Positions 1 through 64,000 of a stretch of 64,000 bases of DNA are shown here, in pieces; position 1 is the first letter of the stretch; each line of letters opens with the position of its first letter. Below the pieces are notes generated by a model. It ran no database searches. It saw nothing but the letters and a program-made list of their open reading frames with translations, and was not told the origin of the DNA. A program made the position numbers and the translations under genes. Where the stretch lies: contig NZ_SOBT01000009.1 in assembly GCF_004364935.1 (NCBI RefSeq), positions 271,994-335,993 on the forward strand, read 5' to 3'. The DNA comes from Panacagrimonas perspica. Its GTDB lineage: Bacteria; Pseudomonadota; Gammaproteobacteria; Nevskiales; Nevskiaceae.

Positions 1-987
1 CGCATCCAGGCCCGGCAACAGATCCGCGCCCTTCTGTTCCGCGAGCCGCCCGATGAAGGCGAACAGCGGCGCTTCCGCCGACTCGCGCAAGCCGACTGCG
101 CGCTGCAGGGCCAGCTTGTTCGCCCGCCGCCCATCGACCGCGGTATCGGCCGTGTAGCGCGTCACGAGGTACGGATCCGTCGCCGGATCCCACACCTTCG
201 TATCGATGCCGTTGGTGATGCCATGCAACATCGCCGCCCTCATCCGCAGCACGCCCTCCAGCCGCTCTCCGAATGCCGGCGTCTGGATCTCGCGCGCATA
301 GGTCGGACTCACGGTCGCGATCGCATCCGAATACAGCAGCCCCGCCTTCATGAACGAGAAGCCGCCGTAGAACTCCAGCGCCTGCATGTTCCATTCGTCC
401 GGCGGCAGTCCGAGCGCATCGAACTCGCCGCGAGAAAAGACACCCTGATAGGCCAGGTTGTGGATCGTGAACACGACGGCCGGCGAGTCCTGCTTGCCGG
501 CGCGGCGCAGGTGCATCGCGGCAAGACCGGTATGCCAGTCGTTGAGGTGGACCACCTGCGGCATCCATGCGGCGGTATCCGGCACGGCGCCCAGCGCCAG
601 CATCGCGATGGCCTCGGAGAAGCATCCGAATCGCCAGGCGTTGTCCGCGTGCTCGTGCCCCTGCTCGTTGGTGTACGGGCGGCCGGGCCGTGCATAGAGC
701 GGCGCGTAGTCCAGCAGCCACACGCGCAGGGCCGTCGCGCCGGCACCGCGGACGGTGCCTTCCCACAAGCTCATGTCCTGTCCGCGAACCGACAGGCGCG
801 CGATCTGCCGCCGGTCCTGCAGCTTCTCCAGCGTGTCGCGATAGGCAAGGGTCAGCAGCCGCACGTCGACACCGCGCGCCGCCAGTGACTGTGGCAGCGC
901 GCTGGCCACGTCGGCCAGACCGCCGGTCTTCGAGAAAGGCAACGCTTCGGCGGATGCGAACAGCAGCCGCAAGGGATGGGCACTCAC
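1..987 (-). CDS. glgA: Glycogen (starch) synthase, C-terminus beyond the window
   Basis: Transfers glucose from ADP-glucose to the non-reducing end of an alpha-1,4-glucan (GT5 family, cytoplasm). The visible 329 codons give the N-terminal Rossmann half. The ADP-glucose-binding motif KTGGLADV lies at about residues 20-27, HLNDWHTG follows in the middle, and the linker into the second domain (FIGRLAEQKG) is just visible before the sequence runs off the left edge. I chose the GTG start at 987 because it overlaps the stop of the phosphorylase gene by four bases (GTGA), so the two are translationally coupled. It is the last of three genes read glgC, glgP, glgA. GlgC upstream makes its substrate. 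Identity is secure; only the end is missing. Confidence 0.95.
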   Translation of the reverse strand, partial: MSAHPLRLLFASAEALPFSKTGGLADVASALPQSLAARGVDVRLLTLAYRDTLEKLQDRRQIARLSVRGQDMSLWEGTVRGAGATALRVWLLDYAPLYARPGRPYTNEQGHEHADNAWRFGCFSEAIAMLALGAVPDTAAWMPQVVHLNDWHTGLAAMHLRRAGKQDSPAVVFTIHNLAYQGVFSRGEFDALGLPPDEWNMQALEFYGGFSFMKAGLLYSDAIATVSPTYAREIQTPAFGERLEGVLRMRAAMLHGITNGIDTKVWDPATDPYLVTRYTADTAVDGRRANKLALQRAVGLRESAEAPLFAFIGRLAEQKGADLLPGLDA

Positions 988-3167
988 TCGCCCAGGTCCA
1001 TCGTCGCAAGGCAACCCAGCTCGTAACGCTGCGCCATCAGCGCGTGATGCGGCAGCACCCGTAGCTGTGCGCGTCCGCCACCCGCAGGCGCGACGTACGC
1101 GGCGACGTCCTCGTTCTCCTCGTGCAGCTTCAGCACCTCGATGGCGCCGTTGCGCGTGATCTCGAGCGCCAGGTCGCTGGCGTGCAGACCGTTGAGGTGC
1201 ACGCGCACTTCCAGCGGATTGCGTACGACCACTTCGACCTTCACGCCGCCTCCCTGTGAGCGCACCAGCTTCTTCCAGCGCTTGAACTCCACCGCGTTGC
1301 GCGAATTGCGCTCGCTCATGCGCCAGCCGTGACGCGCGGCGGGCAGGTAGAGCTTGCGCTCGTAGTCGCGCAGCATGCGCGCGGTACCGAACGCAGGGAT
1401 CAACGTGCGCATCGCCGCACGGCTGCGCCGGAGCCAGGCGCCGTGATCTTCGAACCAGAGTTTCTGCACCTGGCGTTCCAGCACATCGAGCAGGGCCTGG
1501 GCTTCGGCACGATCCCGCGCCTCGCGATCGGCATGCTCCGAGGGCACCAGGCCATAGCCGTTCTCGCCGTCGAAGCCTTCGGCCCACCAGCCGTCGAGGA
1601 TCGATGCATTGACGCCGCCGTTGACGGCGGACTTCATGCCCGACGTGCCGCTGGCCTCCATCGGGAACTCGGGCGTGTTGAGCCAGACGTCGCAGCCCTG
1701 CACCAGTTCGCGCGCGAACGCGATGTCGTAGCCCTCGACGACCAGCAGGCGGCCCACGAACGCAGGCTGCAGCGAGACTTCGAACAGACGACGGATCAGC
1801 TCCTGGCCGCCCTTGTCGTGCGGATGCGCCTTGCCGGCGAACACGAGCAAGGTCGGACGCTGATCGTCGCCGAGCAGCCGCTGCAGTCGCGCGGTGTCGG
1901 ACAGCAGCAACGTGGCGCGCTTGTAGGTGGCAAAGCGGCGCGCGAAACCCAGGACCAGCGCGCCGTCGTCGCCGAGCCGGCTCACCGTGAGATTCGCGGT
2001 GTGCTCGTCCAGTCCGTTGCGCCGATGCTGCTCCATCAGGCGCGAACGCAGCGACTGGAGCAGGCGGCGCTTCAGTGCGCGCCGGACGCCGTCGTAGTCG
2101 TCGTCGGACATCGCGCCGACCCAGTCGGTGTCGGCCGTCGTCAACGCTCGACGGCTCCAGTCCGGCACCTTGTTCTCCAGCCGCTCGCGCCACTCGGGCG
2201 CCAGGAAGCTGGGCAGGTGGATGCCGTTGGTGACGTAGGTGATCGGATTGAGGGCGGGCGGCACCTGCGGCCAGATGTGGGCTTCGGCCTCGGACGCCAC
2301 GCCGCCGTGGATGCGCGACACGCCGTTGTGGAATCGCGAGGTGCGCAGCGCCAGCGCCGTCATGTTGAAGTAATGACTGCCGCGGTGATCGGCGCCCAAC
2401 GCGAGCAGCCGGCGCTCGGTGGTCTCCAGGCTGCCGACGTAGTCACCCAGCCACTGATGCATCTGCTCGTGCGTGAACACGTCGTGGCCCGCAGGCACCG
2501 GCGTGTGCGTAGTGAACACGGTACGCGATGCGACGAGCTCCAGTGCGGAGCCGAAGCTCAGGCCGCCGGCAACCGCCTCGCGAATGCGCTCGAGCGCGGA
2601 GAACGCGGCGTGCCCTTCGTTCATGTGCCACACGGTGGGCGCGAGTCCCAGCGCACGCAGGCAGCGCACGGCGCCGATGCCCAGCACGATTTCCTGGAAC
2701 AGGCGATTGTCGCTGCCGCCGCCATAAAGGCGCGCCGTGATGGCGCGCTCGGCTTCGTCGTTGTCCGCGTGATCGGCGTCGAGAAGAAACAGCGGAACGC
2801 GGCCCACATCGAAGCGCCACACGCGCAAGGTCAGCGCGTGATCACCCATCGGCACCTTGATCTGCAGATCGTGCCCACGCGCATCGGTCACCGCTTTGAG
2901 ACCGTGCCCCGCCGGTTCGATCGGATCCGGCGCCGCGTGCTGCGCACCGTGGCCATCCAGCGTCTGGCGGAAATATCCTTCGCGATACATCAGGCCAACG
3001 GCGACCAGCGGGATCCCGAGATCGCTCGCCGTCTTCAGGTGATCGCCGGCCAGCACGCCCAGTCCGCCGGCGTAGATCGGCAGATGTTCGGTGATGCCGA
3101 ACTCCGCGCAGAGGTAAGCGATCAGATCGCGTTCCGGGTCCAGCCGGGAGTGTTCCTGTTCCGTCAT
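984..3167 (-). CDS. glgP: Alpha-glucan (glycogen) phosphorylase, short form
   Basis: Releases glucose 1-phosphate from alpha-1,4-glucan ends using phosphate and pyridoxal phosphate (GT35). The 727-residue protein opens with the family block AEFGITEHLPIYAGGLGVLAG and contains MEASGTSGMK, whose lysine (about residue 512) is the expected PLP-binding residue. It matches the bacterial branch usually called alpha-glucan family phosphorylase. It lacks the roughly 120-residue N-terminal DUF3417 domain that many members carry, so it is at the short end of the family. A good Shine-Dalgarno sequence (GAGAGGA) supports the ATG at 3167. It lies 25 bases downstream of glgC and overlaps glgA by four bases, so all three are probably one operon. 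Some homologues act mainly on maltodextrins (MalP-like). Confidence 0.93.
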   Translation of the reverse strand: MTEQEHSRLDPERDLIAYLCAEFGITEHLPIYAGGLGVLAGDHLKTASDLGIPLVAVGLMYREGYFRQTLDGHGAQHAAPDPIEPAGHGLKAVTDARGHDLQIKVPMGDHALTLRVWRFDVGRVPLFLLDADHADNDEAERAITARLYGGGSDNRLFQEIVLGIGAVRCLRALGLAPTVWHMNEGHAAFSALERIREAVAGGLSFGSALELVASRTVFTTHTPVPAGHDVFTHEQMHQWLGDYVGSLETTERRLLALGADHRGSHYFNMTALALRTSRFHNGVSRIHGGVASEAEAHIWPQVPPALNPITYVTNGIHLPSFLAPEWRERLENKVPDWSRRALTTADTDWVGAMSDDDYDGVRRALKRRLLQSLRSRLMEQHRRNGLDEHTANLTVSRLGDDGALVLGFARRFATYKRATLLLSDTARLQRLLGDDQRPTLLVFAGKAHPHDKGGQELIRRLFEVSLQPAFVGRLLVVEGYDIAFARELVQGCDVWLNTPEFPMEASGTSGMKSAVNGGVNASILDGWWAEGFDGENGYGLVPSEHADREARDRAEAQALLDVLERQVQKLWFEDHGAWLRRSRAAMRTLIPAFGTARMLRDYERKLYLPAARHGWRMSERNSRNAVEFKRWKKLVRSQGGGVKVEVVVRNPLEVRVHLNGLHASDLALEITRNGAIEVLKLHEENEDVAAYVAPAGGGRAQLRVLPHHALMAQRYELGCLATMDLGE

Positions 3168-3192
3168 CGGTCCTCTCTTGTTCTTGTTCCGC

Positions 3193-4488
3193 TCATTCGC
3201 CGGTATGCAGCGGCTGCCCGAGCATGTCGGGCGTCACCAGCACGACGCCGTTGCGGCTGATGTGGAAGCGCTTGGCGTCTTCCTCGCGGTCATGACCGAT
3301 GACGGCGTCGTCCGGGATGATGCAGCCCTTGTCGATCACCGCCCGGCGAATGCGCGCACGCTGCCCGATGTGCACGTTGGGCAGCACCACCGAGTCGTCG
3401 ACCCGTGCGTAGTTGTGCACGCGCACGTTGGAGAACAGCAGCGAATTGCGCACCTCGGCGCCGGACACGATGCAGCCGCCGGAGACCATCGAGTTGATCG
3501 CCAGGCCGCGCTTGTCCGGATCGTCGAAGACGAACTTGGCCGGCGGCAACTGCTCCTGGTAGGTCCAGATCGGCCAGTCGCGGTCGTACAGATTCAGCGG
3601 CGGCGCCACACGGATGAGTTCCATATTGGCCTCCCAGTACGCATCGACGGTGCCGACGTCGCGCCAGTAGCCCTGTTCCATGCCCTGCACGTCGCGGAAC
3701 GGATAGGCGAACACTTCGCTGCGGCCGATCGCGCCGGGGATCAGGTCCTTGCCGAAGTCGTGGCTCGAGTCCGATCGCGTGGCGTCGCGCGCCAGTTCGC
3801 GCATCAGGTACTGCGTGCTGAACACGTAGATGCCCATCGACGCCAGCGCGACGTCGGCACGGCCCAGCATCGGCTCCGGTCGCGACGGTTTTTCCAGGAA
3901 GCTCACGATGCGCGCAGCCTCGTCGATCTTCATGACGCCGAAGCTGCGGGCCTGCGACAGCGGCACCTCGATGCACCCCACCGTCACGTCGGCGCCCTTG
4001 GCCACGTGCGCCGCGATCATCGGGCCGTAATCCATCTTGTAGATGTGATCGCCCGCCAGCACCAGCACGTACTTGGGCGCGTGGTGCCGGATGATGTCCA
4101 CGTTCTGGTAGATCGCGTCGGCGGTTCCCGCGTACCACGCGGTCTCGCTGATGCGCTGCTGCGCCGGCAGCAACTCCACGAACTCGTTGAACTCGGCGCG
4201 CAGGAATCCCCAGCCCTGCTGGATGTGACGGATCAGCGAATGTGACTTGTACTGCGTGAGCACGCCGACGCGACGCACGCCCGAGTTGATGCAGTTCGAC
4301 ATCGTGAAATCGATGATGCGGAACTTGCCGCCGAACGGCACGGCCGGCTTGGCGCGCCAGTCGGTCAGCGCGGAGAGACGCGAGCCGCGACCACCCGCCA
4401 GGATCAGCGCCAGCGTCTCGCGCGTGAGGCGGCTGATGTTGCGTGTCTCGGCGGGCACCTCGGCCCAGGCATCTGCGGTGGGTTCCAC
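3193..4488 (-). CDS. glgC: Glucose-1-phosphate adenylyltransferase (ADP-glucose pyrophosphorylase)
   Basis: Makes ADP-glucose from glucose 1-phosphate and ATP, the committed step of classical glycogen synthesis. The N-terminal nucleotidyltransferase signature [11 protein letters not shown] is followed by [17 protein letters not shown], and GTADAIYQN matches the family. The C-terminal third has the left-handed beta-helix hexapeptide pattern. I placed the start at the GTG at 4488, not the upstream ATGs of the open frame, because AGGAG lies five bases before it and the resulting 431 residues equal the Escherichia coli enzyme's length. The extra 26 codons upstream encode a basic, unconserved stretch. 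First gene of the glgC-glgP-glgA operon. Confidence 0.95.
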
Positions 4489-4932
4489 GATGACTCCTCG
4501 CGTGGTGCCGCGCGCGGTCGCGGCATTCTTTTTCTTCGCGCCCCGCGAGCGGCGGAAGGACATCATAAACGGCTCGCGAGGGGCGATGATGCGCGCTCAT
4601 CGAATCCGGATACGGCGCAGCCCGTGCAGCAAGTTGGATGCCGCGGCGAATGCCTACGACGTCGCGCGCAAAGAAGTTCTTCACCGATTGGAGTGGGCTT
4701 GCGGGGTGCCGCTGAGCTTTTTGGCCACGGATTTCGCGGATGAACGCGGGTAAAGCTGGATGCCGGCGTCGAGCGGGTCAAAAACAGGCGAGCGCAAAGG
4801 ACGCAGAGAACAGCAAAGAAAGGCGCAAAGGATCAATGGAAATCCTTTGCGCCTTTCTTTTTCCTTTGCGCCTTCGCGTTCGCCTGTTTTTTCGCGTTCA
4901 TCCGCGAAATCCGTGGAAAAATAGATCCGCGC
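4489..4932. other. Intergenic stretch between glgC and the DUF748 gene
   Basis: These 444 bases hold no credible gene. The half next to glgC should carry the glgC promoter, read leftwards, but I see no convincing -35/-10 pair. The other half is filled by a nested inverted repeat (listed separately). Short open frames here have no ribosome-binding site or recognisable motif. Confidence 0.6.
4725..4916. repeat. Large nested inverted repeat (192 bp)
   Basis: Three pairs of perfect arms nest within one another: 24 bp at 4725-4748 with 4893-4916, 12 bp at 4780-4791 with 4880-4891, and 19 bp at 4815-4833 with 4842-4860 around an 8-base loop. The outer arm reads CCACGGATTTCGCGGATG and the inner AAAGAAAGGCGCAAAGGAT. 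Motifs of both kinds recur between genes in many unrelated bacteria (recalled, not searched). A transcript would fold into one long hairpin. No transposase gene or target duplication is visible. Confidence 0.85.
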
Positions 4933-7869
4933 CTACTGCAGCTTCAACTCCATCCGCACCCGGCCACCGTTGTCCTTGGTCCCCCCGGCGCGCGACGTCA
5001 GGAACACCCGCTCGGGCGCCAGCTCCGGTTGCGCGAGCAGCACCGTCTGCACCGCGCGCGCGCGTTCGGCCGCCAGCGTCTCCATCGCCGGCGCGTCAGG
5101 CTTCAGGCTCCGCAGCAACGCGCTTTCGACAAATGCGATGCGTGCCGTCGTGCGCGCCGCCTTGTCGACGCCCTTGTCGTCCGGAAACTCGACGTCTGCT
5201 TTCAGCCGCTCCTTGTGCAGCGCGACCAGCGCATCCAGACGATCGTCATCGTCCTTCGGTGGCTTCTCCGTCACCAGCGCCGTGCGCAATGCCGCCTGCG
5301 CCAGCGCGTTGCCGTCCACGTCGTCGGCCAGCGCATAGGGCACGTCGAGCTTGAGCTGCGGCCGCTCGACCAGCGCTTTGGCGAGCTTTTCGAGCTGGCC
5401 CTTCTGCTCGGCGTCGAGCGCCGACTGCCCGGGCTCGAACGTCACGAACTGCAACTCCTCCTCGCTGCCGCCGAACAGCCTTCCGAGCGCCGCGAACGGC
5501 GCCGTGACGGCCTTGCTCATCAGGTTGACGAGCACCTTCCAGACCAGCGGACCCACGCGGAACGTCGGGTCGTCCAGATCGCCGCTCACCGGAAGTTCGA
5601 GATCGATCGTGCCGTGCCGGTCCTTGAGCAGCGCAACAGCGAGCTTCACCGGCAGCGGGACGGCATCCTTCGAACCGGTCGCGTCACCGAACTCGAGCTG
5701 ATCGACGATGACGTGATGCTCGGCCTGCAATGCGCGCTTCTCGATGCGGTATTTCAGCTCCGTCGTCAGCTTGCCCTTGACGATGTTGTAACCGGCGAAG
5801 CGACCGGAGTACGGATTGAAGCGGATCAGGTCCATGTTGCGGAAGCTGAGCGCCAGCGTCGTGTCGCGGTCGTAGGCGAACGGATTCAGCTCGCCCTTGA
5901 TCAGCACCGGCGAGAACGCGTCGACCTGCCCCTTGAGATCGACCTTCGCGCTGGCGTCGGGATCGGTCGACAGGCCGTCGATACGGCCTTCGAGCTTCTG
6001 GATGGCGGCGGCGAACTGCGGATCGATCGAGCGATCGGCGAAATCCAGCATGCCGCGATCGATGTGCAGCGTCTTGAGCTGCACCGCCAGCGCAGGCTCG
6101 GCGTCCTTCTTCTTCGCCGTGTCCGATGCACTCGCAGCCGGCACCGCGTCGTGGGCTGCTTTCTTCGGGGCGCCCGGCGCCGCCAGTGCGCGCGTCACGT
6201 TGAGTTCGCGCTCGGGCGAGATCTCGACGCGCGCCGTCGGCGCGACCAGGTCCACGCGCTGGATACCCAGCCGGTTCTTCTGCAGCGAATAGGCGATGCC
6301 GGCGACCTTCAGCGTTTCGAAGCCCAGAAGATCCCGCTTCTGCGCACGATCGCGCAACGCAAGATTCGCCAGCAGCGCGTCCCCTTCGAATTCGAGCTTC
6401 GCCGGCGACTGCGCCCAGTCCACCGTGCCGCCCACGCCCAGCAGAGCCGACTTCAGGTCCACGCCGGTATGCGGCGCGAGGTAGGGCTGCAGCATCGACA
6501 GGTCGAGACCCTTGGCGTCGAGCTTGACCTTCGCGGACAGCGGATCGAGCTGCAGCGTGCCGCTCGCGTCGAGCCGGCCGTTCTTGCCGATGCCCAGCCC
6601 CGCCTTCAGCGCGAGCGGGTCGGACAGCTCACTGGTGAGCGCGCCGACCTGGATGTCGATCGGCGACAGGGTGACGCGTACCGGCGGCTGCACGCCCCGA
6701 TCCTCGGCATCGATCCGCGCGGCATGGATGCGCACACCGCCGACCATCGCGCGCCACGCGGGCGCAGCGTCGGGCCCCGGCTTCTTCTTGTCCGCTTCGT
6801 CCGGCTTCGGCTTCTTCTTGCTGGCCTCGCCCGGCTTCGCCGGCGCGACCAGCTTCGCCAGATTGATGCTGCCGTCCGCCTCGCGCCGCAGCTTCGCGCG
6901 CACACCGCGCAGGTCAACGCCGCCGACGCGCGCTTCCTGCTTCGACAGCAACACCTGGATGTCCGACAGCGCGATCTCGCTCGCCGACACGCTGGCGGCA
7001 GCGCCCTTGGTTCCGTACTCGGCCAGGCCCGCATCGCGTACGAGCAGCCGCGGCAGGCTGACCTCGATGTCGAGCGCAGGGTCGAGCCGCAACTGGTAAT
7101 CGCCAGCCGTTTCCGCGACGCCGGACACCAGGCGGATCGGCAGTCCGTCCTGCAGGTAGGCCGTGATCGTCGAGGCCTGCACGTTCTCGATCGAGAAATG
7201 CCCGCGCGAACCCAGCGGCTGCACCGTGAACTCGCCGCTCCAGCCGATGCGCTCGCCGGTGCTCACCGCGCCGCTGAATTCGTAGAGGTTCGCGTGATCC
7301 AGCTCGGTGCGGAAATCACGCAGATTGAACGCGAGCGGTCGCAGCTCGGTGGAGAACGGACGCGGACGGCTGCGGTCCTCGACGCCGATGCGACCCTCGC
7401 TGACGACGAACTCGCCGATGCGGATACGCGGAATCGCCGACGCTTCCTTCTTCTCGGGCTGCGGCTCGGTCGACGGCGGCACGAGCCGCGACAGGTTCAC
7501 CTTGCCGTCGGATCCGACGACGACCGACACATCGGGCGCCGCGAGCCGCAGATAGCCGAGCACCGCGCCGCGCTCCCGGATCGAATCCCACAGCTCCAGG
7601 TCCACGTCGAGCTTCGCGAAGCCGAGCAGCGGCGCGCCGTCGGCCTCGCTCAGGTGCAGGCCTTCGATCTGCGCCTCGAAGCGGAACGGGTGGAAATGGA
7701 TCGGGCCGAGTTCAAGCTTGTGGCCGAGCTTGGCGACCTGCGCGCGGATCAGGTGATCGGCCAGGCGCGGCACGCCGTAGAAGCCGAACAACGTGTAGGC
7801 CAGCGCCAGGAACACGACCACCGACAACGTGATCCAGAGGCGACGCGAACGGATCCAGGCTCGAGACAT
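4933..7869 (-). CDS. AsmA-like DUF748 domain protein, envelope-associated
   Basis: A 978-residue protein starting MSRAWIRSRR, with one N-terminal transmembrane segment (about residues 10-30) and a very long periplasmic part rich in beta-strand repeats, as in the AsmA/DUF748 group. Such proteins are thought to form hydrophobic grooves for lipid transfer between membranes; that role is inferred here. A Lys/Pro/Glu-rich low-complexity linker occurs at about residues 345-370, and the last ~150 residues resemble the OmpA-like end of DUF748 proteins (SALDAEQKGQLEKLAKAL). I chose the ATG at 7869 because the membrane segment follows at once; the 22 codons upstream are Pro/Arg-rich and unlikely. It stands alone, 129 bases from the neighbouring Rieske gene on the same strand, with a REP element between. 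Confidence 0.8.
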   Translation of the reverse strand: MSRAWIRSRRLWITLSVVVFLALAYTLFGFYGVPRLADHLIRAQVAKLGHKLELGPIHFHPFRFEAQIEGLHLSEADGAPLLGFAKLDVDLELWDSIRERGAVLGYLRLAAPDVSVVVGSDGKVNLSRLVPPSTEPQPEKKEASAIPRIRIGEFVVSEGRIGVEDRSRPRPFSTELRPLAFNLRDFRTELDHANLYEFSGAVSTGERIGWSGEFTVQPLGSRGHFSIENVQASTITAYLQDGLPIRLVSGVAETAGDYQLRLDPALDIEVSLPRLLVRDAGLAEYGTKGAAASVSASEIALSDIQVLLSKQEARVGGVDLRGVRAKLRREADGSINLAKLVAPAKPGEASKKKPKPDEADKKKPGPDAAPAWRAMVGGVRIHAARIDAEDRGVQPPVRVTLSPIDIQVGALTSELSDPLALKAGLGIGKNGRLDASGTLQLDPLSAKVKLDAKGLDLSMLQPYLAPHTGVDLKSALLGVGGTVDWAQSPAKLEFEGDALLANLALRDRAQKRDLLGFETLKVAGIAYSLQKNRLGIQRVDLVAPTARVEISPERELNVTRALAAPGAPKKAAHDAVPAASASDTAKKKDAEPALAVQLKTLHIDRGMLDFADRSIDPQFAAAIQKLEGRIDGLSTDPDASAKVDLKGQVDAFSPVLIKGELNPFAYDRDTTLALSFRNMDLIRFNPYSGRFAGYNIVKGKLTTELKYRIEKRALQAEHHVIVDQLEFGDATGSKDAVPLPVKLAVALLKDRHGTIDLELPVSGDLDDPTFRVGPLVWKVLVNLMSKAVTAPFAALGRLFGGSEEELQFVTFEPGQSALDAEQKGQLEKLAKALVERPQLKLDVPYALADDVDGNALAQAALRTALVTEKPPKDDDDRLDALVALHKERLKADVEFPDDKGVDKAARTTARIAFVESALLRSLKPDAPAMETLAAERARAVQTVLLAQPELAPERVFLTSRAGGTKDNGGRVRMELKLQ

Positions 7870-7940
7870 TCGCGCTTCGTAAGGGGGCGGTGGAGGACGG
7901 GCGCGACTCTCGCAGCGGCTCCCCGCATGCGTCAAACCTT

Positions 7941-8002
7941 GGCCCGGGGGAACCCCGGGTTGCGCTCCCTATACGAGGGGCCCCGGGCTTTACCCGGGCT
8001 AC
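7941..8002 (-). repeat. GTAG-type REP pair that supplies a stop codon
   Basis: Two head-to-head GC-rich palindromes, at 7942-7960 and 7981-8002. Read on the minus strand the element begins GTAGCCCGGG. The TAG of that head is the stop codon of the Rieske gene ending at 7999. The same family recurs at 13101, 38001, 38162, 40277, 55489 and 63471. GTAG-headed REPs mobilised by RAYT transposases are established in Stenotrophomonas and relatives; no RAYT gene lies in this window. Confidence 0.75.
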
Positions 8003-9207
8003 GATTTGCGTTCAACCGCCGCCGCAATATTCCGGTGGAACTCCCCGAGCAGGAACTCGAGCTTCCCGAACGTCACGACGTCGTTCGCCCCGCTCGACAG
8101 CCCTTCCTGGATGCCTTCGGCCGCGTAGAGGTCTTCCTTCTGGAACACCGTCTGCTCCAGCAGCCCCATCGTCTTCTCCCAATGCGGCGTCCAGTCCGGC
8201 GTGCTCTTGGCGCGCGGGATCAGCATCGCGTGCGACCAGCGCGTGCGGTTCGGCGCCAGCGGCCACAGCGACAGGCAGCTCACGTAGTCGGGGTGCACGA
8301 CGACGATCATGTTCGGGAACAGCAGGTGGCTGTAGGTCCAGCGGTCGCGAACCTCGCGCGGATCGTCGGACCATGCGGGCTCGCTCTCGCTGCCGCGGCG
8401 CGCCACGATCATCCGCTCGTGGCCGTTGTAGACGTGCCAGTTCGATTGCGCGTCGTGAAAGAACGGATAGATCGAATCCCGGTGCAGCACGCGGATGTGA
8501 TAGACCTCGATGAAGGCCTCGATCACCAGCTTCCAGTTGCACGCACGCTCGCTTTCGAATCGGCGGAACAGCACCGAATCCGGTATCCCGAACCAGGCGA
8601 GATCGTCGACCAGCGGACCGAGCCAGGCATCGGCGTCGAAGCTCGCGCCGGCCTTCGGAATCCCCCAGATCAGTCCGCCGCGCTCGGCCACCGGGAATTT
8701 CAGCAGGTCGAAATCCGTACGGTCGACACCCTCGAAGGCCTCGGCCAGCGGGATGTTGCGCAAGCGCCCGTCGAGCTCGTAGGTCCAGCCGTGATACGGG
8801 CAGGACAGCGTGCGCCGCGCCGAGCAGCTGCGTTCCTCGACCAGGCGCATGCCGCGGTGCCGGCAGACGTTCACCAGGCCCTGCAGTTGTCCCTGCGCGT
8901 CGCGCACGATCAGCAGCGGAATGCCGGTGGCGTCGAAGCGCATCACCGATCCCGGTTCGGCGACCTCCGACGCATGACCCAGACACAGCGGCCGCTCGCC
9001 GAACAGATGCTGGCGCTCGCGGGCGAACCAGTCCGGGTCGAGATAGCGCGACGCCGGGACCTGCACGACCTGTTCGCCCTGCTTGCGGACACCCCGCCTG
9101 ACGTTGTCCGAGAGCTGCTCCGCGAGCGCGCGCAAGGTCGGACTTTCCTCGGCCCCGCGTCGCGGCCGATGGCTGTCAGCGGATGGACCCGCTCCCTCGT
9201 CTGGCAT
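7999..9207 (-). CDS. Rieske non-heme iron oxygenase, alpha-subunit type
   Basis: A 402-residue aromatic-ring-hydroxylating oxygenase. The Rieske [2Fe-2S] ligands are Cys115-x-His117 and Cys136-x2-His139 (CRHRG, CPYHGW). The mononuclear iron site is in NWKLVIEAFIEVYH, with His237 and His242. The first ~50 residues are charged and poorly conserved, so a later start is possible; no strong ribosome-binding site supports the ATG at 9207. No small (beta) subunit, ferredoxin or reductase lies beside it, so electrons must come from elsewhere. It is read away from yqiJ and stands 4 kb from the catabolic island that holds two further Rieske oxygenases. It could belong to that pathway or be independent. 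Its stop codon lies inside a REP element. Substrate unknown. Confidence 0.85.
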   Translation of the reverse strand: MPDEGAGPSADSHRPRRGAEESPTLRALAEQLSDNVRRGVRKQGEQVVQVPASRYLDPDWFARERQHLFGERPLCLGHASEVAEPGSVMRFDATGIPLLIVRDAQGQLQGLVNVCRHRGMRLVEERSCSARRTLSCPYHGWTYELDGRLRNIPLAEAFEGVDRTDFDLLKFPVAERGGLIWGIPKAGASFDADAWLGPLVDDLAWFGIPDSVLFRRFESERACNWKLVIEAFIEVYHIRVLHRDSIYPFFHDAQSNWHVYNGHERMIVARRGSESEPAWSDDPREVRDRWTYSHLLFPNMIVVVHPDYVSCLSLWPLAPNRTRWSHAMLIPRAKSTPDWTPHWEKTMGLLEQTVFQKEDLYAAEGIQEGLSSGANDVVTFGKLEFLLGEFHRNIAAAVERKS

Positions 9208-9517
9208 GTGACCGCTCGCTCCGGGATCGCTGCTGGAAGGCTACAACGCAGGGGTGATCGGTGGAATCGGTGCGCCCCCTGTGTTGCATGGGAGGGGCAG
9301 CGAATTCCGGCGGGCCTGCGAGCCGCGGACGACGGATCGGCCCTGCCAACCTGCACGCGAAGCGCGGCGTTGACCGCTGCTACACTCGAACCCGCGGCAT
9401 CCGAAGATATCGAACGCCCGGCCGGGCACTCGTACAAGGGGTTGCGACGATGCGCCTCGCGGCAACCGCGCTCTTGCGAAGGACCAGCGTCCCGCGCCTC
9501 CACGGCGGGCCAGGCTG
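9208..9517. other. Divergent intergenic region between a Rieske gene and yqiJ
   Basis: These 310 bases separate two divergent genes and should hold both promoters. The only promoter-like signal I can point to is an extended -10 on the plus strand (TGCTACACT, 9378-9386) with a poorly spaced TTGACC at 9370. No operator-like repeat and no credible small gene are seen. Confidence 0.4.
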
Positions 9518-10261
9518 ATGGACCTGCTCAGCTTCCTGACCGCCGCACCGAATCTGCCGTTCTCGATCAGCGCGGTGTTCCTGCTGCTGCTGCTCGCACT
9601 CGAGATCGTCGGCGTGCTGGTGGCCGGCATCGGCATCTCCCACTTCGGCGAATTCGATCAAGGGCATGGCGCCGATGTCGATTCACATGGCTTGGCGTCC
9701 GACGCGCTCGGGTACCTGCACTGGGGCAAGGTACCGCTGATCGTCATCCTTTCGGCGCTCACCGGATTGTTCGCACTCGCGGGCCTGGGCATCCAGTCCC
9801 TCGCCTTCTCGGTGTCGGGCGGATTGCTGCCGGGCTGGCTGGCCTCGATCCCGGCCGTCGCCACCGCGGTGTATGGCACGCACAAGATCGTGCTGCCCAT
9901 CTCGCGACTGATGCCTTCGGAAGAAGGCGATGCCACCCGCGAAACCGCGTTCGTCGGGCTGATCGGTCGCGTGACGATCGGCCCCTGCCGCTGGGATGCA
10001 CCCGGTGAGGCGCTGGTAAAGGACTTGTCCTCGGGTCGCGAGCACTACATCCGCGTGAAGCCCGCTGCGCCCGGCGTCGTGCTGCCTGTACACAGCGAAA
10101 TCCTTGTGACGGACATCACGCCCGAGGGCGGCCTGTACCTCGCCACCTCGATCGACGAGATCGCAGAATCGACTCTCCCCACTTCGATCTCGAGCGGGAA
10201 GTCCGAAATCGAAAGCCGAGCGGCGAACCGGTCGGCCCTACGCCAGGAGCGCTTGCCATGA
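9518..10261 (+). CDS. yqiJ: YqiJ-type membrane protein with OB-fold (NfeD-like partner of flotillin)
   Basis: A 247-residue inner-membrane protein. Hydrophobic segments lie at about residues 15-40, 70-98 and 105-125, followed by a soluble beta-rich domain (about 145-215: GLIGRVTIG, ILVTDI) that fits the OB-fold of YqiJ/NfeD proteins. Its stop overlaps the start of the flotillin gene by four bases, the usual YqiJ-YqiK arrangement. Members are thought to organise or stabilise flotillin-containing membrane domains; the exact role is not established. The ribosome-binding site is weak. The C-terminal ~30 residues are polar and probably disordered. Confidence 0.85.
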   Translation: MDLLSFLTAAPNLPFSISAVFLLLLLALEIVGVLVAGIGISHFGEFDQGHGADVDSHGLASDALGYLHWGKVPLIVILSALTGLFALAGLGIQSLAFSVSGGLLPGWLASIPAVATAVYGTHKIVLPISRLMPSEEGDATRETAFVGLIGRVTIGPCRWDAPGEALVKDLSSGREHYIRVKPAAPGVVLPVHSEILVTDITPEGGLYLATSIDEIAESTLPTSISSGKSEIESRAANRSALRQERLP

Positions 10262-11898
10262 GCCCGCTTTATTTCACCGTTGCGGCTGCGGGTCTGGGTG
10301 TCGTCCTGTTCGCCATGCTCGGCCTCGTGCTGTCGCGGTTGTGGCGCCGCGCCACGCCCGAGCGCGCGATCGTGCGCACCGGCGGCAGCAAGGTGTATGT
10401 GACGATGGAAGGCGGCTGCTTCCAGATTCCGATCATTCACGAGATCACGCCGGTCAACATGAACACCATGCGGCTCGACATCGGCCGCGACGGCGACAAT
10501 TCGCTGATCACCAAGGATCGCCTGCGTGTCGACGTGAGCGTCGCATTCTTCACGCGCGTGGCGCGCACGCATGACGGCATCGCCACGGCCGCCAGTTCGC
10601 TGGGACGTCGCACGCTCGATCCGCTCGAGATCAAGAAGCTCATCGAGTCGAAGTTCGACGACGCGCTGCGTGCGGTGGCGATGAGCATGACACTGCCCGA
10701 ACTGCTCGACCAGCGCGACCAGTTCCGCCAGGCCGTTCTCAATGCTGTCGGCGAAGATCTGAAGAAGAACGGCCTCGAACTCGAAGCCGTGTCGATCACG
10801 ACGCTCAACCAGACCGACGTGAAGTTCTTCAAGGCCGACAACGTCATCGACGCCGAAGGCCTGACCTCGATCACGCGCCAGACCGAATCGCGCCGCCGCG
10901 AACGCAACGACATCTCGCAGGAAACCGAAGTCGCGATCCAGGAGCGCAATCTGCAGGCGGCGCAGCGCACGCTGACGATTCGCCAGACCGAAGAAAAGGC
11001 CAAGCTCGAGCAAAGCGAACAGATCGCCACCATGACGGCCGAGCAGAATGCGCGCATCGCTTCGAACAAGGCCGCTCAGGCGCAGGCCGCCAAGGAAGCG
11101 GAGATCCAGTCCGAACGCGCCGTCGAGCAGGCCCAGATCGCGCGCAAGCAGGCGATCGAGCTTTCGGAACAGCTGCGCCGTATCGCCATCGCCAACAAGA
11201 GCCAGGAGCAGTCGAATGCAGAGGCCGAGGCCAACCAGGCCCGCGCGAAGGCCGCACGCTCAGAGGAAGAAGTCGTCACCGCAACCGAGGTCGCGCGCGC
11301 CGAGCGCACCAAGCAGATCGCGGTCATCGCCTCCAACCAGGCCGCCGAGCAGGACGCGGTGAAAGTACGCGTCACGGCCAAGGCCGAACGCGAAGCCGCC
11401 GACGACCGCGCCCAGGCCGTCCTGACCGAGGCGCGCGCCTCGGCCGATGCCGCCGAACTGGAGGCACGCGGCATCAAGGCACGCGCGCTGGCCGAGGCCG
11501 AGGGCAAGACCGCCATCAACGCCGCCGAGAACTCGCTCTCCGAAGCCCAGATCGCACTGCGACGCGCGCTGGCCATCATCGAGAACCTGCCGGAAATCCT
11601 GCAGGCCCAGATGAAGCCGCTGGAGAAGATGTCGGACTTCAAGGTCGTCCACTTCTCGGGCATGACGCCGGGCATCAACGGTGGCGGCGCACCCGGCGTG
11701 GCGCCGGTGGCGGGCACAGGCTTCGCGCACCAGCTGCTGGACGCCGTGCAGCAATACCGCATGCAGTCGCCGATCGTCGAAGCCGCGCTGCGGGATGTCG
11801 GCCTGATCGGTGCCGACGGCAAGCTCAGCCCCAGCGGCCTCAATCTGGGATCCTTGCGTCCGGACATGGCCGCCGAATCCCACGCCGGGCATAGTTGA
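10258..11898 (+). CDS. yqiK: Flotillin-family SPFH protein
   Basis: A 546-residue band-7/SPFH protein. One N-terminal membrane segment (about residues 6-28) precedes the SPFH domain (about 45-225). A long, Ala/Glu-rich helical region of coiled-coil character follows (about 225-440), then a Gly/Pro-containing tail (GMTPGINGGG) as in other YqiK proteins. Flotillins oligomerise at the cytoplasmic face and mark ordered membrane domains. AGGAG eight bases before the ATG, and a four-base overlap with yqiJ, indicate coupled translation. A 9-bp hairpin 17 bases after the stop may end the transcript. Confidence 0.9.
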   Translation: MSPLYFTVAAAGLGVVLFAMLGLVLSRLWRRATPERAIVRTGGSKVYVTMEGGCFQIPIIHEITPVNMNTMRLDIGRDGDNSLITKDRLRVDVSVAFFTRVARTHDGIATAASSLGRRTLDPLEIKKLIESKFDDALRAVAMSMTLPELLDQRDQFRQAVLNAVGEDLKKNGLELEAVSITTLNQTDVKFFKADNVIDAEGLTSITRQTESRRRERNDISQETEVAIQERNLQAAQRTLTIRQTEEKAKLEQSEQIATMTAEQNARIASNKAAQAQAAKEAEIQSERAVEQAQIARKQAIELSEQLRRIAIANKSQEQSNAEAEANQARAKAARSEEEVVTATEVARAERTKQIAVIASNQAAEQDAVKVRVTAKAEREAADDRAQAVLTEARASADAAELEARGIKARALAEAEGKTAINAAENSLSEAQIALRRALAIIENLPEILQAQMKPLEKMSDFKVVHFSGMTPGINGGGAPGVAPVAGTGFAHQLLDAVQQYRMQSPIVEAALRDVGLIGADGKLSPSGLNLGSLRPDMAAESHAGHS

Positions 11899-11915
11899 TC
11901 CCGGTCCGCCGTCTA

Positions 11916-11939
11916 CTGTTCGCCGGATCTGGCGAACAG
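11916..11939 (+). terminator. Hairpin downstream of yqiK
   Basis: A perfect 9-bp stem (11916-11924 with 11931-11939, CTGTTCGCC and its complement) around a 6-base loop. No T-run follows, so it may be a Rho-independent-like pause or simply an mRNA-stabilising structure. Confidence 0.35.
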
Positions 11940-11977
11940 GCGCCTGCCACGCGTCGTGGCCGGCCACTCGCCAGTCA

Positions 11978-12436
11978 ATGGATTCGATGAACCAGACCGT
12001 CATCTACGCCGCCGTGATGCTCGTCGCGGGACTCGGCATCCCCGTCATGGGCGCGCTGAACGGCGGCCTCGGCGCGCGGATGCAGAACCCCGCGCTGGCG
12101 GCCAGCATCATGCTGTTCGTCGGCGCCTGCTTCTCGCTGGTGTTCCTGTTGTCGACCCGCGGCCTGGCCGGCCTGTCGCTACGCGTGTCGGCGCCCTGGT
12201 ACTTCTACTTCGCCGGCCTGTTCGTGCTGATGTACGTGCTGAGCGTCACCTGGGTCGCCCCGCGCTTCGGGGTCGGCAACGCGATCTCGTTCGCGCTGCT
12301 CGGCCAGTTGCTCGCGATGACCGTCATCGACCAGGTCGGATTGTTCGGCGCCATCCAGCACAGCCTGACCATGCAGCGCGCGGTCGGCCTGGTGCTGATG
12401 GCGGCTGGCGTCTTCCTGGTGGTACGGCGGAGCTGA
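11978..12436 (+). CDS. YdcZ-family (DUF606) DMT-type membrane protein
   Basis: A 152-residue, strongly hydrophobic protein with about five transmembrane segments, the size and pattern of DUF606/YdcZ proteins in the drug/metabolite transporter superfamily. Typical features are GxxGALNGGLG near the N-terminus, FYFAGLFVL in the middle and a VGLVLMAAGVFLVVR last helix ending in two Arg. Family members are assumed to work as dimers of short subunits; the substrate is unknown. The start could be the ATG at 11978 or the one three codons later (11987); neither has a clear ribosome-binding site. It stands alone between yqiK and a cytochrome gene. Confidence 0.75.
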   Translation: MDSMNQTVIYAAVMLVAGLGIPVMGALNGGLGARMQNPALAASIMLFVGACFSLVFLLSTRGLAGLSLRVSAPWYFYFAGLFVLMYVLSVTWVAPRFGVGNAISFALLGQLLAMTVIDQVGLFGAIQHSLTMQRAVGLVLMAAGVFLVVRRS

Positions 12437-12519
12437 GCGGCACCGCCCGCACAAACACACGCTGCAAAGGCAGGGTAATTGCGTCGGGCAGGAGGCGCCG
12501 CTTTTCCTGCCCCATTCCG

Positions 12520-13068
12520 ATGCACCCCTCCGAATTTCCGAGCCGCTCACCGGGTCACCGTCGACGCACTATCGCGTCGCCCAAGCTGGGGTTCGCCGCG
12601 CTCGTCATTCTTGCGGGAACGCTGCCGTCCACCTGCTTCGCCCAGCGCAGTCCCTACACCGAGCGCGACGGCCGCCGCATCTACCTCGAGCGCTGCGCGG
12701 TATGCCACATGCCGGACGGCAGCGGCAGCAGCCACACCGACAACTTCAACAGCTTTCCGCCGCTGACCGGCATGTCGGAATGGATGAGCCTGCGCCAGGG
12801 CCAGCGCTACGTCGCGCACGCGATCATCTACGGTCCGTACGGCGGCCTCACGGTGAACGGAAAGTTCTACTTCGGAATGATGCCGAGGTTCCGGCCGCGG
12901 CTCGACAACGGACAGATCGTCGCGGTGATCCGGTACATCGCGGAGCATCTCAATGCACCGCTGCCCGGGTATGTGCCGATCGACGCGAAGCTGGTTGAAG
13001 AGGCACGGCGGGCCGAGGACACGATCGATGCCGTGCACGAGGCGCGGTATGCGCTGCCGCCGCGGTGA
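12520..13068 (+). CDS. Exported mono-heme class I cytochrome c
   Basis: A 182-residue secreted cytochrome c. The N-terminus is long and basic, then a hydrophobic core LGFAALVILAGTLPSTCFAQ gives a signal peptide with cleavage near residue 45. The heme-attachment motif is CAVCH (about residues 64-68), and the distal methionine is probably in FGMMPRF. Such proteins carry electrons in the periplasm; the partner cannot be named, because no oxidase or dehydrogenase is beside it. The ATG at 12520 lacks a good ribosome-binding site. The gene converges on the pyruvate-dehydrogenase-type gene, with a REP pair between them. Confidence 0.8.
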   Translation: MHPSEFPSRSPGHRRRTIASPKLGFAALVILAGTLPSTCFAQRSPYTERDGRRIYLERCAVCHMPDGSGSSHTDNFNSFPPLTGMSEWMSLRQGQRYVAHAIIYGPYGGLTVNGKFYFGMMPRFRPRLDNGQIVAVIRYIAEHLNAPLPGYVPIDAKLVEEARRAEDTIDAVHEARYALPPR

Positions 13069-13100
13069 GTTCGCGGGTCGGACAGAGTCCGTTCTCCAGC

Positions 13101-13169
13101 GCAGCCGGGGTGAAACCCGGGGCTTTTTCTCATCGTCGACCGGAACGCTCCGGGTTGCATCCGGGCTAC
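13101..13169. repeat. REP pair between convergent genes
   Basis: Palindromes at about 13101-13122 and 13150-13169. The right one begins GTAGCCCGGATG on the minus strand; the left has a degenerate GCAG head. The left hairpin is followed by a short T-run (13124-13128) and could also end transcription of the cytochrome gene. Confidence 0.65.
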
Positions 13170-13212
13170 CGGTGCGTCAGGCCCTTCATTTCGTCACCCG
13201 CACACCGACGAC

Positions 13213-15900
13213 TCACACCGTCCACGGCGCCGCCGCCTGCACGCCGATCTCGTAGCGGCGGATCGCCTCGGCGACGACGGAACGCTTCAGCTTTCCGTCC
13301 TCGGCCAGCGCGTCGAGCGTGGCGATGACGATGCTGTGCCGGTCCACCTCGAAGAAGCGGCGCAAGGCCGCGCGCGTGTCGCTGCGTCCGAATCCGTCGG
13401 TGCCGAGGGCGATGAACCGGCCCTCGACGTACGGCGCGATCAGTTGCGGATAGGCACGCACGTAATCGGTGGCAGCCACCGTCAGCGCGATTCCGGAGAG
13501 CTGCTGCCCGACGTGGCTGCGGCGACGATCCTGCTCCGGATGCAGGCGATTCCAGCGCTGGGTCTCGGCCGCATCGCGCGCGAGTTCGCTGAAACTGGTG
13601 GCGCTGTAGATGTCGGAGCCGATGTTCCAATCCTGCGCCAGCAGTTCGGCCGCGGCGATGACCTCGCGCAGGATCGTGCCGGAACCGAGCAGCCGCACGC
13701 TGGCTTTGGCCTTCGCGGGCGCATGGCCGCCGAAGCGGTACAGGCCCTTGATGACGTCGCTCTCCACGCCCTCCGGCAGCGAAGGCTGCGCGTAGTTCTC
13801 GTTCATCACGGTGACGTAATAGAACGCGTCGACCTGCCGCTCCATCATGTCGCGTGCGCCGTGATCGAGGATCACGGCCAGCTCGCCGGCGAAGGCCGGA
13901 TCGTAGGCACGGCAGTTCGGAACCGTCGCCGCGACCAGATGACTGCTGCCGTCCTGGTGCTGCAGGCCTTCGCCGCCGAGCGTCGTGCGGCCCGCTGTCG
14001 CGCCGAGCAGGAAGCCGCGCGCACGTTGGTCGGCCGCCGCCCAGATCAGGTCGCCGACGCGCTGGAAGCCGAACATCGAGTAGTAGATGTAGAACGGCAG
14101 CATCGTCATACCGTTGACGCTGTACGACGTCGCCGCGGCCGTCCACGAGGCGAGTGCACCCGCCTCGGTGATGCCTTCTTCGAGCAACTGCCCGTCCACG
14201 GCCTCGCGGTACGACAGCATCGAACCGGCGTCCTCGGGTTCGTACAACTGTCCCGCCGGCGAGTAGATGCCGACCTGGCGGAACAGGTTGGCCATGCCGA
14301 ACGTGCGCGCCTCGTCGGCGACGATGGGCACCAGCCGCGGCCCGAGCGCCTTGTCCTTCAGCAGATTGCCGAGGATGCGCACCGCGGCCATCGTCGTCGA
14401 CATCTCCTTGCCCTCGGCGCGCAGCGCGAACTCCGCGTGCCTGGCGATGGGCGGCACCGTGACCGGCTCCGCGTCACGCCGGCGTATCGGCAGGAAACCG
14501 CCGAGCGCTTCGCGACGCTGCCGCAGATATCGCGCCTCGATGCTGTCCTCGGCCGGGCGATAGAACTTCAGCGCGGCCACGTCCTCGTCGGACAGCGGCA
14601 GCCGGAAGCGATCGCGAAATCCTTTCAATCCCTCGACGTCGAGCTTCTTGGACTGATGCGCGGTCATGCGCGATTCGCCTGCGCTGCCCATGCCGTAACC
14701 CTTCTTGGTCTTGGCCAGGATCACCGTCGGCCGGCCCTTGTGCGCCTTGGCCGCCGCGAACGCCGCGTGCAGCTTGCGCAGGTCATGGCCGCCACGCTTG
14801 AGTCCGTCGATCTCGGCGTCCGACATGTGGGCCACGAGCTTGGCCAGCGCCGGATCCTGCTGGAAGAAATTGGCGAGGTTGTACGCGCCGTCCTTCGCAC
14901 CCAGCGTCTGGTACTCGCCGTCCGGCGTCTCAGCGAAGATGCGCAGCAGCGTGTGCTCGGTGTCGCGCGCGAACAGCGCGTCCCAGTCCGAGCCCCACAG
15001 CACCTTGATCACGTTCCAGCCCGCGCCGGTGAACAGCGCCTCCAGCTCCTGGATGATCTGGCCGTTGCCGCGCACCGGACCATCGAGGCGCTGCAGGTTG
15101 CAGTTGATGATGAACGTGAGGTTGTCGAGCTTCTCGCGCGCCGCCAGCGTGAGCCCGGCGATGGATTCCGGCTCGTCCATCTCGCCGTCACCGAACACGC
15201 CCCAGACGTGACGGCCGTCGGTCTCGACGAGCTTGCGGTCGCGCAGGTAGCGGAAGAAGCGCGCCTGGTAGACCGCGCTGATCGGTCCGAGGCCCATCGA
15301 GCCGGTCGGCACCTGCCAGAAGTCCGGCATCAGCCAGGGGTGCGGATAGGAGCAGAGTCCCCCGCCCTTCACTTCCTGCCGATAGTGCGCGAGCTGCTCT
15401 TCGCTCAATCGTCCTTCGAGAAACGCACGTGCGTAGACGCCCGGCGCGGAGTGCGGCTGGAAGTAGACGAGATCGCCACCGTGCGACTCGCTGCGTGCGT
15501 GGAAGAAGTGCTGGAAACCGGCCTCGAAGATCTCCGCCGCCGACGCGTAACTCGCGACGTGTCCCCCCAGATCGCCGTACGCGGCGTTGGCGCGCATGAC
15601 CATCGCCAGCGCGTTCCAGCGCAGGATCGCCGTGATGCGTTCCTCGATGGCGAGATCACCCGGATAAGCGCCCTGCCTATCCAGCGAGACGGTGTTCCGA
15701 TACGCCGAATACGGCTGCGCGAGCACGACGCTGTCGCTGTTGCGCAGCCGCTCTTCCAGCTTCTGGAGCAGGAACTGCGCACGCTCGCTGCCGGTGTTCT
15801 GCAGCACCGCGTCCAGCGAGTCGAGCCACTCGCGCGTCTCAAGCGGATCGCTGTCGGCGGGCACGAGGCGATCGCGCGCCGGCGCGGCATCGGCTTTCAT
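13213..15900 (-). CDS. Homodimeric-type pyruvate dehydrogenase E1 (AceE-like), possibly for another 2-oxoacid
   Basis: An 895-residue thiamin-diphosphate enzyme of the AceE family, which decarboxylates a 2-oxoacid and passes the acyl group to a lipoyl E2. The TPP-binding motif runs from GDGEMDEPES (residues 237-246) to NCNLQRLDGPVRGN. The family blocks KTKKGYGMG and YYVTVMNENY are present, so all catalytic regions look intact. The ATG at 15900 overlaps the NTF2-like gene's stop by four bases. No E2 or E3 gene is in the window, so it must borrow them. Its place in a catabolic operon suggests a paralogue serving that pathway, like MdeB of Pseudomonas putida (a 2-oxobutyrate E1). Whether the housekeeping aceE lies elsewhere cannot be seen here. 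Confidence 0.88.
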   Translation of the reverse strand: MKADAAPARDRLVPADSDPLETREWLDSLDAVLQNTGSERAQFLLQKLEERLRNSDSVVLAQPYSAYRNTVSLDRQGAYPGDLAIEERITAILRWNALAMVMRANAAYGDLGGHVASYASAAEIFEAGFQHFFHARSESHGGDLVYFQPHSAPGVYARAFLEGRLSEEQLAHYRQEVKGGGLCSYPHPWLMPDFWQVPTGSMGLGPISAVYQARFFRYLRDRKLVETDGRHVWGVFGDGEMDEPESIAGLTLAAREKLDNLTFIINCNLQRLDGPVRGNGQIIQELEALFTGAGWNVIKVLWGSDWDALFARDTEHTLLRIFAETPDGEYQTLGAKDGAYNLANFFQQDPALAKLVAHMSDAEIDGLKRGGHDLRKLHAAFAAAKAHKGRPTVILAKTKKGYGMGSAGESRMTAHQSKKLDVEGLKGFRDRFRLPLSDEDVAALKFYRPAEDSIEARYLRQRREALGGFLPIRRRDAEPVTVPPIARHAEFALRAEGKEMSTTMAAVRILGNLLKDKALGPRLVPIVADEARTFGMANLFRQVGIYSPAGQLYEPEDAGSMLSYREAVDGQLLEEGITEAGALASWTAAATSYSVNGMTMLPFYIYYSMFGFQRVGDLIWAAADQRARGFLLGATAGRTTLGGEGLQHQDGSSHLVAATVPNCRAYDPAFAGELAVILDHGARDMMERQVDAFYYVTVMNENYAQPSLPEGVESDVIKGLYRFGGHAPAKAKASVRLLGSGTILREVIAAAELLAQDWNIGSDIYSATSFSELARDAAETQRWNRLHPEQDRRRSHVGQQLSGIALTVAATDYVRAYPQLIAPYVEGRFIALGTDGFGRSDTRAALRRFFEVDRHSIVIATLDALAEDGKLKRSVVAEAIRRYEIGVQAAAPWTV

Positions 15901-16292
15901 CGCATGACCACCTTGCGCACGGCGAAGCGCCAGCCTTCGTCGGTGAGCACGAACTGGTCGAAGTATTCCGCACGAATCCTGTCGACCTTCTCCACGCCCT
16001 GCTGGCCGCGCTCCATGTCGAGATCGACACGACCCGTCGCCGTGCGGCCGTCGGGCGCGATCTCGATGCGCACGTTGCTGCACACGTGCTTGGTCCAGAC
16101 ACCGGATGGGCGACCCGCGATGACCTGGCGGATGGCGTCACGGCCGACGATGGGCTGGCCGAGACGATCGAACAGGCCGTCCGGCGTGTAGAGGTTCGCC
16201 AGCGCATCGGCTTCGCCGGCGTCAGCGTGAGGACCGTAGGCTTTGCAGAGGGTTTCGCAGGCCTGGCGAGCGGCTTCGATGGGCGTGGTCAT
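15897..16292 (-). CDS. NTF2-like / SnoaL-type small protein
   Basis: A 131-residue alpha+beta-cone protein of the NTF2/SnoaL superfamily (ACETLCKAYGPHADAGEADALANLYTPDGLFD, with a closing RFAVRKVVMR strand). Family members include ring-hydroxylating dioxygenase small subunits, polyketide cyclases and steroid isomerases. The catalytic role here is open: isomerase or dehydratase, or even a beta subunit for one of the nearby Rieske oxygenases. I chose the ATG at 16292; the open frame extends 11 codons upstream without a start signal. It overlaps the E1 gene by four bases and lies 177 bases after the VOC gene. Confidence 0.7.
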   Translation of the reverse strand: MTTPIEAARQACETLCKAYGPHADAGEADALANLYTPDGLFDRLGQPIVGRDAIRQVIAGRPSGVWTKHVCSNVRIEIAPDGRTATGRVDLDMERGQQGVEKVDRIRAEYFDQFVLTDEGWRFAVRKVVMR

Positions 16293-16313
16293 CGGTGGAT
16301 TCCTGTTCGGTTC

Positions 16314-16458
16314 ACCCTCTCCCACGGGGAGAGGGTCGGCGGCGCAACCGCCGGGATGATGGACGGGCTTCGCGACGGCAACTTCAGACTCTCCCTCACC
16401 CTGCCCATCGCTGCGCGATGGGCGTCCCTCTCCATGTGGGAGAGGGGATGGGGTTGGC
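16314..16458. repeat. Palindromic intergenic repeat cluster
   Basis: Three hairpins in a row: 16314-16323 with 16327-16336 (ACCCTCTCCC arms), 16403-16410 with 16416-16423 (GCCCATCG arms), and CCCTCTCC at about 16426 with its complement ending at about 16447. The same CTCTCCC/GGGAGAGG unit returns at 59204-59310, so this is a dispersed family distinct from the GTAG REPs. It splits the VOC gene from the NTF2-like gene of the same presumed operon. Confidence 0.65.
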
Positions 16459-16469
16459 CTCGAGCACGT

Positions 16470-17093
16470 TTATCCCGGCGGCGGCGGCAGCGTCGTGAAG
16501 ATGTATTCCTTCTCTTTGGCCAGCGGCGCGGCGCCCTGCTTCAGCAGTTCGCTCTCCGGCACACCGGCACGCAGCTTCGCGAGCAAGGCATCGGGATCGA
16601 ACTGCACGCCGATCGGATTGGCCGCGAATTCCGGCGACGCGAACCAGGCCTTGCACTCGTCCATCGTCGGGAAGTTGTCGATCTGCAGCTCGATCTCGTT
16701 GCCGTCCGGATCGCGGTAGTACATCGACGTGCTCATGCCGTGGTTGATGCACCAGAACGGCGTGATGCCGTCCTTCTGCAGGCGTTCGAAGTTGCCCAGA
16801 AGGTCGCCGATGTTCCGGTACGTGAAGGCGATGTGATCAATGCCCGTTCGCATCGTGTCCGGAGACGGCAGATGTTCGGTGTTGAGGAACGCGATGCGAT
16901 GGTGCTCCTCGTCATACGTCAGGAACGCGATCACCGGCGCTTCGAACGAGGTCTTCAGGTGAAAGACCTTGCGGTACCACGCGAGCATGTCCTGGAATTT
17001 CTTGGCGCGGATCACGTAGTGCGCCAGCTTCACGGGCACGATCCCGGCAGCGTCGCTCGCCGTGGGATGGGGGACGGCAGCAGGTGCGTTCAT
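16470..17093 (-). CDS. VOC-superfamily protein, extradiol-dioxygenase-like
   Basis: A 207-residue vicinal-oxygen-chelate protein. The likely metal-binding 2-His-1-Glu set is His25 (KLAHYVI), His87 (GIDHIAF) and Glu135 (GNEIELQ), the order seen in type I extradiol dioxygenases. The length fits the short single-module form rather than two-domain enzymes such as BphC. The tail after about residue 140 (GVQFDPDALLAKL) resembles biphenyl-2,3-diol dioxygenase relatives. It could cleave a catechol-like intermediate made by the flavin monooxygenases encoded across the divergent promoter. It is first of the leftward group, 166 bases from the FAH gene, with a palindrome in the spacer of its predicted promoter. 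Confidence 0.78.
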   Translation of the reverse strand: MNAPAAVPHPTASDAAGIVPVKLAHYVIRAKKFQDMLAWYRKVFHLKTSFEAPVIAFLTYDEEHHRIAFLNTEHLPSPDTMRTGIDHIAFTYRNIGDLLGNFERLQKDGITPFWCINHGMSTSMYYRDPDGNEIELQIDNFPTMDECKAWFASPEFAANPIGVQFDPDALLAKLRAGVPESELLKQGAAPLAKEKEYIFTTLPPPPG

Positions 17094-17146
17094 GCGTTCT
17101 CCTCGCGCTCGGCGAACCGGTCCGATGCCGGGTCCGCTCGGATTGC

Positions 17147-17174
17147 ATTCTCCATATGTTTACCATATGGTCAA
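17147..17174 (-). promoter_or_regulatory. Predicted leftward promoter of the VOC gene
   Basis: On the minus strand, TTGACC (17174-17169) and GAGAAT (17152-17147) are separated by 16 bases. That places transcription start near 17140 and gives a leader of about 47 bases before the VOC start codon. The spacer is almost entirely the palindrome listed next. Identified by eye. Confidence 0.45.
17152..17170. promoter_or_regulatory. Palindromic operator candidate (CCATATG-N5-CATATGG)
   Basis: A perfect 7-bp dyad, CCATATG at 17152-17158 and CATATGG at 17164-17170, spaced five bases. It lies in the divergent region between the VOC and FAH genes, inside the leftward promoter spacer, and touches a weaker rightward candidate (TTGCAT at 17143 with TATGGT at 17166). 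The AT-rich core stands out in GC-rich surroundings. The TetR-family regulator at the far end of the rightward operon is the obvious candidate ligand; that link is inference. Confidence 0.55.
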
Positions 17175-17259
17175 GTTCATCACGGAGCACGGCCCTGGTG
17201 GTCGCGACTCCCAAACCCGCCATGCGGGGACGCATCAGAACGTCGCGAGGAGAAGCACA

Positions 17260-18120
17260 ATGCGCTTGGCCATGGTGAGCCTAGGAGACGCCCCCGCGCG
17301 TCCCGCCCTGATCACGAACGATCGCGTCCACGACATCGGCAAGCACCTGCCCGATGCACCGAAGACCATGATCGGCATCATCGAGGCACTGGACTCGCTC
17401 GAAGACGCGCTGACGAAGCTCGCCGCCGGTCCGGGCGACCAGGCCCTGAAGGACGTGCGCCTGCACGCACCGGTGCCGCGTCCCGGAAAAATCCTGGCTC
17501 TGGGCCTGAACTACAAGGATCACGCGGCCGAAGCCAACATGACCTTGCCCGAGATCCAGACCTGGTTCTCGAAGATGACGACGTCGACCAACGGTCCGTA
17601 CGACGGCATCGACCTGCCGCGCGTGTCGACCAAGCTCGACTACGAGGCGGAGCTGGGCGTGATCATCGGCAAGCGCGCCAGGCACGTCACGCGTGAACAG
17701 GCGCGCGACGTCATCGCCGGCTACGTCGTGGCCAACGACGTCAGCGTGCGTGACTGGCAGCTGCGCACCTCGCAGTTCGTCGTCGGCAAGTCGTTCGACA
17801 CGCACTGCCCGTTCGGACCGTGGATCACGACAGCCGACGAGATTCCCGATCCGCAGGCGCTGCGCATCGGCTGCACCGTCAACGGCGAGGTCCGCCAGGA
17901 TTCCAGCACGAGCGAGATGGTCTTCGACGTCTTCCAGATGATCGAGCACCTGTCGCAGGCGATGACGCTCGAGCCCGGCGACCTGCTGATCACCGGCACG
18001 CCCGCGGGCGTGGGCGCCGTCTCCAAGCCGCCGCGCTATCTGAAGGCAGGCGACGTCGTGCGCGTGGAGATCGAGAAGCTCGGTTTCATCGAAAACAAGG
18101 TCGTGCCCGAGCCCTTGTAG
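17260..18120 (+). CDS. Fumarylacetoacetate hydrolase (FAH) family protein
   Basis: A 286-residue FAH-family enzyme. This family hydrolyses or decarboxylates 2,4-dioxo acids such as acylpyruvates formed by aromatic ring cleavage. The metal ligands are visible: Glu129 and Glu131 (YEAELGVIIG) and Asp160 (GYVVANDVSVRDWQ). The ending LEPGDLLITGTPAGVG is typical. I chose the ATG at 17260 because AGGAGA precedes it by seven bases; the 66 upstream in-frame codons would run across the promoter. First gene of the rightward catabolic operon, 54 bases before a small unknown gene. It would suit hydrolysis of the ring-fission product, releasing a 2-oxoacid that the E1 across the promoter could use. Confidence 0.88.
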   Translation: MRLAMVSLGDAPARPALITNDRVHDIGKHLPDAPKTMIGIIEALDSLEDALTKLAAGPGDQALKDVRLHAPVPRPGKILALGLNYKDHAAEANMTLPEIQTWFSKMTTSTNGPYDGIDLPRVSTKLDYEAELGVIIGKRARHVTREQARDVIAGYVVANDVSVRDWQLRTSQFVVGKSFDTHCPFGPWITTADEIPDPQALRIGCTVNGEVRQDSSTSEMVFDVFQMIEHLSQAMTLEPGDLLITGTPAGVGAVSKPPRYLKAGDVVRVEIEKLGFIENKVVPEPL

Positions 18121-18173
18121 GCCCGAATCAGCAGCAAGGCGCGGCGCCAGACCGCGACCCAGCAGGAGGAGAA

Positions 18174-18533
18174 ATGACGATGACAGCACCCGAGAGCTCC
18201 CTGCCGAGGGACTTCGCAGACCTCGAACCCTTCGTGGCTTACTGGGCGGGCGAGACCAACGACATCCGCTGGGATCGCCGCTCGCGCGCGCCGATGGAGC
18301 AGATCCGTCGCTTCTACGACGCGATGCTGCCGCGCGCCGACGAGGCGCTGACGTATCTCGAGCAGTTTCCGCTCGGCGAAGCACCGGCCGACGCGACGCG
18401 TCTGCTGTGCCTGCTGCTGTCGCTGCCGCACGCGGCGATGGCCGTGGAGTTCCATCGGCAACCGCGCGCCGCCGCATCGCCCTTCCCGCACGGAATGAAC
18501 GTGGCAAAGGGACCCTGGCCGCAAGGCTGGTGA
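18174..18533 (+). CDS. Small protein of unknown function in the catabolic operon
   Basis: I do not recognise this 119-residue protein. It has a strong ribosome-binding site (AGGAGGAGAA) right before the ATG at 18174, and it is spaced like an operon member (54 bases after the FAH gene, 47 before the Rieske gene), so I believe it is real. It is acidic at first (DFADLEPFVAYWAGETNDIRW), has a helical middle with MEQIRRFYDAM and ADATRLLCLLLSLPHAAMAVEF, and a Pro/Gly-rich tail. There is no signal peptide, metal motif or Cys pair. It could be an accessory or oligomerisation partner of the following oxygenase. It is unlike the NTF2-fold small subunits of dioxygenases. Confidence 0.7.
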   Translation: MTMTAPESSLPRDFADLEPFVAYWAGETNDIRWDRRSRAPMEQIRRFYDAMLPRADEALTYLEQFPLGEAPADATRLLCLLLSLPHAAMAVEFHRQPRAAASPFPHGMNVAKGPWPQGW

Positions 18534-18580
18534 GTTCCAGGCGTCCCAGACAAGGCGCCCCAAACCCTGGAGAGAGACCC

Positions 18581-19849
18581 ATGACGAAGTACGAACCGGA
18601 AATGCAGAAATCCGCGTTCCCCAAGCTCACCGAGCCCAACGGCCTCGACACCGGGCCGATCCCGATCGAGCCGTATATCTCGCCCGAGTGGTTCGAGAAG
18701 GAACGCGAGCAGATCTTCGGCCGCGCCTGGCTGTGCATGGGCCGCATCGAGCAGCTGCCCGAACCGGACACCTACATCGTCAAGGAGATCGAGGTCCGCG
18801 GCGTGATCGCCCTGATCACGCGCGACAAGGCCGACAAGGTGCGCGCGTTCCACAACGTCTGCTCGCACCGAGCGAACATGATCGTGCAGGACAGCGCCGG
18901 CAAGGGCAGTCGCTTCGTCTGCAAGTACCACAACTGGGCCTACCGCAACGACGGCGACTGCATCGGCGTGCCCGACCGCGCCAACTTCTTCAACCTCGAC
19001 ATCAAGAAGTGCGGTCTGACGCCGATCGTCTGCGACGTCTGGGAAGGCTGGATCTTCATCAACCTGCAGAAGGTGCCCGAAGTTTCCCTGAAGGAATTCC
19101 TCGGGCCATTCGGCGAGGCCTTCACCAATGCGCCGGCGCCGTCGGCCGAGCACGCGTTCAACGTCAACGTTTCCACGATGAAGGCGAACTGGAAGACGAC
19201 GATCGATGCGTTCTGCGAGTCGTACCACGTGCCGGTGCTGCACCCGGACACGGTGGGCGCGACCTTCGCCAACGACAGCAACCCGTACTCGCGTCCGCTC
19301 AGCGGCCACGCGCGCGGCGCGCATCGCACGATGACCACGTTCGGCAATCCGGACTACGTCCCACCCGAGCACGCCTTGGTGGAGCGTCTGGCGTACAGCA
19401 ACCTCGACCTCGGCAACACGCTGGGCGCCAACGATGCCAAGGAGATCCAGGCCCTGCTCGATCATCCGGCGATCAACCCGCGGCGCGTGCCGAACTGGGC
19501 CACCGAGATCGCGTGGATCTTCCCGAACTTCCTGATCTTCTATTCGCCCGGCGGCTTCTTCACGCTGGAGTTCTGGCCGCTGAGCGTCAACAGCACGCGC
19601 TGGGTCGCTCGCATGCATATCCCGAAGGCCAAGGACGTGCGCCAGCGCTTCCAGCAGGAGCATCACAACTGCCGCATGGCGGAGATCTTCCTCGAAGACG
19701 TGGGCAATCTCGAACGCCAGCAGCGCGCCATGGAATCGGGTGCCAAGACCGAGATCGTCCTGCAGGACGGCGAGTTCATGCTGCGCCACTCGATCGAGAC
19801 GATCCGCAAGTGGGTTGCCGCCAAGACGGTGCGCGAGGCGCTGGCCTGA
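18581..19849 (+). CDS. Rieske non-heme iron oxygenase, dioxygenase alpha-subunit type
   Basis: A 422-residue ring-hydroxylating oxygenase. Rieske ligands are Cys94-x-His96 and Cys114-x2-His117 (CSHRA, CKYHNW). The catalytic iron site is NWKTTIDAFCESYH, with Asp209, His216 and His221. Such enzymes hydroxylate aromatic rings or demethylate aryl ethers with electrons from a reductase. No reductase or ferredoxin gene lies in the cluster and no classical beta subunit follows. The ATG at 18581 is preceded by a purine-rich GGAGAGAGA. The next gene starts one base after its stop, so the two oxygenases are translated together. It is clearly different from both the gene at 7999 and the gene that follows. 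Confidence 0.88.
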   Translation: MTKYEPEMQKSAFPKLTEPNGLDTGPIPIEPYISPEWFEKEREQIFGRAWLCMGRIEQLPEPDTYIVKEIEVRGVIALITRDKADKVRAFHNVCSHRANMIVQDSAGKGSRFVCKYHNWAYRNDGDCIGVPDRANFFNLDIKKCGLTPIVCDVWEGWIFINLQKVPEVSLKEFLGPFGEAFTNAPAPSAEHAFNVNVSTMKANWKTTIDAFCESYHVPVLHPDTVGATFANDSNPYSRPLSGHARGAHRTMTTFGNPDYVPPEHALVERLAYSNLDLGNTLGANDAKEIQALLDHPAINPRRVPNWATEIAWIFPNFLIFYSPGGFFTLEFWPLSVNSTRWVARMHIPKAKDVRQRFQQEHHNCRMAEIFLEDVGNLERQQRAMESGAKTEIVLQDGEFMLRHSIETIRKWVAAKTVREALA

Positions 19850-19850
19850 C

Positions 19851-20963
19851 ATGGGGCTCAACGCCTACCTGCGCAACGCTTGGTACGTCGCCGCATGGTC
19901 GACCGAAGTCACGCGCGGCCTGCTCGAACGCACGGTGCTCGAGCAATCGATCGTGCTGTACCGCAAGGAGAACGGCGAGGTCGCCGCCATCGGCAACGCC
20001 TGCCCGCACCGGTTTGCGCCGCTGCACCTGGGCAAGCTGGTCGGCGACACGATCCAGTGCGGCTATCACGGCCTGCGCTTCGACAGCAGCGGCGCCTGCG
20101 TCCACAACCCGCATGCGGGCGGCATGATTCCGCCGAAGATGAAAGTGCCGCAGTACACGCTGGTCGAACGGCACGGAATGATCTGGCTGTGGTTCGGTGA
20201 CGCGGACAAGGCCGATCCCGCCAGCATTCCGGACTTCTCCTGCCATCTGGATCCGGATCTCGCCTTCGTCGGCGGCGTCATCGAGATGAAGGCCAACTAC
20301 GAGCTGATCACGGACAACCTGCTGGATCTGGCGCACGGCGAATTCGTGCACGAGGGCCTGCTGTCGAGCCCGGCGATCACCAACAGCAAGCTCGAGACGA
20401 TCCAGAAAGGCACGACGATCTGGTCCAACCGCTGGATGCCGGACGGCGAGGCGCTGCCCGCGCACGCGATGCTGTGGGAGCACTTCACGCCGGGCAAGAA
20501 TTGCGACCAGTGGGCGTACATGCGCTGGGATGCGCCGGCACACATGCTGCTCGACGTCGGCATCACCGGCCTCAATCGTCCGCGCACCGAAGGCGCCTGG
20601 GTGTACGGCACCGACATCCTGACGCCCAAGGATGCGCACAACACGTATTACTTCTGGGGCATCACGCGCGCGTACAAGACGAAGGATCCGGCTGCGGGCG
20701 AACTGTGGCGCCAGGTCATCAAGGGCGCGTTCGAAGGCCAGGACCAGGTCATCATCGAGGCGCAGCAGCGCATGCTCGGCAATCGATCGCTCGAGGAAGC
20801 CAACGCCGTGATGTTCGCCAGCGACGTGGCCGCGCAGCGCGCACGCAAACTGCTCGCGAGCCTGATCGACAAGGGCATCGTGCCGGACCCGCAGAACCCG
20901 GATCTGCGCGAGCAGCGCCGGGCGAGCGAAGTCACGAGCTCGCCGATCACACCGGCCGTCTGA
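19851..20963 (+). CDS. Rieske oxygenase of the vanillate O-demethylase (VanA) type
   Basis: A 370-residue Rieske oxygenase of the shorter VanA/dicamba-demethylase-like class. It starts right at the characteristic LRNAWYVAAWS. Rieske ligands are Cys51-x-His53 and Cys70-x2-His73 (CPHRFAPL, CGYHGLRF), and the iron site is DNLLDLAHGEFVH with His162 and His167. Enzymes of this class O- or N-demethylate aromatics or hydroxylate them. It usually needs a VanB-like reductase, which is absent here. The ATG at 19851 begins one base after the preceding stop (TGAC-ATG). A GTG-started flavin monooxygenase gene follows two bases after its stop. Confidence 0.88.
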   Translation: MGLNAYLRNAWYVAAWSTEVTRGLLERTVLEQSIVLYRKENGEVAAIGNACPHRFAPLHLGKLVGDTIQCGYHGLRFDSSGACVHNPHAGGMIPPKMKVPQYTLVERHGMIWLWFGDADKADPASIPDFSCHLDPDLAFVGGVIEMKANYELITDNLLDLAHGEFVHEGLLSSPAITNSKLETIQKGTTIWSNRWMPDGEALPAHAMLWEHFTPGKNCDQWAYMRWDAPAHMLLDVGITGLNRPRTEGAWVYGTDILTPKDAHNTYYFWGITRAYKTKDPAAGELWRQVIKGAFEGQDQVIIEAQQRMLGNRSLEEANAVMFASDVAAQRARKLLASLIDKGIVPDPQNPDLREQRRASEVTSSPITPAV

Positions 20964-20965
20964 AT

Positions 20966-22777
20966 GTGAGCGCCCTGCACACCGACATCCTGGTCGTCGG
21001 CGCCGGCGGTTGCGGCCTGAACCTGTCGATCTTCCTCGCCGACCTCGGCGTGGATTTCGTCACCGTCGAGCGCAACACCGAACTCGCGAACCTGCCCAAG
21101 GCGCACTACCTCAACCAGCGCACGATGGAGATCCTGCGCCAGCACGGTGTCGAGGACGACATCCGCGCGCTCGGCACGCCGCCGGACAATATGTCGCGCG
21201 CGATGTGGCTCACGACGCTCGGCGGCGACGGCCCGTTCGACCGCAAGGTCATCTTCGAGATGGACGGCATCGGCGGCACTGGTGAGTCGCAGCGCGCGAT
21301 CTACGATCGCGACAGCGCCTGCCGCTCCGCGAACCTGCCGCTGATCCGCTCCGAGCCGATCTTCCGCCGGCACGCGGACACGCGCGCACCGGGCCGGCTG
21401 CGCTTCGGGCACGAGCTGGTCTCGTTCACGCAGGACGCCGACGGCGTCGACGCGATCGTGAAGAACCTGAAGACCGCCGAGACGCTGTCCGTGCGCGCGA
21501 AGTATCTCGTCGGCGCCGACGGCGGCCGCACGATCGGCAAGTCGCTGGGCAACACGATGGTCGGCCCCTCGGGCCTTGCGAAGAACGTCACCGTCCACTT
21601 CAGCGCCGACCTGTCGAAGCTGCTGCTCGACGATCGCGTGATGCTGCATTTCTTCATCCACCCGACGCGTCGCGGTCCGCTGGCCAGCGGCGCGCTCGTG
21701 CCCGCCGGCGGCGACGACGCGAAGTGGGGCCGCCACAGCGCGGAGTGGATCTTCCATTTCATGGTGGCGCCGGACGATCCCTCGCGCTTCGACGAGGCCA
21801 TGGTCACGCAGCAGATCCGCGAGCTGCTCAAGCTGCCGGACCTGCAGATGACGGTGCACAAGATCAGCCACTGGATGATCGAGGCCGTGCTCGCGTCGAA
21901 GTACCGGTTTGGTCGCGTGCTGCTCGCGGGCGACGCCGTGCATCGGCATCCGCCGGCGTCAGGCCTGGGGCTCAACACCGGCATCCAGGACGCGCACAAC
22001 CTCGCGTGGAAGCTCGCCAGCGTCATCCGTGGCGATGCCGGCGACGCGCTGCTCGACAGCTACGAGCAGGAACGCCGCCCGATCGGCTCGTTCAACGTGG
22101 CCTGGGCGCTGTCGAGCTATTGGAATCATCTGCTGAGCGCGGCCTCGATCTTCGCCATCCACCCGGCCAACGTCTACGAGGCCGTAGGGCAGCCCGACGA
22201 GGACAACGAGATCTCTGGCCTGTTCGCCAACACGCCGGACGGCCGCATGCGCCGCGCGCGCATGCAGGAAGTGTTCGGCACGCATCGCGTCGAGATGTTC
22301 GATCACGACGTCGAGCTGGGCTTCGTCTACGAGAACGGGGCCCTCGTTCCGGACGGAACACCGCTGCCCGAGCGCGATCCCTGGGGCTCCGAGTACCGCC
22401 CGACGACACGGCCCGGGCATCGCCTCCCGCACGCCTGGCTCGAGAGCAAGGGCGAGCGCGTGTCGACGCATGATCTGCTCGACGAGCGCGGATCCTTCCT
22501 GCTGATCGCCAACGCGAGCGGTGGCGCCTGGTGCCAGGCGGCGCGCGCCATCGCGCAGGAGCGTGGTCTGCGCCTGCGCGCCGTGCGCGTCGCAGCCGAC
22601 GGCGACGTGCTGGACACCGATCGACACTGGGCGACGTTGTGCGGCGTCGGCGAAGCCGGCGCCGTGCTGGTACGACCGGACGGCATGGTCGCCTGGCGCT
22701 GTGCCACCGCGCCCGCCGATGCGCCGCAGCAGCTGCGCACCGTTTTTCACCAACTGCTCGGCCCGAAGGCCGGCTGA
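20966..22777 (+). CDS. FAD-dependent aromatic monooxygenase (PheA/TfdB type), copy 1
   Basis: A 603-residue class A flavoprotein monooxygenase. The N-terminal GxGxxG nucleotide-binding motif is VGAGGCGLNLS. The DG motif is GADGGRT (Asp185-Gly186). The second FAD motif is LAGDAVHRHPPASGLGLNTGIQDAHN. A thioredoxin-like C-terminal domain follows (about 480-603), as in phenol hydroxylases. It probably ortho-hydroxylates a phenolic intermediate using NAD(P)H. The start must be the GTG at 20966: the nearby ATG is out of frame and the open frame upstream overlaps the Rieske gene. It is followed, 26 bases later, by a paralogue of similar length. All core motifs are intact. Confidence 0.9.
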   Translation: MSALHTDILVVGAGGCGLNLSIFLADLGVDFVTVERNTELANLPKAHYLNQRTMEILRQHGVEDDIRALGTPPDNMSRAMWLTTLGGDGPFDRKVIFEMDGIGGTGESQRAIYDRDSACRSANLPLIRSEPIFRRHADTRAPGRLRFGHELVSFTQDADGVDAIVKNLKTAETLSVRAKYLVGADGGRTIGKSLGNTMVGPSGLAKNVTVHFSADLSKLLLDDRVMLHFFIHPTRRGPLASGALVPAGGDDAKWGRHSAEWIFHFMVAPDDPSRFDEAMVTQQIRELLKLPDLQMTVHKISHWMIEAVLASKYRFGRVLLAGDAVHRHPPASGLGLNTGIQDAHNLAWKLASVIRGDAGDALLDSYEQERRPIGSFNVAWALSSYWNHLLSAASIFAIHPANVYEAVGQPDEDNEISGLFANTPDGRMRRARMQEVFGTHRVEMFDHDVELGFVYENGALVPDGTPLPERDPWGSEYRPTTRPGHRLPHAWLESKGERVSTHDLLDERGSFLLIANASGGAWCQAARAIAQERGLRLRAVRVAADGDVLDTDRHWATLCGVGEAGAVLVRPDGMVAWRCATAPADAPQQLRTVFHQLLGPKAG

Positions 22778-22803
22778 GTCACGACACTCCTCGAGAACGC
22801 AAC

Positions 22804-24585
22804 ATGAAAACCATCGAAACACCGGTCCTGATCTGCGGCGGCGGCGGCGCAGGCCTGAGCCTGTCGATCTTCCTGTCGGCGCACGGCATCGACAACCTGC
22901 TGGTGGAACGCCACACGACGACCTCGCATCTGCCGAAGGCGCACTACTACAACCAGCGCACGATGGAGATCTTCCGCGAGCACGGCATCGCCGACACGAT
23001 CTACGCGCGCGGCACGCCGTTCGAGAACATGGGCCACATCGTGTGGATGACCTCGCTGTCCGGCGACGGCCCGCTGGACGGCAAGCTGCTCTACAAGATG
23101 GATGCCTTCGGTGGCGGCAAGCTCGAACCGATCTACGACGCCGACAGCCCGACGCGCTCGGGCAACCTTCCGCAGATGCGGCTCGAACCGATCCTGCGCG
23201 AGTTCGCCGAGAAGAGCCCGCGCGCCAAGGTGCTGTTCGGCCACGAGCTGATGAGCTTCGAGCAGGACGACACCGGCGTGACGTCGGTGATCAAGAACCT
23301 GCAGAGCGACGAGGAATTCCAGGTGCGCTCGCAGTACCTGTGCGGCGCCGATCGCGGCCGCACGATCAATCCGAAGCTCGGCATCGAGCTGCAGGGTCCG
23401 AGCAATCTGGTCGACATGGTCAGCACGCACATGACCGCCGACCTGTCGAAGTACATCACCGACGACTCGCCGTTGATCCGCTGGTTCGCCAATCCCGAAG
23501 GCGGCAGCGGCTGGGGCAGCGGCGTGATGGTGGCAATGGGTCCGAACAAGTTCGACCGCCACTCCGAGGAGTGGGTGTTCCACTTCGCGTTCCGCCCGGA
23601 CGATCCGGATTTCAACGAGGACGACATCGTCCCGCGCATCCGCCACCTGCTGCGCATTCCCGACCTCGACATCAAGGTGCACAAGGTCAGCCACTGGATC
23701 GTCGAAGCGGTGCTGGCCAACAAGTACCGCGGTGGTCGCTGCCTGATCCTGGGCGACGCCGCACATCGACATCCGCCGACGACGGGCCTGGGCCTGAACT
23801 CCGGCATCCAGGACGCGCACAACCTCGCATGGAAACTCGCCGCGGTGCTCAAGGGCCAGGCCGGCGACGGACTGCTGGATTCCTACGAGCAGGAGCGCCG
23901 GCCGGTGGCCGCGCGCAACACGCGCTGGGCGCTGATGACGTTCATGAACCACGTCGTCACGGACGCCGGCTTCGGTCTCATCCCGGGCGCGCCGCCCGAG
24001 CTCAACGCCTTCCAGATCACCACGCTGCTGTCGGATAGCGACGAGGGCGAGTGGTTTCGCGCGCGTGCCGACGAAGTCGTCGGCACGCAGCGCATGGAGT
24101 TCCAGGCGCACGACATGGAGCTGGGTTTCCGCTACGACGGCAACGCCGTGGTACCGGACGGAACCGAGCCGCCGCCGCGCGGACGCATGGGCGACATCTA
24201 CACGCCGACGACGCGCCCCGGACATCGCCTGCCGCATGCCTGGCTCGAGAAAGGCGGCAACAAGCTGTCGACGCACGATCTCTGCGGTCGCGGGCGATTC
24301 GTGCTGATCACCGGCGCCAAGGGCGATACCTGGAAAGCCGCAGCCAAGGCGGCGGCCGAGCGCTACGGCGTGCCGGTCGACGTGGTCAGCGTCGGCGCGC
24401 CCGGCCAGGCCGAAGACCGCAGCAACACCTGGTCGAAGCTGCGCCAGGTCGAGGAAGACGGCGCCATCCTCGTGCGTCCCGACGTCCACGTCGGATGGCG
24501 CTGCGCCCGCGCGCCGGTGGATGCCGCCACGGCGCTGTCGGATGCGCTCGGCAGGATTCTCAGCAAAACCAAAGGAAGCCGATGA
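22804..24585 (+). CDS. FAD-dependent aromatic monooxygenase, copy 2 with altered DG motif
   Basis: A 593-residue paralogue of the preceding gene; long shared stretches such as KAHYYNQRTMEIFREHGI suggest an old tandem duplication. It has the N-terminal CGGGGAGLSLS motif, the second FAD motif LGDAAHRHPPTTGLGLNSGIQDAHN and a thioredoxin-like C-terminal domain. The DG motif is changed: GADRGRT has Asp183 followed by Arg184 where Gly is expected, a single GGC-to-CGC difference from its neighbour. DG residues help bind both FAD and NAD(P)H in this family, so activity or coenzyme use may differ. The ATG at 22804 is supported by its position just before the conserved fold. It overlaps the next gene by four bases. 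Confidence 0.88.
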   Translation: MKTIETPVLICGGGGAGLSLSIFLSAHGIDNLLVERHTTTSHLPKAHYYNQRTMEIFREHGIADTIYARGTPFENMGHIVWMTSLSGDGPLDGKLLYKMDAFGGGKLEPIYDADSPTRSGNLPQMRLEPILREFAEKSPRAKVLFGHELMSFEQDDTGVTSVIKNLQSDEEFQVRSQYLCGADRGRTINPKLGIELQGPSNLVDMVSTHMTADLSKYITDDSPLIRWFANPEGGSGWGSGVMVAMGPNKFDRHSEEWVFHFAFRPDDPDFNEDDIVPRIRHLLRIPDLDIKVHKVSHWIVEAVLANKYRGGRCLILGDAAHRHPPTTGLGLNSGIQDAHNLAWKLAAVLKGQAGDGLLDSYEQERRPVAARNTRWALMTFMNHVVTDAGFGLIPGAPPELNAFQITTLLSDSDEGEWFRARADEVVGTQRMEFQAHDMELGFRYDGNAVVPDGTEPPPRGRMGDIYTPTTRPGHRLPHAWLEKGGNKLSTHDLCGRGRFVLITGAKGDTWKAAAKAAAERYGVPVDVVSVGAPGQAEDRSNTWSKLRQVEEDGAILVRPDVHVGWRCARAPVDAATALSDALGRILSKTKGSR

Positions 24586-25610
24586 CGATGCGTGCCTGGC
24601 AATTCAAACACGGCGACAGGATCGCCAGTCTCAAGATCGTGCAGCGTCCCTCGCGCGATCCCGGACCCGGTGAGGTTCGCGTCGCCGTACGCGCGGTCTC
24701 GCTCAACTATCGCGACCTGATGGCGGTCAACGGCCTGTATCCGGTTCGCGTGGAGCATCCGGTCATCGCGGCGTCCGACAGCGCCGGTGAAGTCGTGGCG
24801 GTCGGCGCCGGTGTCACGGCGTTCAAGCCGGGGGATCGCGTCGCCAACACCTTCTTCCAGGATTACGTCGACGGCCGTCAGACGCCCACCAAGAGCCTGC
24901 ACTCGTTCGGCGGTGGCATCGACGGCGTGCTCGCCGAAGAACTGGTGCTGCCCGAGCGCTGCTTCGCGAAGCTGCCGCAGGACATGGACTACGTCGAAGG
25001 CTCGACGCTGACCTGCGCCGGCGTGACGGCGTGGAACGCGATGTTCGCCATCGCCAACCTGCAACCGGGCGCGCGCGTGCTGCTGCTGGGCACCGGCGGT
25101 GTGTCGATCTGGGGGCTGCAGATCGCCAAGGCCGCCGGCATCGAAGCCCTGATCACCTCGTCGAGCGACGAGAAACTCGCCAAGGCCAAGACGCTGGGCG
25201 CGACGCACACGATCAATTACCGCAGCACGCCCGAGTGGCAGCACGAAGTGCTGCGCCTGACCGGCGGCGAAGGCGTGGACCTGGTGCTCGAAGTCGGCGG
25301 CGAAGGCACGTTGTCGCGTTCGGTGGCCAGTGCGCGCTTCGGCGGCGTGGTGGCCTTGATCGGCGGTGTCAGCGGCTTCGGCACCGATCCCAACTTCAGC
25401 CCGATGTCGCTGATCATTGGCGCCAAGCGCATGGAAGGCGTCTACGTGGGCAGTGCGGAGATGCTCGAAAAGCTGTCGCGCTTCGTCGGCCTGACCGGCA
25501 TTCGCCCCGTCGTCGACAAGGTCTTCGCGTTCGACGAAGCGCCCGACGCCTATCGCCATCTCGAATCCGGCCGCCATTTCGGCAAGGTCTCTATCCGCGT
25601 CGGCGCCTGA
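24582..25610 (+). CDS. MDR-superfamily alcohol dehydrogenase / quinone oxidoreductase-like protein
   Basis: A 342-residue medium-chain dehydrogenase/reductase. The GroES-like N-terminal domain has VSLNYRDLMAVNG and VIAASDSAGEVVAVG, and the Rossmann domain has VLLLGTGGVSIWGLQIAKAAG. There is no four-cysteine structural zinc cluster and no typical Cys/His catalytic zinc pair, which points to the zinc-independent quinone-oxidoreductase/enoyl-reductase side of the family. It could reduce a quinone or unsaturated intermediate of the pathway. The start ATG overlaps the monooxygenase stop (ATGA), so translation is coupled. A separate start seven bases on (ATGCGT) is also possible. Confidence 0.85.
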   Translation: MTMRAWQFKHGDRIASLKIVQRPSRDPGPGEVRVAVRAVSLNYRDLMAVNGLYPVRVEHPVIAASDSAGEVVAVGAGVTAFKPGDRVANTFFQDYVDGRQTPTKSLHSFGGGIDGVLAEELVLPERCFAKLPQDMDYVEGSTLTCAGVTAWNAMFAIANLQPGARVLLLGTGGVSIWGLQIAKAAGIEALITSSSDEKLAKAKTLGATHTINYRSTPEWQHEVLRLTGGEGVDLVLEVGGEGTLSRSVASARFGGVVALIGGVSGFGTDPNFSPMSLIIGAKRMEGVYVGSAEMLEKLSRFVGLTGIRPVVDKVFAFDEAPDAYRHLESGRHFGKVSIRVGA

Positions 25611-25652
25611 AGCCGTCGCCTTCGAAATCCCGTTCCTGAAAGGAGAAACACC

Positions 25653-26066
25653 GTGAGCAACAGCACCCGCGAAGTCGCACAGCGTTACATGGACCTGCTC
25701 AGCGCAGGGAAATTCTCCGAGGCCTTCGACATGCTCTCGGACACGGCGGTCTACCGGATCATCGGCACCACGCCGCTGTCGGTGCCGCTGCCCGGGCGCG
25801 AGGCCGTGAAGGCGGCACTGGTGCCGGCGCTAGCCAGTTTCCAGAAGCCGCTCAAGCTGACCTGCCATGAACTGATCGTCGAAGGCAGCCGGGTGGTCAC
25901 CATCGCGTCGGGCGAGGGCGCAGGTCCGACGGGCCTGCCGTACAAGCAGGCGCACTACGCGATGGTGCTGTCCATCGAGAACGGCCAGATCCAGAGCGTC
26001 GTCGAGTTCATGGACACGGTGGCGGTCGAGACCGCCCTGCTCGGCAACAAGCTGGTCCCGGCCTGA
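25653..26066 (+). CDS. SnoaL/NTF2-like protein
   Basis: A 137-residue NTF2-fold protein (QRYMDLLSAGKFSEAFDMLSDTAVYRI at the start, ENGQIQSVVEFMDT near the end) of the SnoaL-like group that includes ketosteroid isomerase-type enzymes and many uncharacterised proteins. A clear GGAGAAACACC precedes the GTG start at 25653. It is the last structural gene of the rightward operon, 42 bases after the MDR gene. With the similar small gene on the leftward side, the island has two NTF2-fold proteins that differ in sequence. Isomerisation or dehydration of a pathway intermediate is possible but not shown. Confidence 0.78.
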   Translation: MSNSTREVAQRYMDLLSAGKFSEAFDMLSDTAVYRIIGTTPLSVPLPGREAVKAALVPALASFQKPLKLTCHELIVEGSRVVTIASGEGAGPTGLPYKQAHYAMVLSIENGQIQSVVEFMDTVAVETALLGNKLVPA

Positions 26067-26149
26067 GCGGCGCCACGTACGCCTTGCACGACACGCGGAT
26101 GCCCGGATTCCGCCACCATTCCGGACCGAAAGCGATCGTGCGAGCGGTA

Positions 26150-26183
26150 CGCGCCGCGCAGGCAAGCCTGCCTGCGCGGCGCG
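26150..26183 (+). terminator. 15-bp GC-rich hairpin before the TetR gene
   Basis: A perfect 15-bp stem (26150-26164 with 26169-26183) around the four-base loop AGCC, ending 23 bases before the tetR-type start codon. There is no T-run. It could end most operon transcripts before the regulator, or act in the regulator's leader. Both are inference. Confidence 0.45.
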
Positions 26184-26206
26184 CGCAATGAAGGAAACGT
26201 AATCAA

Positions 26207-26935
26207 GTGGCAACAAAGACTCCCTCGAAAGAACCGGCCAGGAAGAACGCGCGCGGGCAACGTCGCAGCCATGCGGCGCGCCTGCCCGCGAAATCGCATG
26301 CGTCACCCCGCGCTGCCGTCGCCAAGTCTTCCGCCAAGCGCGCGCGTGGCGACGAGGCCCGGGAGCGCGTCCTGCATGCGGCACTGGAGTGCTTCGGCGC
26401 CTTCGGTTTCGAGGGAACGTCGACGCGCGCCGTCGCCGAACGCGCGGGCCTGAGCCATCCGCTGCTGCTCTATCACTTCGATTCGAAGGACCAGCTCTGG
26501 CAGAGCACGATGGAAGACGTGCTGGGCCGCTACCAGAGTGCGCTCTATGCCCGGCTCGCGCAGGTCGACGTGACGGATGCTGGCGCCGGCCTGCGCGCGT
26601 TCATCGAGAATTTCGTGGAATTCTCGGCCAAGGTGCCGCAGCTGCACCGGATCATGACGCAGGAAAGCACGCAGGGCAGCCAGCGCATCCACTGGCTGAT
26701 CGACGCTCATCTGCTCGACTCGTTCAGCCAGGTCTGCGACATGATCCGGCGCGGACAGGCTTCGGGCGCCGTGCGCAAAGGGGAGGCCGAACGCCTCTAT
26801 TACGCGGTGATCGGTTTGGGCGGAACGCTTTTTTCAGTCTCCACCGAATTCGGGCTTTTGACCCGACGCGATGTCTTTTCCACCGCCGAAGTGCGGAAAA
26901 CCATCGAATTGATCTTCGATTTCCTGTTCCGCTGA
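26207..26935 (+). CDS. TetR/AcrR-family transcriptional regulator
   Basis: A 242-residue regulator. The first ~45 residues form a Lys/Arg/Ala-rich basic tail. The TetR helix-turn-helix is at about 46-95 (RERVLHAALECFGAFGFEGTSTRAVAERAGLSHPLLLYHF), and an all-helical ligand domain follows. Its position just behind the catabolic operon suggests it controls the island and binds the CCATATG dyad at 17152-17170, with a pathway compound as inducer; this is inference. The GTG at 26207 has AAGGA 12 bases upstream. An internal start after the basic tail cannot be excluded. There is no copy of the dyad before its own gene. Confidence 0.88.
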   Translation: MATKTPSKEPARKNARGQRRSHAARLPAKSHASPRAAVAKSSAKRARGDEARERVLHAALECFGAFGFEGTSTRAVAERAGLSHPLLLYHFDSKDQLWQSTMEDVLGRYQSALYARLAQVDVTDAGAGLRAFIENFVEFSAKVPQLHRIMTQESTQGSQRIHWLIDAHLLDSFSQVCDMIRRGQASGAVRKGEAERLYYAVIGLGGTLFSVSTEFGLLTRRDVFSTAEVRKTIELIFDFLFR

Positions 26936-27114
26936 ACGCTGGTGCGGCGGCTGCGGCTGCGCGGCCGGGCACCCAAACTTGGGCGCGCGTTAATCGGCAA
27001 GGCCCCATACGCGGGTCCCCTGCGCTGGCGGGTGAATCAGCAGGCTGCTTCCCTACTTCCCTCGGCCGGTATCCGGCCGGTATGGTGTACGTCTCGCAAC
27101 CTCCGGGAAACCGA

Positions 27115-27555
27115 ATGCCCAACATTGGCGTCGTGCTGAAAGACGAAATCACCCGTCTCGCAAAAAAGGTATTGAAAACCCAGATCGGCCCCTTGCAAGC
27201 CAGTTCGGCGGCACAGCGGCGCCATATTGCGGCAATGAAACGGCAGATCGCCTCGCTGGAAAAGGAAGTCGCTCGCCTGCGCAAGGGAGCCCCCGGACGC
27301 GCACCCGCCGCCGCGGCAGCCTCCGAGGGTGATGAGCAGCCCCTGCGTTTCCAGGCCAAGGGCCTGCGTTCGCTGCGCGCCCGCCTGGGCTTGAGCGCCG
27401 AGGATTTCGGCAAGCTCGCCGGCGTCAGCGGCCAGTCGGTCTACAACTGGGAAGCGGAAAAGACCGTTCCCCGTCGCGCACAGCTGCAGTCGCTGTCGCG
27501 GCTGAGGGGTGTCGGCAAGCGCGAAGTCCAGAAGATGCTCGACGCCGCCACCTGA
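27115..27555 (+). CDS. Helix-turn-helix (XRE-like) DNA-binding protein with coiled-coil N-terminus
   Basis: A 146-residue protein. The first half has coiled-coil character (IAAMKRQIASLEKEVARLRKG, about 40-60) after a basic segment. An Ala/Pro linker follows, then an XRE/Cro-like helix-turn-helix (LRARLGLSAEDFGKLAGVSGQSVYNWEAEKTVPRRAQL, about 83-120). The conserved SxxxxYNWExxKxxPR motif is typical of the family. The ATG at 27115 has a weak GGGAA; an in-frame ATG at 27082 is a less likely start. The imperfect palindrome GGCCGGTATCCGGCC at 27064-27078, just upstream, could be an autoregulatory site. It is a single gene with no operon partner; targets unknown. Confidence 0.75.
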   Translation: MPNIGVVLKDEITRLAKKVLKTQIGPLQASSAAQRRHIAAMKRQIASLEKEVARLRKGAPGRAPAAAAASEGDEQPLRFQAKGLRSLRARLGLSAEDFGKLAGVSGQSVYNWEAEKTVPRRAQLQSLSRLRGVGKREVQKMLDAAT

Positions 27556-27771
27556 GGCGACATCCTGGCTCCGGTTCGCACGAGGCGACCGGAGTCCACT
27601 TGCTTCGATATCCCGACCGCCGCGTTCCACTGATCGCTTCGTTCTTCGCCGGCTGGATTCCCGCCCCGCCGAAGTGCGGATCGGCGCCAGACCCGCAGCG
27701 CTGATCGCGGACTGCGAGGCGCCAGGCCTGGGCGGCCGGATCCCTTGCTGCCATTGACGGTGGAGGATGCT

Positions 27772-27793
27772 CCTGCGGCCTTCGTGCCGCAGG
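27772..27793 (+). terminator. Weak terminator-like hairpin
   Basis: An 8-bp stem (27772-27779 with 27786-27793, CCTGCGGC arms) and six-base loop followed by GGCTTTC on the plus strand. The T-run is only three bases. It lies between the convergent XRE and DUF4142 genes and could end the former. Confidence 0.35.
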
Positions 27794-27831
27794 GGCTTTC
27801 ATCGATGACGGCGTGCCGCTGTCATGGCGCG

Positions 27832-28404
27832 CTAGGACTTCCTGCCACCCTTCTTCCTGGCCTCGTCGTCGAGCTTCTGCGCACGGCTGCCATGTTCCTG
27901 CAGCATCGTCATCATCGACAGCGCGAACTTGCGGATATCCGGATCAGGCGATTCCTTCGCGGACTGATCGAACAGCGAGATCGCCTCCTTGTGCGACAGC
28001 AGCATCTTCATGCGGTAGTTCGCATCGAAGCCGGGTCCCGCGTCCTGCTCCTTCAGACTGTCGAGCATCAACTGATGCCGCTTGAGCAGTTCCTTGGGCA
28101 GATCGACGTTCTTGCGGGTCGCCAGGTTGGTCAATTTCTGCGACGACGCCGTGTGGTCCTTCACCATCGCGCTGGCATACGCCTTGATGTCGGCATCGGT
28201 CGAACGCTCCAGCGCCACCTTGCCGGCTTCGATCTCCAATTGATCCAGCGACGCCGCCGATTCGTAGAAGTCCGAAGGGTCACTGGACATCACAGCCTCC
28301 ATCGCACCCGAAGGCTTCATCTGCTCCGCGGCGGATAGCGACGGCGTCGCGCCGGACACCGCAGCAAGGCCCGCCAGCAGGCACATCAGGGGAAGGGCTT
28401 TCAT
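27832..28404 (-). CDS. DUF4142-domain exported protein
   Basis: A 190-residue protein with a signal peptide (MKALPLMCLLAGLAAVSGATPSLSA, cleavage near 25) followed by the helical DUF4142 domain (DFYESAASLDQLEIEAGKVALERSTDADIKAYASAMVKDHTAS). Members are periplasmic or outer-membrane ferritin-like bundles found mainly in stress-related settings; the function is unknown. The motif MVKDH is typical of the family. A good GGAGAA before the ATG at 28404 fixes the start; the open frame runs 35 codons further upstream without a signal. It is divergent from the next gene, sharing a 103-base promoter region. The last residues are Lys/Arg-rich. Confidence 0.85.
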   Translation of the reverse strand: MKALPLMCLLAGLAAVSGATPSLSAAEQMKPSGAMEAVMSSDPSDFYESAASLDQLEIEAGKVALERSTDADIKAYASAMVKDHTASSQKLTNLATRKNVDLPKELLKRHQLMLDSLKEQDAGPGFDANYRMKMLLSHKEAISLFDQSAKESPDPDIRKFALSMMTMLQEHGSRAQKLDDEARKKGGRKS

Positions 28405-28507
28405 GACGTTCTCCGCACGGTCGACCGGGTCCAGCAGCACGCCACGTACCCAATGCCGGGAACAGGGATTGCGACCGGTTCCGCCGGAGTTCCCATAGGA
28501 GTGCCCC

Positions 28508-28957
28508 ATGCATCCCGTTCATGATCAGAAGGAAGCGAACAAGTTTCTCGAGGGCGGCGTCTTCTACCCGACAGGACACATCGTCGCGGCATTCGAGAAT
28601 GCATCCGCTGCCAAGAAAGCCCAGGGCGTGCTGACGCGCGGGCAATGGCCCGAGGATCACGTGCTGTACGTCGACGCCGCATCGATGGCCGACGAGGCGG
28701 AAGAGAACCTGCAGGACGCGAGCTTCCTTTCTGCCGGTGCGAGCGTGCCCGCCCGCCAGAAGCAGCTCGAACTCGCCAAGGCGGGGTGTCACTTCCTGCT
28801 GATCTTCGCGCCGGAAACCGACGATCAGGAGCGGGCGATGTCGCTGCTCAACGGACACGCCGTGGTCTACGCCGCCAAGTACAACCGGCTGATCATCGAG
28901 AACCTGGTCAAGGACATCCACTCGTCCGCGGACAAGCAGGCCGCTCGCTCCCCCTAG
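28508..28957 (+). CDS. Conserved-looking hypothetical protein, 149 residues
   Basis: I do not recognise a domain with certainty. The ribosome-binding site is excellent (AGGAG, six bases before the ATG), and codon use matches neighbouring genes. The protein is soluble. HIVAAFENASAAKKAQGVLTRGQWPEDHVLYVDAASM resembles the alternating beta-alpha pattern of small sensor or stress proteins, and GCHFLLIFAPETDDQERAMSLL followed by AVVYAAKYNRLIIENLV suggests a second beta-alpha repeat, as in a ferredoxin-like fold. It is divergent from the DUF4142 gene, which suggests a shared stress-type regulation. No catalytic motif is seen. Confidence 0.65.
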   Translation: MHPVHDQKEANKFLEGGVFYPTGHIVAAFENASAAKKAQGVLTRGQWPEDHVLYVDAASMADEAEENLQDASFLSAGASVPARQKQLELAKAGCHFLLIFAPETDDQERAMSLLNGHAVVYAAKYNRLIIENLVKDIHSSADKQAARSP

Positions 28958-29227
28958 GTATCGATGCGGCGACGGCGGCGATGCCGGACGGGATCGCCGC
29001 CCGCGAATTGCGCTGCAGTCTGCAGGCCGGCGTGCAAAACGAGACTGGGCGTCCTGCCGTTCTCCGGGCCCTGACCGGACAGCGCAAGGACGTCCCGGTC
29101 CGCCGACGCGTTTTTCCCCGAAGAAACGTTCATTCCGCAGCCCGATCACGGCTTTTCGGAAGCCTTCCTCGCACGGCACGCCCCTTGCTCGAGCAGCGCC
29201 AGTGCATGCAATAGGGAGCGACAGACC

Positions 29228-30268
29228 GTGCCGCTGGATTCCATTTCCGCTGTTTCGATGCTGCGCATCCCTCCAGGAGCTTTCGGTTCCATGGAGTCGG
29301 TGCCGACCGTCGGAGTGCCCAACGAAGCGCTGCTTTCACTCGGGCGCTGGCTGCAGGCGCAGGCATACCGGTTCGTCTGTCCCACGCCGGACACGCACGC
29401 ACGCGTCATCGAGCGAGCGCCCGATCGCGAAGCGCAGTCGCTCGACGATGTCTTCGGCTGGAACCTGCCGTTCTCCGCGGGCGTGATGCCGGACTGCGTC
29501 ATCCACTGGCTGCACGAGGCCCGCATGCTGTCGCACATGGGAACGCGACTGCGCAGCGGCGTGCGCTTCTCGTCGATCGGCGATCGCCTCTTCGCTCATT
29601 CGTCGTATCCCACGCTGGATCGCGACGCGGTCTTCTTCGGCCCCGACACGTATCGGTTCACCCGCTTCGTCGAGACCGCGCTGTCCGCGCCCTGGCCTCA
29701 TCCCGTGCGTTCGATGGCCGACATCGGCTGTGGTGCGGCGGCAGGCGCCATCGTCGCGCTGGATGCGCTCGACGGCCGCGACCTGCAGCGGATATTGCTG
29801 CGTGACATCAATCCCAAAGCGTTGCAGTTCGCCGCGACCAACGCCGAGCTGAACGCCTGCGGTCCGTTGGATCTGAGCCTGGGCGACGCATTGGCGGACG
29901 TGGAGGCCGACTTCGATCTGCTCATCGCCAATCCGCCCTACATGATCGAAGACGGCCTGGATCGCGCTTACCGCGACGGCGGCTCCCATGGCGGCGTGGA
30001 TATGGCGCTGCGCTTCCTGACCGACGCGATGGATCGGCTGGCGCCGGGCGGACGGATCTTGATGTACACCGGCACGCCGATCGTGCGCGGTGTCGACACG
30101 TTCCTGCGTCACGCCAGCGCGCTGCTCGACCGCACCTCGCTGCGCTATCGCTACACCGAACTCGATCCCGACGTCTTCGGCGAAAACATGAGCCTTCCCC
30201 AATACGCCGAGGTCGATCGCATCGCCGTCGTCGGACTGGTGGTTTCCCGCCCCGGAGGCGATCGATGA
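29228..30268 (+). CDS. Class I SAM-dependent methyltransferase (HemK/PrmC-like)
   Basis: A 346-residue methyltransferase. An N-terminal helical domain of about 150 residues precedes the Rossmann fold: motif I is MADIGCGAAAG (163-173), and the NPPY motif (235-238) is typical of enzymes that methylate amide or exocyclic nitrogens, as in PrmC, RlmF or RsmC. A small insertion YRDGGSHGGVDMALRF follows NPPY, as in PrmC-like proteins. The GTG at 29228 has GGGAG nine bases ahead; internal starts such as ATG at codon 11 are possible. Its stop overlaps the next gene's ATG by four bases. The substrate is unknown; the link to a diiron-type oxygenase suggests small-molecule or protein modification rather than housekeeping rRNA or release-factor methylation. 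Confidence 0.82.
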   Translation: MPLDSISAVSMLRIPPGAFGSMESVPTVGVPNEALLSLGRWLQAQAYRFVCPTPDTHARVIERAPDREAQSLDDVFGWNLPFSAGVMPDCVIHWLHEARMLSHMGTRLRSGVRFSSIGDRLFAHSSYPTLDRDAVFFGPDTYRFTRFVETALSAPWPHPVRSMADIGCGAAAGAIVALDALDGRDLQRILLRDINPKALQFAATNAELNACGPLDLSLGDALADVEADFDLLIANPPYMIEDGLDRAYRDGGSHGGVDMALRFLTDAMDRLAPGGRILMYTGTPIVRGVDTFLRHASALLDRTSLRYRYTELDPDVFGENMSLPQYAEVDRIAVVGLVVSRPGGDR

Positions 30269-31242
30269 ATTCGTCACTTGCTGTAACCGCCCGCGTGGCC
30301 CCGATCACACCGCAGGATTCGCTGCATCGCCGGCTCGCGTACTTCAACCGCAAGCGCCTCACACCGGCGCTGCCGACCAGCGAATGGCTCGAGGAACTGC
30401 AGCAGCAGGGCCACTTCGCACAACTCGAAGGCCGCTTTCTGGAAGGCGAGCGGCGCGCCGTCATTGAGCGCTGCGCCGGACTGCCGCAGGATCCGGACGA
30501 CTTCATGCAGTGGTTCGAGTCACTCGACGAAGCCGGCGCCGGCCAGCACGATCCGTTGTTCAACTGGCTTGCGACGCGCGCATCGATGGAGGACATGCGC
30601 TGGTTCCTGAACCAGGAGATCGCCGGGGAAGCCGGCTTCGATGACCTGGTGGCGCTCACGCAGGTGCGCATGCCCACCCAGGCCAAGCTCGAGATGGCCC
30701 GCAACTACTGGGACGAGATGGGCCGCGGGCGCGAGATCCGGATGCACGGTCCGATGCTGCACGCCACCGCCGTCGCCTTGGAGCTTCGCGCAGACGTCGA
30801 AGCAACCGTCTGGGAAGCCCTGGCCCTGGCCAACCTGATGTCGGCCATGGCCAGCAGCCGCCGGTACGCCTATCACTCGATCGGCGCGCTCGGCGTCGTC
30901 GAACTCACGGCGCCGTCGCGCGTGCGCCAGGTCGACAAGGGCCTGAAGCGGCTCGGCGTTGCGCCGCGCGCGCGCAGCTACTTCACGTTGCACTCGCGCA
31001 TCGACGTCCTGCATTCGCGCGAGTGGAACCGAGAGGTCATCCGTCCGCTGATCGAGGCGGACCCGCGGCTGCGCATCCCGATCGCCGAGGGCGCGTTGAT
31101 GCGACTCAACGCCGGCGCGCGCTGCTTCGCGCGCTATCGCGAGACGCTGTGGGGCAGCCCCACGCTCGCGCCGCGGATCGTCCGGCCCGTGACACGCGAG
31201 CGTGTATCGCGGATCAGAAGCGCGCCGGCGACGGTGGAATAA
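30265..31242 (+). CDS. Heme-oxygenase-like iron-containing redox enzyme (HDO type)
   Basis: A 325-residue all-helical protein of the heme-oxygenase-like diiron oxidase/oxygenase superfamily. Candidate metal ligands are Glu118 (FLNQEIAGEAG), Glu151 and His161 (YWDEMGRGREIRMHGPM), and His243, Asp247 and His250 (YFTLHSRIDVLHSREW); the spacing fits the family's third- and sixth-helix pattern. Members perform N-oxygenation, decarboxylation or C-C cleavage on small molecules. An extra ~70 N-terminal residues precede the core. The gene overlaps the methyltransferase by four bases (ATGA), so they probably act on the same substrate or product. The tail after about 285 is basic. No other pathway gene is adjacent. 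Family assignment is fairly sure, function unknown. Confidence 0.75.
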   Translation: MNSSLAVTARVAPITPQDSLHRRLAYFNRKRLTPALPTSEWLEELQQQGHFAQLEGRFLEGERRAVIERCAGLPQDPDDFMQWFESLDEAGAGQHDPLFNWLATRASMEDMRWFLNQEIAGEAGFDDLVALTQVRMPTQAKLEMARNYWDEMGRGREIRMHGPMLHATAVALELRADVEATVWEALALANLMSAMASSRRYAYHSIGALGVVELTAPSRVRQVDKGLKRLGVAPRARSYFTLHSRIDVLHSREWNREVIRPLIEADPRLRIPIAEGALMRLNAGARCFARYRETLWGSPTLAPRIVRPVTRERVSRIRSAPATVE

Positions 31243-31296
31243 CGCGTCGAGAGAGATTCCCGCGCACGGCCACTGCAGCGGCCGTGCGCACCCGGT

Positions 31297-32193
31297 TCAC
31301 AAGTGCTCGATGAACCAGGAGACGGCGGCCCCCGATGATCGGGAGAAGTACTGGTCATACACGTCGAAGTGTCCGCACCGGATCCCCTCGAGCCGCTTGG
31401 GCTCCAACGCCTTCGCGTAGGTCTTGAGCGCTTCGTCGGCAACTGCCAGCTCATCGTCCAGCGCCACCACCATCAGCAGCGGCGTGGGGCTGACGAACTC
31501 GACGTAGGCGCCCGGCTCGTATTCCGAGAACAGCTCGGCCGATTGCAGCGTGACCTCGTTGCGCCACGACGGCGCGTGCTCCTTGGCCCGCGAGGTCATC
31601 CAGCTGTACGAATCAGGCGTCGGCAGCGCACTCGGCTGACCTTCCGGCGCGACGACCGGAATCAGCTGTGCGGGCTCGCCGCGCGACCGGCGCCGGCGAT
31701 CCTCGTCGAACGCGCGTTGCATGACGACGATCTGATCGGCCCTGACCAGACGCCGGAAATTCGCGTGGCCGCTGGTCAGCGGAACCTGGGCGACCACGCA
31801 TCGGACGCGACGGTCCTGCGCGCCGAGGACCATCGCGTGGGCACCGGCGTAGCTGGAACCCCAGACGCCGATCCGCTGCGCGTCCGTCTGCGGCAAGGTC
31901 TCGGCGTAAGTGATCGCATCGCGCCAGTCGCGGACCTGCTGCCACGGATCGATGTGCTGTCGAGGCAGGCCGTCGCTGGCGCCGAGATTGCGGTGGTCGT
32001 AGACCACGGCGGCGAATCCGGCCGCGACGAACGCTTCGGCGAAGCGGTCGAGAAGGAGTTCCTTCACGGCCGAGAATCCGTGCGCCATGACGATGGTCGG
32101 GAACCTGCCGTCGCCGAACGATGGCGCGTAGTGCCACCCCCGCAGCGTGGTCCCGTCTTCGGTCTTGAACTCGATATCCTTGCGCACCCGCAT
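31297..32193 (-). CDS. Alpha/beta hydrolase (S15/YcjY-like)
   Basis: A 298-residue serine hydrolase. The oxyanion turn is AHGF (about 37-40), the nucleophile elbow is GSSYAG with Ser114, and DYDHRNLGxS-like DHRNLGASDG follows the second strand. The probable acid and base are in VALDDELA and RCGHFDVYDQYF (near 276). The arrangement resembles X-Pro-dipeptidyl-peptidase-like and dienelactone-hydrolase-like proteins; the substrate is unknown. In the mRNA, AGGAG directly abuts the ATG at 32193, while the GTG at the third codon (32187) would have ideal spacing, so translation may start there. It is divergent from an AraC-type gene over 144 bases and probably under its control. Confidence 0.82.
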   Translation of the reverse strand: MRVRKDIEFKTEDGTTLRGWHYAPSFGDGRFPTIVMAHGFSAVKELLLDRFAEAFVAAGFAAVVYDHRNLGASDGLPRQHIDPWQQVRDWRDAITYAETLPQTDAQRIGVWGSSYAGAHAMVLGAQDRRVRCVVAQVPLTSGHANFRRLVRADQIVVMQRAFDEDRRRRSRGEPAQLIPVVAPEGQPSALPTPDSYSWMTSRAKEHAPSWRNEVTLQSAELFSEYEPGAYVEFVSPTPLLMVVALDDELAVADEALKTYAKALEPKRLEGIRCGHFDVYDQYFSRSSGAAVSWFIEHL

Positions 32194-32254
32194 CTCCTGG
32201 TCCGGACAGAGCCGCACGGTATCCAGAGGCGTTCTTCCGATCTTGCTCGTCAGC

Positions 32255-32284
32255 GCAGTCGTTCGAGCAGGCAGTGCAGTCGTT
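32255..32284. promoter_or_regulatory. AraC-type direct-repeat operator candidate
   Basis: GCAGTCGTT occurs at 32255-32263 and again at 32276-32284, 21 bases apart start to start, which is two turns of the helix; with flanks the match is CAG[CT]GCAGTCGTT. Direct half-sites with this spacing are usual for AraC-family activators. The site lies in the region between the divergent AraC gene and alpha/beta hydrolase gene. Confidence 0.55.
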
Positions 32285-32337
32285 GACGCACGCCGCGACG
32301 GCGTCCGACACTGGCGCGCGCAACACGTCCAATTGCC

Positions 32338-33282
32338 ATGCGTATCCACCCGTTTGACTGGTCGACCGAGGCTTACCGTCCGCAAGATCGATTCGAAGCC
32401 TGGAAGGTTGCGCTCAATGAGACGCACCTCGGCTTCGACCTGGATGGCGCTGGCGCAAATGCGATTTCCGCGCGCGTGCATCGTGACGGTCTGGGTGACC
32501 TGAGCTTCGTGTCGTGCAGCAGCACGCCGTGCTCCGGCGAGCGCGGCAGACGCCAGATCGAAAATACCTCGGACGACTGCTTCGGCCTTCTCTACATCCG
32601 GCGCGGCCGCGAGCAGGTCACCGATCACGTGGGGCAGCACCTGCTGACCGGCGGCGATCTGATGTTCTGGGACAGCCGCAAGACGCAGAGCTTCAAGGTC
32701 ATCGAGCCGCTCGAAAAGCTGACGCTGATGATCCCGCACGCGCTGATGAAGGCGGCTCTTCCGAATGCGGAAGACTATGCGGGAACCGTGCTCAGTGGCC
32801 CGCTCACCCAGCTGCTGCGCAACTCAATCGAAGCGCTGGCGGATGTCTCGGGCGCGCTGGGCGACCGGGAAGCGATCGCCGCCGGGGAGCTGGCGATACT
32901 CGGGCTCAGCAACGCGTTGAGGGCCGGTGATGGCTGGGCCGAGAGCTCGATGCGCCCGGCATCGCTGGAGTCGGCCCTTCGATACATCGACCTGCATCTC
33001 GATGACGAAGAGCTCGGGCCCAAGGCCATCGCCAGGGCGACCGACATTTCAGTTCGCTATCTGCATCTTCTTTTCGAGCATCAGGGCACGACGGTGTCGC
33101 GATGGATCAAGCAGCGTCGTCTCGTGCGCTGCCACGCCGACATCAGTGGCGATCGCCGGACCACGATCACGCGGATCGCACATCGCTGGGGCTTTGGCGA
33201 CGCCGCGCAGCTGACGCGTGCGTTCCGTTCCGCCTATGGCTGCACGCCGCGCGATCTTCGGCGGAGCGCTCGCTCCCAATAG
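32338..33282 (+). CDS. AraC-family transcriptional regulator
   Basis: A 314-residue regulator. The N-terminal ~200 residues look like the AraC-binding-like sensor domain of PF14525 type (FGLLYIRRGREQVTDHVGQHLLTGGDLMFWDS). The C-terminal ~100 residues hold two helix-turn-helix motifs (GPKAIARATDISVRYLHLLFEHQGTTVSRWIKQRRL and ITRIAHRWGFGDAAQLTRAFRSAYGCTPRDLRR), the second ending in the conserved AraC signature. It is divergent from the alpha/beta hydrolase gene, with candidate half-sites between. The ligand is unknown. There is no obvious ribosome-binding site for the ATG at 32338, but the conserved N-terminus begins there (HPFDWST). Confidence 0.9.
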   Translation: MRIHPFDWSTEAYRPQDRFEAWKVALNETHLGFDLDGAGANAISARVHRDGLGDLSFVSCSSTPCSGERGRRQIENTSDDCFGLLYIRRGREQVTDHVGQHLLTGGDLMFWDSRKTQSFKVIEPLEKLTLMIPHALMKAALPNAEDYAGTVLSGPLTQLLRNSIEALADVSGALGDREAIAAGELAILGLSNALRAGDGWAESSMRPASLESALRYIDLHLDDEELGPKAIARATDISVRYLHLLFEHQGTTVSRWIKQRRLVRCHADISGDRRTTITRIAHRWGFGDAAQLTRAFRSAYGCTPRDLRRSARSQ

Positions 33283-33294
33283 AGCGGCGCCGTC

Positions 33295-33327
33295 AAAAAA
33301 AAAGCGCGGGGCTCGATAGCCCCGCGC
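33295..33327 (-). terminator. Rho-independent terminator of the 33377-33781 gene
   Basis: On the minus strand, a perfect 10-bp stem (33327-33318 with 33313-33304, arms GCGCGGGGCT and complement) with the four-base loop ATCG is followed by nine T. It lies 50 bases past the stop of the small disordered-protein gene. Confidence 0.85.
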
Positions 33328-33376
33328 CTGCATCAGCTTCGGCGAGCGCCTGACGGCGCCACTACTTCAGACCGCG

Positions 33377-33781
33377 CTAGCGGCCGCGCTGATCGCGATG
33401 TCCGCCGGCCGACGTCGGCGACGAACGCGCCGGCGGATCGGAAGCCGGGAAGCTGTCGTCGAGCGCGTCGTCGAGGTCGGTCTTCACCGAGCGACCCTCG
33501 TCCGGCTTGTCGCCCGGCGGCTCCGGCTTGCGAGTCTCGTCTTCGGCCGCGGCCTGCGGCTGGAAGCGCTCGTCATTCTTGGCATCCGGGTGATCGGAGC
33601 CATCGCGGCGTCCATGGTCGTCGCCATGCGGCGCGTCAGCGGTTTTGCGCTCGGCCTGGGCGTTGCTGTCGAGCCGCTTTTCGAGTTCCGGCTTGCGCGC
33701 GCCGGGACCGCGGTCGTCGATCACGTTTTTCTTCGCGTCCGGCGTCGCGGCATTCGCAGTCTTCTTCTTGGCTGTGGCCAT
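33377..33781 (-). CDS. Small disordered hydrophilic protein with DDSFPASDPPA motif
   Basis: A 134-residue protein made almost wholly of Lys, Asp, Glu, Arg, Ala and Pro, without hydrophobic clusters, so it is predicted to be unfolded. It starts with a basic segment (MATAKKKTANAATPDAKKN). Near the C-terminus is DDALDDSFPASDPPA, a short motif I recall from many small proteobacterial proteins of unknown role, often in stress loci. A strong intrinsic terminator follows it, and AAGGAGTAG lies before the ATG, which argues that the gene is real despite low complexity. Desiccation or osmotic protection, as for hydrophilins, is possible and fits the nearby trehalose genes. Confidence 0.75.
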   Translation of the reverse strand: MATAKKKTANAATPDAKKNVIDDRGPGARKPELEKRLDSNAQAERKTADAPHGDDHGRRDGSDHPDAKNDERFQPQAAAEDETRKPEPPGDKPDEGRSVKTDLDDALDDSFPASDPPARSSPTSAGGHRDQRGR

Positions 33782-33968
33782 GGATCTACTCCTTCAGTGG
33801 ATGCGGTTTCAGTAACTGAAACGACGCTGGGGAGACGCAATCGCGGTGCCTGCCCGAACACACAAATCGGTCGCGTTCACACCCGGGGATCAATGACTTG
33901 CGGAACGCGCGTCGGCACGGCCCGCGCAGAATACCCAACCGATCCGGAACGGCCTTCCCGAAGCCGGA

Positions 33969-35114
33969 TCAAGCCGTCGCTTGCGGCGTCGGACGCGAAG
34001 GCGCTGCACGCGGCGGACTCTCGCGACCGGAGGCCTGCGTGCCGGGCAGAACCGTGATCGCCTCCATTGGTTCGTCCTCGTTCTTCATGCCGTCGACGCG
34101 CGGCACATAGAACTCCAGGTACGCGAGGCGCAGCACCGCGAACAGCGGCGGCGCGATGAGCACGCCGAGCAGGCCGGCCCAGGATCCCATCAGCAGCATG
34201 ATCACCAACAACGGCGCCGCCGGCAGTTGCACCTTGCCGCGCATGACCATCGGCAGGATCACGTGACCCTCGAGCTGCTGCGTCGCGAGAAAGACGCCCA
34301 GCACCCACGGAAGACGCGAGACGTCGGACGCCAGCGTCAGCAAGGCGGCGAACACCACGACGATGATGATGCCGACGTACGGAATGATCCCGAGCACGCC
34401 GGTGAGCACGCCGAGCAGCAGCCAGTAATCCGCGCCGACGGCCCACAGGCCCAGCGACGTCAGGCTGCCGATGATCAGCATGTCGATGAGCTGCGCGTGG
34501 AACCAGGTGCGCACCACTTTCGAGGCCTGCCCGACGAAACGATCGGCGCGCTCGCGGTGACGCGCTGGCACTGCGCGCACGACGCCCTGTCGGTATTCAC
34601 CTGCGTCCACCGCCACGTACAGGCCGATGACGATCGCGAACACCAATCCGGAGAGCACACCGACACCCGACCACGCGCCCTTGAACACCATCGTGCCCAC
34701 CGAACTCGCGGTACCGGCCACGTCCATCGACGCCATGTTCTTCTGCAGCCACGGGAAGCGATGCAGCAGGCCGTTGGCGAGTTCCTGCAGTCGTTGCACC
34801 AGCGCCGGACCGCGCTCGGCCAGCAGCGCAGCCTGCGAGTCGACGACGCCGGCGAAGGCCCAGCCGATGCCACCGACCAGCGCGATGGCGATCAAGGCGA
34901 TGAGGGCCGCCGCGATACCGCGCGGCACGCGCAGCCTTCGCTGCATGGCCTCCAGGACCGGCGCCAGGATGGCGCCGATACCCACGCCGACGAGCAGCGA
35001 CACCACGATCACGCGCGCCCAGATCAGCAGCACGCCCAGCAGGACGAGCAGCGCCACGTAGTTGGCGATGCGGATCGGATCTCGTTGGCGGGAGGATGTT
35101 TCGGATGGGCTCAT
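33969..35114 (-). CDS. AI-2E / PerM-family membrane transporter
   Basis: A 381-residue inner-membrane protein of the AI-2E transporter (UPF0118/PerM) family. There are about eight transmembrane segments: a hydrophobic trio at about 15-80, a central loop with a predicted amphipathic helix, and a block at 215-325. The family signature near LLLGVLTGVLGIIPYVGIIIVVV is present. Homologues export small molecules or act as Na+/H+ antiporters; the substrate is uncertain. GAGG seven bases before the ATG supports the start. It follows treY by 37 bases on the same strand and is probably the last gene of the trehalose operon. The C-terminal tail is Arg/Pro-rich. Confidence 0.88.
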   Translation of the reverse strand: MSPSETSSRQRDPIRIANYVALLVLLGVLLIWARVIVVSLLVGVGIGAILAPVLEAMQRRLRVPRGIAAALIALIAIALVGGIGWAFAGVVDSQAALLAERGPALVQRLQELANGLLHRFPWLQKNMASMDVAGTASSVGTMVFKGAWSGVGVLSGLVFAIVIGLYVAVDAGEYRQGVVRAVPARHRERADRFVGQASKVVRTWFHAQLIDMLIIGSLTSLGLWAVGADYWLLLGVLTGVLGIIPYVGIIIVVVFAALLTLASDVSRLPWVLGVFLATQQLEGHVILPMVMRGKVQLPAAPLLVIMLLMGSWAGLLGVLIAPPLFAVLRLAYLEFYVPRVDGMKNEDEPMEAITVLPGTQASGRESPPRAAPSRPTPQATA

Positions 35115-35151
35115 GTCGACCTCGTTGTCGCGTGGCGCAAGGGAGCGGTTG

Positions 35152-37944
35152 TCAGGCGCTGGTGCCGCGCAGCAGCGCGACCGGCCAGTCGGTCATCACG
35201 GTGTTCAGCGGCAGCCGGCGGCCCGTCATCGACAGCGGCCGCATCTCCAGCGCGTCGTACCAGTCGTACGCCGCCAGTGTTTCAGGCAGCACCACGGCGG
35301 TATCGAGCAGGGCTTGCGGCGGCAGGCGCAGGTCGCGCGCACGCCGCGTGTACGGATGAACATGCAGCGGAGCGATCACCAGCAGGCAACGCCGGGCATG
35401 GCGGCGCAGGAACGCGACGAAGTGCGGCGCGAGTCGGCCTTCGAGCGCAAGACCCTGGTACTCGCCTCGCGCGAAGATGTCCGGATCGCCGCGCCGGCAC
35501 GCCAGCACGCGTTCGACGAGCCGCTGCTTGATCGCACCGTCGTGCCAGTTGCCCAGCAGATCCGGCGTGGAAACCGAACTTTCGAGACTCGCGCCGAGTC
35601 CCGCGTAATCGACCTGCCGGCGGTTGTCCGGATCGACGAGGCTCAGATCCCAGCCTTCGGTGCCCTGGTACAGGTCCGGCACGCCGGGACAGGTCATCCG
35701 CAGCAGCGCCTGCGTCAGGCTCTTCACGGCGCCGGTGGGCGTGATCTCGTCGACGAAGCTCGCCAGCGATTCGATGAACGTCGAGGAGCGCGCCGGATCG
35801 AGCACGGCTTCGAGGAATTCCCGGCAGCCTTGTTCGTAGCGCTCGTCGGGCGCGCTCCAGCTCGAGTGGCGCTTGGCCTCGCGGATCGCCTTTAGCTGCC
35901 ACGCGGCGAGACGTTCGACATAGGCGCTCATGCCTTCGCGATCGGTCGCCTGCAATCCCATCGGCCATGCGCCGACGATCATCTGGTAAAGCAGGTATTC
36001 GTCGACATCGTCCGGCGCCTGCCCGTCCTGCTGTCGACGCAGCGGCTCGTTGAACCGGCGCCAGCGGCCGACGGCCTCGACCCAGGCATCCGGTGTCTCG
36101 CTGAGCACCGCCAATCTCGCGCGGACGTCTTCGCCGCGCTTGTGGTCGTGCGTGGCGGTGGCGAGCAGCGCGTCGGGATAGCGCTCGCGCCGATCGGCGC
36201 AGAGGGTGTGGAAGTCGTCGGTGGACAGCGCGAACTGTCGCGGGTCGGAGCCGACCTCGTTGCGTGACAGCAGCAGGCCGTGGCGATAGAACGCGGTGTC
36301 TTCCACCGACTTCGCGGCCACTGGCGACGTCAGCTGCTGGAAGCGCGCGATCGCGCGCAGGCGCGCACGCCGCGCTGCGGGTCGTGCCACGTCCTTGGGC
36401 GCCTCGCCGCCAAGCCAGCCGTCGATCCGGTGCAGCAGCGGCCGCTCGGACGGGCGGCAACTGCGCGACGCGGCCTCGACGACGCGTTGCATGATCTGCG
36501 CGTCCTCGTCGCCGCGCCCGCGGCCGTCGACATAGGTGCGATAGACGGGGAAGTGCGCGAGCAGTTCGGTGAGCACGCGCCGGATCGCCGACAGGGTCCA
36601 GTCGCGCGTCGCCGAGTGTTCAAGCGCGACCGCGTGCAGCGCATGCGCGCAGGCGCCGAACTCGGCCGCGAACAGTTCCTGCGGAATCCGGCGGCGCGCT
36701 TCCTCTTCCTCGTCGGCGAAGTCGTTGCCGCCCTCGTGCCGATTCCAGAATTGCGTCAAGCGCGCCTGCCCGCGCGCGTCGTGCAGCAGCGCGCCGACCT
36801 CGTTCATGAAGCTGTAGCCCGACGTGCCGTCGACCTGCCAGTCGCTGGCGAGGCGTTCGCCCTGCGCGAGGATCTTCTCGACGACGACGTAGCAGGTGTG
36901 GCGCGGCCGTTCGCGCTTCAGGCGCGCACGGAGCTGGCGGCAGTAGGCACGCGGATCGGCGAGGCCATCGACATGATCGATGCGCAGGCCGTCGATCAGG
37001 CCTTCGGCGTACAAGCGGAACAACGTCGAATGCGCAGCCTCGAACACGGCGCGATCCTCGATGCGAATGCCGGCCAGTTCGGTGACGTCGAAGAAGCGGC
37101 GCCAGTTGATCGTGTCGGACGCCGTGCGCCACCACGCGAGGCGATAGTGCTGGCGGTCGAGCAGGCGGTGCAGCAGCGCCTGCCCTGCGGGCGTCGCCGC
37201 GGAGAATCGTTCGAGCGTGCGTGCCAGCGTGTCGCGCACGCCGGCGTCTTCGCGCGTGGCATCCGCGAGCTGCATCGCCGCCTGCTCGAATGCGCTGAAG
37301 CGAGCGTCGCCGCGTCGTTGCGCCAGCGCATTCGTGAAGACATCCGCCAGGCGACTGCCCGACAGCAGCAACGCGTAGTGCGAAGGCGCGATCGGGAACA
37401 CGTGGTCGGCGTATCCGACGAAGAAGCGGCCGCGCCGCTCGTCGAAGCGCAGCTGCAGGTCGCCGGCGGCGAGCACCTCGCCGTACGGCTCGCCGAGAAA
37501 GGGCGCGAGCAGTCGGCCGGACAAAGCCGGGTCGCTGCGATCCCAGTCGATGTCGAAGAACGTGGCGTTGCGGCTTTCGCGCCCCCACTCCAGCACGTCG
37601 AGCCAGCGCGGGTTGTCGCCCTTGCCCACCGCCATGTGGTTGGGCACGACATCGACGACCAAGCCCATGCCGTGCGCGTGCAGCGTCGCGACCAACTGGC
37701 GCAGGCCCTGTTCACCGCCGAGTTCGGCACTGACCTGGGCGTGATCGACGACGTCGTAACCGTGCATCGAGCCCGCGCGGGCCGTCAGGATCGGCGAGAC
37801 GAACAGATGGCTGATGCCGAGTTTCTGGAAGTACGGAACGCCGGCGCGTGCATCGTCGAACGTGTAGCCGGCATTGAGCTGCACACGCGCGGTGGCGCGC
37901 GGTGGCGTCGGAATATCCAAGGCGAGGGGGCGGACGTCATTCAC
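35152..37944 (-). CDS. treY: Maltooligosyltrehalose synthase
   Basis: A 930-residue GH13 enzyme that turns the reducing-end maltose of a maltodextrin into a trehalose unit by intramolecular transglucosylation. The N-terminal (beta/alpha)8 part has FQKLGISHLFVSPILTAR and VVDVVPNHMA. The catalytic residues are in IDGLRIDHVDGL (nucleophile Asp), YVVVEKIL (acid/base Glu) and ATHDHKRGEDVRAR (Asp). Length and the LTCPGVPDLYQGTE-like block (RMTCPGVPDLYQGTE) match the family. It is followed by the AI-2E gene, and TreZ, which frees trehalose from its product, is encoded 2.5 kb upstream. The ribosome-binding site for the ATG is weak. Confidence 0.96.
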   Translation of the reverse strand: MNDVRPLALDIPTPPRATARVQLNAGYTFDDARAGVPYFQKLGISHLFVSPILTARAGSMHGYDVVDHAQVSAELGGEQGLRQLVATLHAHGMGLVVDVVPNHMAVGKGDNPRWLDVLEWGRESRNATFFDIDWDRSDPALSGRLLAPFLGEPYGEVLAAGDLQLRFDERRGRFFVGYADHVFPIAPSHYALLLSGSRLADVFTNALAQRRGDARFSAFEQAAMQLADATREDAGVRDTLARTLERFSAATPAGQALLHRLLDRQHYRLAWWRTASDTINWRRFFDVTELAGIRIEDRAVFEAAHSTLFRLYAEGLIDGLRIDHVDGLADPRAYCRQLRARLKRERPRHTCYVVVEKILAQGERLASDWQVDGTSGYSFMNEVGALLHDARGQARLTQFWNRHEGGNDFADEEEEARRRIPQELFAAEFGACAHALHAVALEHSATRDWTLSAIRRVLTELLAHFPVYRTYVDGRGRGDEDAQIMQRVVEAASRSCRPSERPLLHRIDGWLGGEAPKDVARPAARRARLRAIARFQQLTSPVAAKSVEDTAFYRHGLLLSRNEVGSDPRQFALSTDDFHTLCADRRERYPDALLATATHDHKRGEDVRARLAVLSETPDAWVEAVGRWRRFNEPLRRQQDGQAPDDVDEYLLYQMIVGAWPMGLQATDREGMSAYVERLAAWQLKAIREAKRHSSWSAPDERYEQGCREFLEAVLDPARSSTFIESLASFVDEITPTGAVKSLTQALLRMTCPGVPDLYQGTEGWDLSLVDPDNRRQVDYAGLGASLESSVSTPDLLGNWHDGAIKQRLVERVLACRRGDPDIFARGEYQGLALEGRLAPHFVAFLRRHARRCLLVIAPLHVHPYTRRARDLRLPPQALLDTAVVLPETLAAYDWYDALEMRPLSMTGRRLPLNTVMTDWPVALLRGTSA

Positions 37945-38000
37945 GGGTCCGGCAGGGCAGCAAGAATGGATCCCGGGGTCGAAACCTCCACAGCGGGCAT

Positions 38001-38021
38001 CCCGGACTTCGTCCGAGCTAC
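38001..38021 (-). repeat. Single GTAG-type REP
   Basis: A palindrome reading GTAGCTCGGACGAAGTCCGG on the minus strand, a slightly diverged copy (GTAGCTC for GTAGCCC) of the element at 38162-38183. Confidence 0.6.
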
Positions 38022-38055
38022 GGGGTGTCGCGCGCTTGCTGCGGCGTTTCCGGCC

Positions 38056-38138
38056 GTAGGCTGGGATGAAGCGAAGCGAATCCCAGCGGACTTTTGCCGA
38101 ATACCTGCTGGGTTTCGCTTCGCTCCAACCCAGCCTAC
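38056..38138. repeat. Paired GTAGGCTGGG palindromes (second REP subfamily)
   Basis: Two inverted copies face each other. One begins GTAGGCTGGGATGAAGCGA at 38056; the other reads GTAGGCTGGGTTGGAGCGA on the minus strand from 38138. Both ends carry the GTAG head and each copy contains GCGAAGCGA. Different in sequence from the GTAGCCCGGG family beside it, but of the same design. Confidence 0.7.
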
Positions 38139-38161
38139 CGAGCTCACCCCGCAGCGAGGCT

Positions 38162-38183
38162 CCCCGGACTTCGTCCGGGCTAC
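38162..38183 (-). repeat. GTAG-type REP supplying the malQ stop codon
   Basis: On the minus strand it begins GTAGCCCGGACGAAG. The TAG of the head is the stop codon of malQ (38180-38182), the same arrangement as at 7999. Confidence 0.7.
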
Positions 38184-40237
38184 GGGGTGCGTGCTCGCTG
38201 CAAGGCTCCGAGCACCGCTTGCGCCGTCGGCGACTCGATAAGGGTCACCGCCTCGTCCGGCAGGCGCCGCACCCAGTTCGGATGCGTGTCGACAGTGCCT
38301 GGAATATTCGGCTGCTCGACCAGCGCGAGCGCATCCTCGATCGGCAGCAGCGCGAGTTCGCAGGGCGTGCTGCCGATGAACGCGGCGGCGGCCACCGCGG
38401 CGATCTCTCCTTCCGCCGCGGGCGGCTCGGCGCCCTGCGCCACGCCGGCGTGCACGAAGGCGTTCCACAGCGCGTTGCGATCCTCACCGCGCACACGCGC
38501 AGCGTCGGCCGGCGTCTGCCCGTCGTCGAGCAGATCCAGTTGCGCGCGCCATTCCAGATCGCGCCCGCGCCACCAGCCCGCGACCGTCGGCAGGTCGTGC
38601 GTGGACGTCATCGCCACCGTGCCGCGCGGCCAGCGCTGGGGCTCGACGAAATAGACACCGTCGCGCTGGAACCACATCACGCGCATGCCGAGCAGACCGC
38701 CGCCGATCAGGTGCTGCTGGAAGCCCTCGGGCATCGTCCCCAGGTCCTCGCCGACGATCAGTGCGCGGTGCCGCCAGGATTCGAGCGCGATCAGGCGCAG
38801 GAAATCCTGCAGCGGATAACGCACGTAGGCGCCCTCGTCGGCGCGCGTGTCGTCGGCGATCAACCACAGCCGCGCCAGGCCGAACACGTGGTCCATGCGC
38901 AGGCCGCCGACGTGCGCGAGGTTCGCACGCAGCAATTCGATGAAGGGGCGAAAGCCGTCCTGCCGCAGCGTGCGCGGCGACAGCGCCGACAGACCCCAGT
39001 CCTGGCCCTTGCCATTGAGCGGATCGGGCGGCGCGCCGATGCGCAGGCCCAGCAGCAGATCGCGCTGACGGCTCCAGGCATGACTGCCGGCGCTGTCGGT
39101 GCCCACTGCGAGATCGCCGATCAGGCCGATCGCCATGCCGGCATCGCGCGCGGCCTGCTGCGCCGCTGCGACGCTGCGATCGGCCAGCCACTGCAGGAAC
39201 TGTCCGAACGCGATCTCGTCGACGTGTTCGGCGGCGAAACGCGTCACCCGTTCGCTCGAGGGATCGCGAAATTCCGCAGGCCAGTTGCGCCAGTGCGCAA
39301 TCGGCTCCGGCCCGCTGGCGAAACGCGCATGCAAGGCTTCGAAACACGCGTGCTCGCGCAGCAGCGCGCCCTGCGAAGCGCACCAGGTTTCAAATGCGCC
39401 ACGCTGGCCGCTGGCGTCGAGGCGTTCGAACAGTCCGGCGAACAGCGACGTCTTGGCTCGCGTCGAGCGTCCCGCGTCGATCTGCGGCGCGCGTTCGAGC
39501 GCCTCGAATTCCTCGAGCAGCCCGCGCTGCGCCATCACCGCGTCGATGGTCGATGCATCGAACACCGCGCGCGCGTCGGCCAGCACGGCGTTGCGCATCA
39601 GCCGCGATGAAGGACTGTAGGGACTGAAGCGATCCGGCCACGCGCCGAAGCCGGCGTGCGCGGGACTCAGCGCGATCGCATCCGCGCCTTGCGCCGCGAG
39701 CGCTCCGACGATGCCGGCCACCGAGCCGAAATCGCCGAGACCGGCATCACCGCGCCGGCGCAGGCTCGGGATCTGCACGGTGACGCCCCAGCGACGCGCA
39801 TTCGCTTTGCCAAGATCATCGAGCCCCAGGCATCGACGCGGCGCGACGGCCAGCGTGATCGGTGCGTCCAGGCCCAGTTCGAGCCGGTGATATCCCGGCT
39901 CCTGCACGCCGGGAAGCATCTCGCCCGCCTGCAACTGGCCTTCGCGGATCGCGCCGCTTTCCAGCAGCAGGCGATAGCGGCCCACCGCGCCGCGATGCAA
40001 GGCGATGGCCTCGCCGACGACGGCGGTCACCAGCGGCGCCGGCTGATCCTCTTCGGCACGCAGTCGCGCCAGGCTGTCGATCCGTTGCTGTGGCGTCGCG
40101 CCCGGCAGTTCGAGCGCGTGGAGCATGCGGCCGAGCGCGAAGTCCGAGACCGTGCGCGCCTGGCCCCTGAAGTCGTGCCAATGGACGGACACGCCGGCGG
40201 CGGCGGCCAGTTCGTGAAGTCCGGGATCGCTGCTCAC
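38180..40237 (-). CDS. malQ: 4-alpha-glucanotransferase (amylomaltase)
   Basis: A 685-residue GH77 enzyme that moves alpha-1,4-glucan segments between chains, adjusting maltodextrin length for TreY and glycogen metabolism. The N-terminal ~140 residues form the extra domain seen in proteobacterial MalQ. Catalytic motifs are GGLRMDHVFGL (nucleophile Asp), ALIVGEDLGTMP (acid/base Glu) and TSTHDLPTVAGWW (Asp). The start is a GTG (40237) with GGAG five bases ahead. The stop codon TAG lies in a REP element, so the original C-terminus may have been longer or shorter by a few residues. It is between treZ and treY, the common order. Confidence 0.95.
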   Translation of the reverse strand: MSSDPGLHELAAAAGVSVHWHDFRGQARTVSDFALGRMLHALELPGATPQQRIDSLARLRAEEDQPAPLVTAVVGEAIALHRGAVGRYRLLLESGAIREGQLQAGEMLPGVQEPGYHRLELGLDAPITLAVAPRRCLGLDDLGKANARRWGVTVQIPSLRRRGDAGLGDFGSVAGIVGALAAQGADAIALSPAHAGFGAWPDRFSPYSPSSRLMRNAVLADARAVFDASTIDAVMAQRGLLEEFEALERAPQIDAGRSTRAKTSLFAGLFERLDASGQRGAFETWCASQGALLREHACFEALHARFASGPEPIAHWRNWPAEFRDPSSERVTRFAAEHVDEIAFGQFLQWLADRSVAAAQQAARDAGMAIGLIGDLAVGTDSAGSHAWSRQRDLLLGLRIGAPPDPLNGKGQDWGLSALSPRTLRQDGFRPFIELLRANLAHVGGLRMDHVFGLARLWLIADDTRADEGAYVRYPLQDFLRLIALESWRHRALIVGEDLGTMPEGFQQHLIGGGLLGMRVMWFQRDGVYFVEPQRWPRGTVAMTSTHDLPTVAGWWRGRDLEWRAQLDLLDDGQTPADAARVRGEDRNALWNAFVHAGVAQGAEPPAAEGEIAAVAAAAFIGSTPCELALLPIEDALALVEQPNIPGTVDTHPNWVRRLPDEAVTLIESPTAQAVLGALQRARTP

Positions 40238-40276
40238 GGATTCTCCTTCGTTCGTCCCGAAAACCGCATGTCAACC

Positions 40277-40361
40277 GCAGCCCGGACGTTGAATTTCGCG
40301 AAGCGAAAGAGCGGGGTTCCCCTCGCATGCGGAGCGCAATCCCGGACTTCGTCCGGGCTAC
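40277..40361 (-). repeat. REP pair between treZ and malQ
   Basis: Palindrome 40341-40361 reads GTAGCCCGGACGAAGTCCGG on the minus strand. A second arm with CAGCCCGGAC lies at 40278-40287, and a GCGAAGCGA core lies between. It sits inside the trehalose operon. Confidence 0.65.
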
Positions 40362-40394
40362 GTTCGCCACCCGCAGACACGTTTTCTTCGCAGT

Positions 40395-42166
40395 TCATAC
40401 GAGATACGCCACCGTCGATCGCGGCGCGAGCCGCTCGTCGCGCCACTCGATGTCCGCACGGCTCGCGTGAATCCGCGTGCCGCCCGCAGGCGGCACGAAC
40501 GCCACCGGCTCGGTCGCGAGGTTCATCGCCAGCAGCAGCTCGCGACCGGTGCCGAGTCTCCAGCGCGCGCACACGCCGGCCGCGCCGAGCGTGTGTGCGC
40601 CGAGGCTGCGACAGCCGGGAAGCCCGGGCACGATCGATTCGCGCCGGATGCGCAGCAGCTTGCGCACCTCGTCGGCCAGGCTGCGGGCGCGCGCATCGGC
40701 GTCCGCTGCACGCGGACGCGAATCCTCGAACGTCTGCTGCGCGTTGGGATCGGGAATGCGCGCACGCTGCGCCTCGTCGGCGAAGGCCGGGAACTGCGCG
40801 AACTCGCGGCGACGTCCTTCGCGGACCTGTTCGGCGAGCTCGTCTCCGTGATCGGTGAAGAACAGGAACGGCTCCTGTGCGCCCCAGGGTTCGCCCATGA
40901 ACAACAGCGGGATCATCGGGCAAAGCAGTTGCAGCGCCGTGGCGGCGCGCAGCGCCTGTGGATCGGCCAGGCGCGTCAGCCGCTCGCCGAGCGCGCGATT
41001 GCCGATCTGGTCGTGGTTCTGCAGGAACAGCACGAATGCGCTGGGCGGAAGCTGCGCGCTGGGCATTCCGCGCGGTTCGCCGTTGAGCGGCCAGGTCTCA
41101 CCCTGGTAGATGAAACCTTCCGACAGGCAGCGCGCGAGCTGCTGCGCCGGTTGTTCGGCATACGCCGCGTAGTAGCCCTGGTTCTCTCCAGTGAGCAGCA
41201 CGTGCAACGCGTGATGCCCGTCGTCGTTCCACTGCGCGTCATAGGCGTTGTCGACGCCCTCGCCGCTCAGCAGCTCGGCGTCGTTGTCGTCGTTCTCCAG
41301 CACCAGATGAAGGTGCCGCGCCGGCTCCAGCGCCGCACGGATCGTGGCCGCCGTCTCGCGCAACCAGCCGGGCTCGCGGATCGCATGCACGGCATCGAAA
41401 CGCAATCCGTCGAAGCGATACTCCTCGAGCCAGTAGCGCGCGTTGGACGTGAAGAACGCGCGCACCTCCGGACGGCGGAAGTCGATCGCCGGGCCCCAGG
41501 GCGTCTGGCGATCGTCACGAAAGAACGCCGGCGCATACGCGTGCAGGTAGTTCCCGTCGGGGCCGAAGTGGTTGTAGACCACGTCGAGAAACATCATCAG
41601 GCCCAGACCGTGCGCGGTGTCGACGAGCGATTTGAGATCCTCCGGACTGCCATAGGCGCGATCGGGCGCAAACGGCAGCACGCCGTCGTAGCCCCAGTTG
41701 CGCGTGCCGGGAAAATCCGCGATCGGCATCAGCTCGATGGCCGTGACGCCCAGTTCGGCGAGCGCCGGCAACTGCTGCTGCAGGCCGATGAAACCGCCGC
41801 AGAGTCCGACGTGCACCTCGTACAGCACGGTCTCGGTCCAGGGCCGTCCGCGCCACGTGGTGTTGCGCCAGGCATAGGCATCCGGATCCACCACAAGGCT
41901 GTCGCCGTGCACGTCGTCGGCCTGCGCGCGCGAGGCCGGATCCGATACGGCCGTGCCGTCGGCGAGACGGTAGCGATATGCGGTGCCGGCGACGCACGCC
42001 AGTTCGCAGCCGAACCATCCCTGCGCATCGGGACGCAGCTGCTCGTGTCGTCCGTCACCGAGTTCGAGCGTGACTTCGTCGAGCGCCGGCGCCCACAGTC
42101 CGAAGCGCGTCCTGCCGTTGCCCAGGACCTGCGCACCGAAGGACGGCCGGGCAGGCGGTGCGGCGC

Positions 42167-42170
<4 letters not shown>
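40395..42170 (-). CDS. treZ: Maltooligosyltrehalose trehalohydrolase
   Basis: A 591-residue GH13 enzyme that releases trehalose from maltooligosyltrehalose made by TreY. The N-terminal CBM48/E-set domain (RTRFGLWAPALDEVTLEL, residues 1-90) is followed by the barrel: VLYEVHVGLC, then FDGLRFDAVHAI (nucleophile Asp), LHLVLENDDND (acid/base Glu) and FLQNHDQIGN (Asp). I chose the ATG at 42170, which overlaps the glgX stop by four bases and begins just before the conserved fold; the open frame extends 179 codons upstream as an artefact inside glgX. No Shine-Dalgarno is seen, so translation probably depends on coupling. Confidence 0.95.
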
Positions 42171-49979
<7,809 letters not shown>

Positions 49980-49983
<4 letters not shown>

Positions 49984-51989
49984 GCGTGTGCTCCCGCGGC
50001 GCGGCGCAGGTGCCAGATCGCGAACGGCATCTCCTGCGGCACGAAGCGCCAGTGCTGGCGGCGGTCGTGCCAGACGAAGCGCCGGCCCGACATGAGTTCC
50101 TCGGATTCGAGCGCCCCGCCCGCCGCGACCCCGAGCGCATCGAACGGCAGATCGAATTGCGTCTCCTGCGCCGCGTGCGGATCCAGGCTCACCGCCACCA
50201 GCACGAGCTCGTCCGCGCCCGGGAGCTGGCGCGCGTAGACCAGCACCTGGTCGTTGTCCGAATGCTGGAGCTGGAAATGCAGATGCGATTGCAGCGACGG
50301 ATGCTCGCGGCGCAGGCGGTTCAGGCGCGTGATCTCGCCCACGATGTTGCCGGGCGCGCCCCAGTTGCGATGGCGCAGCTCGTATTTTTCCGAATCCAGG
50401 TATTCCTCGCCGTTGGGCAACGCGGCGCCTTCGCAGAGCTCGAACCCGCTGTACATGCCCCAGAGGCCGGAGAGCGTGGAGGCCAGCGCCGCGCGGATCA
50501 GGAAACCCGGACGCCCTGCGTCCTGCAGGAAGCGTGGATTGATGTCGGGTGTGTTGACGAAGAAGTGCGGCCGGTAGAAATCCCGCGGCGCCTGTTGCGT
50601 CAACTCGGTCATGTACTCGCCGAGTTCGCGCTTGCTGTTGCGCCATGTGAAGTACGTGTAGCTCTGCGAGTACCCGATCTTGGCCAGGCGATACATCATC
50701 GCGGGCCGCGTGAAGGCTTCCGACAGGAACAGCACATCCGGATGACGCGTGTGGATGTCGGCGATCAGCCACTCCCAGAACGGCAACGGCTTGGTGTGCG
50801 GATTGTCGACGCGAAAAGTGTGGATTCCTTCCGCGATCCAGTGCTCGATCACGTCGCGCCATGCCAGCCACAGCGAGGGCAGCGCGCCTTCGTTGTAGAA
50901 CTCGACGTTGACGATGTCCTCGTATTTCTTCGGCGGATTCTCCGCACAGCGCACGCTGCCATCGCTGCGCCACGTGAACCATTCGGGATGCTCGCGCAGC
51001 CAGGGATGATCGGGCGAACACTGGATGGCGATGTCGAGCGCCAGCTCCATGCCGTAGCCCGCTGCTGCATCACGCAGACGCCGCAGCGCTTCGATGCCGC
51101 CGAGCGCCGGATGCACCGCGTCATGGCCGCCTTCGGAGCTGCCGATCGCATACGGACTGCCGGGATCGGTCGGCGTCGCGACGAGGCTGTTGTTGCGTCC
51201 CTTGCGCTTGGTCGTTCCGATCGGATGGATCGGCGGCATGTAGAGAACGTCGAATCCCATTGCCGCAATCGATGGCAGTCGCGCAATCACATCGTCGAAC
51301 GTGGCGTGCTGACCGGGCGCGCCCTGCGATCGCGGGAACAGTTCGTACCAGCTCGCGAAGCCTGCACGCGTGCGTTCGACGATCACGCAGAACTCGCTCG
51401 CATGCCGCGACGCAAAGCCGCGCGGCAGCCGGGCGGACATCAACTCGGCGACACCTTCGTCGAGCAGCAGCATCAGCTTCTCGGGTGGCGACAGGTCTTC
51501 GAGCCGCAGGAGCAACGTGGCCAGACGCGCGTCGGGATCGGCGTCGCGCGACGCCGCGCGGATCCGCTCGACGCCATCGACCAGATCCTGTTCGCTCACC
51601 TTGTTCGCGGCCTGCAGTCGAAGCAGAACGCGCCGGTAGCTGCCCCAGGCGTCGATCCATCCTTCGACGGTGAACAGGTGGCGGCCCGTCTTCGTCGGCA
51701 GCATCTGAACGCGAAAGCGGTCATTGCCCAGCGAGCGCATCGGCAGACGCTGTGCTTCGCCACCGGGCTGGCGGAGGATCAGCTCGGCGGCAATCGCCTC
51801 GTGTCCGTCCGCGTACACATCGGCCTCGAACACCAGCGGCTGTCCCACGGTGGCCTTCGCCGGAAAGCGTCCATCGTCGACAGAAGGCTGGAGACGGTCG
51901 ATGACCACGCGCGGCGATCGCATCGAGCGCTCGAGAAGCTGTTGTGCGCGGTCGGTGGCGACCGGCGCCTTGCGGGCCTGGAGATTCAC
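49980..51989 (-). CDS. glgE: Alpha-1,4-glucan:maltose-1-phosphate maltosyltransferase
   Basis: A GH13_3 enzyme that adds maltosyl units from alpha-maltose 1-phosphate to glucan. The N-terminal beta and helical domains (VVIDRLQPSVDDGRFPAK onward) precede the barrel. The nucleophile is Asp395 (FRVDNPHTKPLPFWEW) and the acid/base Glu424 (LFLSEAFTRP), nearly the numbering of Streptomyces coelicolor GlgE. I used the GTG at 51989 (669 residues), preceded by GGGGTG; the ATG at 51923 (647 residues) is an alternative. It is first in the block read glgE, treS-mak, glgB, glgX, treZ, malQ, treY. A leader hairpin lies upstream. Confidence 0.95.
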
Positions 51990-52126
51990 GAGAGCACCCC
52001 GCGACGCAGGGGCGACGTGACGGCCGCGTTGTGGAAAGAAAGAGGACGCGAAACGCGAAAGAACGACGCACGCGCAGGCGCTGAATCCTGAGTGAGGCTC
52101 ATGATCGGAGTCCGCAGCTGATGACG

Positions 52127-52158
52127 AGGGAACCTTCGGAGTGGCGAAGGGTTTCCCT
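52127..52158 (-). other. Leader hairpin upstream of glgE
   Basis: Read on the minus strand, AGGGAA...CCTTCG pairs with CGAAGG...TTCCCT (12 base pairs with a two-base bulge, six-base loop) about 140 bases before the glgE start. No T-run follows it. It could be a regulatory structure in the leader of the operon. Confidence 0.35.
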
Positions 52159-52263
52159 GGGGCACAAGATTCGTACCCGGCATTCGCAGCGTTTATTCGC
52201 GGTTCATTCCGAAAAATGCGCGTATCCCGCCCGGAAGGCATGCAGGACGCATGAACGCCGCGC

Positions 52264-53277
52264 TCAGCCTTTCGTTTTGCGATGCCGGCGCGCGAACACT
52301 TCCATGAACCCGTAGCCCACCGCGGCGGCGGCAAAGGGAACCAGGAAGTAGACGGCACGGAACGCGAGAATGCCGGCCAGCGCCTGGACCTCGTCGAGAT
52401 CGGTCGCCATCAATGTCGTGAAGCTGCCTTCGAGGACACCGACATTGCCCGGCACGTGCAGCGCCGCACCCGCGATGCTGCACGCGAACAGGGCCTCGAT
52501 GACGCGCACGAACGTCAGGTGCGCCGGCAGCAACATCCACAGCGACACCGTCATCAGCAGCCAGCTCACTGACGACAGCGAGAGCTGCGCCGCCGCCATC
52601 GGCAAGGTCGGCATGCGCATCTGCTGGCCGCGCACGCGACAGGTCCATCCGCGCCGGCGACCGATGACGCAGGCGGCGAGGTAGGCGCCGATGATTGCCA
52701 GCATCAGCACGCCCACGCCACGGATCGCGACGACGGGTATGTTCCAGGCCTCGGGCAGCGCAGGAGGCCAGAACAGCAGCAACAGGCCCGCGAGCAGCGT
52801 GAATCCGCTCCAGTTGGTGACGACCGCGAGCACGATGATGCGCGCTACGACCGCCACCGGAAGCCCGAATCGCGTATAGAGGCGGACGCGAAACGCCCAG
52901 CCGCCGACCAGCGCGCCGAGATTCAGCGAGAACGCATACGCGATCGCGTTGATCGCGAACACCCGGCGCCTGGGCATGAAGTGGCCCGTGTACCAGCGGC
53001 CGATCAGGTCGTAGCTGCCGGAACACAGATGGCCGAGCGCGGCCGCGACGAAGGCCAGTCCCAGTTCGAACGCGGTATAGCCGGCAAGCGCGTCGCCGAC
53101 GGCTTCCCAGTCGACCTGACGCGCGCGCGCGAAGATCAGTGTCGCCACGCCGGTGAAGAAGAGGATGATCAGCACCCGCCAGATCACCGCCCGGATTCGT
53201 CTCGGGGGAGGGCCGGCGAGCGGTATCCCAGCCGCGTGCGTCGAAGCGGCGTCGGGGACAGCAGGTGCAGAATCCAT
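52264..53277 (-). CDS. Flippase-like / lysylphosphatidylglycerol synthetase-type integral membrane protein
   Basis: A 337-residue polytopic membrane protein of the UPF0104 (lysylphosphatidylglycerol synthetase transmembrane region) family: about eight membrane segments, with family blocks NAIAYAFSLNLGALVGGWAFRVRLY and VPGNVGVLEGSFTTLMAT. It lacks the cytosolic aminoacyl-transfer domain of MprF, so it is more likely a lipid flippase-like partner than a synthetase. I chose the ATG at 53277, just before a short basic segment; the open frame upstream overlaps the divergent gene. It is read away from an EEP-phosphodiesterase and cardiolipin-synthase pair; such trios are found together in other proteobacteria, supporting a role in membrane lipids. 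Confidence 0.82.
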   Translation of the reverse strand: MDSAPAVPDAASTHAAGIPLAGPPPRRIRAVIWRVLIILFFTGVATLIFARARQVDWEAVGDALAGYTAFELGLAFVAAALGHLCSGSYDLIGRWYTGHFMPRRRVFAINAIAYAFSLNLGALVGGWAFRVRLYTRFGLPVAVVARIIVLAVVTNWSGFTLLAGLLLLFWPPALPEAWNIPVVAIRGVGVLMLAIIGAYLAACVIGRRRGWTCRVRGQQMRMPTLPMAAAQLSLSSVSWLLMTVSLWMLLPAHLTFVRVIEALFACSIAGAALHVPGNVGVLEGSFTTLMATDLDEVQALAGILAFRAVYFLVPFAAAAVGYGFMEVFARRHRKTKG

Positions 53278-53364
53278 CCGGACCGGCGTGCGCAATCGGC
53301 GTACCCGCCCACGCGGAACGTTGCTTGCTTGTGTCCAGCTTCGCCAACCGGATATCTCTCTATC

Positions 53365-54168
53365 GTGACCGTCGCGCCCGCGCAGAACCTTCCGCTCCCC
53401 GAGGCCCCGGCCGATGCCGGGCCGAGCGTGCTGAAGATCCTCACGCTCAACACGCACAAGGGCTTCACGTCCTTCAATCGCCGTCTCGTGCTGCACGAAC
53501 TGCGCGACGCTGTCCGCGGCGTCTCGGCAGACCTGGTGTTCCTGCAGGAAGTCATCGGCGAACACAGTGCGCATCCGGTGCGCTTTCCGTTGTGGCCGGA
53601 AAAATCGCAGTACGAATTTCTCGCCGATTCGATCTGGCAGGCGCATGCCTACGGCCGCAATGCGAGCTATCCGGAAGGCCATCACGGCAATGCGCTGCTG
53701 TCCAAGTTTCCGATCCTCAGCCAGCAGAACCACGACGTCTCCGTCGGCGGTCCCGAGCGGCGTGGACTGCTGCATTGCGCGATCGACATTCCGGGGCGCT
53801 CGCACCCGCTGCACGCCATCTGTGTGCATCTGGGCCTGCGTGGGTCCCACCGCCTGCGCCAGATGGACATGATGTGCGAACTGATCGAACGCGAGATTCC
53901 ACCCGATGCGGCGCTGATCGTCGCCGGCGACTTCAATGACTGGCGCATCCGTGCCAATGCACGCCTGTGGAAGCGCGCGCAGCTGCGGGAAGTGTTTCTC
54001 GAGCATCGCGGGCAGTCCGCGCGGACCTTCCCGGCGCGGTGGCCGTTGCTGCGCCTGGACCGCGTGTACGTGCGCAACGTCTCGGTCCGCGATATGTCGG
54101 TGCTGTCGCTGCGTCCCTGGTCGCACCTGTCCGACCATGCGGGACTGCTCGTCGAGGTGGCGATTTGA
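53365..54168 (+). CDS. Endonuclease/exonuclease/phosphatase (EEP) family protein
   Basis: A 267-residue metal-dependent phosphodiesterase of the EEP fold. Motifs in order: KILTLNTHKG, DLVFLQEV (catalytic Glu), EGHHGNALLSKFPI, CVHLGLRGSHRLRQ, VAGDFNDWR (Asp and Asn) and SDHAGLLVEV (Asp-His). The lack of a signal peptide suggests a cytoplasmic or membrane-bound place. It overlaps the cardiolipin synthase gene by four bases (TTGA), so it probably acts in phospholipid turnover with it, as in pairs like Escherichia coli YbhP-ClsB. The GTG at 53365 has only a weak ribosome-binding site, and the residues before KILTLN are variable, so the exact start is uncertain. Confidence 0.85.
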   Translation: MTVAPAQNLPLPEAPADAGPSVLKILTLNTHKGFTSFNRRLVLHELRDAVRGVSADLVFLQEVIGEHSAHPVRFPLWPEKSQYEFLADSIWQAHAYGRNASYPEGHHGNALLSKFPILSQQNHDVSVGGPERRGLLHCAIDIPGRSHPLHAICVHLGLRGSHRLRQMDMMCELIEREIPPDAALIVAGDFNDWRIRANARLWKRAQLREVFLEHRGQSARTFPARWPLLRLDRVYVRNVSVRDMSVLSLRPWSHLSDHAGLLVEVAI

Positions 54169-55475
54169 ACACCGTGACGACGGCAACCCACAGGAAACCA
54201 GGCGCTGCCGACGACGGACCGGGCACCTGGACCTACGGCAACGACGTCCGGCTGCTGGTCAACGGCGAGGAGTACTACCCCGCCGTCTTTGCGGCCATGA
54301 ACGAAGCGTCCACGGAAATCCTGCTGGAGAGCTTCCTGGTGTTCGACGACGAGGTCGGTCGCGAACTCAAGAAGGTTCTGGAGGACGCCGCCCGACGCGG
54401 CGTCCGGGTCGTGGCGACGATCGATCACTACGGCTCGCCCGACCTGCCACGCGAGTTCATCACCGAGCTGATCGACGCCGGCGTCGACTTCCGCTATTTC
54501 GATCCGCAACCCCGCCTGATGGGTGTGCGCACGAACATGTTCAGGCGCCTGCACCGCAAGATCGTCGTCGTCGATCGCCAGCGCGCTTTCGTCGGCGGCA
54601 TCAACTACTCGATCGATCACCTTCGCAAGCACGGAGCGGAGTCCAAGCAGGACTACGCGGTGGAACTCAAGGGCCCCATCGTCGAGCACTTCCGCCTGCT
54701 CGTCGAAGGTCTCCTGAACAATCGCCCGTTCCCACGCAACAAGCCCTGGTGGCGCAGCCGGGTCTCGCCGGTCTCCTCGGACCGCGCGATGGAAAAAGGA
54801 GTGCCCGCGCTCGCCGTCTGGCGTGACAACGACCGTCACAAGGATGATATCGAGCTGCACTACCGGTCCGCGATCCGGCAGGCGAAGAAAGACATCCTGA
54901 TCGCGAACGCCTACTTCTTTCCCGGCTATCGGCTGGTTCGCGACATGCGCCGCGCCGCTCGCCGCGGCGTGCGTGTGCGCCTGGTGCTGCAGGGGGGATC
55001 AGCCGACAAGGCGCTGCCGACGTATGCCGCCCGCTCGCTCTATCGCTACCTCGCACGGGCCGGTGTCGCCGTGTACGAATATTGCGAACGCCCGTTGCAC
55101 GGTAAGGTCGCGGTCATCGACGACGAATGGGCGACCGTGGGTTCGAGCAATCTCGACCCGAGCAGCCTGTCCTTGAATCTCGAGGCCAACGTGATCACGC
55201 ATCACGCGGGTTTCGCCTCGCTGCTCAGGGACGAGATCGAGACGCTGATCGAGCACCACTGCCTGAGCATCGAACGCAAGGATTTCCACGAAGAGGCTGC
55301 GTGGCGTCGCTGGGCGGGATTTGTCGTATTCCACCTGATGCGCCAGTTTCCGTATTGGGATCGCTGGCTGCCGCATCGGGAGCAACCCATCCTGCCGGCG
55401 ACGAAGGCTGTCGAATTGGCGCCTCCGCCAGAGCCGCCCGCCGAGTCCGTCGACGCAACCGCGACGCGCGCCTAG
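54165..55475 (+). CDS. clsB: Cardiolipin synthase B-type phospholipase D family protein
   Basis: A 436-residue protein with two phospholipase D HKD motifs, LHRKIVVVD (about 131-138) and LHGKVAVID (about 311-318), each followed by a Gly-rich GG/GSSN turn. It joins phosphatidylglycerol and another phospholipid into cardiolipin, at the inner membrane. There are no transmembrane helices, as in ClsB. I chose the TTG at 54165, because GAGG lies seven bases before it and it overlaps the EEP stop; the GTG three codons later (54174) is possible. It converges on rpoN, with a REP pair in between. Confidence 0.87.
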   Translation: MNTVTTATHRKPGAADDGPGTWTYGNDVRLLVNGEEYYPAVFAAMNEASTEILLESFLVFDDEVGRELKKVLEDAARRGVRVVATIDHYGSPDLPREFITELIDAGVDFRYFDPQPRLMGVRTNMFRRLHRKIVVVDRQRAFVGGINYSIDHLRKHGAESKQDYAVELKGPIVEHFRLLVEGLLNNRPFPRNKPWWRSRVSPVSSDRAMEKGVPALAVWRDNDRHKDDIELHYRSAIRQAKKDILIANAYFFPGYRLVRDMRRAARRGVRVRLVLQGGSADKALPTYAARSLYRYLARAGVAVYEYCERPLHGKVAVIDDEWATVGSSNLDPSSLSLNLEANVITHHAGFASLLRDEIETLIEHHCLSIERKDFHEEAAWRRWAGFVVFHLMRQFPYWDRWLPHREQPILPATKAVELAPPPEPPAESVDATATRA

Positions 55476-55488
55476 CCACTGCGAAGAC

Positions 55489-55544
55489 GTAGCCCGGGCG
55501 AAGCCCGGGGTTGCGCTCCGGATCAGAGAGGCACCCCGGGCTGC
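55489..55544 (+). repeat. GTAG-type REP pair between clsB and rpoN
   Basis: The left arm begins GTAGCCCGGGCGAAGCCCGG at 55489 and the right arm (complement of GCAGCCCGGGG) ends at 55544. It lies between convergent genes and may serve as a two-way stop for transcription. Confidence 0.7.
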
Positions 55545-55549
55545 ATCAC

Positions 55550-57046
55550 TTACATCACCTTGCGGAATTCCGCCGGCGGCACCTTCAACATGCGCCGGTA
55601 CTTGGTGACCGTGCGTCGCGCGATGCGAATGCCCTGCTGCTGCAGCAGCGCCGCGATATCCACGTCCGACAACGGCTGACTGCGGCGTTCCGCCCCGATC
55701 ATCCCGTGGATGATGTTGCGCACCGACGCCGCGCTGCAGGCAGGGCCGTCCTTGCGCGGCAGTTCGCGCGAGAAGAAGTGCTTGAACTCGAAGCACCCGC
55801 GCGGCGTGCTCATGTACTTGTTGCCGGTGGCGCGCGACACCGTCGACTCGTGCAGACCCAGCTCGACGGCGACGTCACGCAGCACCAGCGGCTTGAGCGC
55901 GATGTCACCCTGCTCGAAGAATGCGCGCTGGCGTTCCACGATGAATTGCGCAACGCGCAGGATCGTATCGAAGCGCTGTTCCACGTTGCGCACCAGCCAG
56001 CGCGCTTCCTGCAACTGCTGGCTCATCTGCGGATGCGCGCTGCGGCGGCAGCCACGGAACATGTCGACGTAGCTGCGGTTCAAGCGAGCACCGGAGCGGA
56101 TCGACGGGTTCAGCGCGGCCGTGAGCTTGCCCTTGGATTCGTAGACGATCACGTCGGGAATCACGTAGTCCGGCGCCTTGGCCTGGTAGCGGCTCGCCGG
56201 ATCCGGATCCAGCCTGCGGATCAGCGCCAAGGCTTCGCGCATCGCCTCTTCTTCACAGTCGAGCCGCTTGCGCAGGCTCTGGAAATCACGACGCGACAGC
56301 ACGTCGATGTGCTCGGTGAGAATCGTGCGGGCCAGCTCCAGCCCCGGCGTCTCCGGGTCCTTCGCGCGCAACTGCATCAACAGGCACTCGGTCAGCGAGG
56401 TGGCGCCGACGCCGACGGGCTCGAACGTACGCACCAGCGCGATGGCGGCCTGCATCTCCTCGGTCGTCATCGGCGGCGAGATCTCCACCTGGTCGAGCGA
56501 GGACTGCACGTCCTCGCGCAGGTAGCCGTCGTCGTCGAGCGTCTCGATGACGACCTCGGCGGCGAGCACTTCACGCTCGCTGCAACGCGAGGCGTAGAGC
56601 TGGCTGCGCAGGAAGTCGCGCAGTCCCCTGGTTTCACCGACCCAGCCGAGCTGAGGTCCGTCCTCGTCGCTCGACGCTGCGCCTGGCGTGCGCTCGAACG
56701 CAAAATCATCCGGCGGCGCATCCGACTGCAAGCCTTCGGCGCGCTCCACCATCGGATCGGCTTCGGCGAGCGCCGTGTTCTCCGTACCATCGGTGACCAG
56801 CGCGGCCGGTTCCATCATCGCGTCGGCGGTAGGAGCCGCTTCGGTGACGGCGTCGATATCGGGTGTGGCGGTCGAGGTTGCGGCTTCGACTTCCTCGGAT
56901 TCCTCGAGGAAGGGATTGGTCATCACCGAATTGCGCAGTTCCAATTCGAAGTCGACGGCGGAAAGTTGGAGCAAGCGGATCGCCTGCTGCATGCGCGGCG
57001 AGATCGTGAGGTTCTGTCTCGTGCCGAGTCCCAGTGATACAGACAT
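55550..57046 (-). CDS. rpoN: RNA polymerase sigma-54 factor, divergent
   Basis: A 498-residue sigma-54. Region I is recognisable but unusual: RQNLTISPRMQQAIRLLQLSAVDFELELRN. An acidic region II follows (about 50-140), then the core-binding domain and the DNA-binding helix-turn-helix (LHESTVSRATGNKYMSTPRGCFEFKHFFS). The RpoN box is ARRTVTKYRR (476-485) instead of the near-universal ARRTVAKYRE. AGGAGA before the ATG at 57046 fixes the start. It stands alone, without the usual yhbH/hpf, ptsN and lptB neighbours, so it is probably a second copy. Xanthomonads often have two rpoN genes. It must work with enhancer-binding proteins encoded elsewhere. Confidence 0.9.
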   Translation of the reverse strand: MSVSLGLGTRQNLTISPRMQQAIRLLQLSAVDFELELRNSVMTNPFLEESEEVEAATSTATPDIDAVTEAAPTADAMMEPAALVTDGTENTALAEADPMVERAEGLQSDAPPDDFAFERTPGAASSDEDGPQLGWVGETRGLRDFLRSQLYASRCSEREVLAAEVVIETLDDDGYLREDVQSSLDQVEISPPMTTEEMQAAIALVRTFEPVGVGATSLTECLLMQLRAKDPETPGLELARTILTEHIDVLSRRDFQSLRKRLDCEEEAMREALALIRRLDPDPASRYQAKAPDYVIPDVIVYESKGKLTAALNPSIRSGARLNRSYVDMFRGCRRSAHPQMSQQLQEARWLVRNVEQRFDTILRVAQFIVERQRAFFEQGDIALKPLVLRDVAVELGLHESTVSRATGNKYMSTPRGCFEFKHFFSRELPRKDGPACSAASVRNIIHGMIGAERRSQPLSDVDIAALLQQQGIRIARRTVTKYRRMLKVPPAEFRKVM

Positions 57047-57329
57047 ACGGTCTCCTGATTCCAGTTTTTGGATGAGTGTTCTGAACCGTTCATGGCAATG
57101 CCCATGCCATCGCCGGATCACGTCGGAGCGGCGTATCCCGTGATCCGGAGAAGCGGCCGGCATCACGCTCGCAAGCTGCATGGCGCCTGCACGTGCGGCT
57201 TGCATCCTGCGCGGAAGATGCACGCCACCGTCACCCGGGGGAAACGGAAACTCCTGCAATAACAACGACACTCGGAGACGACTGCCATTGGCACGATGCG
57301 TGGAACCAGAACAGCGGACGACATGCTCG

Positions 57330-57468
57330 CGTGACGTCCGGACCGCCCCCCAGACGGTCCTGCAGCGGCCTCTCCTCCCTGTGCGGCCGCTGCTGGAGTG
57401 AACATGTTTCGATTGCATGTTCGTTCCATGTTCAGAGAGGCAGCTCCCCGGCTGCCTCTCTTTTTTTT
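57330..57468 (+). ncRNA. Candidate structured small RNA with C-rich loops
   Basis: Four consecutive hairpins on the plus strand: 57340-57345 with 57355-57360 (loop CCCCCCAGA), 57362-57370 with 57385-57393 (9 bp, loop TCTCCTCCCTGTGC), 57400-57406 with 57416-57422 (loop TTTCGATTG), and the terminator 57434-57444 with 57451-57461 (loop TCCCCG, then eight T). No open frame on this strand ends here, so the terminator is orphan. Three loops carry runs of C able to pair with ribosome-binding sites, as in Xanthomonas sX13 and the CcsR-type RNAs (recalled). The 5' end is a guess; no promoter was identified. Confidence 0.5.
57434..57468 (+). terminator. Strong Rho-independent terminator without an upstream gene
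   Basis: A perfect 11-bp stem (AGAGAGGCAGC and complement), six-base loop and eight T. The nearest upstream plus-strand gene is clsB, 2 kb away and behind the oppositely read rpoN, so this terminator implies an unannotated transcript. Confidence 0.85.
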
Positions 57469-57579
57469 GTCCGGCCGGCCGTGCGCGTTGCGCGTGTATC
57501 CCGCCGCACCGGGCACATTCCTTGAGGACTCCGTTGCTGCAGAACTACGGAAAATCACTCAAGCAAAGGAGTCATCTCG

Positions 57580-58035
57580 ATGAAGAACAACCAGGAAGCT
57601 GTTTCCACGCTCAACAACCTGATCGAAATCTCGCGCGACGGCGAGATGGGGTTCATGGCCGCCGCAGAGAAGGCGGATGACCCGGGTCTCAAGAGCCTGT
57701 TGCAGGATCGGTCGCGAAGCTGTGCCAGTGCGACCAGCGAATTGCAGGGTCTGATCCGCTCACTGGGCGGAACGCCCGAAGACAGCGGCACCATTGCTGG
57801 CGCCGTCCATCGCGGCTGGACCAAGGTCCGCGCCGCGGTGGGCGACAACAATGTCGCGGTGCTCGAGGAAGTCGAGCGGGGCGAAGACGTCGCCAAGAGC
57901 GCTTACGCCAAGGCGCTGAAGGCCGATCTGCCCGCCGACATTCGCCAGACGATCGATCTGCAGTACCAGGGCGTGCTGCGCAATCACGACCGCGTGCGCG
58001 ATCTTCGCAACCAGTACCGCGCGTCGAAGCACTGA
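57580..58035 (+). CDS. PA2169-family four-helix-bundle protein (DUF2383)
   Basis: A 151-residue helical, ferritin-like protein of the PA2169 family (AVSTLNNLIEISRDGEMGFMAAAEKADDPGLKSLLQDRS, then ATSELQGLIRSLGGTPEDSGTIAGAVHRGW and LEEVERGEDVAKSAYAKAL). The Gly-rich turn and RGW are typical. There is no signal peptide. Members are stress- or stationary-phase-induced, and the biochemical role is unknown. AAGGAG eight bases before the ATG supports the start. It is followed by an intrinsic terminator, so it is transcribed alone. In P. aeruginosa the family's namesake lies near the glg/tre genes and Ku, as here. Confidence 0.9.
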   Translation: MKNNQEAVSTLNNLIEISRDGEMGFMAAAEKADDPGLKSLLQDRSRSCASATSELQGLIRSLGGTPEDSGTIAGAVHRGWTKVRAAVGDNNVAVLEEVERGEDVAKSAYAKALKADLPADIRQTIDLQYQGVLRNHDRVRDLRNQYRASKH

Positions 58036-58088
58036 CGCGACGACGCGGACGGCGCGCATCGCCGATCCGCGGAACACGCGACATCGAG

Positions 58089-58127
58089 GCGGGGCCGGAT
58101 ACGTTGTCGTCCGGCCCCGCTTTTTTT
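58089..58127 (+). terminator. Terminator of the PA2169-family gene
   Basis: An 11-bp perfect stem (58089-58099 with 58110-58120, GCGGGGCCGGA and complement), ten-base loop, then seven T. It separates the gene from ku. Confidence 0.85.
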
Positions 58128-58172
58128 CTGCCGTCATCTCGTCTTCACGCCCTCGCCCGCAGGAGCAACCCC

Positions 58173-59084
58173 ATGGCAAGACCCATCTGGACCGGCGCGA
58201 TCTCGTTCGGCCTCCTGAATATCCCGGTTCAGCTCATGCCGGCGGAACGGCGCATCGATCTGCGTTTCCACATGCTCGACAGCCGCAACCAGAAGCGCGT
58301 GCGCTACGAGCGCGTGAATGCCGACACCGGCGAGGAAGTGCCGTGGAAGGACGTCGTGAAGGCTTTTGAATACAGCAAGGGAAATTACGTGGTACTCGAA
58401 GAAGAGGACATCCGCAACGCCGCACCTGAGAGCAAGGAGTCGGTGGACATCGAGGCCTTCGTCGATCCCGAAGAGCTCGGCCCGATGTATTTCGACCGTC
58501 CCTACTACCTGGTGCCGACCCGAAAGTCGGAGAAGGGCTATGTCCTGTTGCGCGAGACGTTGCGGGATCTGAAAAAGGCCGGGCTTGCGCGCGTCGTGAT
58601 CCGTACGCGCGAGCATCTGGCACTGGTCCTGCCGGACGAGGAGGCGCTGGTGCTGCACCTGCTGCGCTTCCCGCAGGAACTGGTCGATCGCGACGAGTAC
58701 AGCTTTCCGGGCAAGAGCGACCGCAGCTACAAGATCGCGCCGCGCGAGCGCGAGATGGCGCGCCAGCTCGTGTCGTCGATGTCCGCACCGTTCAAGCCGT
58801 CGGACTACCGCGATGAATTCCGTGACCGTCTTTCCAAGGTCATCCAGGCGCGCGTGAAGGCCAAGGGCAAGGGCAAGAAGCGCGTGGAGCCCGTGACCGA
58901 TGCTCACGACGAACATCAGGAGTCCGGCAAGGTCGTCGACTTCATGGCGCTGCTGAAGAAGAGCATCGCGGACAACAAGCGCACGCCGGCTGCGACGAAG
59001 AAGGCGGGGGCGAAAGCAAAGAAGACCGCGGTGGCACGACGACACCCGGCTCCTGCGCGCAAGGCGAAGGCGCGGGCACGTTGA
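58173..59084 (+). CDS. ku: Non-homologous end-joining protein Ku
   Basis: A 303-residue bacterial Ku, which forms a dimer ring on DNA double-strand ends. It has the start MARPIWTGAISFGLLNIPVQL and the core blocks HMLDSRNQKRVRYERVN, GYVLLRETL and MSAPFKPSDYRDEFRDRL. Residues after about 255 form a Lys/Ala/Arg-rich tail of the type that binds DNA and recruits ligase LigD. AGGAG nine bases before the ATG fixes the start. The partner ligase LigD is not in the window. It is placed after a terminator, so it has its own promoter. Its neighbours are stress genes. Confidence 0.95.
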   Translation: MARPIWTGAISFGLLNIPVQLMPAERRIDLRFHMLDSRNQKRVRYERVNADTGEEVPWKDVVKAFEYSKGNYVVLEEEDIRNAAPESKESVDIEAFVDPEELGPMYFDRPYYLVPTRKSEKGYVLLRETLRDLKKAGLARVVIRTREHLALVLPDEEALVLHLLRFPQELVDRDEYSFPGKSDRSYKIAPREREMARQLVSSMSAPFKPSDYRDEFRDRLSKVIQARVKAKGKGKKRVEPVTDAHDEHQESGKVVDFMALLKKSIADNKRTPAATKKAGAKAKKTAVARRHPAPARKAKARAR

Positions 59085-59111
59085 AGGTAGCCTTTGCGCC
59101 CCCGCGCTTCT

Positions 59112-59176
59112 GTAGTGTGCGCTCCGCGCACGCGATCCCCGCCGGCGGTCGGTGAGGTGCGCGGGGCGCACCCTAC
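59112..59176. repeat. Inverted repeat GTAGTGTGCGCTCCGCGCAC
   Basis: 20-base arms at 59112-59131 and 59157-59176 are near-perfect complements (GTAGTGTGCGCT... against GTAGGGTGCGCC...). Each has the GTAG head and a GTGCGC core, a design I recall from xanthomonad intergenic repeats. Confidence 0.65.
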
Positions 59177-59203
59177 GCTCCACCTGCCTTCGGGTTGACG
59201 CGA

Positions 59204-59310
59204 ACCTTTCCCACAGGGAGAGGGGCTGGAGATGAGGGAGCGTCTGTTCGAAGTTCCCGGACACTCCCTCATCCGCCCCTTCGGGGCGCCTTCTCCCCGC
59301 GGGAGAAGGA
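59204..59310. repeat. CTCTCCC-type palindromic repeat, second copy
   Basis: Contains TTTCCCACAGGGAGAGG, ATGAGGGAG with ACTCCCTCAT, GCCCCTTCGGGGC and TTCTCCCCGCGGGAGAA hairpins. Related to the cluster at 16314-16458. Confidence 0.6.
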
Positions 59311-59646
59311 ACGGCCCGGTACCGAGGCAGTACCGCGGCGTCCTCGCCTCTTGCACTGTCGCCATGACCGTATCCTGCGGATCGAAACACCGCGTGCGGC
59401 ACCGGATGACCCCGTCGCGTGCCGCGCCGTACGAAGCTTCTGAACTTCTCGCAGTTTCTGCTGACCAACGCTTGCAACAACCACTTGGCACAGTGTTCGC
59501 TACAAGGCTGCAGGCTCAGGCGATCGACACACCGACTCACGCTCTGCCCCGACGATTTCGCTGACCTCCTGTTCGGTGAGAAGTAACAATCCGAATGTAT
59601 TGCACGGGGAGTAGGTCCTCCGATCAGGTTGACAGCACCAACGCAG

Positions 59647-59684
59647 AAAAAGCCCCGGCTCGCATCGACGAGCCGGGGCTTTTT
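59647..59684. terminator. Bidirectional terminator
   Basis: A 12-bp stem (59651-59662 with 59669-59680, AGCCCCGGCTCG and complement), loop CATCGA, with A-run before and T-run after, so it works on both strands. It lies 31 bases past the stop of the PQQ-type dehydrogenase gene and may also catch transcripts from ku. Confidence 0.85.
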
Positions 59685-59715
59685 CGTGAACGGCGCCGCG
59701 AGCGGTGAGAAGGGA

Positions 59716-61095
59716 TCAGTGGACCGTGGGCGCCGGCGGCGCGATGGCCGCGGGCACCGGCGAGGCCGACGATGCCGCTGCGTTCGCGGTGACCCGCCAG
59801 ATGCGGTTGCCGACATCGTCCGCAACCAGCAGGGCGCCCTGTGCGTCGATGGTGACGCCCACCGGCCGGCCACGCGCCTCGCCCGCCTCCTCGTCGAGGA
59901 AGTCGACGAGCACGTCCTGCGGCGGACCGACCGGCTTGCCGTCCGCGAACGGCACGAAGATCACCTTGTAGCCGCTGCGCGGGTTCCGGTTCCACGAGCC
60001 GTGCTGGCCCACGAACATGCCTTGCGTGTACGGCTCCGGCAGTTGGCTGCCCCTTGCACTGCTCAGGCCCAGCGACGCGGTATGCGGTCCGAGCGCGTAG
60101 TCCGGCACCAGCGCCTTCTCGACCATGTCGGGACGCGGCGGCTTCACGCGATCGTCCACATGCGCGCCGTAGTAGCTCCACGGCCAGCCGTAGAAACCGC
60201 CCTCCTTCACCGCGGTCATGTAGTCCGGCACCAGGTCGCTGCCGATCTCGTCGCGCTCATTGACTGCCACCCACAGCTCACCGCTGGTCGGCTCCCACGC
60301 CATGCCCACCGGATTCCGCAGCCCGTCCGCGTAGATCCGGCGTGCACCACTGGCGGCATCGATCTCGAGAATCGCAGCGCGTTCCGTCTCGATCTCCAGT
60401 CCGTGCTCGGCGACATTGCTGTTGGAGCCGACACCGACGTACAGCTTGCTGCCGTCGGCCGAGGCGATGAGGCTCTTGGTCCAGTGATGGTTGCGCGGAC
60501 CCCCGGGAAGTTCGGCCACGAGTTCGCGCGTGGTCTTGTCTGCCACGCCGTCCGGCGTGTAGCGGAAACGCAGCAGCGCGTCCGCGTCGGCGACGTAGAA
60601 ACGGTCACCGACCAGCGCCATGCCGAACGGAGAATTGAGGTCTTCGAGAAACGGCAGGCGCTCGTCGGCAACGCCGTCGTGGTCGGTATCGCGCAGCAAC
60701 GTGATGCGATTGGCGCTGGGCACGCCCGCGCCTGCGCGCTTCATGACGAAGCCCTGGATCCGGTTCTTGAAGCCCTTGCCTTCGTCCGGCCGTTTCGGCG
60801 CGTTGGTCTCTGCGACCAGCACGTCGCCATTGGGCAACACATAGAGCCAGCGCGGGTGGTCCAGGCCCTCGGCGAAGGCGTTCACCTGCAGGCCGGTGGC
60901 GGCCTTCGGCGCCATGCCCTGCGGCCAGCCGCTCGCCTTCGCGATGTTCACCGTCGGGAACATCGCCTTGGCGGGCGCGGGCAGCTTCGGCGACGGCCCC
61001 GTGCCGTCCGAGACCGGCAGGCTGGCCGGTGCGGAACATGCCAGCAGCCCGAGCAACAACAGCGGCGCGAGCGCCAGGTGAAAGAGGGGCTTCAT
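59716..61095 (-). CDS. PQQ-dependent sugar dehydrogenase-like lipoprotein (sorbosone dehydrogenase family)
   Basis: A 459-residue exported six-bladed beta-propeller. The N-terminus is a lipoprotein signal (LLLLGLLAC, lipidated Cys at about residue 20). The propeller has [68 protein letters not shown] and [16 protein letters not shown], which match the glucose/sorbosone dehydrogenase family that uses pyrroloquinoline quinone. It oxidises an unknown sugar or aldehyde in the periplasm. No pqq synthesis genes lie in the window. I chose the ATG at 61095, right before the signal, with GGAG ten bases ahead. It is 71 bases after the MscS gene on the same strand. Confidence 0.87.
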
Positions 61096-61166
61096 GACTC
61101 GAATGCTCCGTTGGTTGTCTCGATCGCGTTGCGGCACTGCGACGCAGGTCCTGCCCGTCGGCATCC

Positions 61167-61988
61167 TCATGCCAGCGTGAGTTCGCCTGCGTGCGTGCGT
61201 CGGCGGATCTCCACCAGCAATCTCGACTGTAGCTGGCCGCGTCGAGAGACATCGCCCCGGACCCAGGCGACGGTCTCGATCGTCACGCCCCCGGCGTCCA
61301 TTCCGGTGATGTTGACCTCCGGTTCGCGCGGCGCCAGCGCGTCCTGGATGGACTTGAGCGATTCGCGGATGACCTTCAAGCCTTCTTCGGGATCCTGCGA
61401 ATTGGCCAGCTTGAACGTGAGCTGCAAAGCGCTGACGCCGTCGCCGTTGGCGAAGTTGCGCACGGTCTCGGTGATGAATTTCTGGTTGGGCACGATCGCC
61501 GCCGCACCGCGTACCGTCCGCAACACGGTGCTGCGGGCGTTGATGGCCACCACGTCGCCCTCGATGCCGCCGATCTCGATGCGGTCTCCGATCTTCACCG
61601 GCTGCTCGAACATCACGATCAGGCCGCTGACGAAATTGCTGACGATGTTCTGCAGGCCGAAACCCAGGCCGACACCGATGGCGCCGGCGAGCACGCTGAG
61701 CGCACTGAGCTTGAGGCCCACGTTCTGCATGATCAGCGAGATGCCGAAGATCAGCAGCACGTACTGCAGCATCGTGGCGATCGTCATCCGCGTACCGACA
61801 TCGAGCGGACTGTGCTGCAACAGCTTGACGACGCGATTGCGCAACCAGCGCGTGACGGCCACCAGAACGACCAGCGCCAGCATCGTCTTGAGGATGGTGC
61901 TGACGCGCACCGACGTCTGGTCGAGCGTGAACAGCGAGACGTCCCACTGCGACATCGCCAAGATCCACTCGTTGAAACCCTCCAGCAT
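61167..61988 (-). CDS. MscS-family mechanosensitive ion channel
   Basis: A 273-residue small-conductance mechanosensitive channel. There are three membrane helices; the third has the pore motif [34 protein letters not shown], followed by the beta domain ([23 protein letters not shown]) and a short vestibule. It opens on hypo-osmotic shock to let solutes out. AAGGAG six bases before the ATG at 61988 supports this start; the open frame extends 62 codons upstream without a signal. The presence beside trehalose and glycogen genes fits an osmotic-stress theme. It is divergent from the BON-domain gene. Confidence 0.92.
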
Positions 61989-62256
61989 CTCCAACTCCTT
62001 TGTCAGCCCGTCGCCTTGAAGGCGGGAGCCGGCGCGCGCAGGAAACGTGCCCGCTAAGAGTCTGCAAATTCGCGGGTCGCGTACCCGGATCCGTGGATTC
62101 TGCGCACCGTCGCCACGCAGAGGGCTGTTGCTCGCGCGTGTATCGCCCGATATCCGGAATGCTCGGCGAGGCATGCGCGTTGCGGCCCTTGATCCATCGG
62201 ACTTACTTGCAGGGTTCGAGACTTCACTTCATGAACGGGCAAGCACTGGAGAGACG

Positions 62257-63363
62257 ATGAACAACCAGAAACCCAATCGAGTCGAACGCGGTACGCAGCG
62301 GCCTCGCAGCAATGGTCCCAATGATCGAGAGCGTCATCAGATGGGCGATCCGACGCATTACCGCTCGCAGTTCGGCAGCCGCGATGGTGGGCGCGCAAGC
62401 AGCTGGGACCCGGATTCCGCACAAGGCCGCCAGATGGGCGCAGGCGATGATCGCTTCGGCGGCTACACCGGGAACTACGGCCACGGCGAAAGCTACGACC
62501 CGCAGCATCACGGCGGGCATCCGGTTGCGTGGGATGAGGAGGGCTTGGCTTATCCCGAGCCGGGACGTCATCGCCACGACGTTCAGGGCGGACGCGCCGG
62601 ATCAGCAGAATCGGCCGGCGCGGACTGGTCGCGAGGACCGGATCGCTACTACTGGCACAACCGCTACGGCGGCAGTTCGCAGTTCGGTCCCAATGGACCG
62701 AGCAACTTCGCCCCGCGCACGCTCGCCCATCGACGCGGCTTCGAACCGGAGCGATCCGGCGATCCTCGCTACGGCCGATCCGGACAGCCGGACTGGAGCG
62801 GAGAATCGTTTGCCGGCGGACGCGACGCCTGGAGTGGCAACAACCGGAGCTACGGCATTCCATCGGGCAACGACCCCGGCGGCTACCGCTTCAACAGCAC
62901 CTGGGATGGCGACGGCACGCACCACTGGAGCGGCAGCAACTGGGCCAATGATCAGGACTGGCAACAAGGCCCACGCCGCACGTCCGCGCCCGGCGCCCGC
63001 CAGGGTGGTCGCACCCCGAAGGGCTATACGCGATCGGATGAACGTATTCGCGATGACGTCTGCGAGACGCTGTATCGCGCGCACGACATCGACGTGAGCG
63101 ACGTCAGTGTCGAATCGAAGAACGGCACGATCACGCTGGAAGGCACGGTTTCCGACCGCCGCATGAAGCACCGGATCGAGGATCTCTGCGAGCACTGCAT
63201 CGGCGTCAACGACGTCGACAACCGGATTCGCGTGGTACGCGAGACCTCGTCGGGATTTTCGGCGGATCGGACTCGCGACGAAGGCAATGCCGATGAGCGC
63301 GCCAGCAACAGGGTGCTCACGTCGTCCAAGAAAGGCACGACGCCCGGCAGCACGCCGCATTGA
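62257..63363 (+). CDS. BON-domain protein with long disordered N-terminal region
   Basis: A 368-residue protein. The first ~255 residues are hydrophilic, rich in Gly, Arg, Asp, Ser, Tyr and Trp with many aromatic residues in a Gly/Ser background (RYYWHNRYGGSSQFGPNG), and probably unfolded. A BON domain follows at about 258-328 (DERIRDDVCETLYRAHDIDVSDVSVESKNGTITLEGTVSDRRMKHRIEDL). BON domains bind phospholipid or join complexes. The last ~40 residues are again polar. There is no signal peptide, which is unusual for BON proteins of the periplasmic OsmY type. GGAGAG before the ATG at 62257 and an intrinsic terminator at the end support the gene. Confidence 0.85.
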   Translation: MNNQKPNRVERGTQRPRSNGPNDRERHQMGDPTHYRSQFGSRDGGRASSWDPDSAQGRQMGAGDDRFGGYTGNYGHGESYDPQHHGGHPVAWDEEGLAYPEPGRHRHDVQGGRAGSAESAGADWSRGPDRYYWHNRYGGSSQFGPNGPSNFAPRTLAHRRGFEPERSGDPRYGRSGQPDWSGESFAGGRDAWSGNNRSYGIPSGNDPGGYRFNSTWDGDGTHHWSGSNWANDQDWQQGPRRTSAPGARQGGRTPKGYTRSDERIRDDVCETLYRAHDIDVSDVSVESKNGTITLEGTVSDRRMKHRIEDLCEHCIGVNDVDNRIRVVRETSSGFSADRTRDEGNADERASNRVLTSSKKGTTPGSTPH

Positions 63364-63420
63364 GCGGCGTCTGCTGACACCCGGAATATTTCGCGGCGGA
63401 CGAGCCGCATCCGACGGGGA

Positions 63421-63457
63421 AGGGGCCTGGACCTTTGAGGTTCGGGCCTCTTTTTTT
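63421..63457 (+). terminator. Terminator after the BON-domain gene
   Basis: An imperfect stem (63421-63433 against 63439-63451, AGGGGCCTGGACC with two mismatches), loop TTTGA, followed by seven T. It lies 58 bases past the BON gene's stop. Confidence 0.75.
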
Positions 63458-63470
63458 GGGTGAGCGCTCC

Positions 63471-63492
63471 GTAGCCCGGGCGAAGCCCGGGG
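63471..63492 (+). repeat. Single GTAG-type REP
   Basis: Palindrome starting GTAGCCCGGGCGAAGCCCGG, the same as the left arm at 55489. It is between the BON terminator and wrbA, which converge. Confidence 0.7.
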
Positions 63493-63569
63493 AACTCAGG
63501 GTTCAATGGATGACGCGTCAGTGCTCGACGATCTCGGGCTACGGTCGCAGACGAGTCGCAACGCCCGCC

Positions 63570-64000
63570 TCAGGATTTCGCACTCCCGCGCAGCATCTTG
63601 GCGGCGACCTCGGCGACGTGGCGACCCTGGAAGCGTGCGCCGTCGAGTTCGTTGGCGCTCGGCTGCCGCTCCCCCGTTCCGCCGGCGATTGTCGTGGCAC
63701 CGTACGGCGCGCCGCCGGTGACTTCGTCGAGCTTCATCTGGCCCTGGAACGAATACGGCAACCCGACGATGACCATTCCGAAGTGAAGCAGGTTGGTGAT
63801 GATCGAGAACAGCGTCATCTCCTGGCCGCCGTGCTGTGTGGCGGTGGAGGTGAAGACCGAACCCACCTTGCCGACCAGAGCGCCGCTCGCCCACAGGCCA
63901 CCGGTCTGATCGAGGAACGCCGCCATCTGCGAGCACATGCGCCCATACCGCGTCGGCGCGCCGACGATGATCGCGTCGTAGCGCGCAAGATCGTCCACCT
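63570..64000 (-). CDS. wrbA: NAD(P)H:quinone oxidoreductase WrbA, N-terminus beyond the window
   Basis: About 143 C-terminal residues of a flavodoxin-like quinone reductase are visible; the start lies past the right edge. The motif [25 protein letters not shown] is the WrbA hallmark, followed by [17 protein letters not shown] and [11 protein letters not shown]. WrbA reduces quinones by two electrons with NAD(P)H and FMN, limiting oxidative damage, and is a stationary-phase stress protein in Escherichia coli. It converges on the BON gene. The ending LRGSAKS is unremarkable. Identity is confident despite the truncation. Confidence 0.92.

Follow-up and report, generated by a model that had tools for sequence, protein, structure and literature searches.

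Locus and predicted fold

The window, i.e. the whole stretch of 64,000 nucleotides that was analysed, belongs to a genome of 5.4 Mb in 16 contigs (G000). The element described here lies on contig C2 of this genome, between a divergent rpoN paralogue and a DUF2383 gene, and a syntenic counterpart with the same neighbours is present in the same-genus genome G001. The region comprises the following features:

55550-57046, minus strand: divergent rpoN paralogue (Pfam Sigma54 AID, CBD and DBD), 82% identical in G001
57288-57304, plus strand: possible sigma-54-type -24/-12 site, TTGGCACG-ATGC-GTGGA, with 11 of the 13 defined consensus positions in agreement (two mismatches)
57316-57339, plus strand: 5' hairpin, -10.2 kcal/mol, z -1.8, equalled by 10 of 200 shuffles
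57340-57360, plus strand: hairpin 1, loop 57346-57354 CCCCCCAGA containing CCCCCC, z -2.5
57362-57393, plus strand: hairpin 2, loop 57371-57384 UCUCCUCCCUGUGC containing CUCCUCCC, z -4.9
57394-57428, plus strand: hairpin 3, loop 57407-57415 UUUCGAUUG without a C run, z -4.7
57434-57468, plus strand: hairpin 4 (57434-57461, 12 pairs, loop UCCCCG) with T-run, an intrinsic terminator, z -5.7
57580-58035, plus strand: DUF2383 gene (PF09537, E 3.5e-36)
58173-59084, plus strand: Ku gene (PF02735, E 2.6e-43)

The rpoN paralogue is one of three rpoN-like places in G000 found by PF04552 matches. It starts at 57046 and is the upstream neighbour of the element, in agreement with the initial annotation, which had seen no upstream gene on the strand of the RNA. 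The DUF2383 gene begins 111 nt past the T-run on the same strand as the RNA; its product is 89% identical in G001, where the gene adjoins the counterpart of the RNA. Genes for phospholipase-D-like, mechanosensitive-channel and BON-domain proteins are found within about five kilobases of the RNA, and the earlier mention of nearby “stress genes” is fair as a loose description, i.e. as a loose label only. Between the terminator and the DUF2383 gene, CCGGGCACATTCCTTG at 57509-57524 is identical in G001. This block resembles a sigma-54 site loosely and may be the promoter of the DUF2383 gene.

The predicted fold of 57340-57468 on the plus strand consists of four consecutive hairpins including the terminator. 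The minimum free energy of 57330-57468 is -69.5 kcal/mol compared with -42.4 ± 3.6 kcal/mol for dinucleotide shuffles (z -7.6, 0 of 200 as good), which upholds the description of four hairpins ending in a strong terminator. The complementary strand folds nearly as strongly (z -6.6), as expected because the region consists of inverted repeats; the T-run is found on one strand only, and the direction of the RNA is therefore plus. The minimum-free-energy and centroid folds are in broad agreement. A terminator scan of 57000-57700 returned one site where shuffles average 0.6, so that the scan by itself is not significant. The 5' hairpin had escaped the first reading of the sequence; G001 has a hairpin at the matching place (-7.0 kcal/mol, z -1.7).

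The loop motifs named at the outset were all recovered, CCCCCC in hairpin 1, CUCCUCCC in hairpin 2 and CCCC in the terminator loop. Thus, three of the four hairpin loops of the native fold are C-rich (CCCC or CUCC). Among 500 dinucleotide shuffles of 57338-57468, 354 had no such loop, 135 had one, 11 had two and none had three. The loop of hairpin 2 is the complement of Shine-Dalgarno sequences, and CUCCUCCCUG is mostly unpaired, with a mean unpaired probability of 0.80 in G000 and 0.82 in G001. We conclude that a small regulatory RNA is very probably encoded between the sigma-factor gene and the stress-type gene.

Conservation and distribution

In steps of 20 nt, G000 and G001 share an identity of 0.65-1.0 across 57347-57466 and mostly of 0.3-0.71 in the alignable flanks; the first three rows of this comparison are affected by where the G001 stretch was cut. 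A second conserved block outside the RNA spans 57507-57526 (identity 0.82). In hairpin 1, the six pairs are unchanged and the loop differs by one base. In hairpin 2, both sides of one pair differ and CUCCUCCCUGUGCGG is identical; in hairpin 3 three pairs are changed on both sides, one is changed on one side and one is broken, the loop region GUUUCGAUUG being identical. The terminator loop of G001 is two bases longer and carries CCC instead of CCCC. Among the 39 stem pairs in the alignment of the two-sequence model, four are changed on both sides, two on one side, one is broken and two are gapped; all pairs changed on both sides or on one still pair in G001. Sliding the partner by 1-3 columns reduced pairing to 36-57% of cells compared with 98.7% unslid.

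The covariation shuffle control was modest, the observed values being equalled in 31 of 500 shuffles; with just two sequences, no more is to be expected. The stem covariation that had been proposed as a check is thus present in four pairs changed on both sides next to nearly unchanged loops 1-3, at a strength that is limited by the two sequences and by the shuffles that equal it. An alignment including weak rows and fitted to the structure (A5) gave higher pair counts and was not counted as evidence. Indels of 1 and 2 nt within the conserved block disfavour a coding role. These data support the description of a structured RNA that has C-rich loops and ends in a terminator, with loop sequences that are kept and some stem pairs that change yet stay paired.

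A DNA search of 61 relatives gave matches in G000 and G001 and no others. The one-sequence model R1 found sure matches in 2 of 58 family genomes and nine more, weak ones up to E 1, and with the two-sequence model R3 the RNA was detected in 2 of 85 genomes of the order and convincingly nowhere else. Across the class, R3 matched 1 of 369 genomes, namely the own genome. Both models were run with strict filters, under which distant relatives may be lost. Several weaker matches were inspected and discarded. Of the nine weak R1 matches, the best two were examined: the top one in G012 (38 bits, E 3e-6) consists of UUCG-type hairpins by an isocitrate-lyase-like gene and lacks the CUCCUCCC loop, and the one in G062 (21.7 bits) appears by eye to be coding sequence; neither was recovered by R3 at E 0.1. 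Two weak new matches of R3 (25.3 and 24.1 bits) are devoid of C-rich multi-hairpins.

Within the genus, the RNA is present in 2 of 3 genomes. In the third, G002 (480 contigs), the RNA was not detected, and the most similar counterpart of this rpoN is no more than 40% identical. The regions preceding eight rpoN relatives, whose rpoN start could be located in 3 of 8, contained a T-run of at least 6 in 3 of 8 cases, none of them preceded by C-rich loops. The candidate looks like a narrowly distributed new case of a known regulator type, the RNAs with C-rich loops.

Known C-rich-loop RNAs and the polA-locus family

At curated thresholds, Rfam recognised nothing in the whole window. A sub-threshold search of 57050-57600 up to E 10 returned 10 matches. 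sX13 of Xanthomonas (RF02232, cut-off 50 bits), which the initial annotation had put forward, is absent from them, and the RNA does not lie at polA, which was found on contig C3. Like sX13, the RNA combines stable stems with apical C-rich loops, here in three of four loops. Unlike sX13 with its three stem-loops, it has four or five; its loop 2 differs and its loop 3 lacks C. According to PMC3771888, repression of targets through the C-rich loops of sX13 is experimentally shown, and G-rich ribosome sites are the expected pairing partners of these loops.

The CcsR/cuckoo RNAs of Alphaproteobacteria presumably share a CCUCCUCCC-type loop with the window RNA. The suggested search for a CcsR-like model remained without success, as no such family is among the matches up to E 10. 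The same matches in 57050-57600 likewise include none to RF02278, the Rfam family of S17 and the double-hairpin RNAs. S17 of Bordetella and the double-hairpin RNAs of Burkholderia resemble the window RNA in their C/U-rich unpaired stretches, which are expected to cover ribosome-binding sites (PMC11722255 and PMC5688073), but they occupy other loci and have another layout. In the preprint PMC11722255, S17 is described to repress a sigma-54 activator.

The closest Rfam family is anti-hemB/ncS04 of Burkholderia (RF02837), which covers the window RNA at 25.7 bits, below the cut-off of 49.5. Loop UCUCCUCCCUG and the terminator align over the full model, whereas hairpins 1 and 3 are additional in the window RNA and the locus is different. 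For ncS04, Hfq binding is stated in PMC5688073 to have been shown, and the RNA is further treated in PMC3521395. Literature searches, which covered few subscription journals, found nothing on a small RNA of Panacagrimonas, nothing on this RNA and nothing joining anti-hemB with sX13.

Between polA and engB, G000 encodes three tandem sRNAs, 226-227 bp apart, on the minus strand of C3 (G000:C3:371500-372079; L033:7501-8080). They match anti-hemB at 53.2, 49.7 and 48.1 bits, two over the cut-off and one just below, and two of them also match sX13 below threshold (23.5 and 21.1 bits). The polA-engB region is also where ErsA is encoded (PMC8575079). In the family, the anti-hemB model matches 58 of 58 genomes at E 0.1, many of them weakly, and 15 over the Rfam cut-off, compared with 6 and 0 of 14 control genomes. 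In all 7 family loci that were inspected, including the own one, the copies adjoin polA, with genes named by sequence motifs. When folded singly, most copies form four hairpins whose loops are C-rich. In an alignment of 45 copies (47 script-found candidates minus the counterpart of the window RNA and minus one duplicate), CUCCCU is invariant, and the computed consensus has three helices without hairpin 1. The model of these 45 sequences, R2, matches 93 of 274 class genomes at E 0.01 (e.g. L117-L145), including the own genome, where about three are expected by chance. For 16 chosen R2 loci from 15 genomes, a polA or engB motif lies nearby in 13, and one of the remaining three has a hemB-like motif. 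Anti-hemB and sX13 may accordingly belong to a single superfamily.

Further elements of similar appearance were noted. The compact two-hairpin RNA at L160:4299-4378 (G093:C22) carries loops of the CUCCCCUCCCUC and CUCCCUCCC types, is followed by a T-run and has no polA or engB motif nearby. Low-scoring anti-hemB matches at L074, L081 and L090 (G034:C40, G013:C19 and G029:C2) show by eye several C-rich loops before a terminator and are possibly further dispersed sRNAs of this design. Among the lower R2 matches in G000, three of four were looked at, one being C-rich and two being ordinary terminators. C-rich hairpins before a terminator are located just past a coding sequence at L146:1045-1182 (G000:C1:798044-798181; R2 29.8 bits), possibly a 3'UTR sRNA. 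In G001, the polA-type copy at C4:7936-8025 (L089:1937-2062) lies in 7 kb without a polA or engB motif, with a DUF2383 homologue about 2 kb away.

The polA-engB tandem sRNAs of G000 share with the window RNA several hairpins with C-rich loops, one of them with CUCCCU, and a terminator. They differ in being three tandem copies at the polA locus. The window RNA might be a dispersed and diverged paralogue of this anti-hemB/sX13-like family of its own genome, an ancestry that would be compatible with the function proposed below. The alignment over the whole anti-hemB model with the shared loop sequence (E 7e-4 in 551 bases, 0.0017 over the genome) is consistent with such a descent. With the model of the window RNA, too, polA-locus copies (24.6 and 20.7 bits) come second only to its counterpart in a set of loci chosen to hold them, and the G001 copy on C4, at 41 bits with the Rfam model, is a dispersed copy of the polA type. 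Against this, R2 gave no match to the window RNA up to E 10 with filters on and scored it at 9.9 bits in 1000 bases once the filters were off, and a search of the whole family with the model of the window RNA under strict filters brought up no polA-locus copy at E 1 or better. Inspection by eye of 19 lower-ranked Rfam matches revealed several C-rich elements and other, ordinary terminators with similar scores. We therefore regard this ancestry as doubtful. As far as one can tell, the window RNA works like the polA-locus group, and it is not filed as a member.

Proposed action and promoter

We consider it likely that the element encodes a free-standing, trans-acting sRNA whose C-rich loops bind several mRNAs at their Shine-Dalgarno sequences and keep ribosomes from loading. 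The RNA would be about 130-155 nt long and transcribed from the plus strand from about 57314 to 57468. The main C-rich loop displayed by its stable stems would be CUCCUCCC of hairpin 2, joined by the C runs in hairpin 1 and in the terminator loop. Pairing of these loops with the purine-rich Shine-Dalgarno sequences of several mRNAs would hinder the ribosomes from loading, so that the putative repression would be exerted in trans.

Loop 2 holds the reverse complement of the octamer GGGAGGAG, which occurs 55 times on both strands of G000. With an ATG 3-9 nt downstream it is found 16 times in G000 and 19 times in G001, compared with 2 occurrences of the reversed control pattern in each genome. 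Given this excess before ATGs, loop 2 matches a group of strong ribosome sites, which would be true of any anti-Shine-Dalgarno sequence. The places give frames of more than 25 amino acids in 12 of 16 cases in G000 and in 17 of 19 cases in G001. Among these frames, no target shared between the two genomes was found at E 1e-4 in a comparison by which sites differing in one base would be missed, and we therefore propose no target with confidence. The stretch GGTGGGAGGAGAGACGTCATGAGG is common to L180 (G000:C2:891886) and L200 (G001:C68:9119). In G000 it lies where a kinase-like gene ends, ahead of a response-regulator-like gene (both named from sequence), and it may be kept for coding reasons.

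The calculated pairing of loop 2 is -9.6 kcal/mol with the rpoN start, -7.4 kcal/mol with the DUF2383 start and -9.5 kcal/mol with the Ku start, compared with a median of -9.2 kcal/mol for 2000 random 50-mers of the window. The strongest pairing of the remaining loops with local starts is that of loop 4 with Ku (-12.9 kcal/mol), for which the background median, calculated for loop 2 only, does not apply. Since loop 2 pairs with the adjacent gene starts at background level, a multi-target repressor acting in trans is favoured over local control. The earlier idea of a trans-acting regulator that pairs with ribosome sites is thus sound in view of the octamer counts before ATGs, while the starts of the neighbouring genes lend it nothing beyond background.

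The consensus of sigma-54 promoters is YTGGCACGN4TTGCW. In the candidate site at 57288-57304, the -24 part is perfect and the -12 part is degenerate, reading GG where GC is usual in G000 and G001 alike. The aligned place in G001 reads GGCACG-GAGC-TTGG, so that GGCACG and TTGG are kept. The spacing rule for sigma-54 promoters would place the transcription start near 57314, i.e. 2 nt upstream of the 5' hairpin. When up to 3 mismatches are allowed, the window contains 56 sigma-54-like sites where 61.8 are expected, which is no enrichment, and 4 of them have 2 mismatches. A sigma-70-like site was not matched in 57000-57700. The site at 57288-57304 may be regarded as a weak lead to the promoter of the RNA. 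The tie to the divergent sigma-54 gene considered in the initial annotation is accordingly suggestive at most, one weak site pointing to it.

A different role would be that of a cis-acting leader, in which the DUF2383 transcript begins with this RNA and the terminator serves as an attenuator controlling read-through. The common strand, the distance of 111 nt between the T-run and the ATG and the order of the two elements kept in G001 are in line with such a leader. A competing terminator fold is absent from both the minimum-free-energy and the centroid fold, however, and the separate conserved block CCGGGCACATTCCTTG could hold the DUF2383 gene's own promoter. In addition, ten loci of DUF2383 homologues outside G000 and G001, inspected by motif scan and by eye, have no such upstream element. 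We consider the leader unlikely. It is quite improbable that the region has no regulatory function and merely holds inverted repeats or terminators between rpoN and DUF2383, for although both strands fold strongly and one terminator-like site is found where shuffles give 0.6, the statistics of fold and loops, the identity of loops next to changed stems and the T-run on one strand only argue against it.

Returning to the trans-acting repressor, we can envisage, as a speculation of low probability, that an sX13/anti-hemB-type sRNA was copied out of the polA locus, gained a sigma-54-type promoter next to the extra rpoN and is now the post-transcriptional arm of the regulon of this sigma factor. 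If this were true, the RNA would shut down the translation of a set of mRNAs whenever the extra RpoN is active.

Our findings add a well-supported sRNA candidate for Nevskiaceae. Beyond this single RNA, they give a testable picture of a polA-locus sRNA family with a CUCCCU loop that occurs in many gammaproteobacterial families, sometimes in tandem, and whose members in Nevskiaceae match anti-hemB and, weakly, sX13. In PMC3771888, it was left open whether polA loci elsewhere encode RNAs of the sX13 type, and the polA-locus family described here bears on this question.
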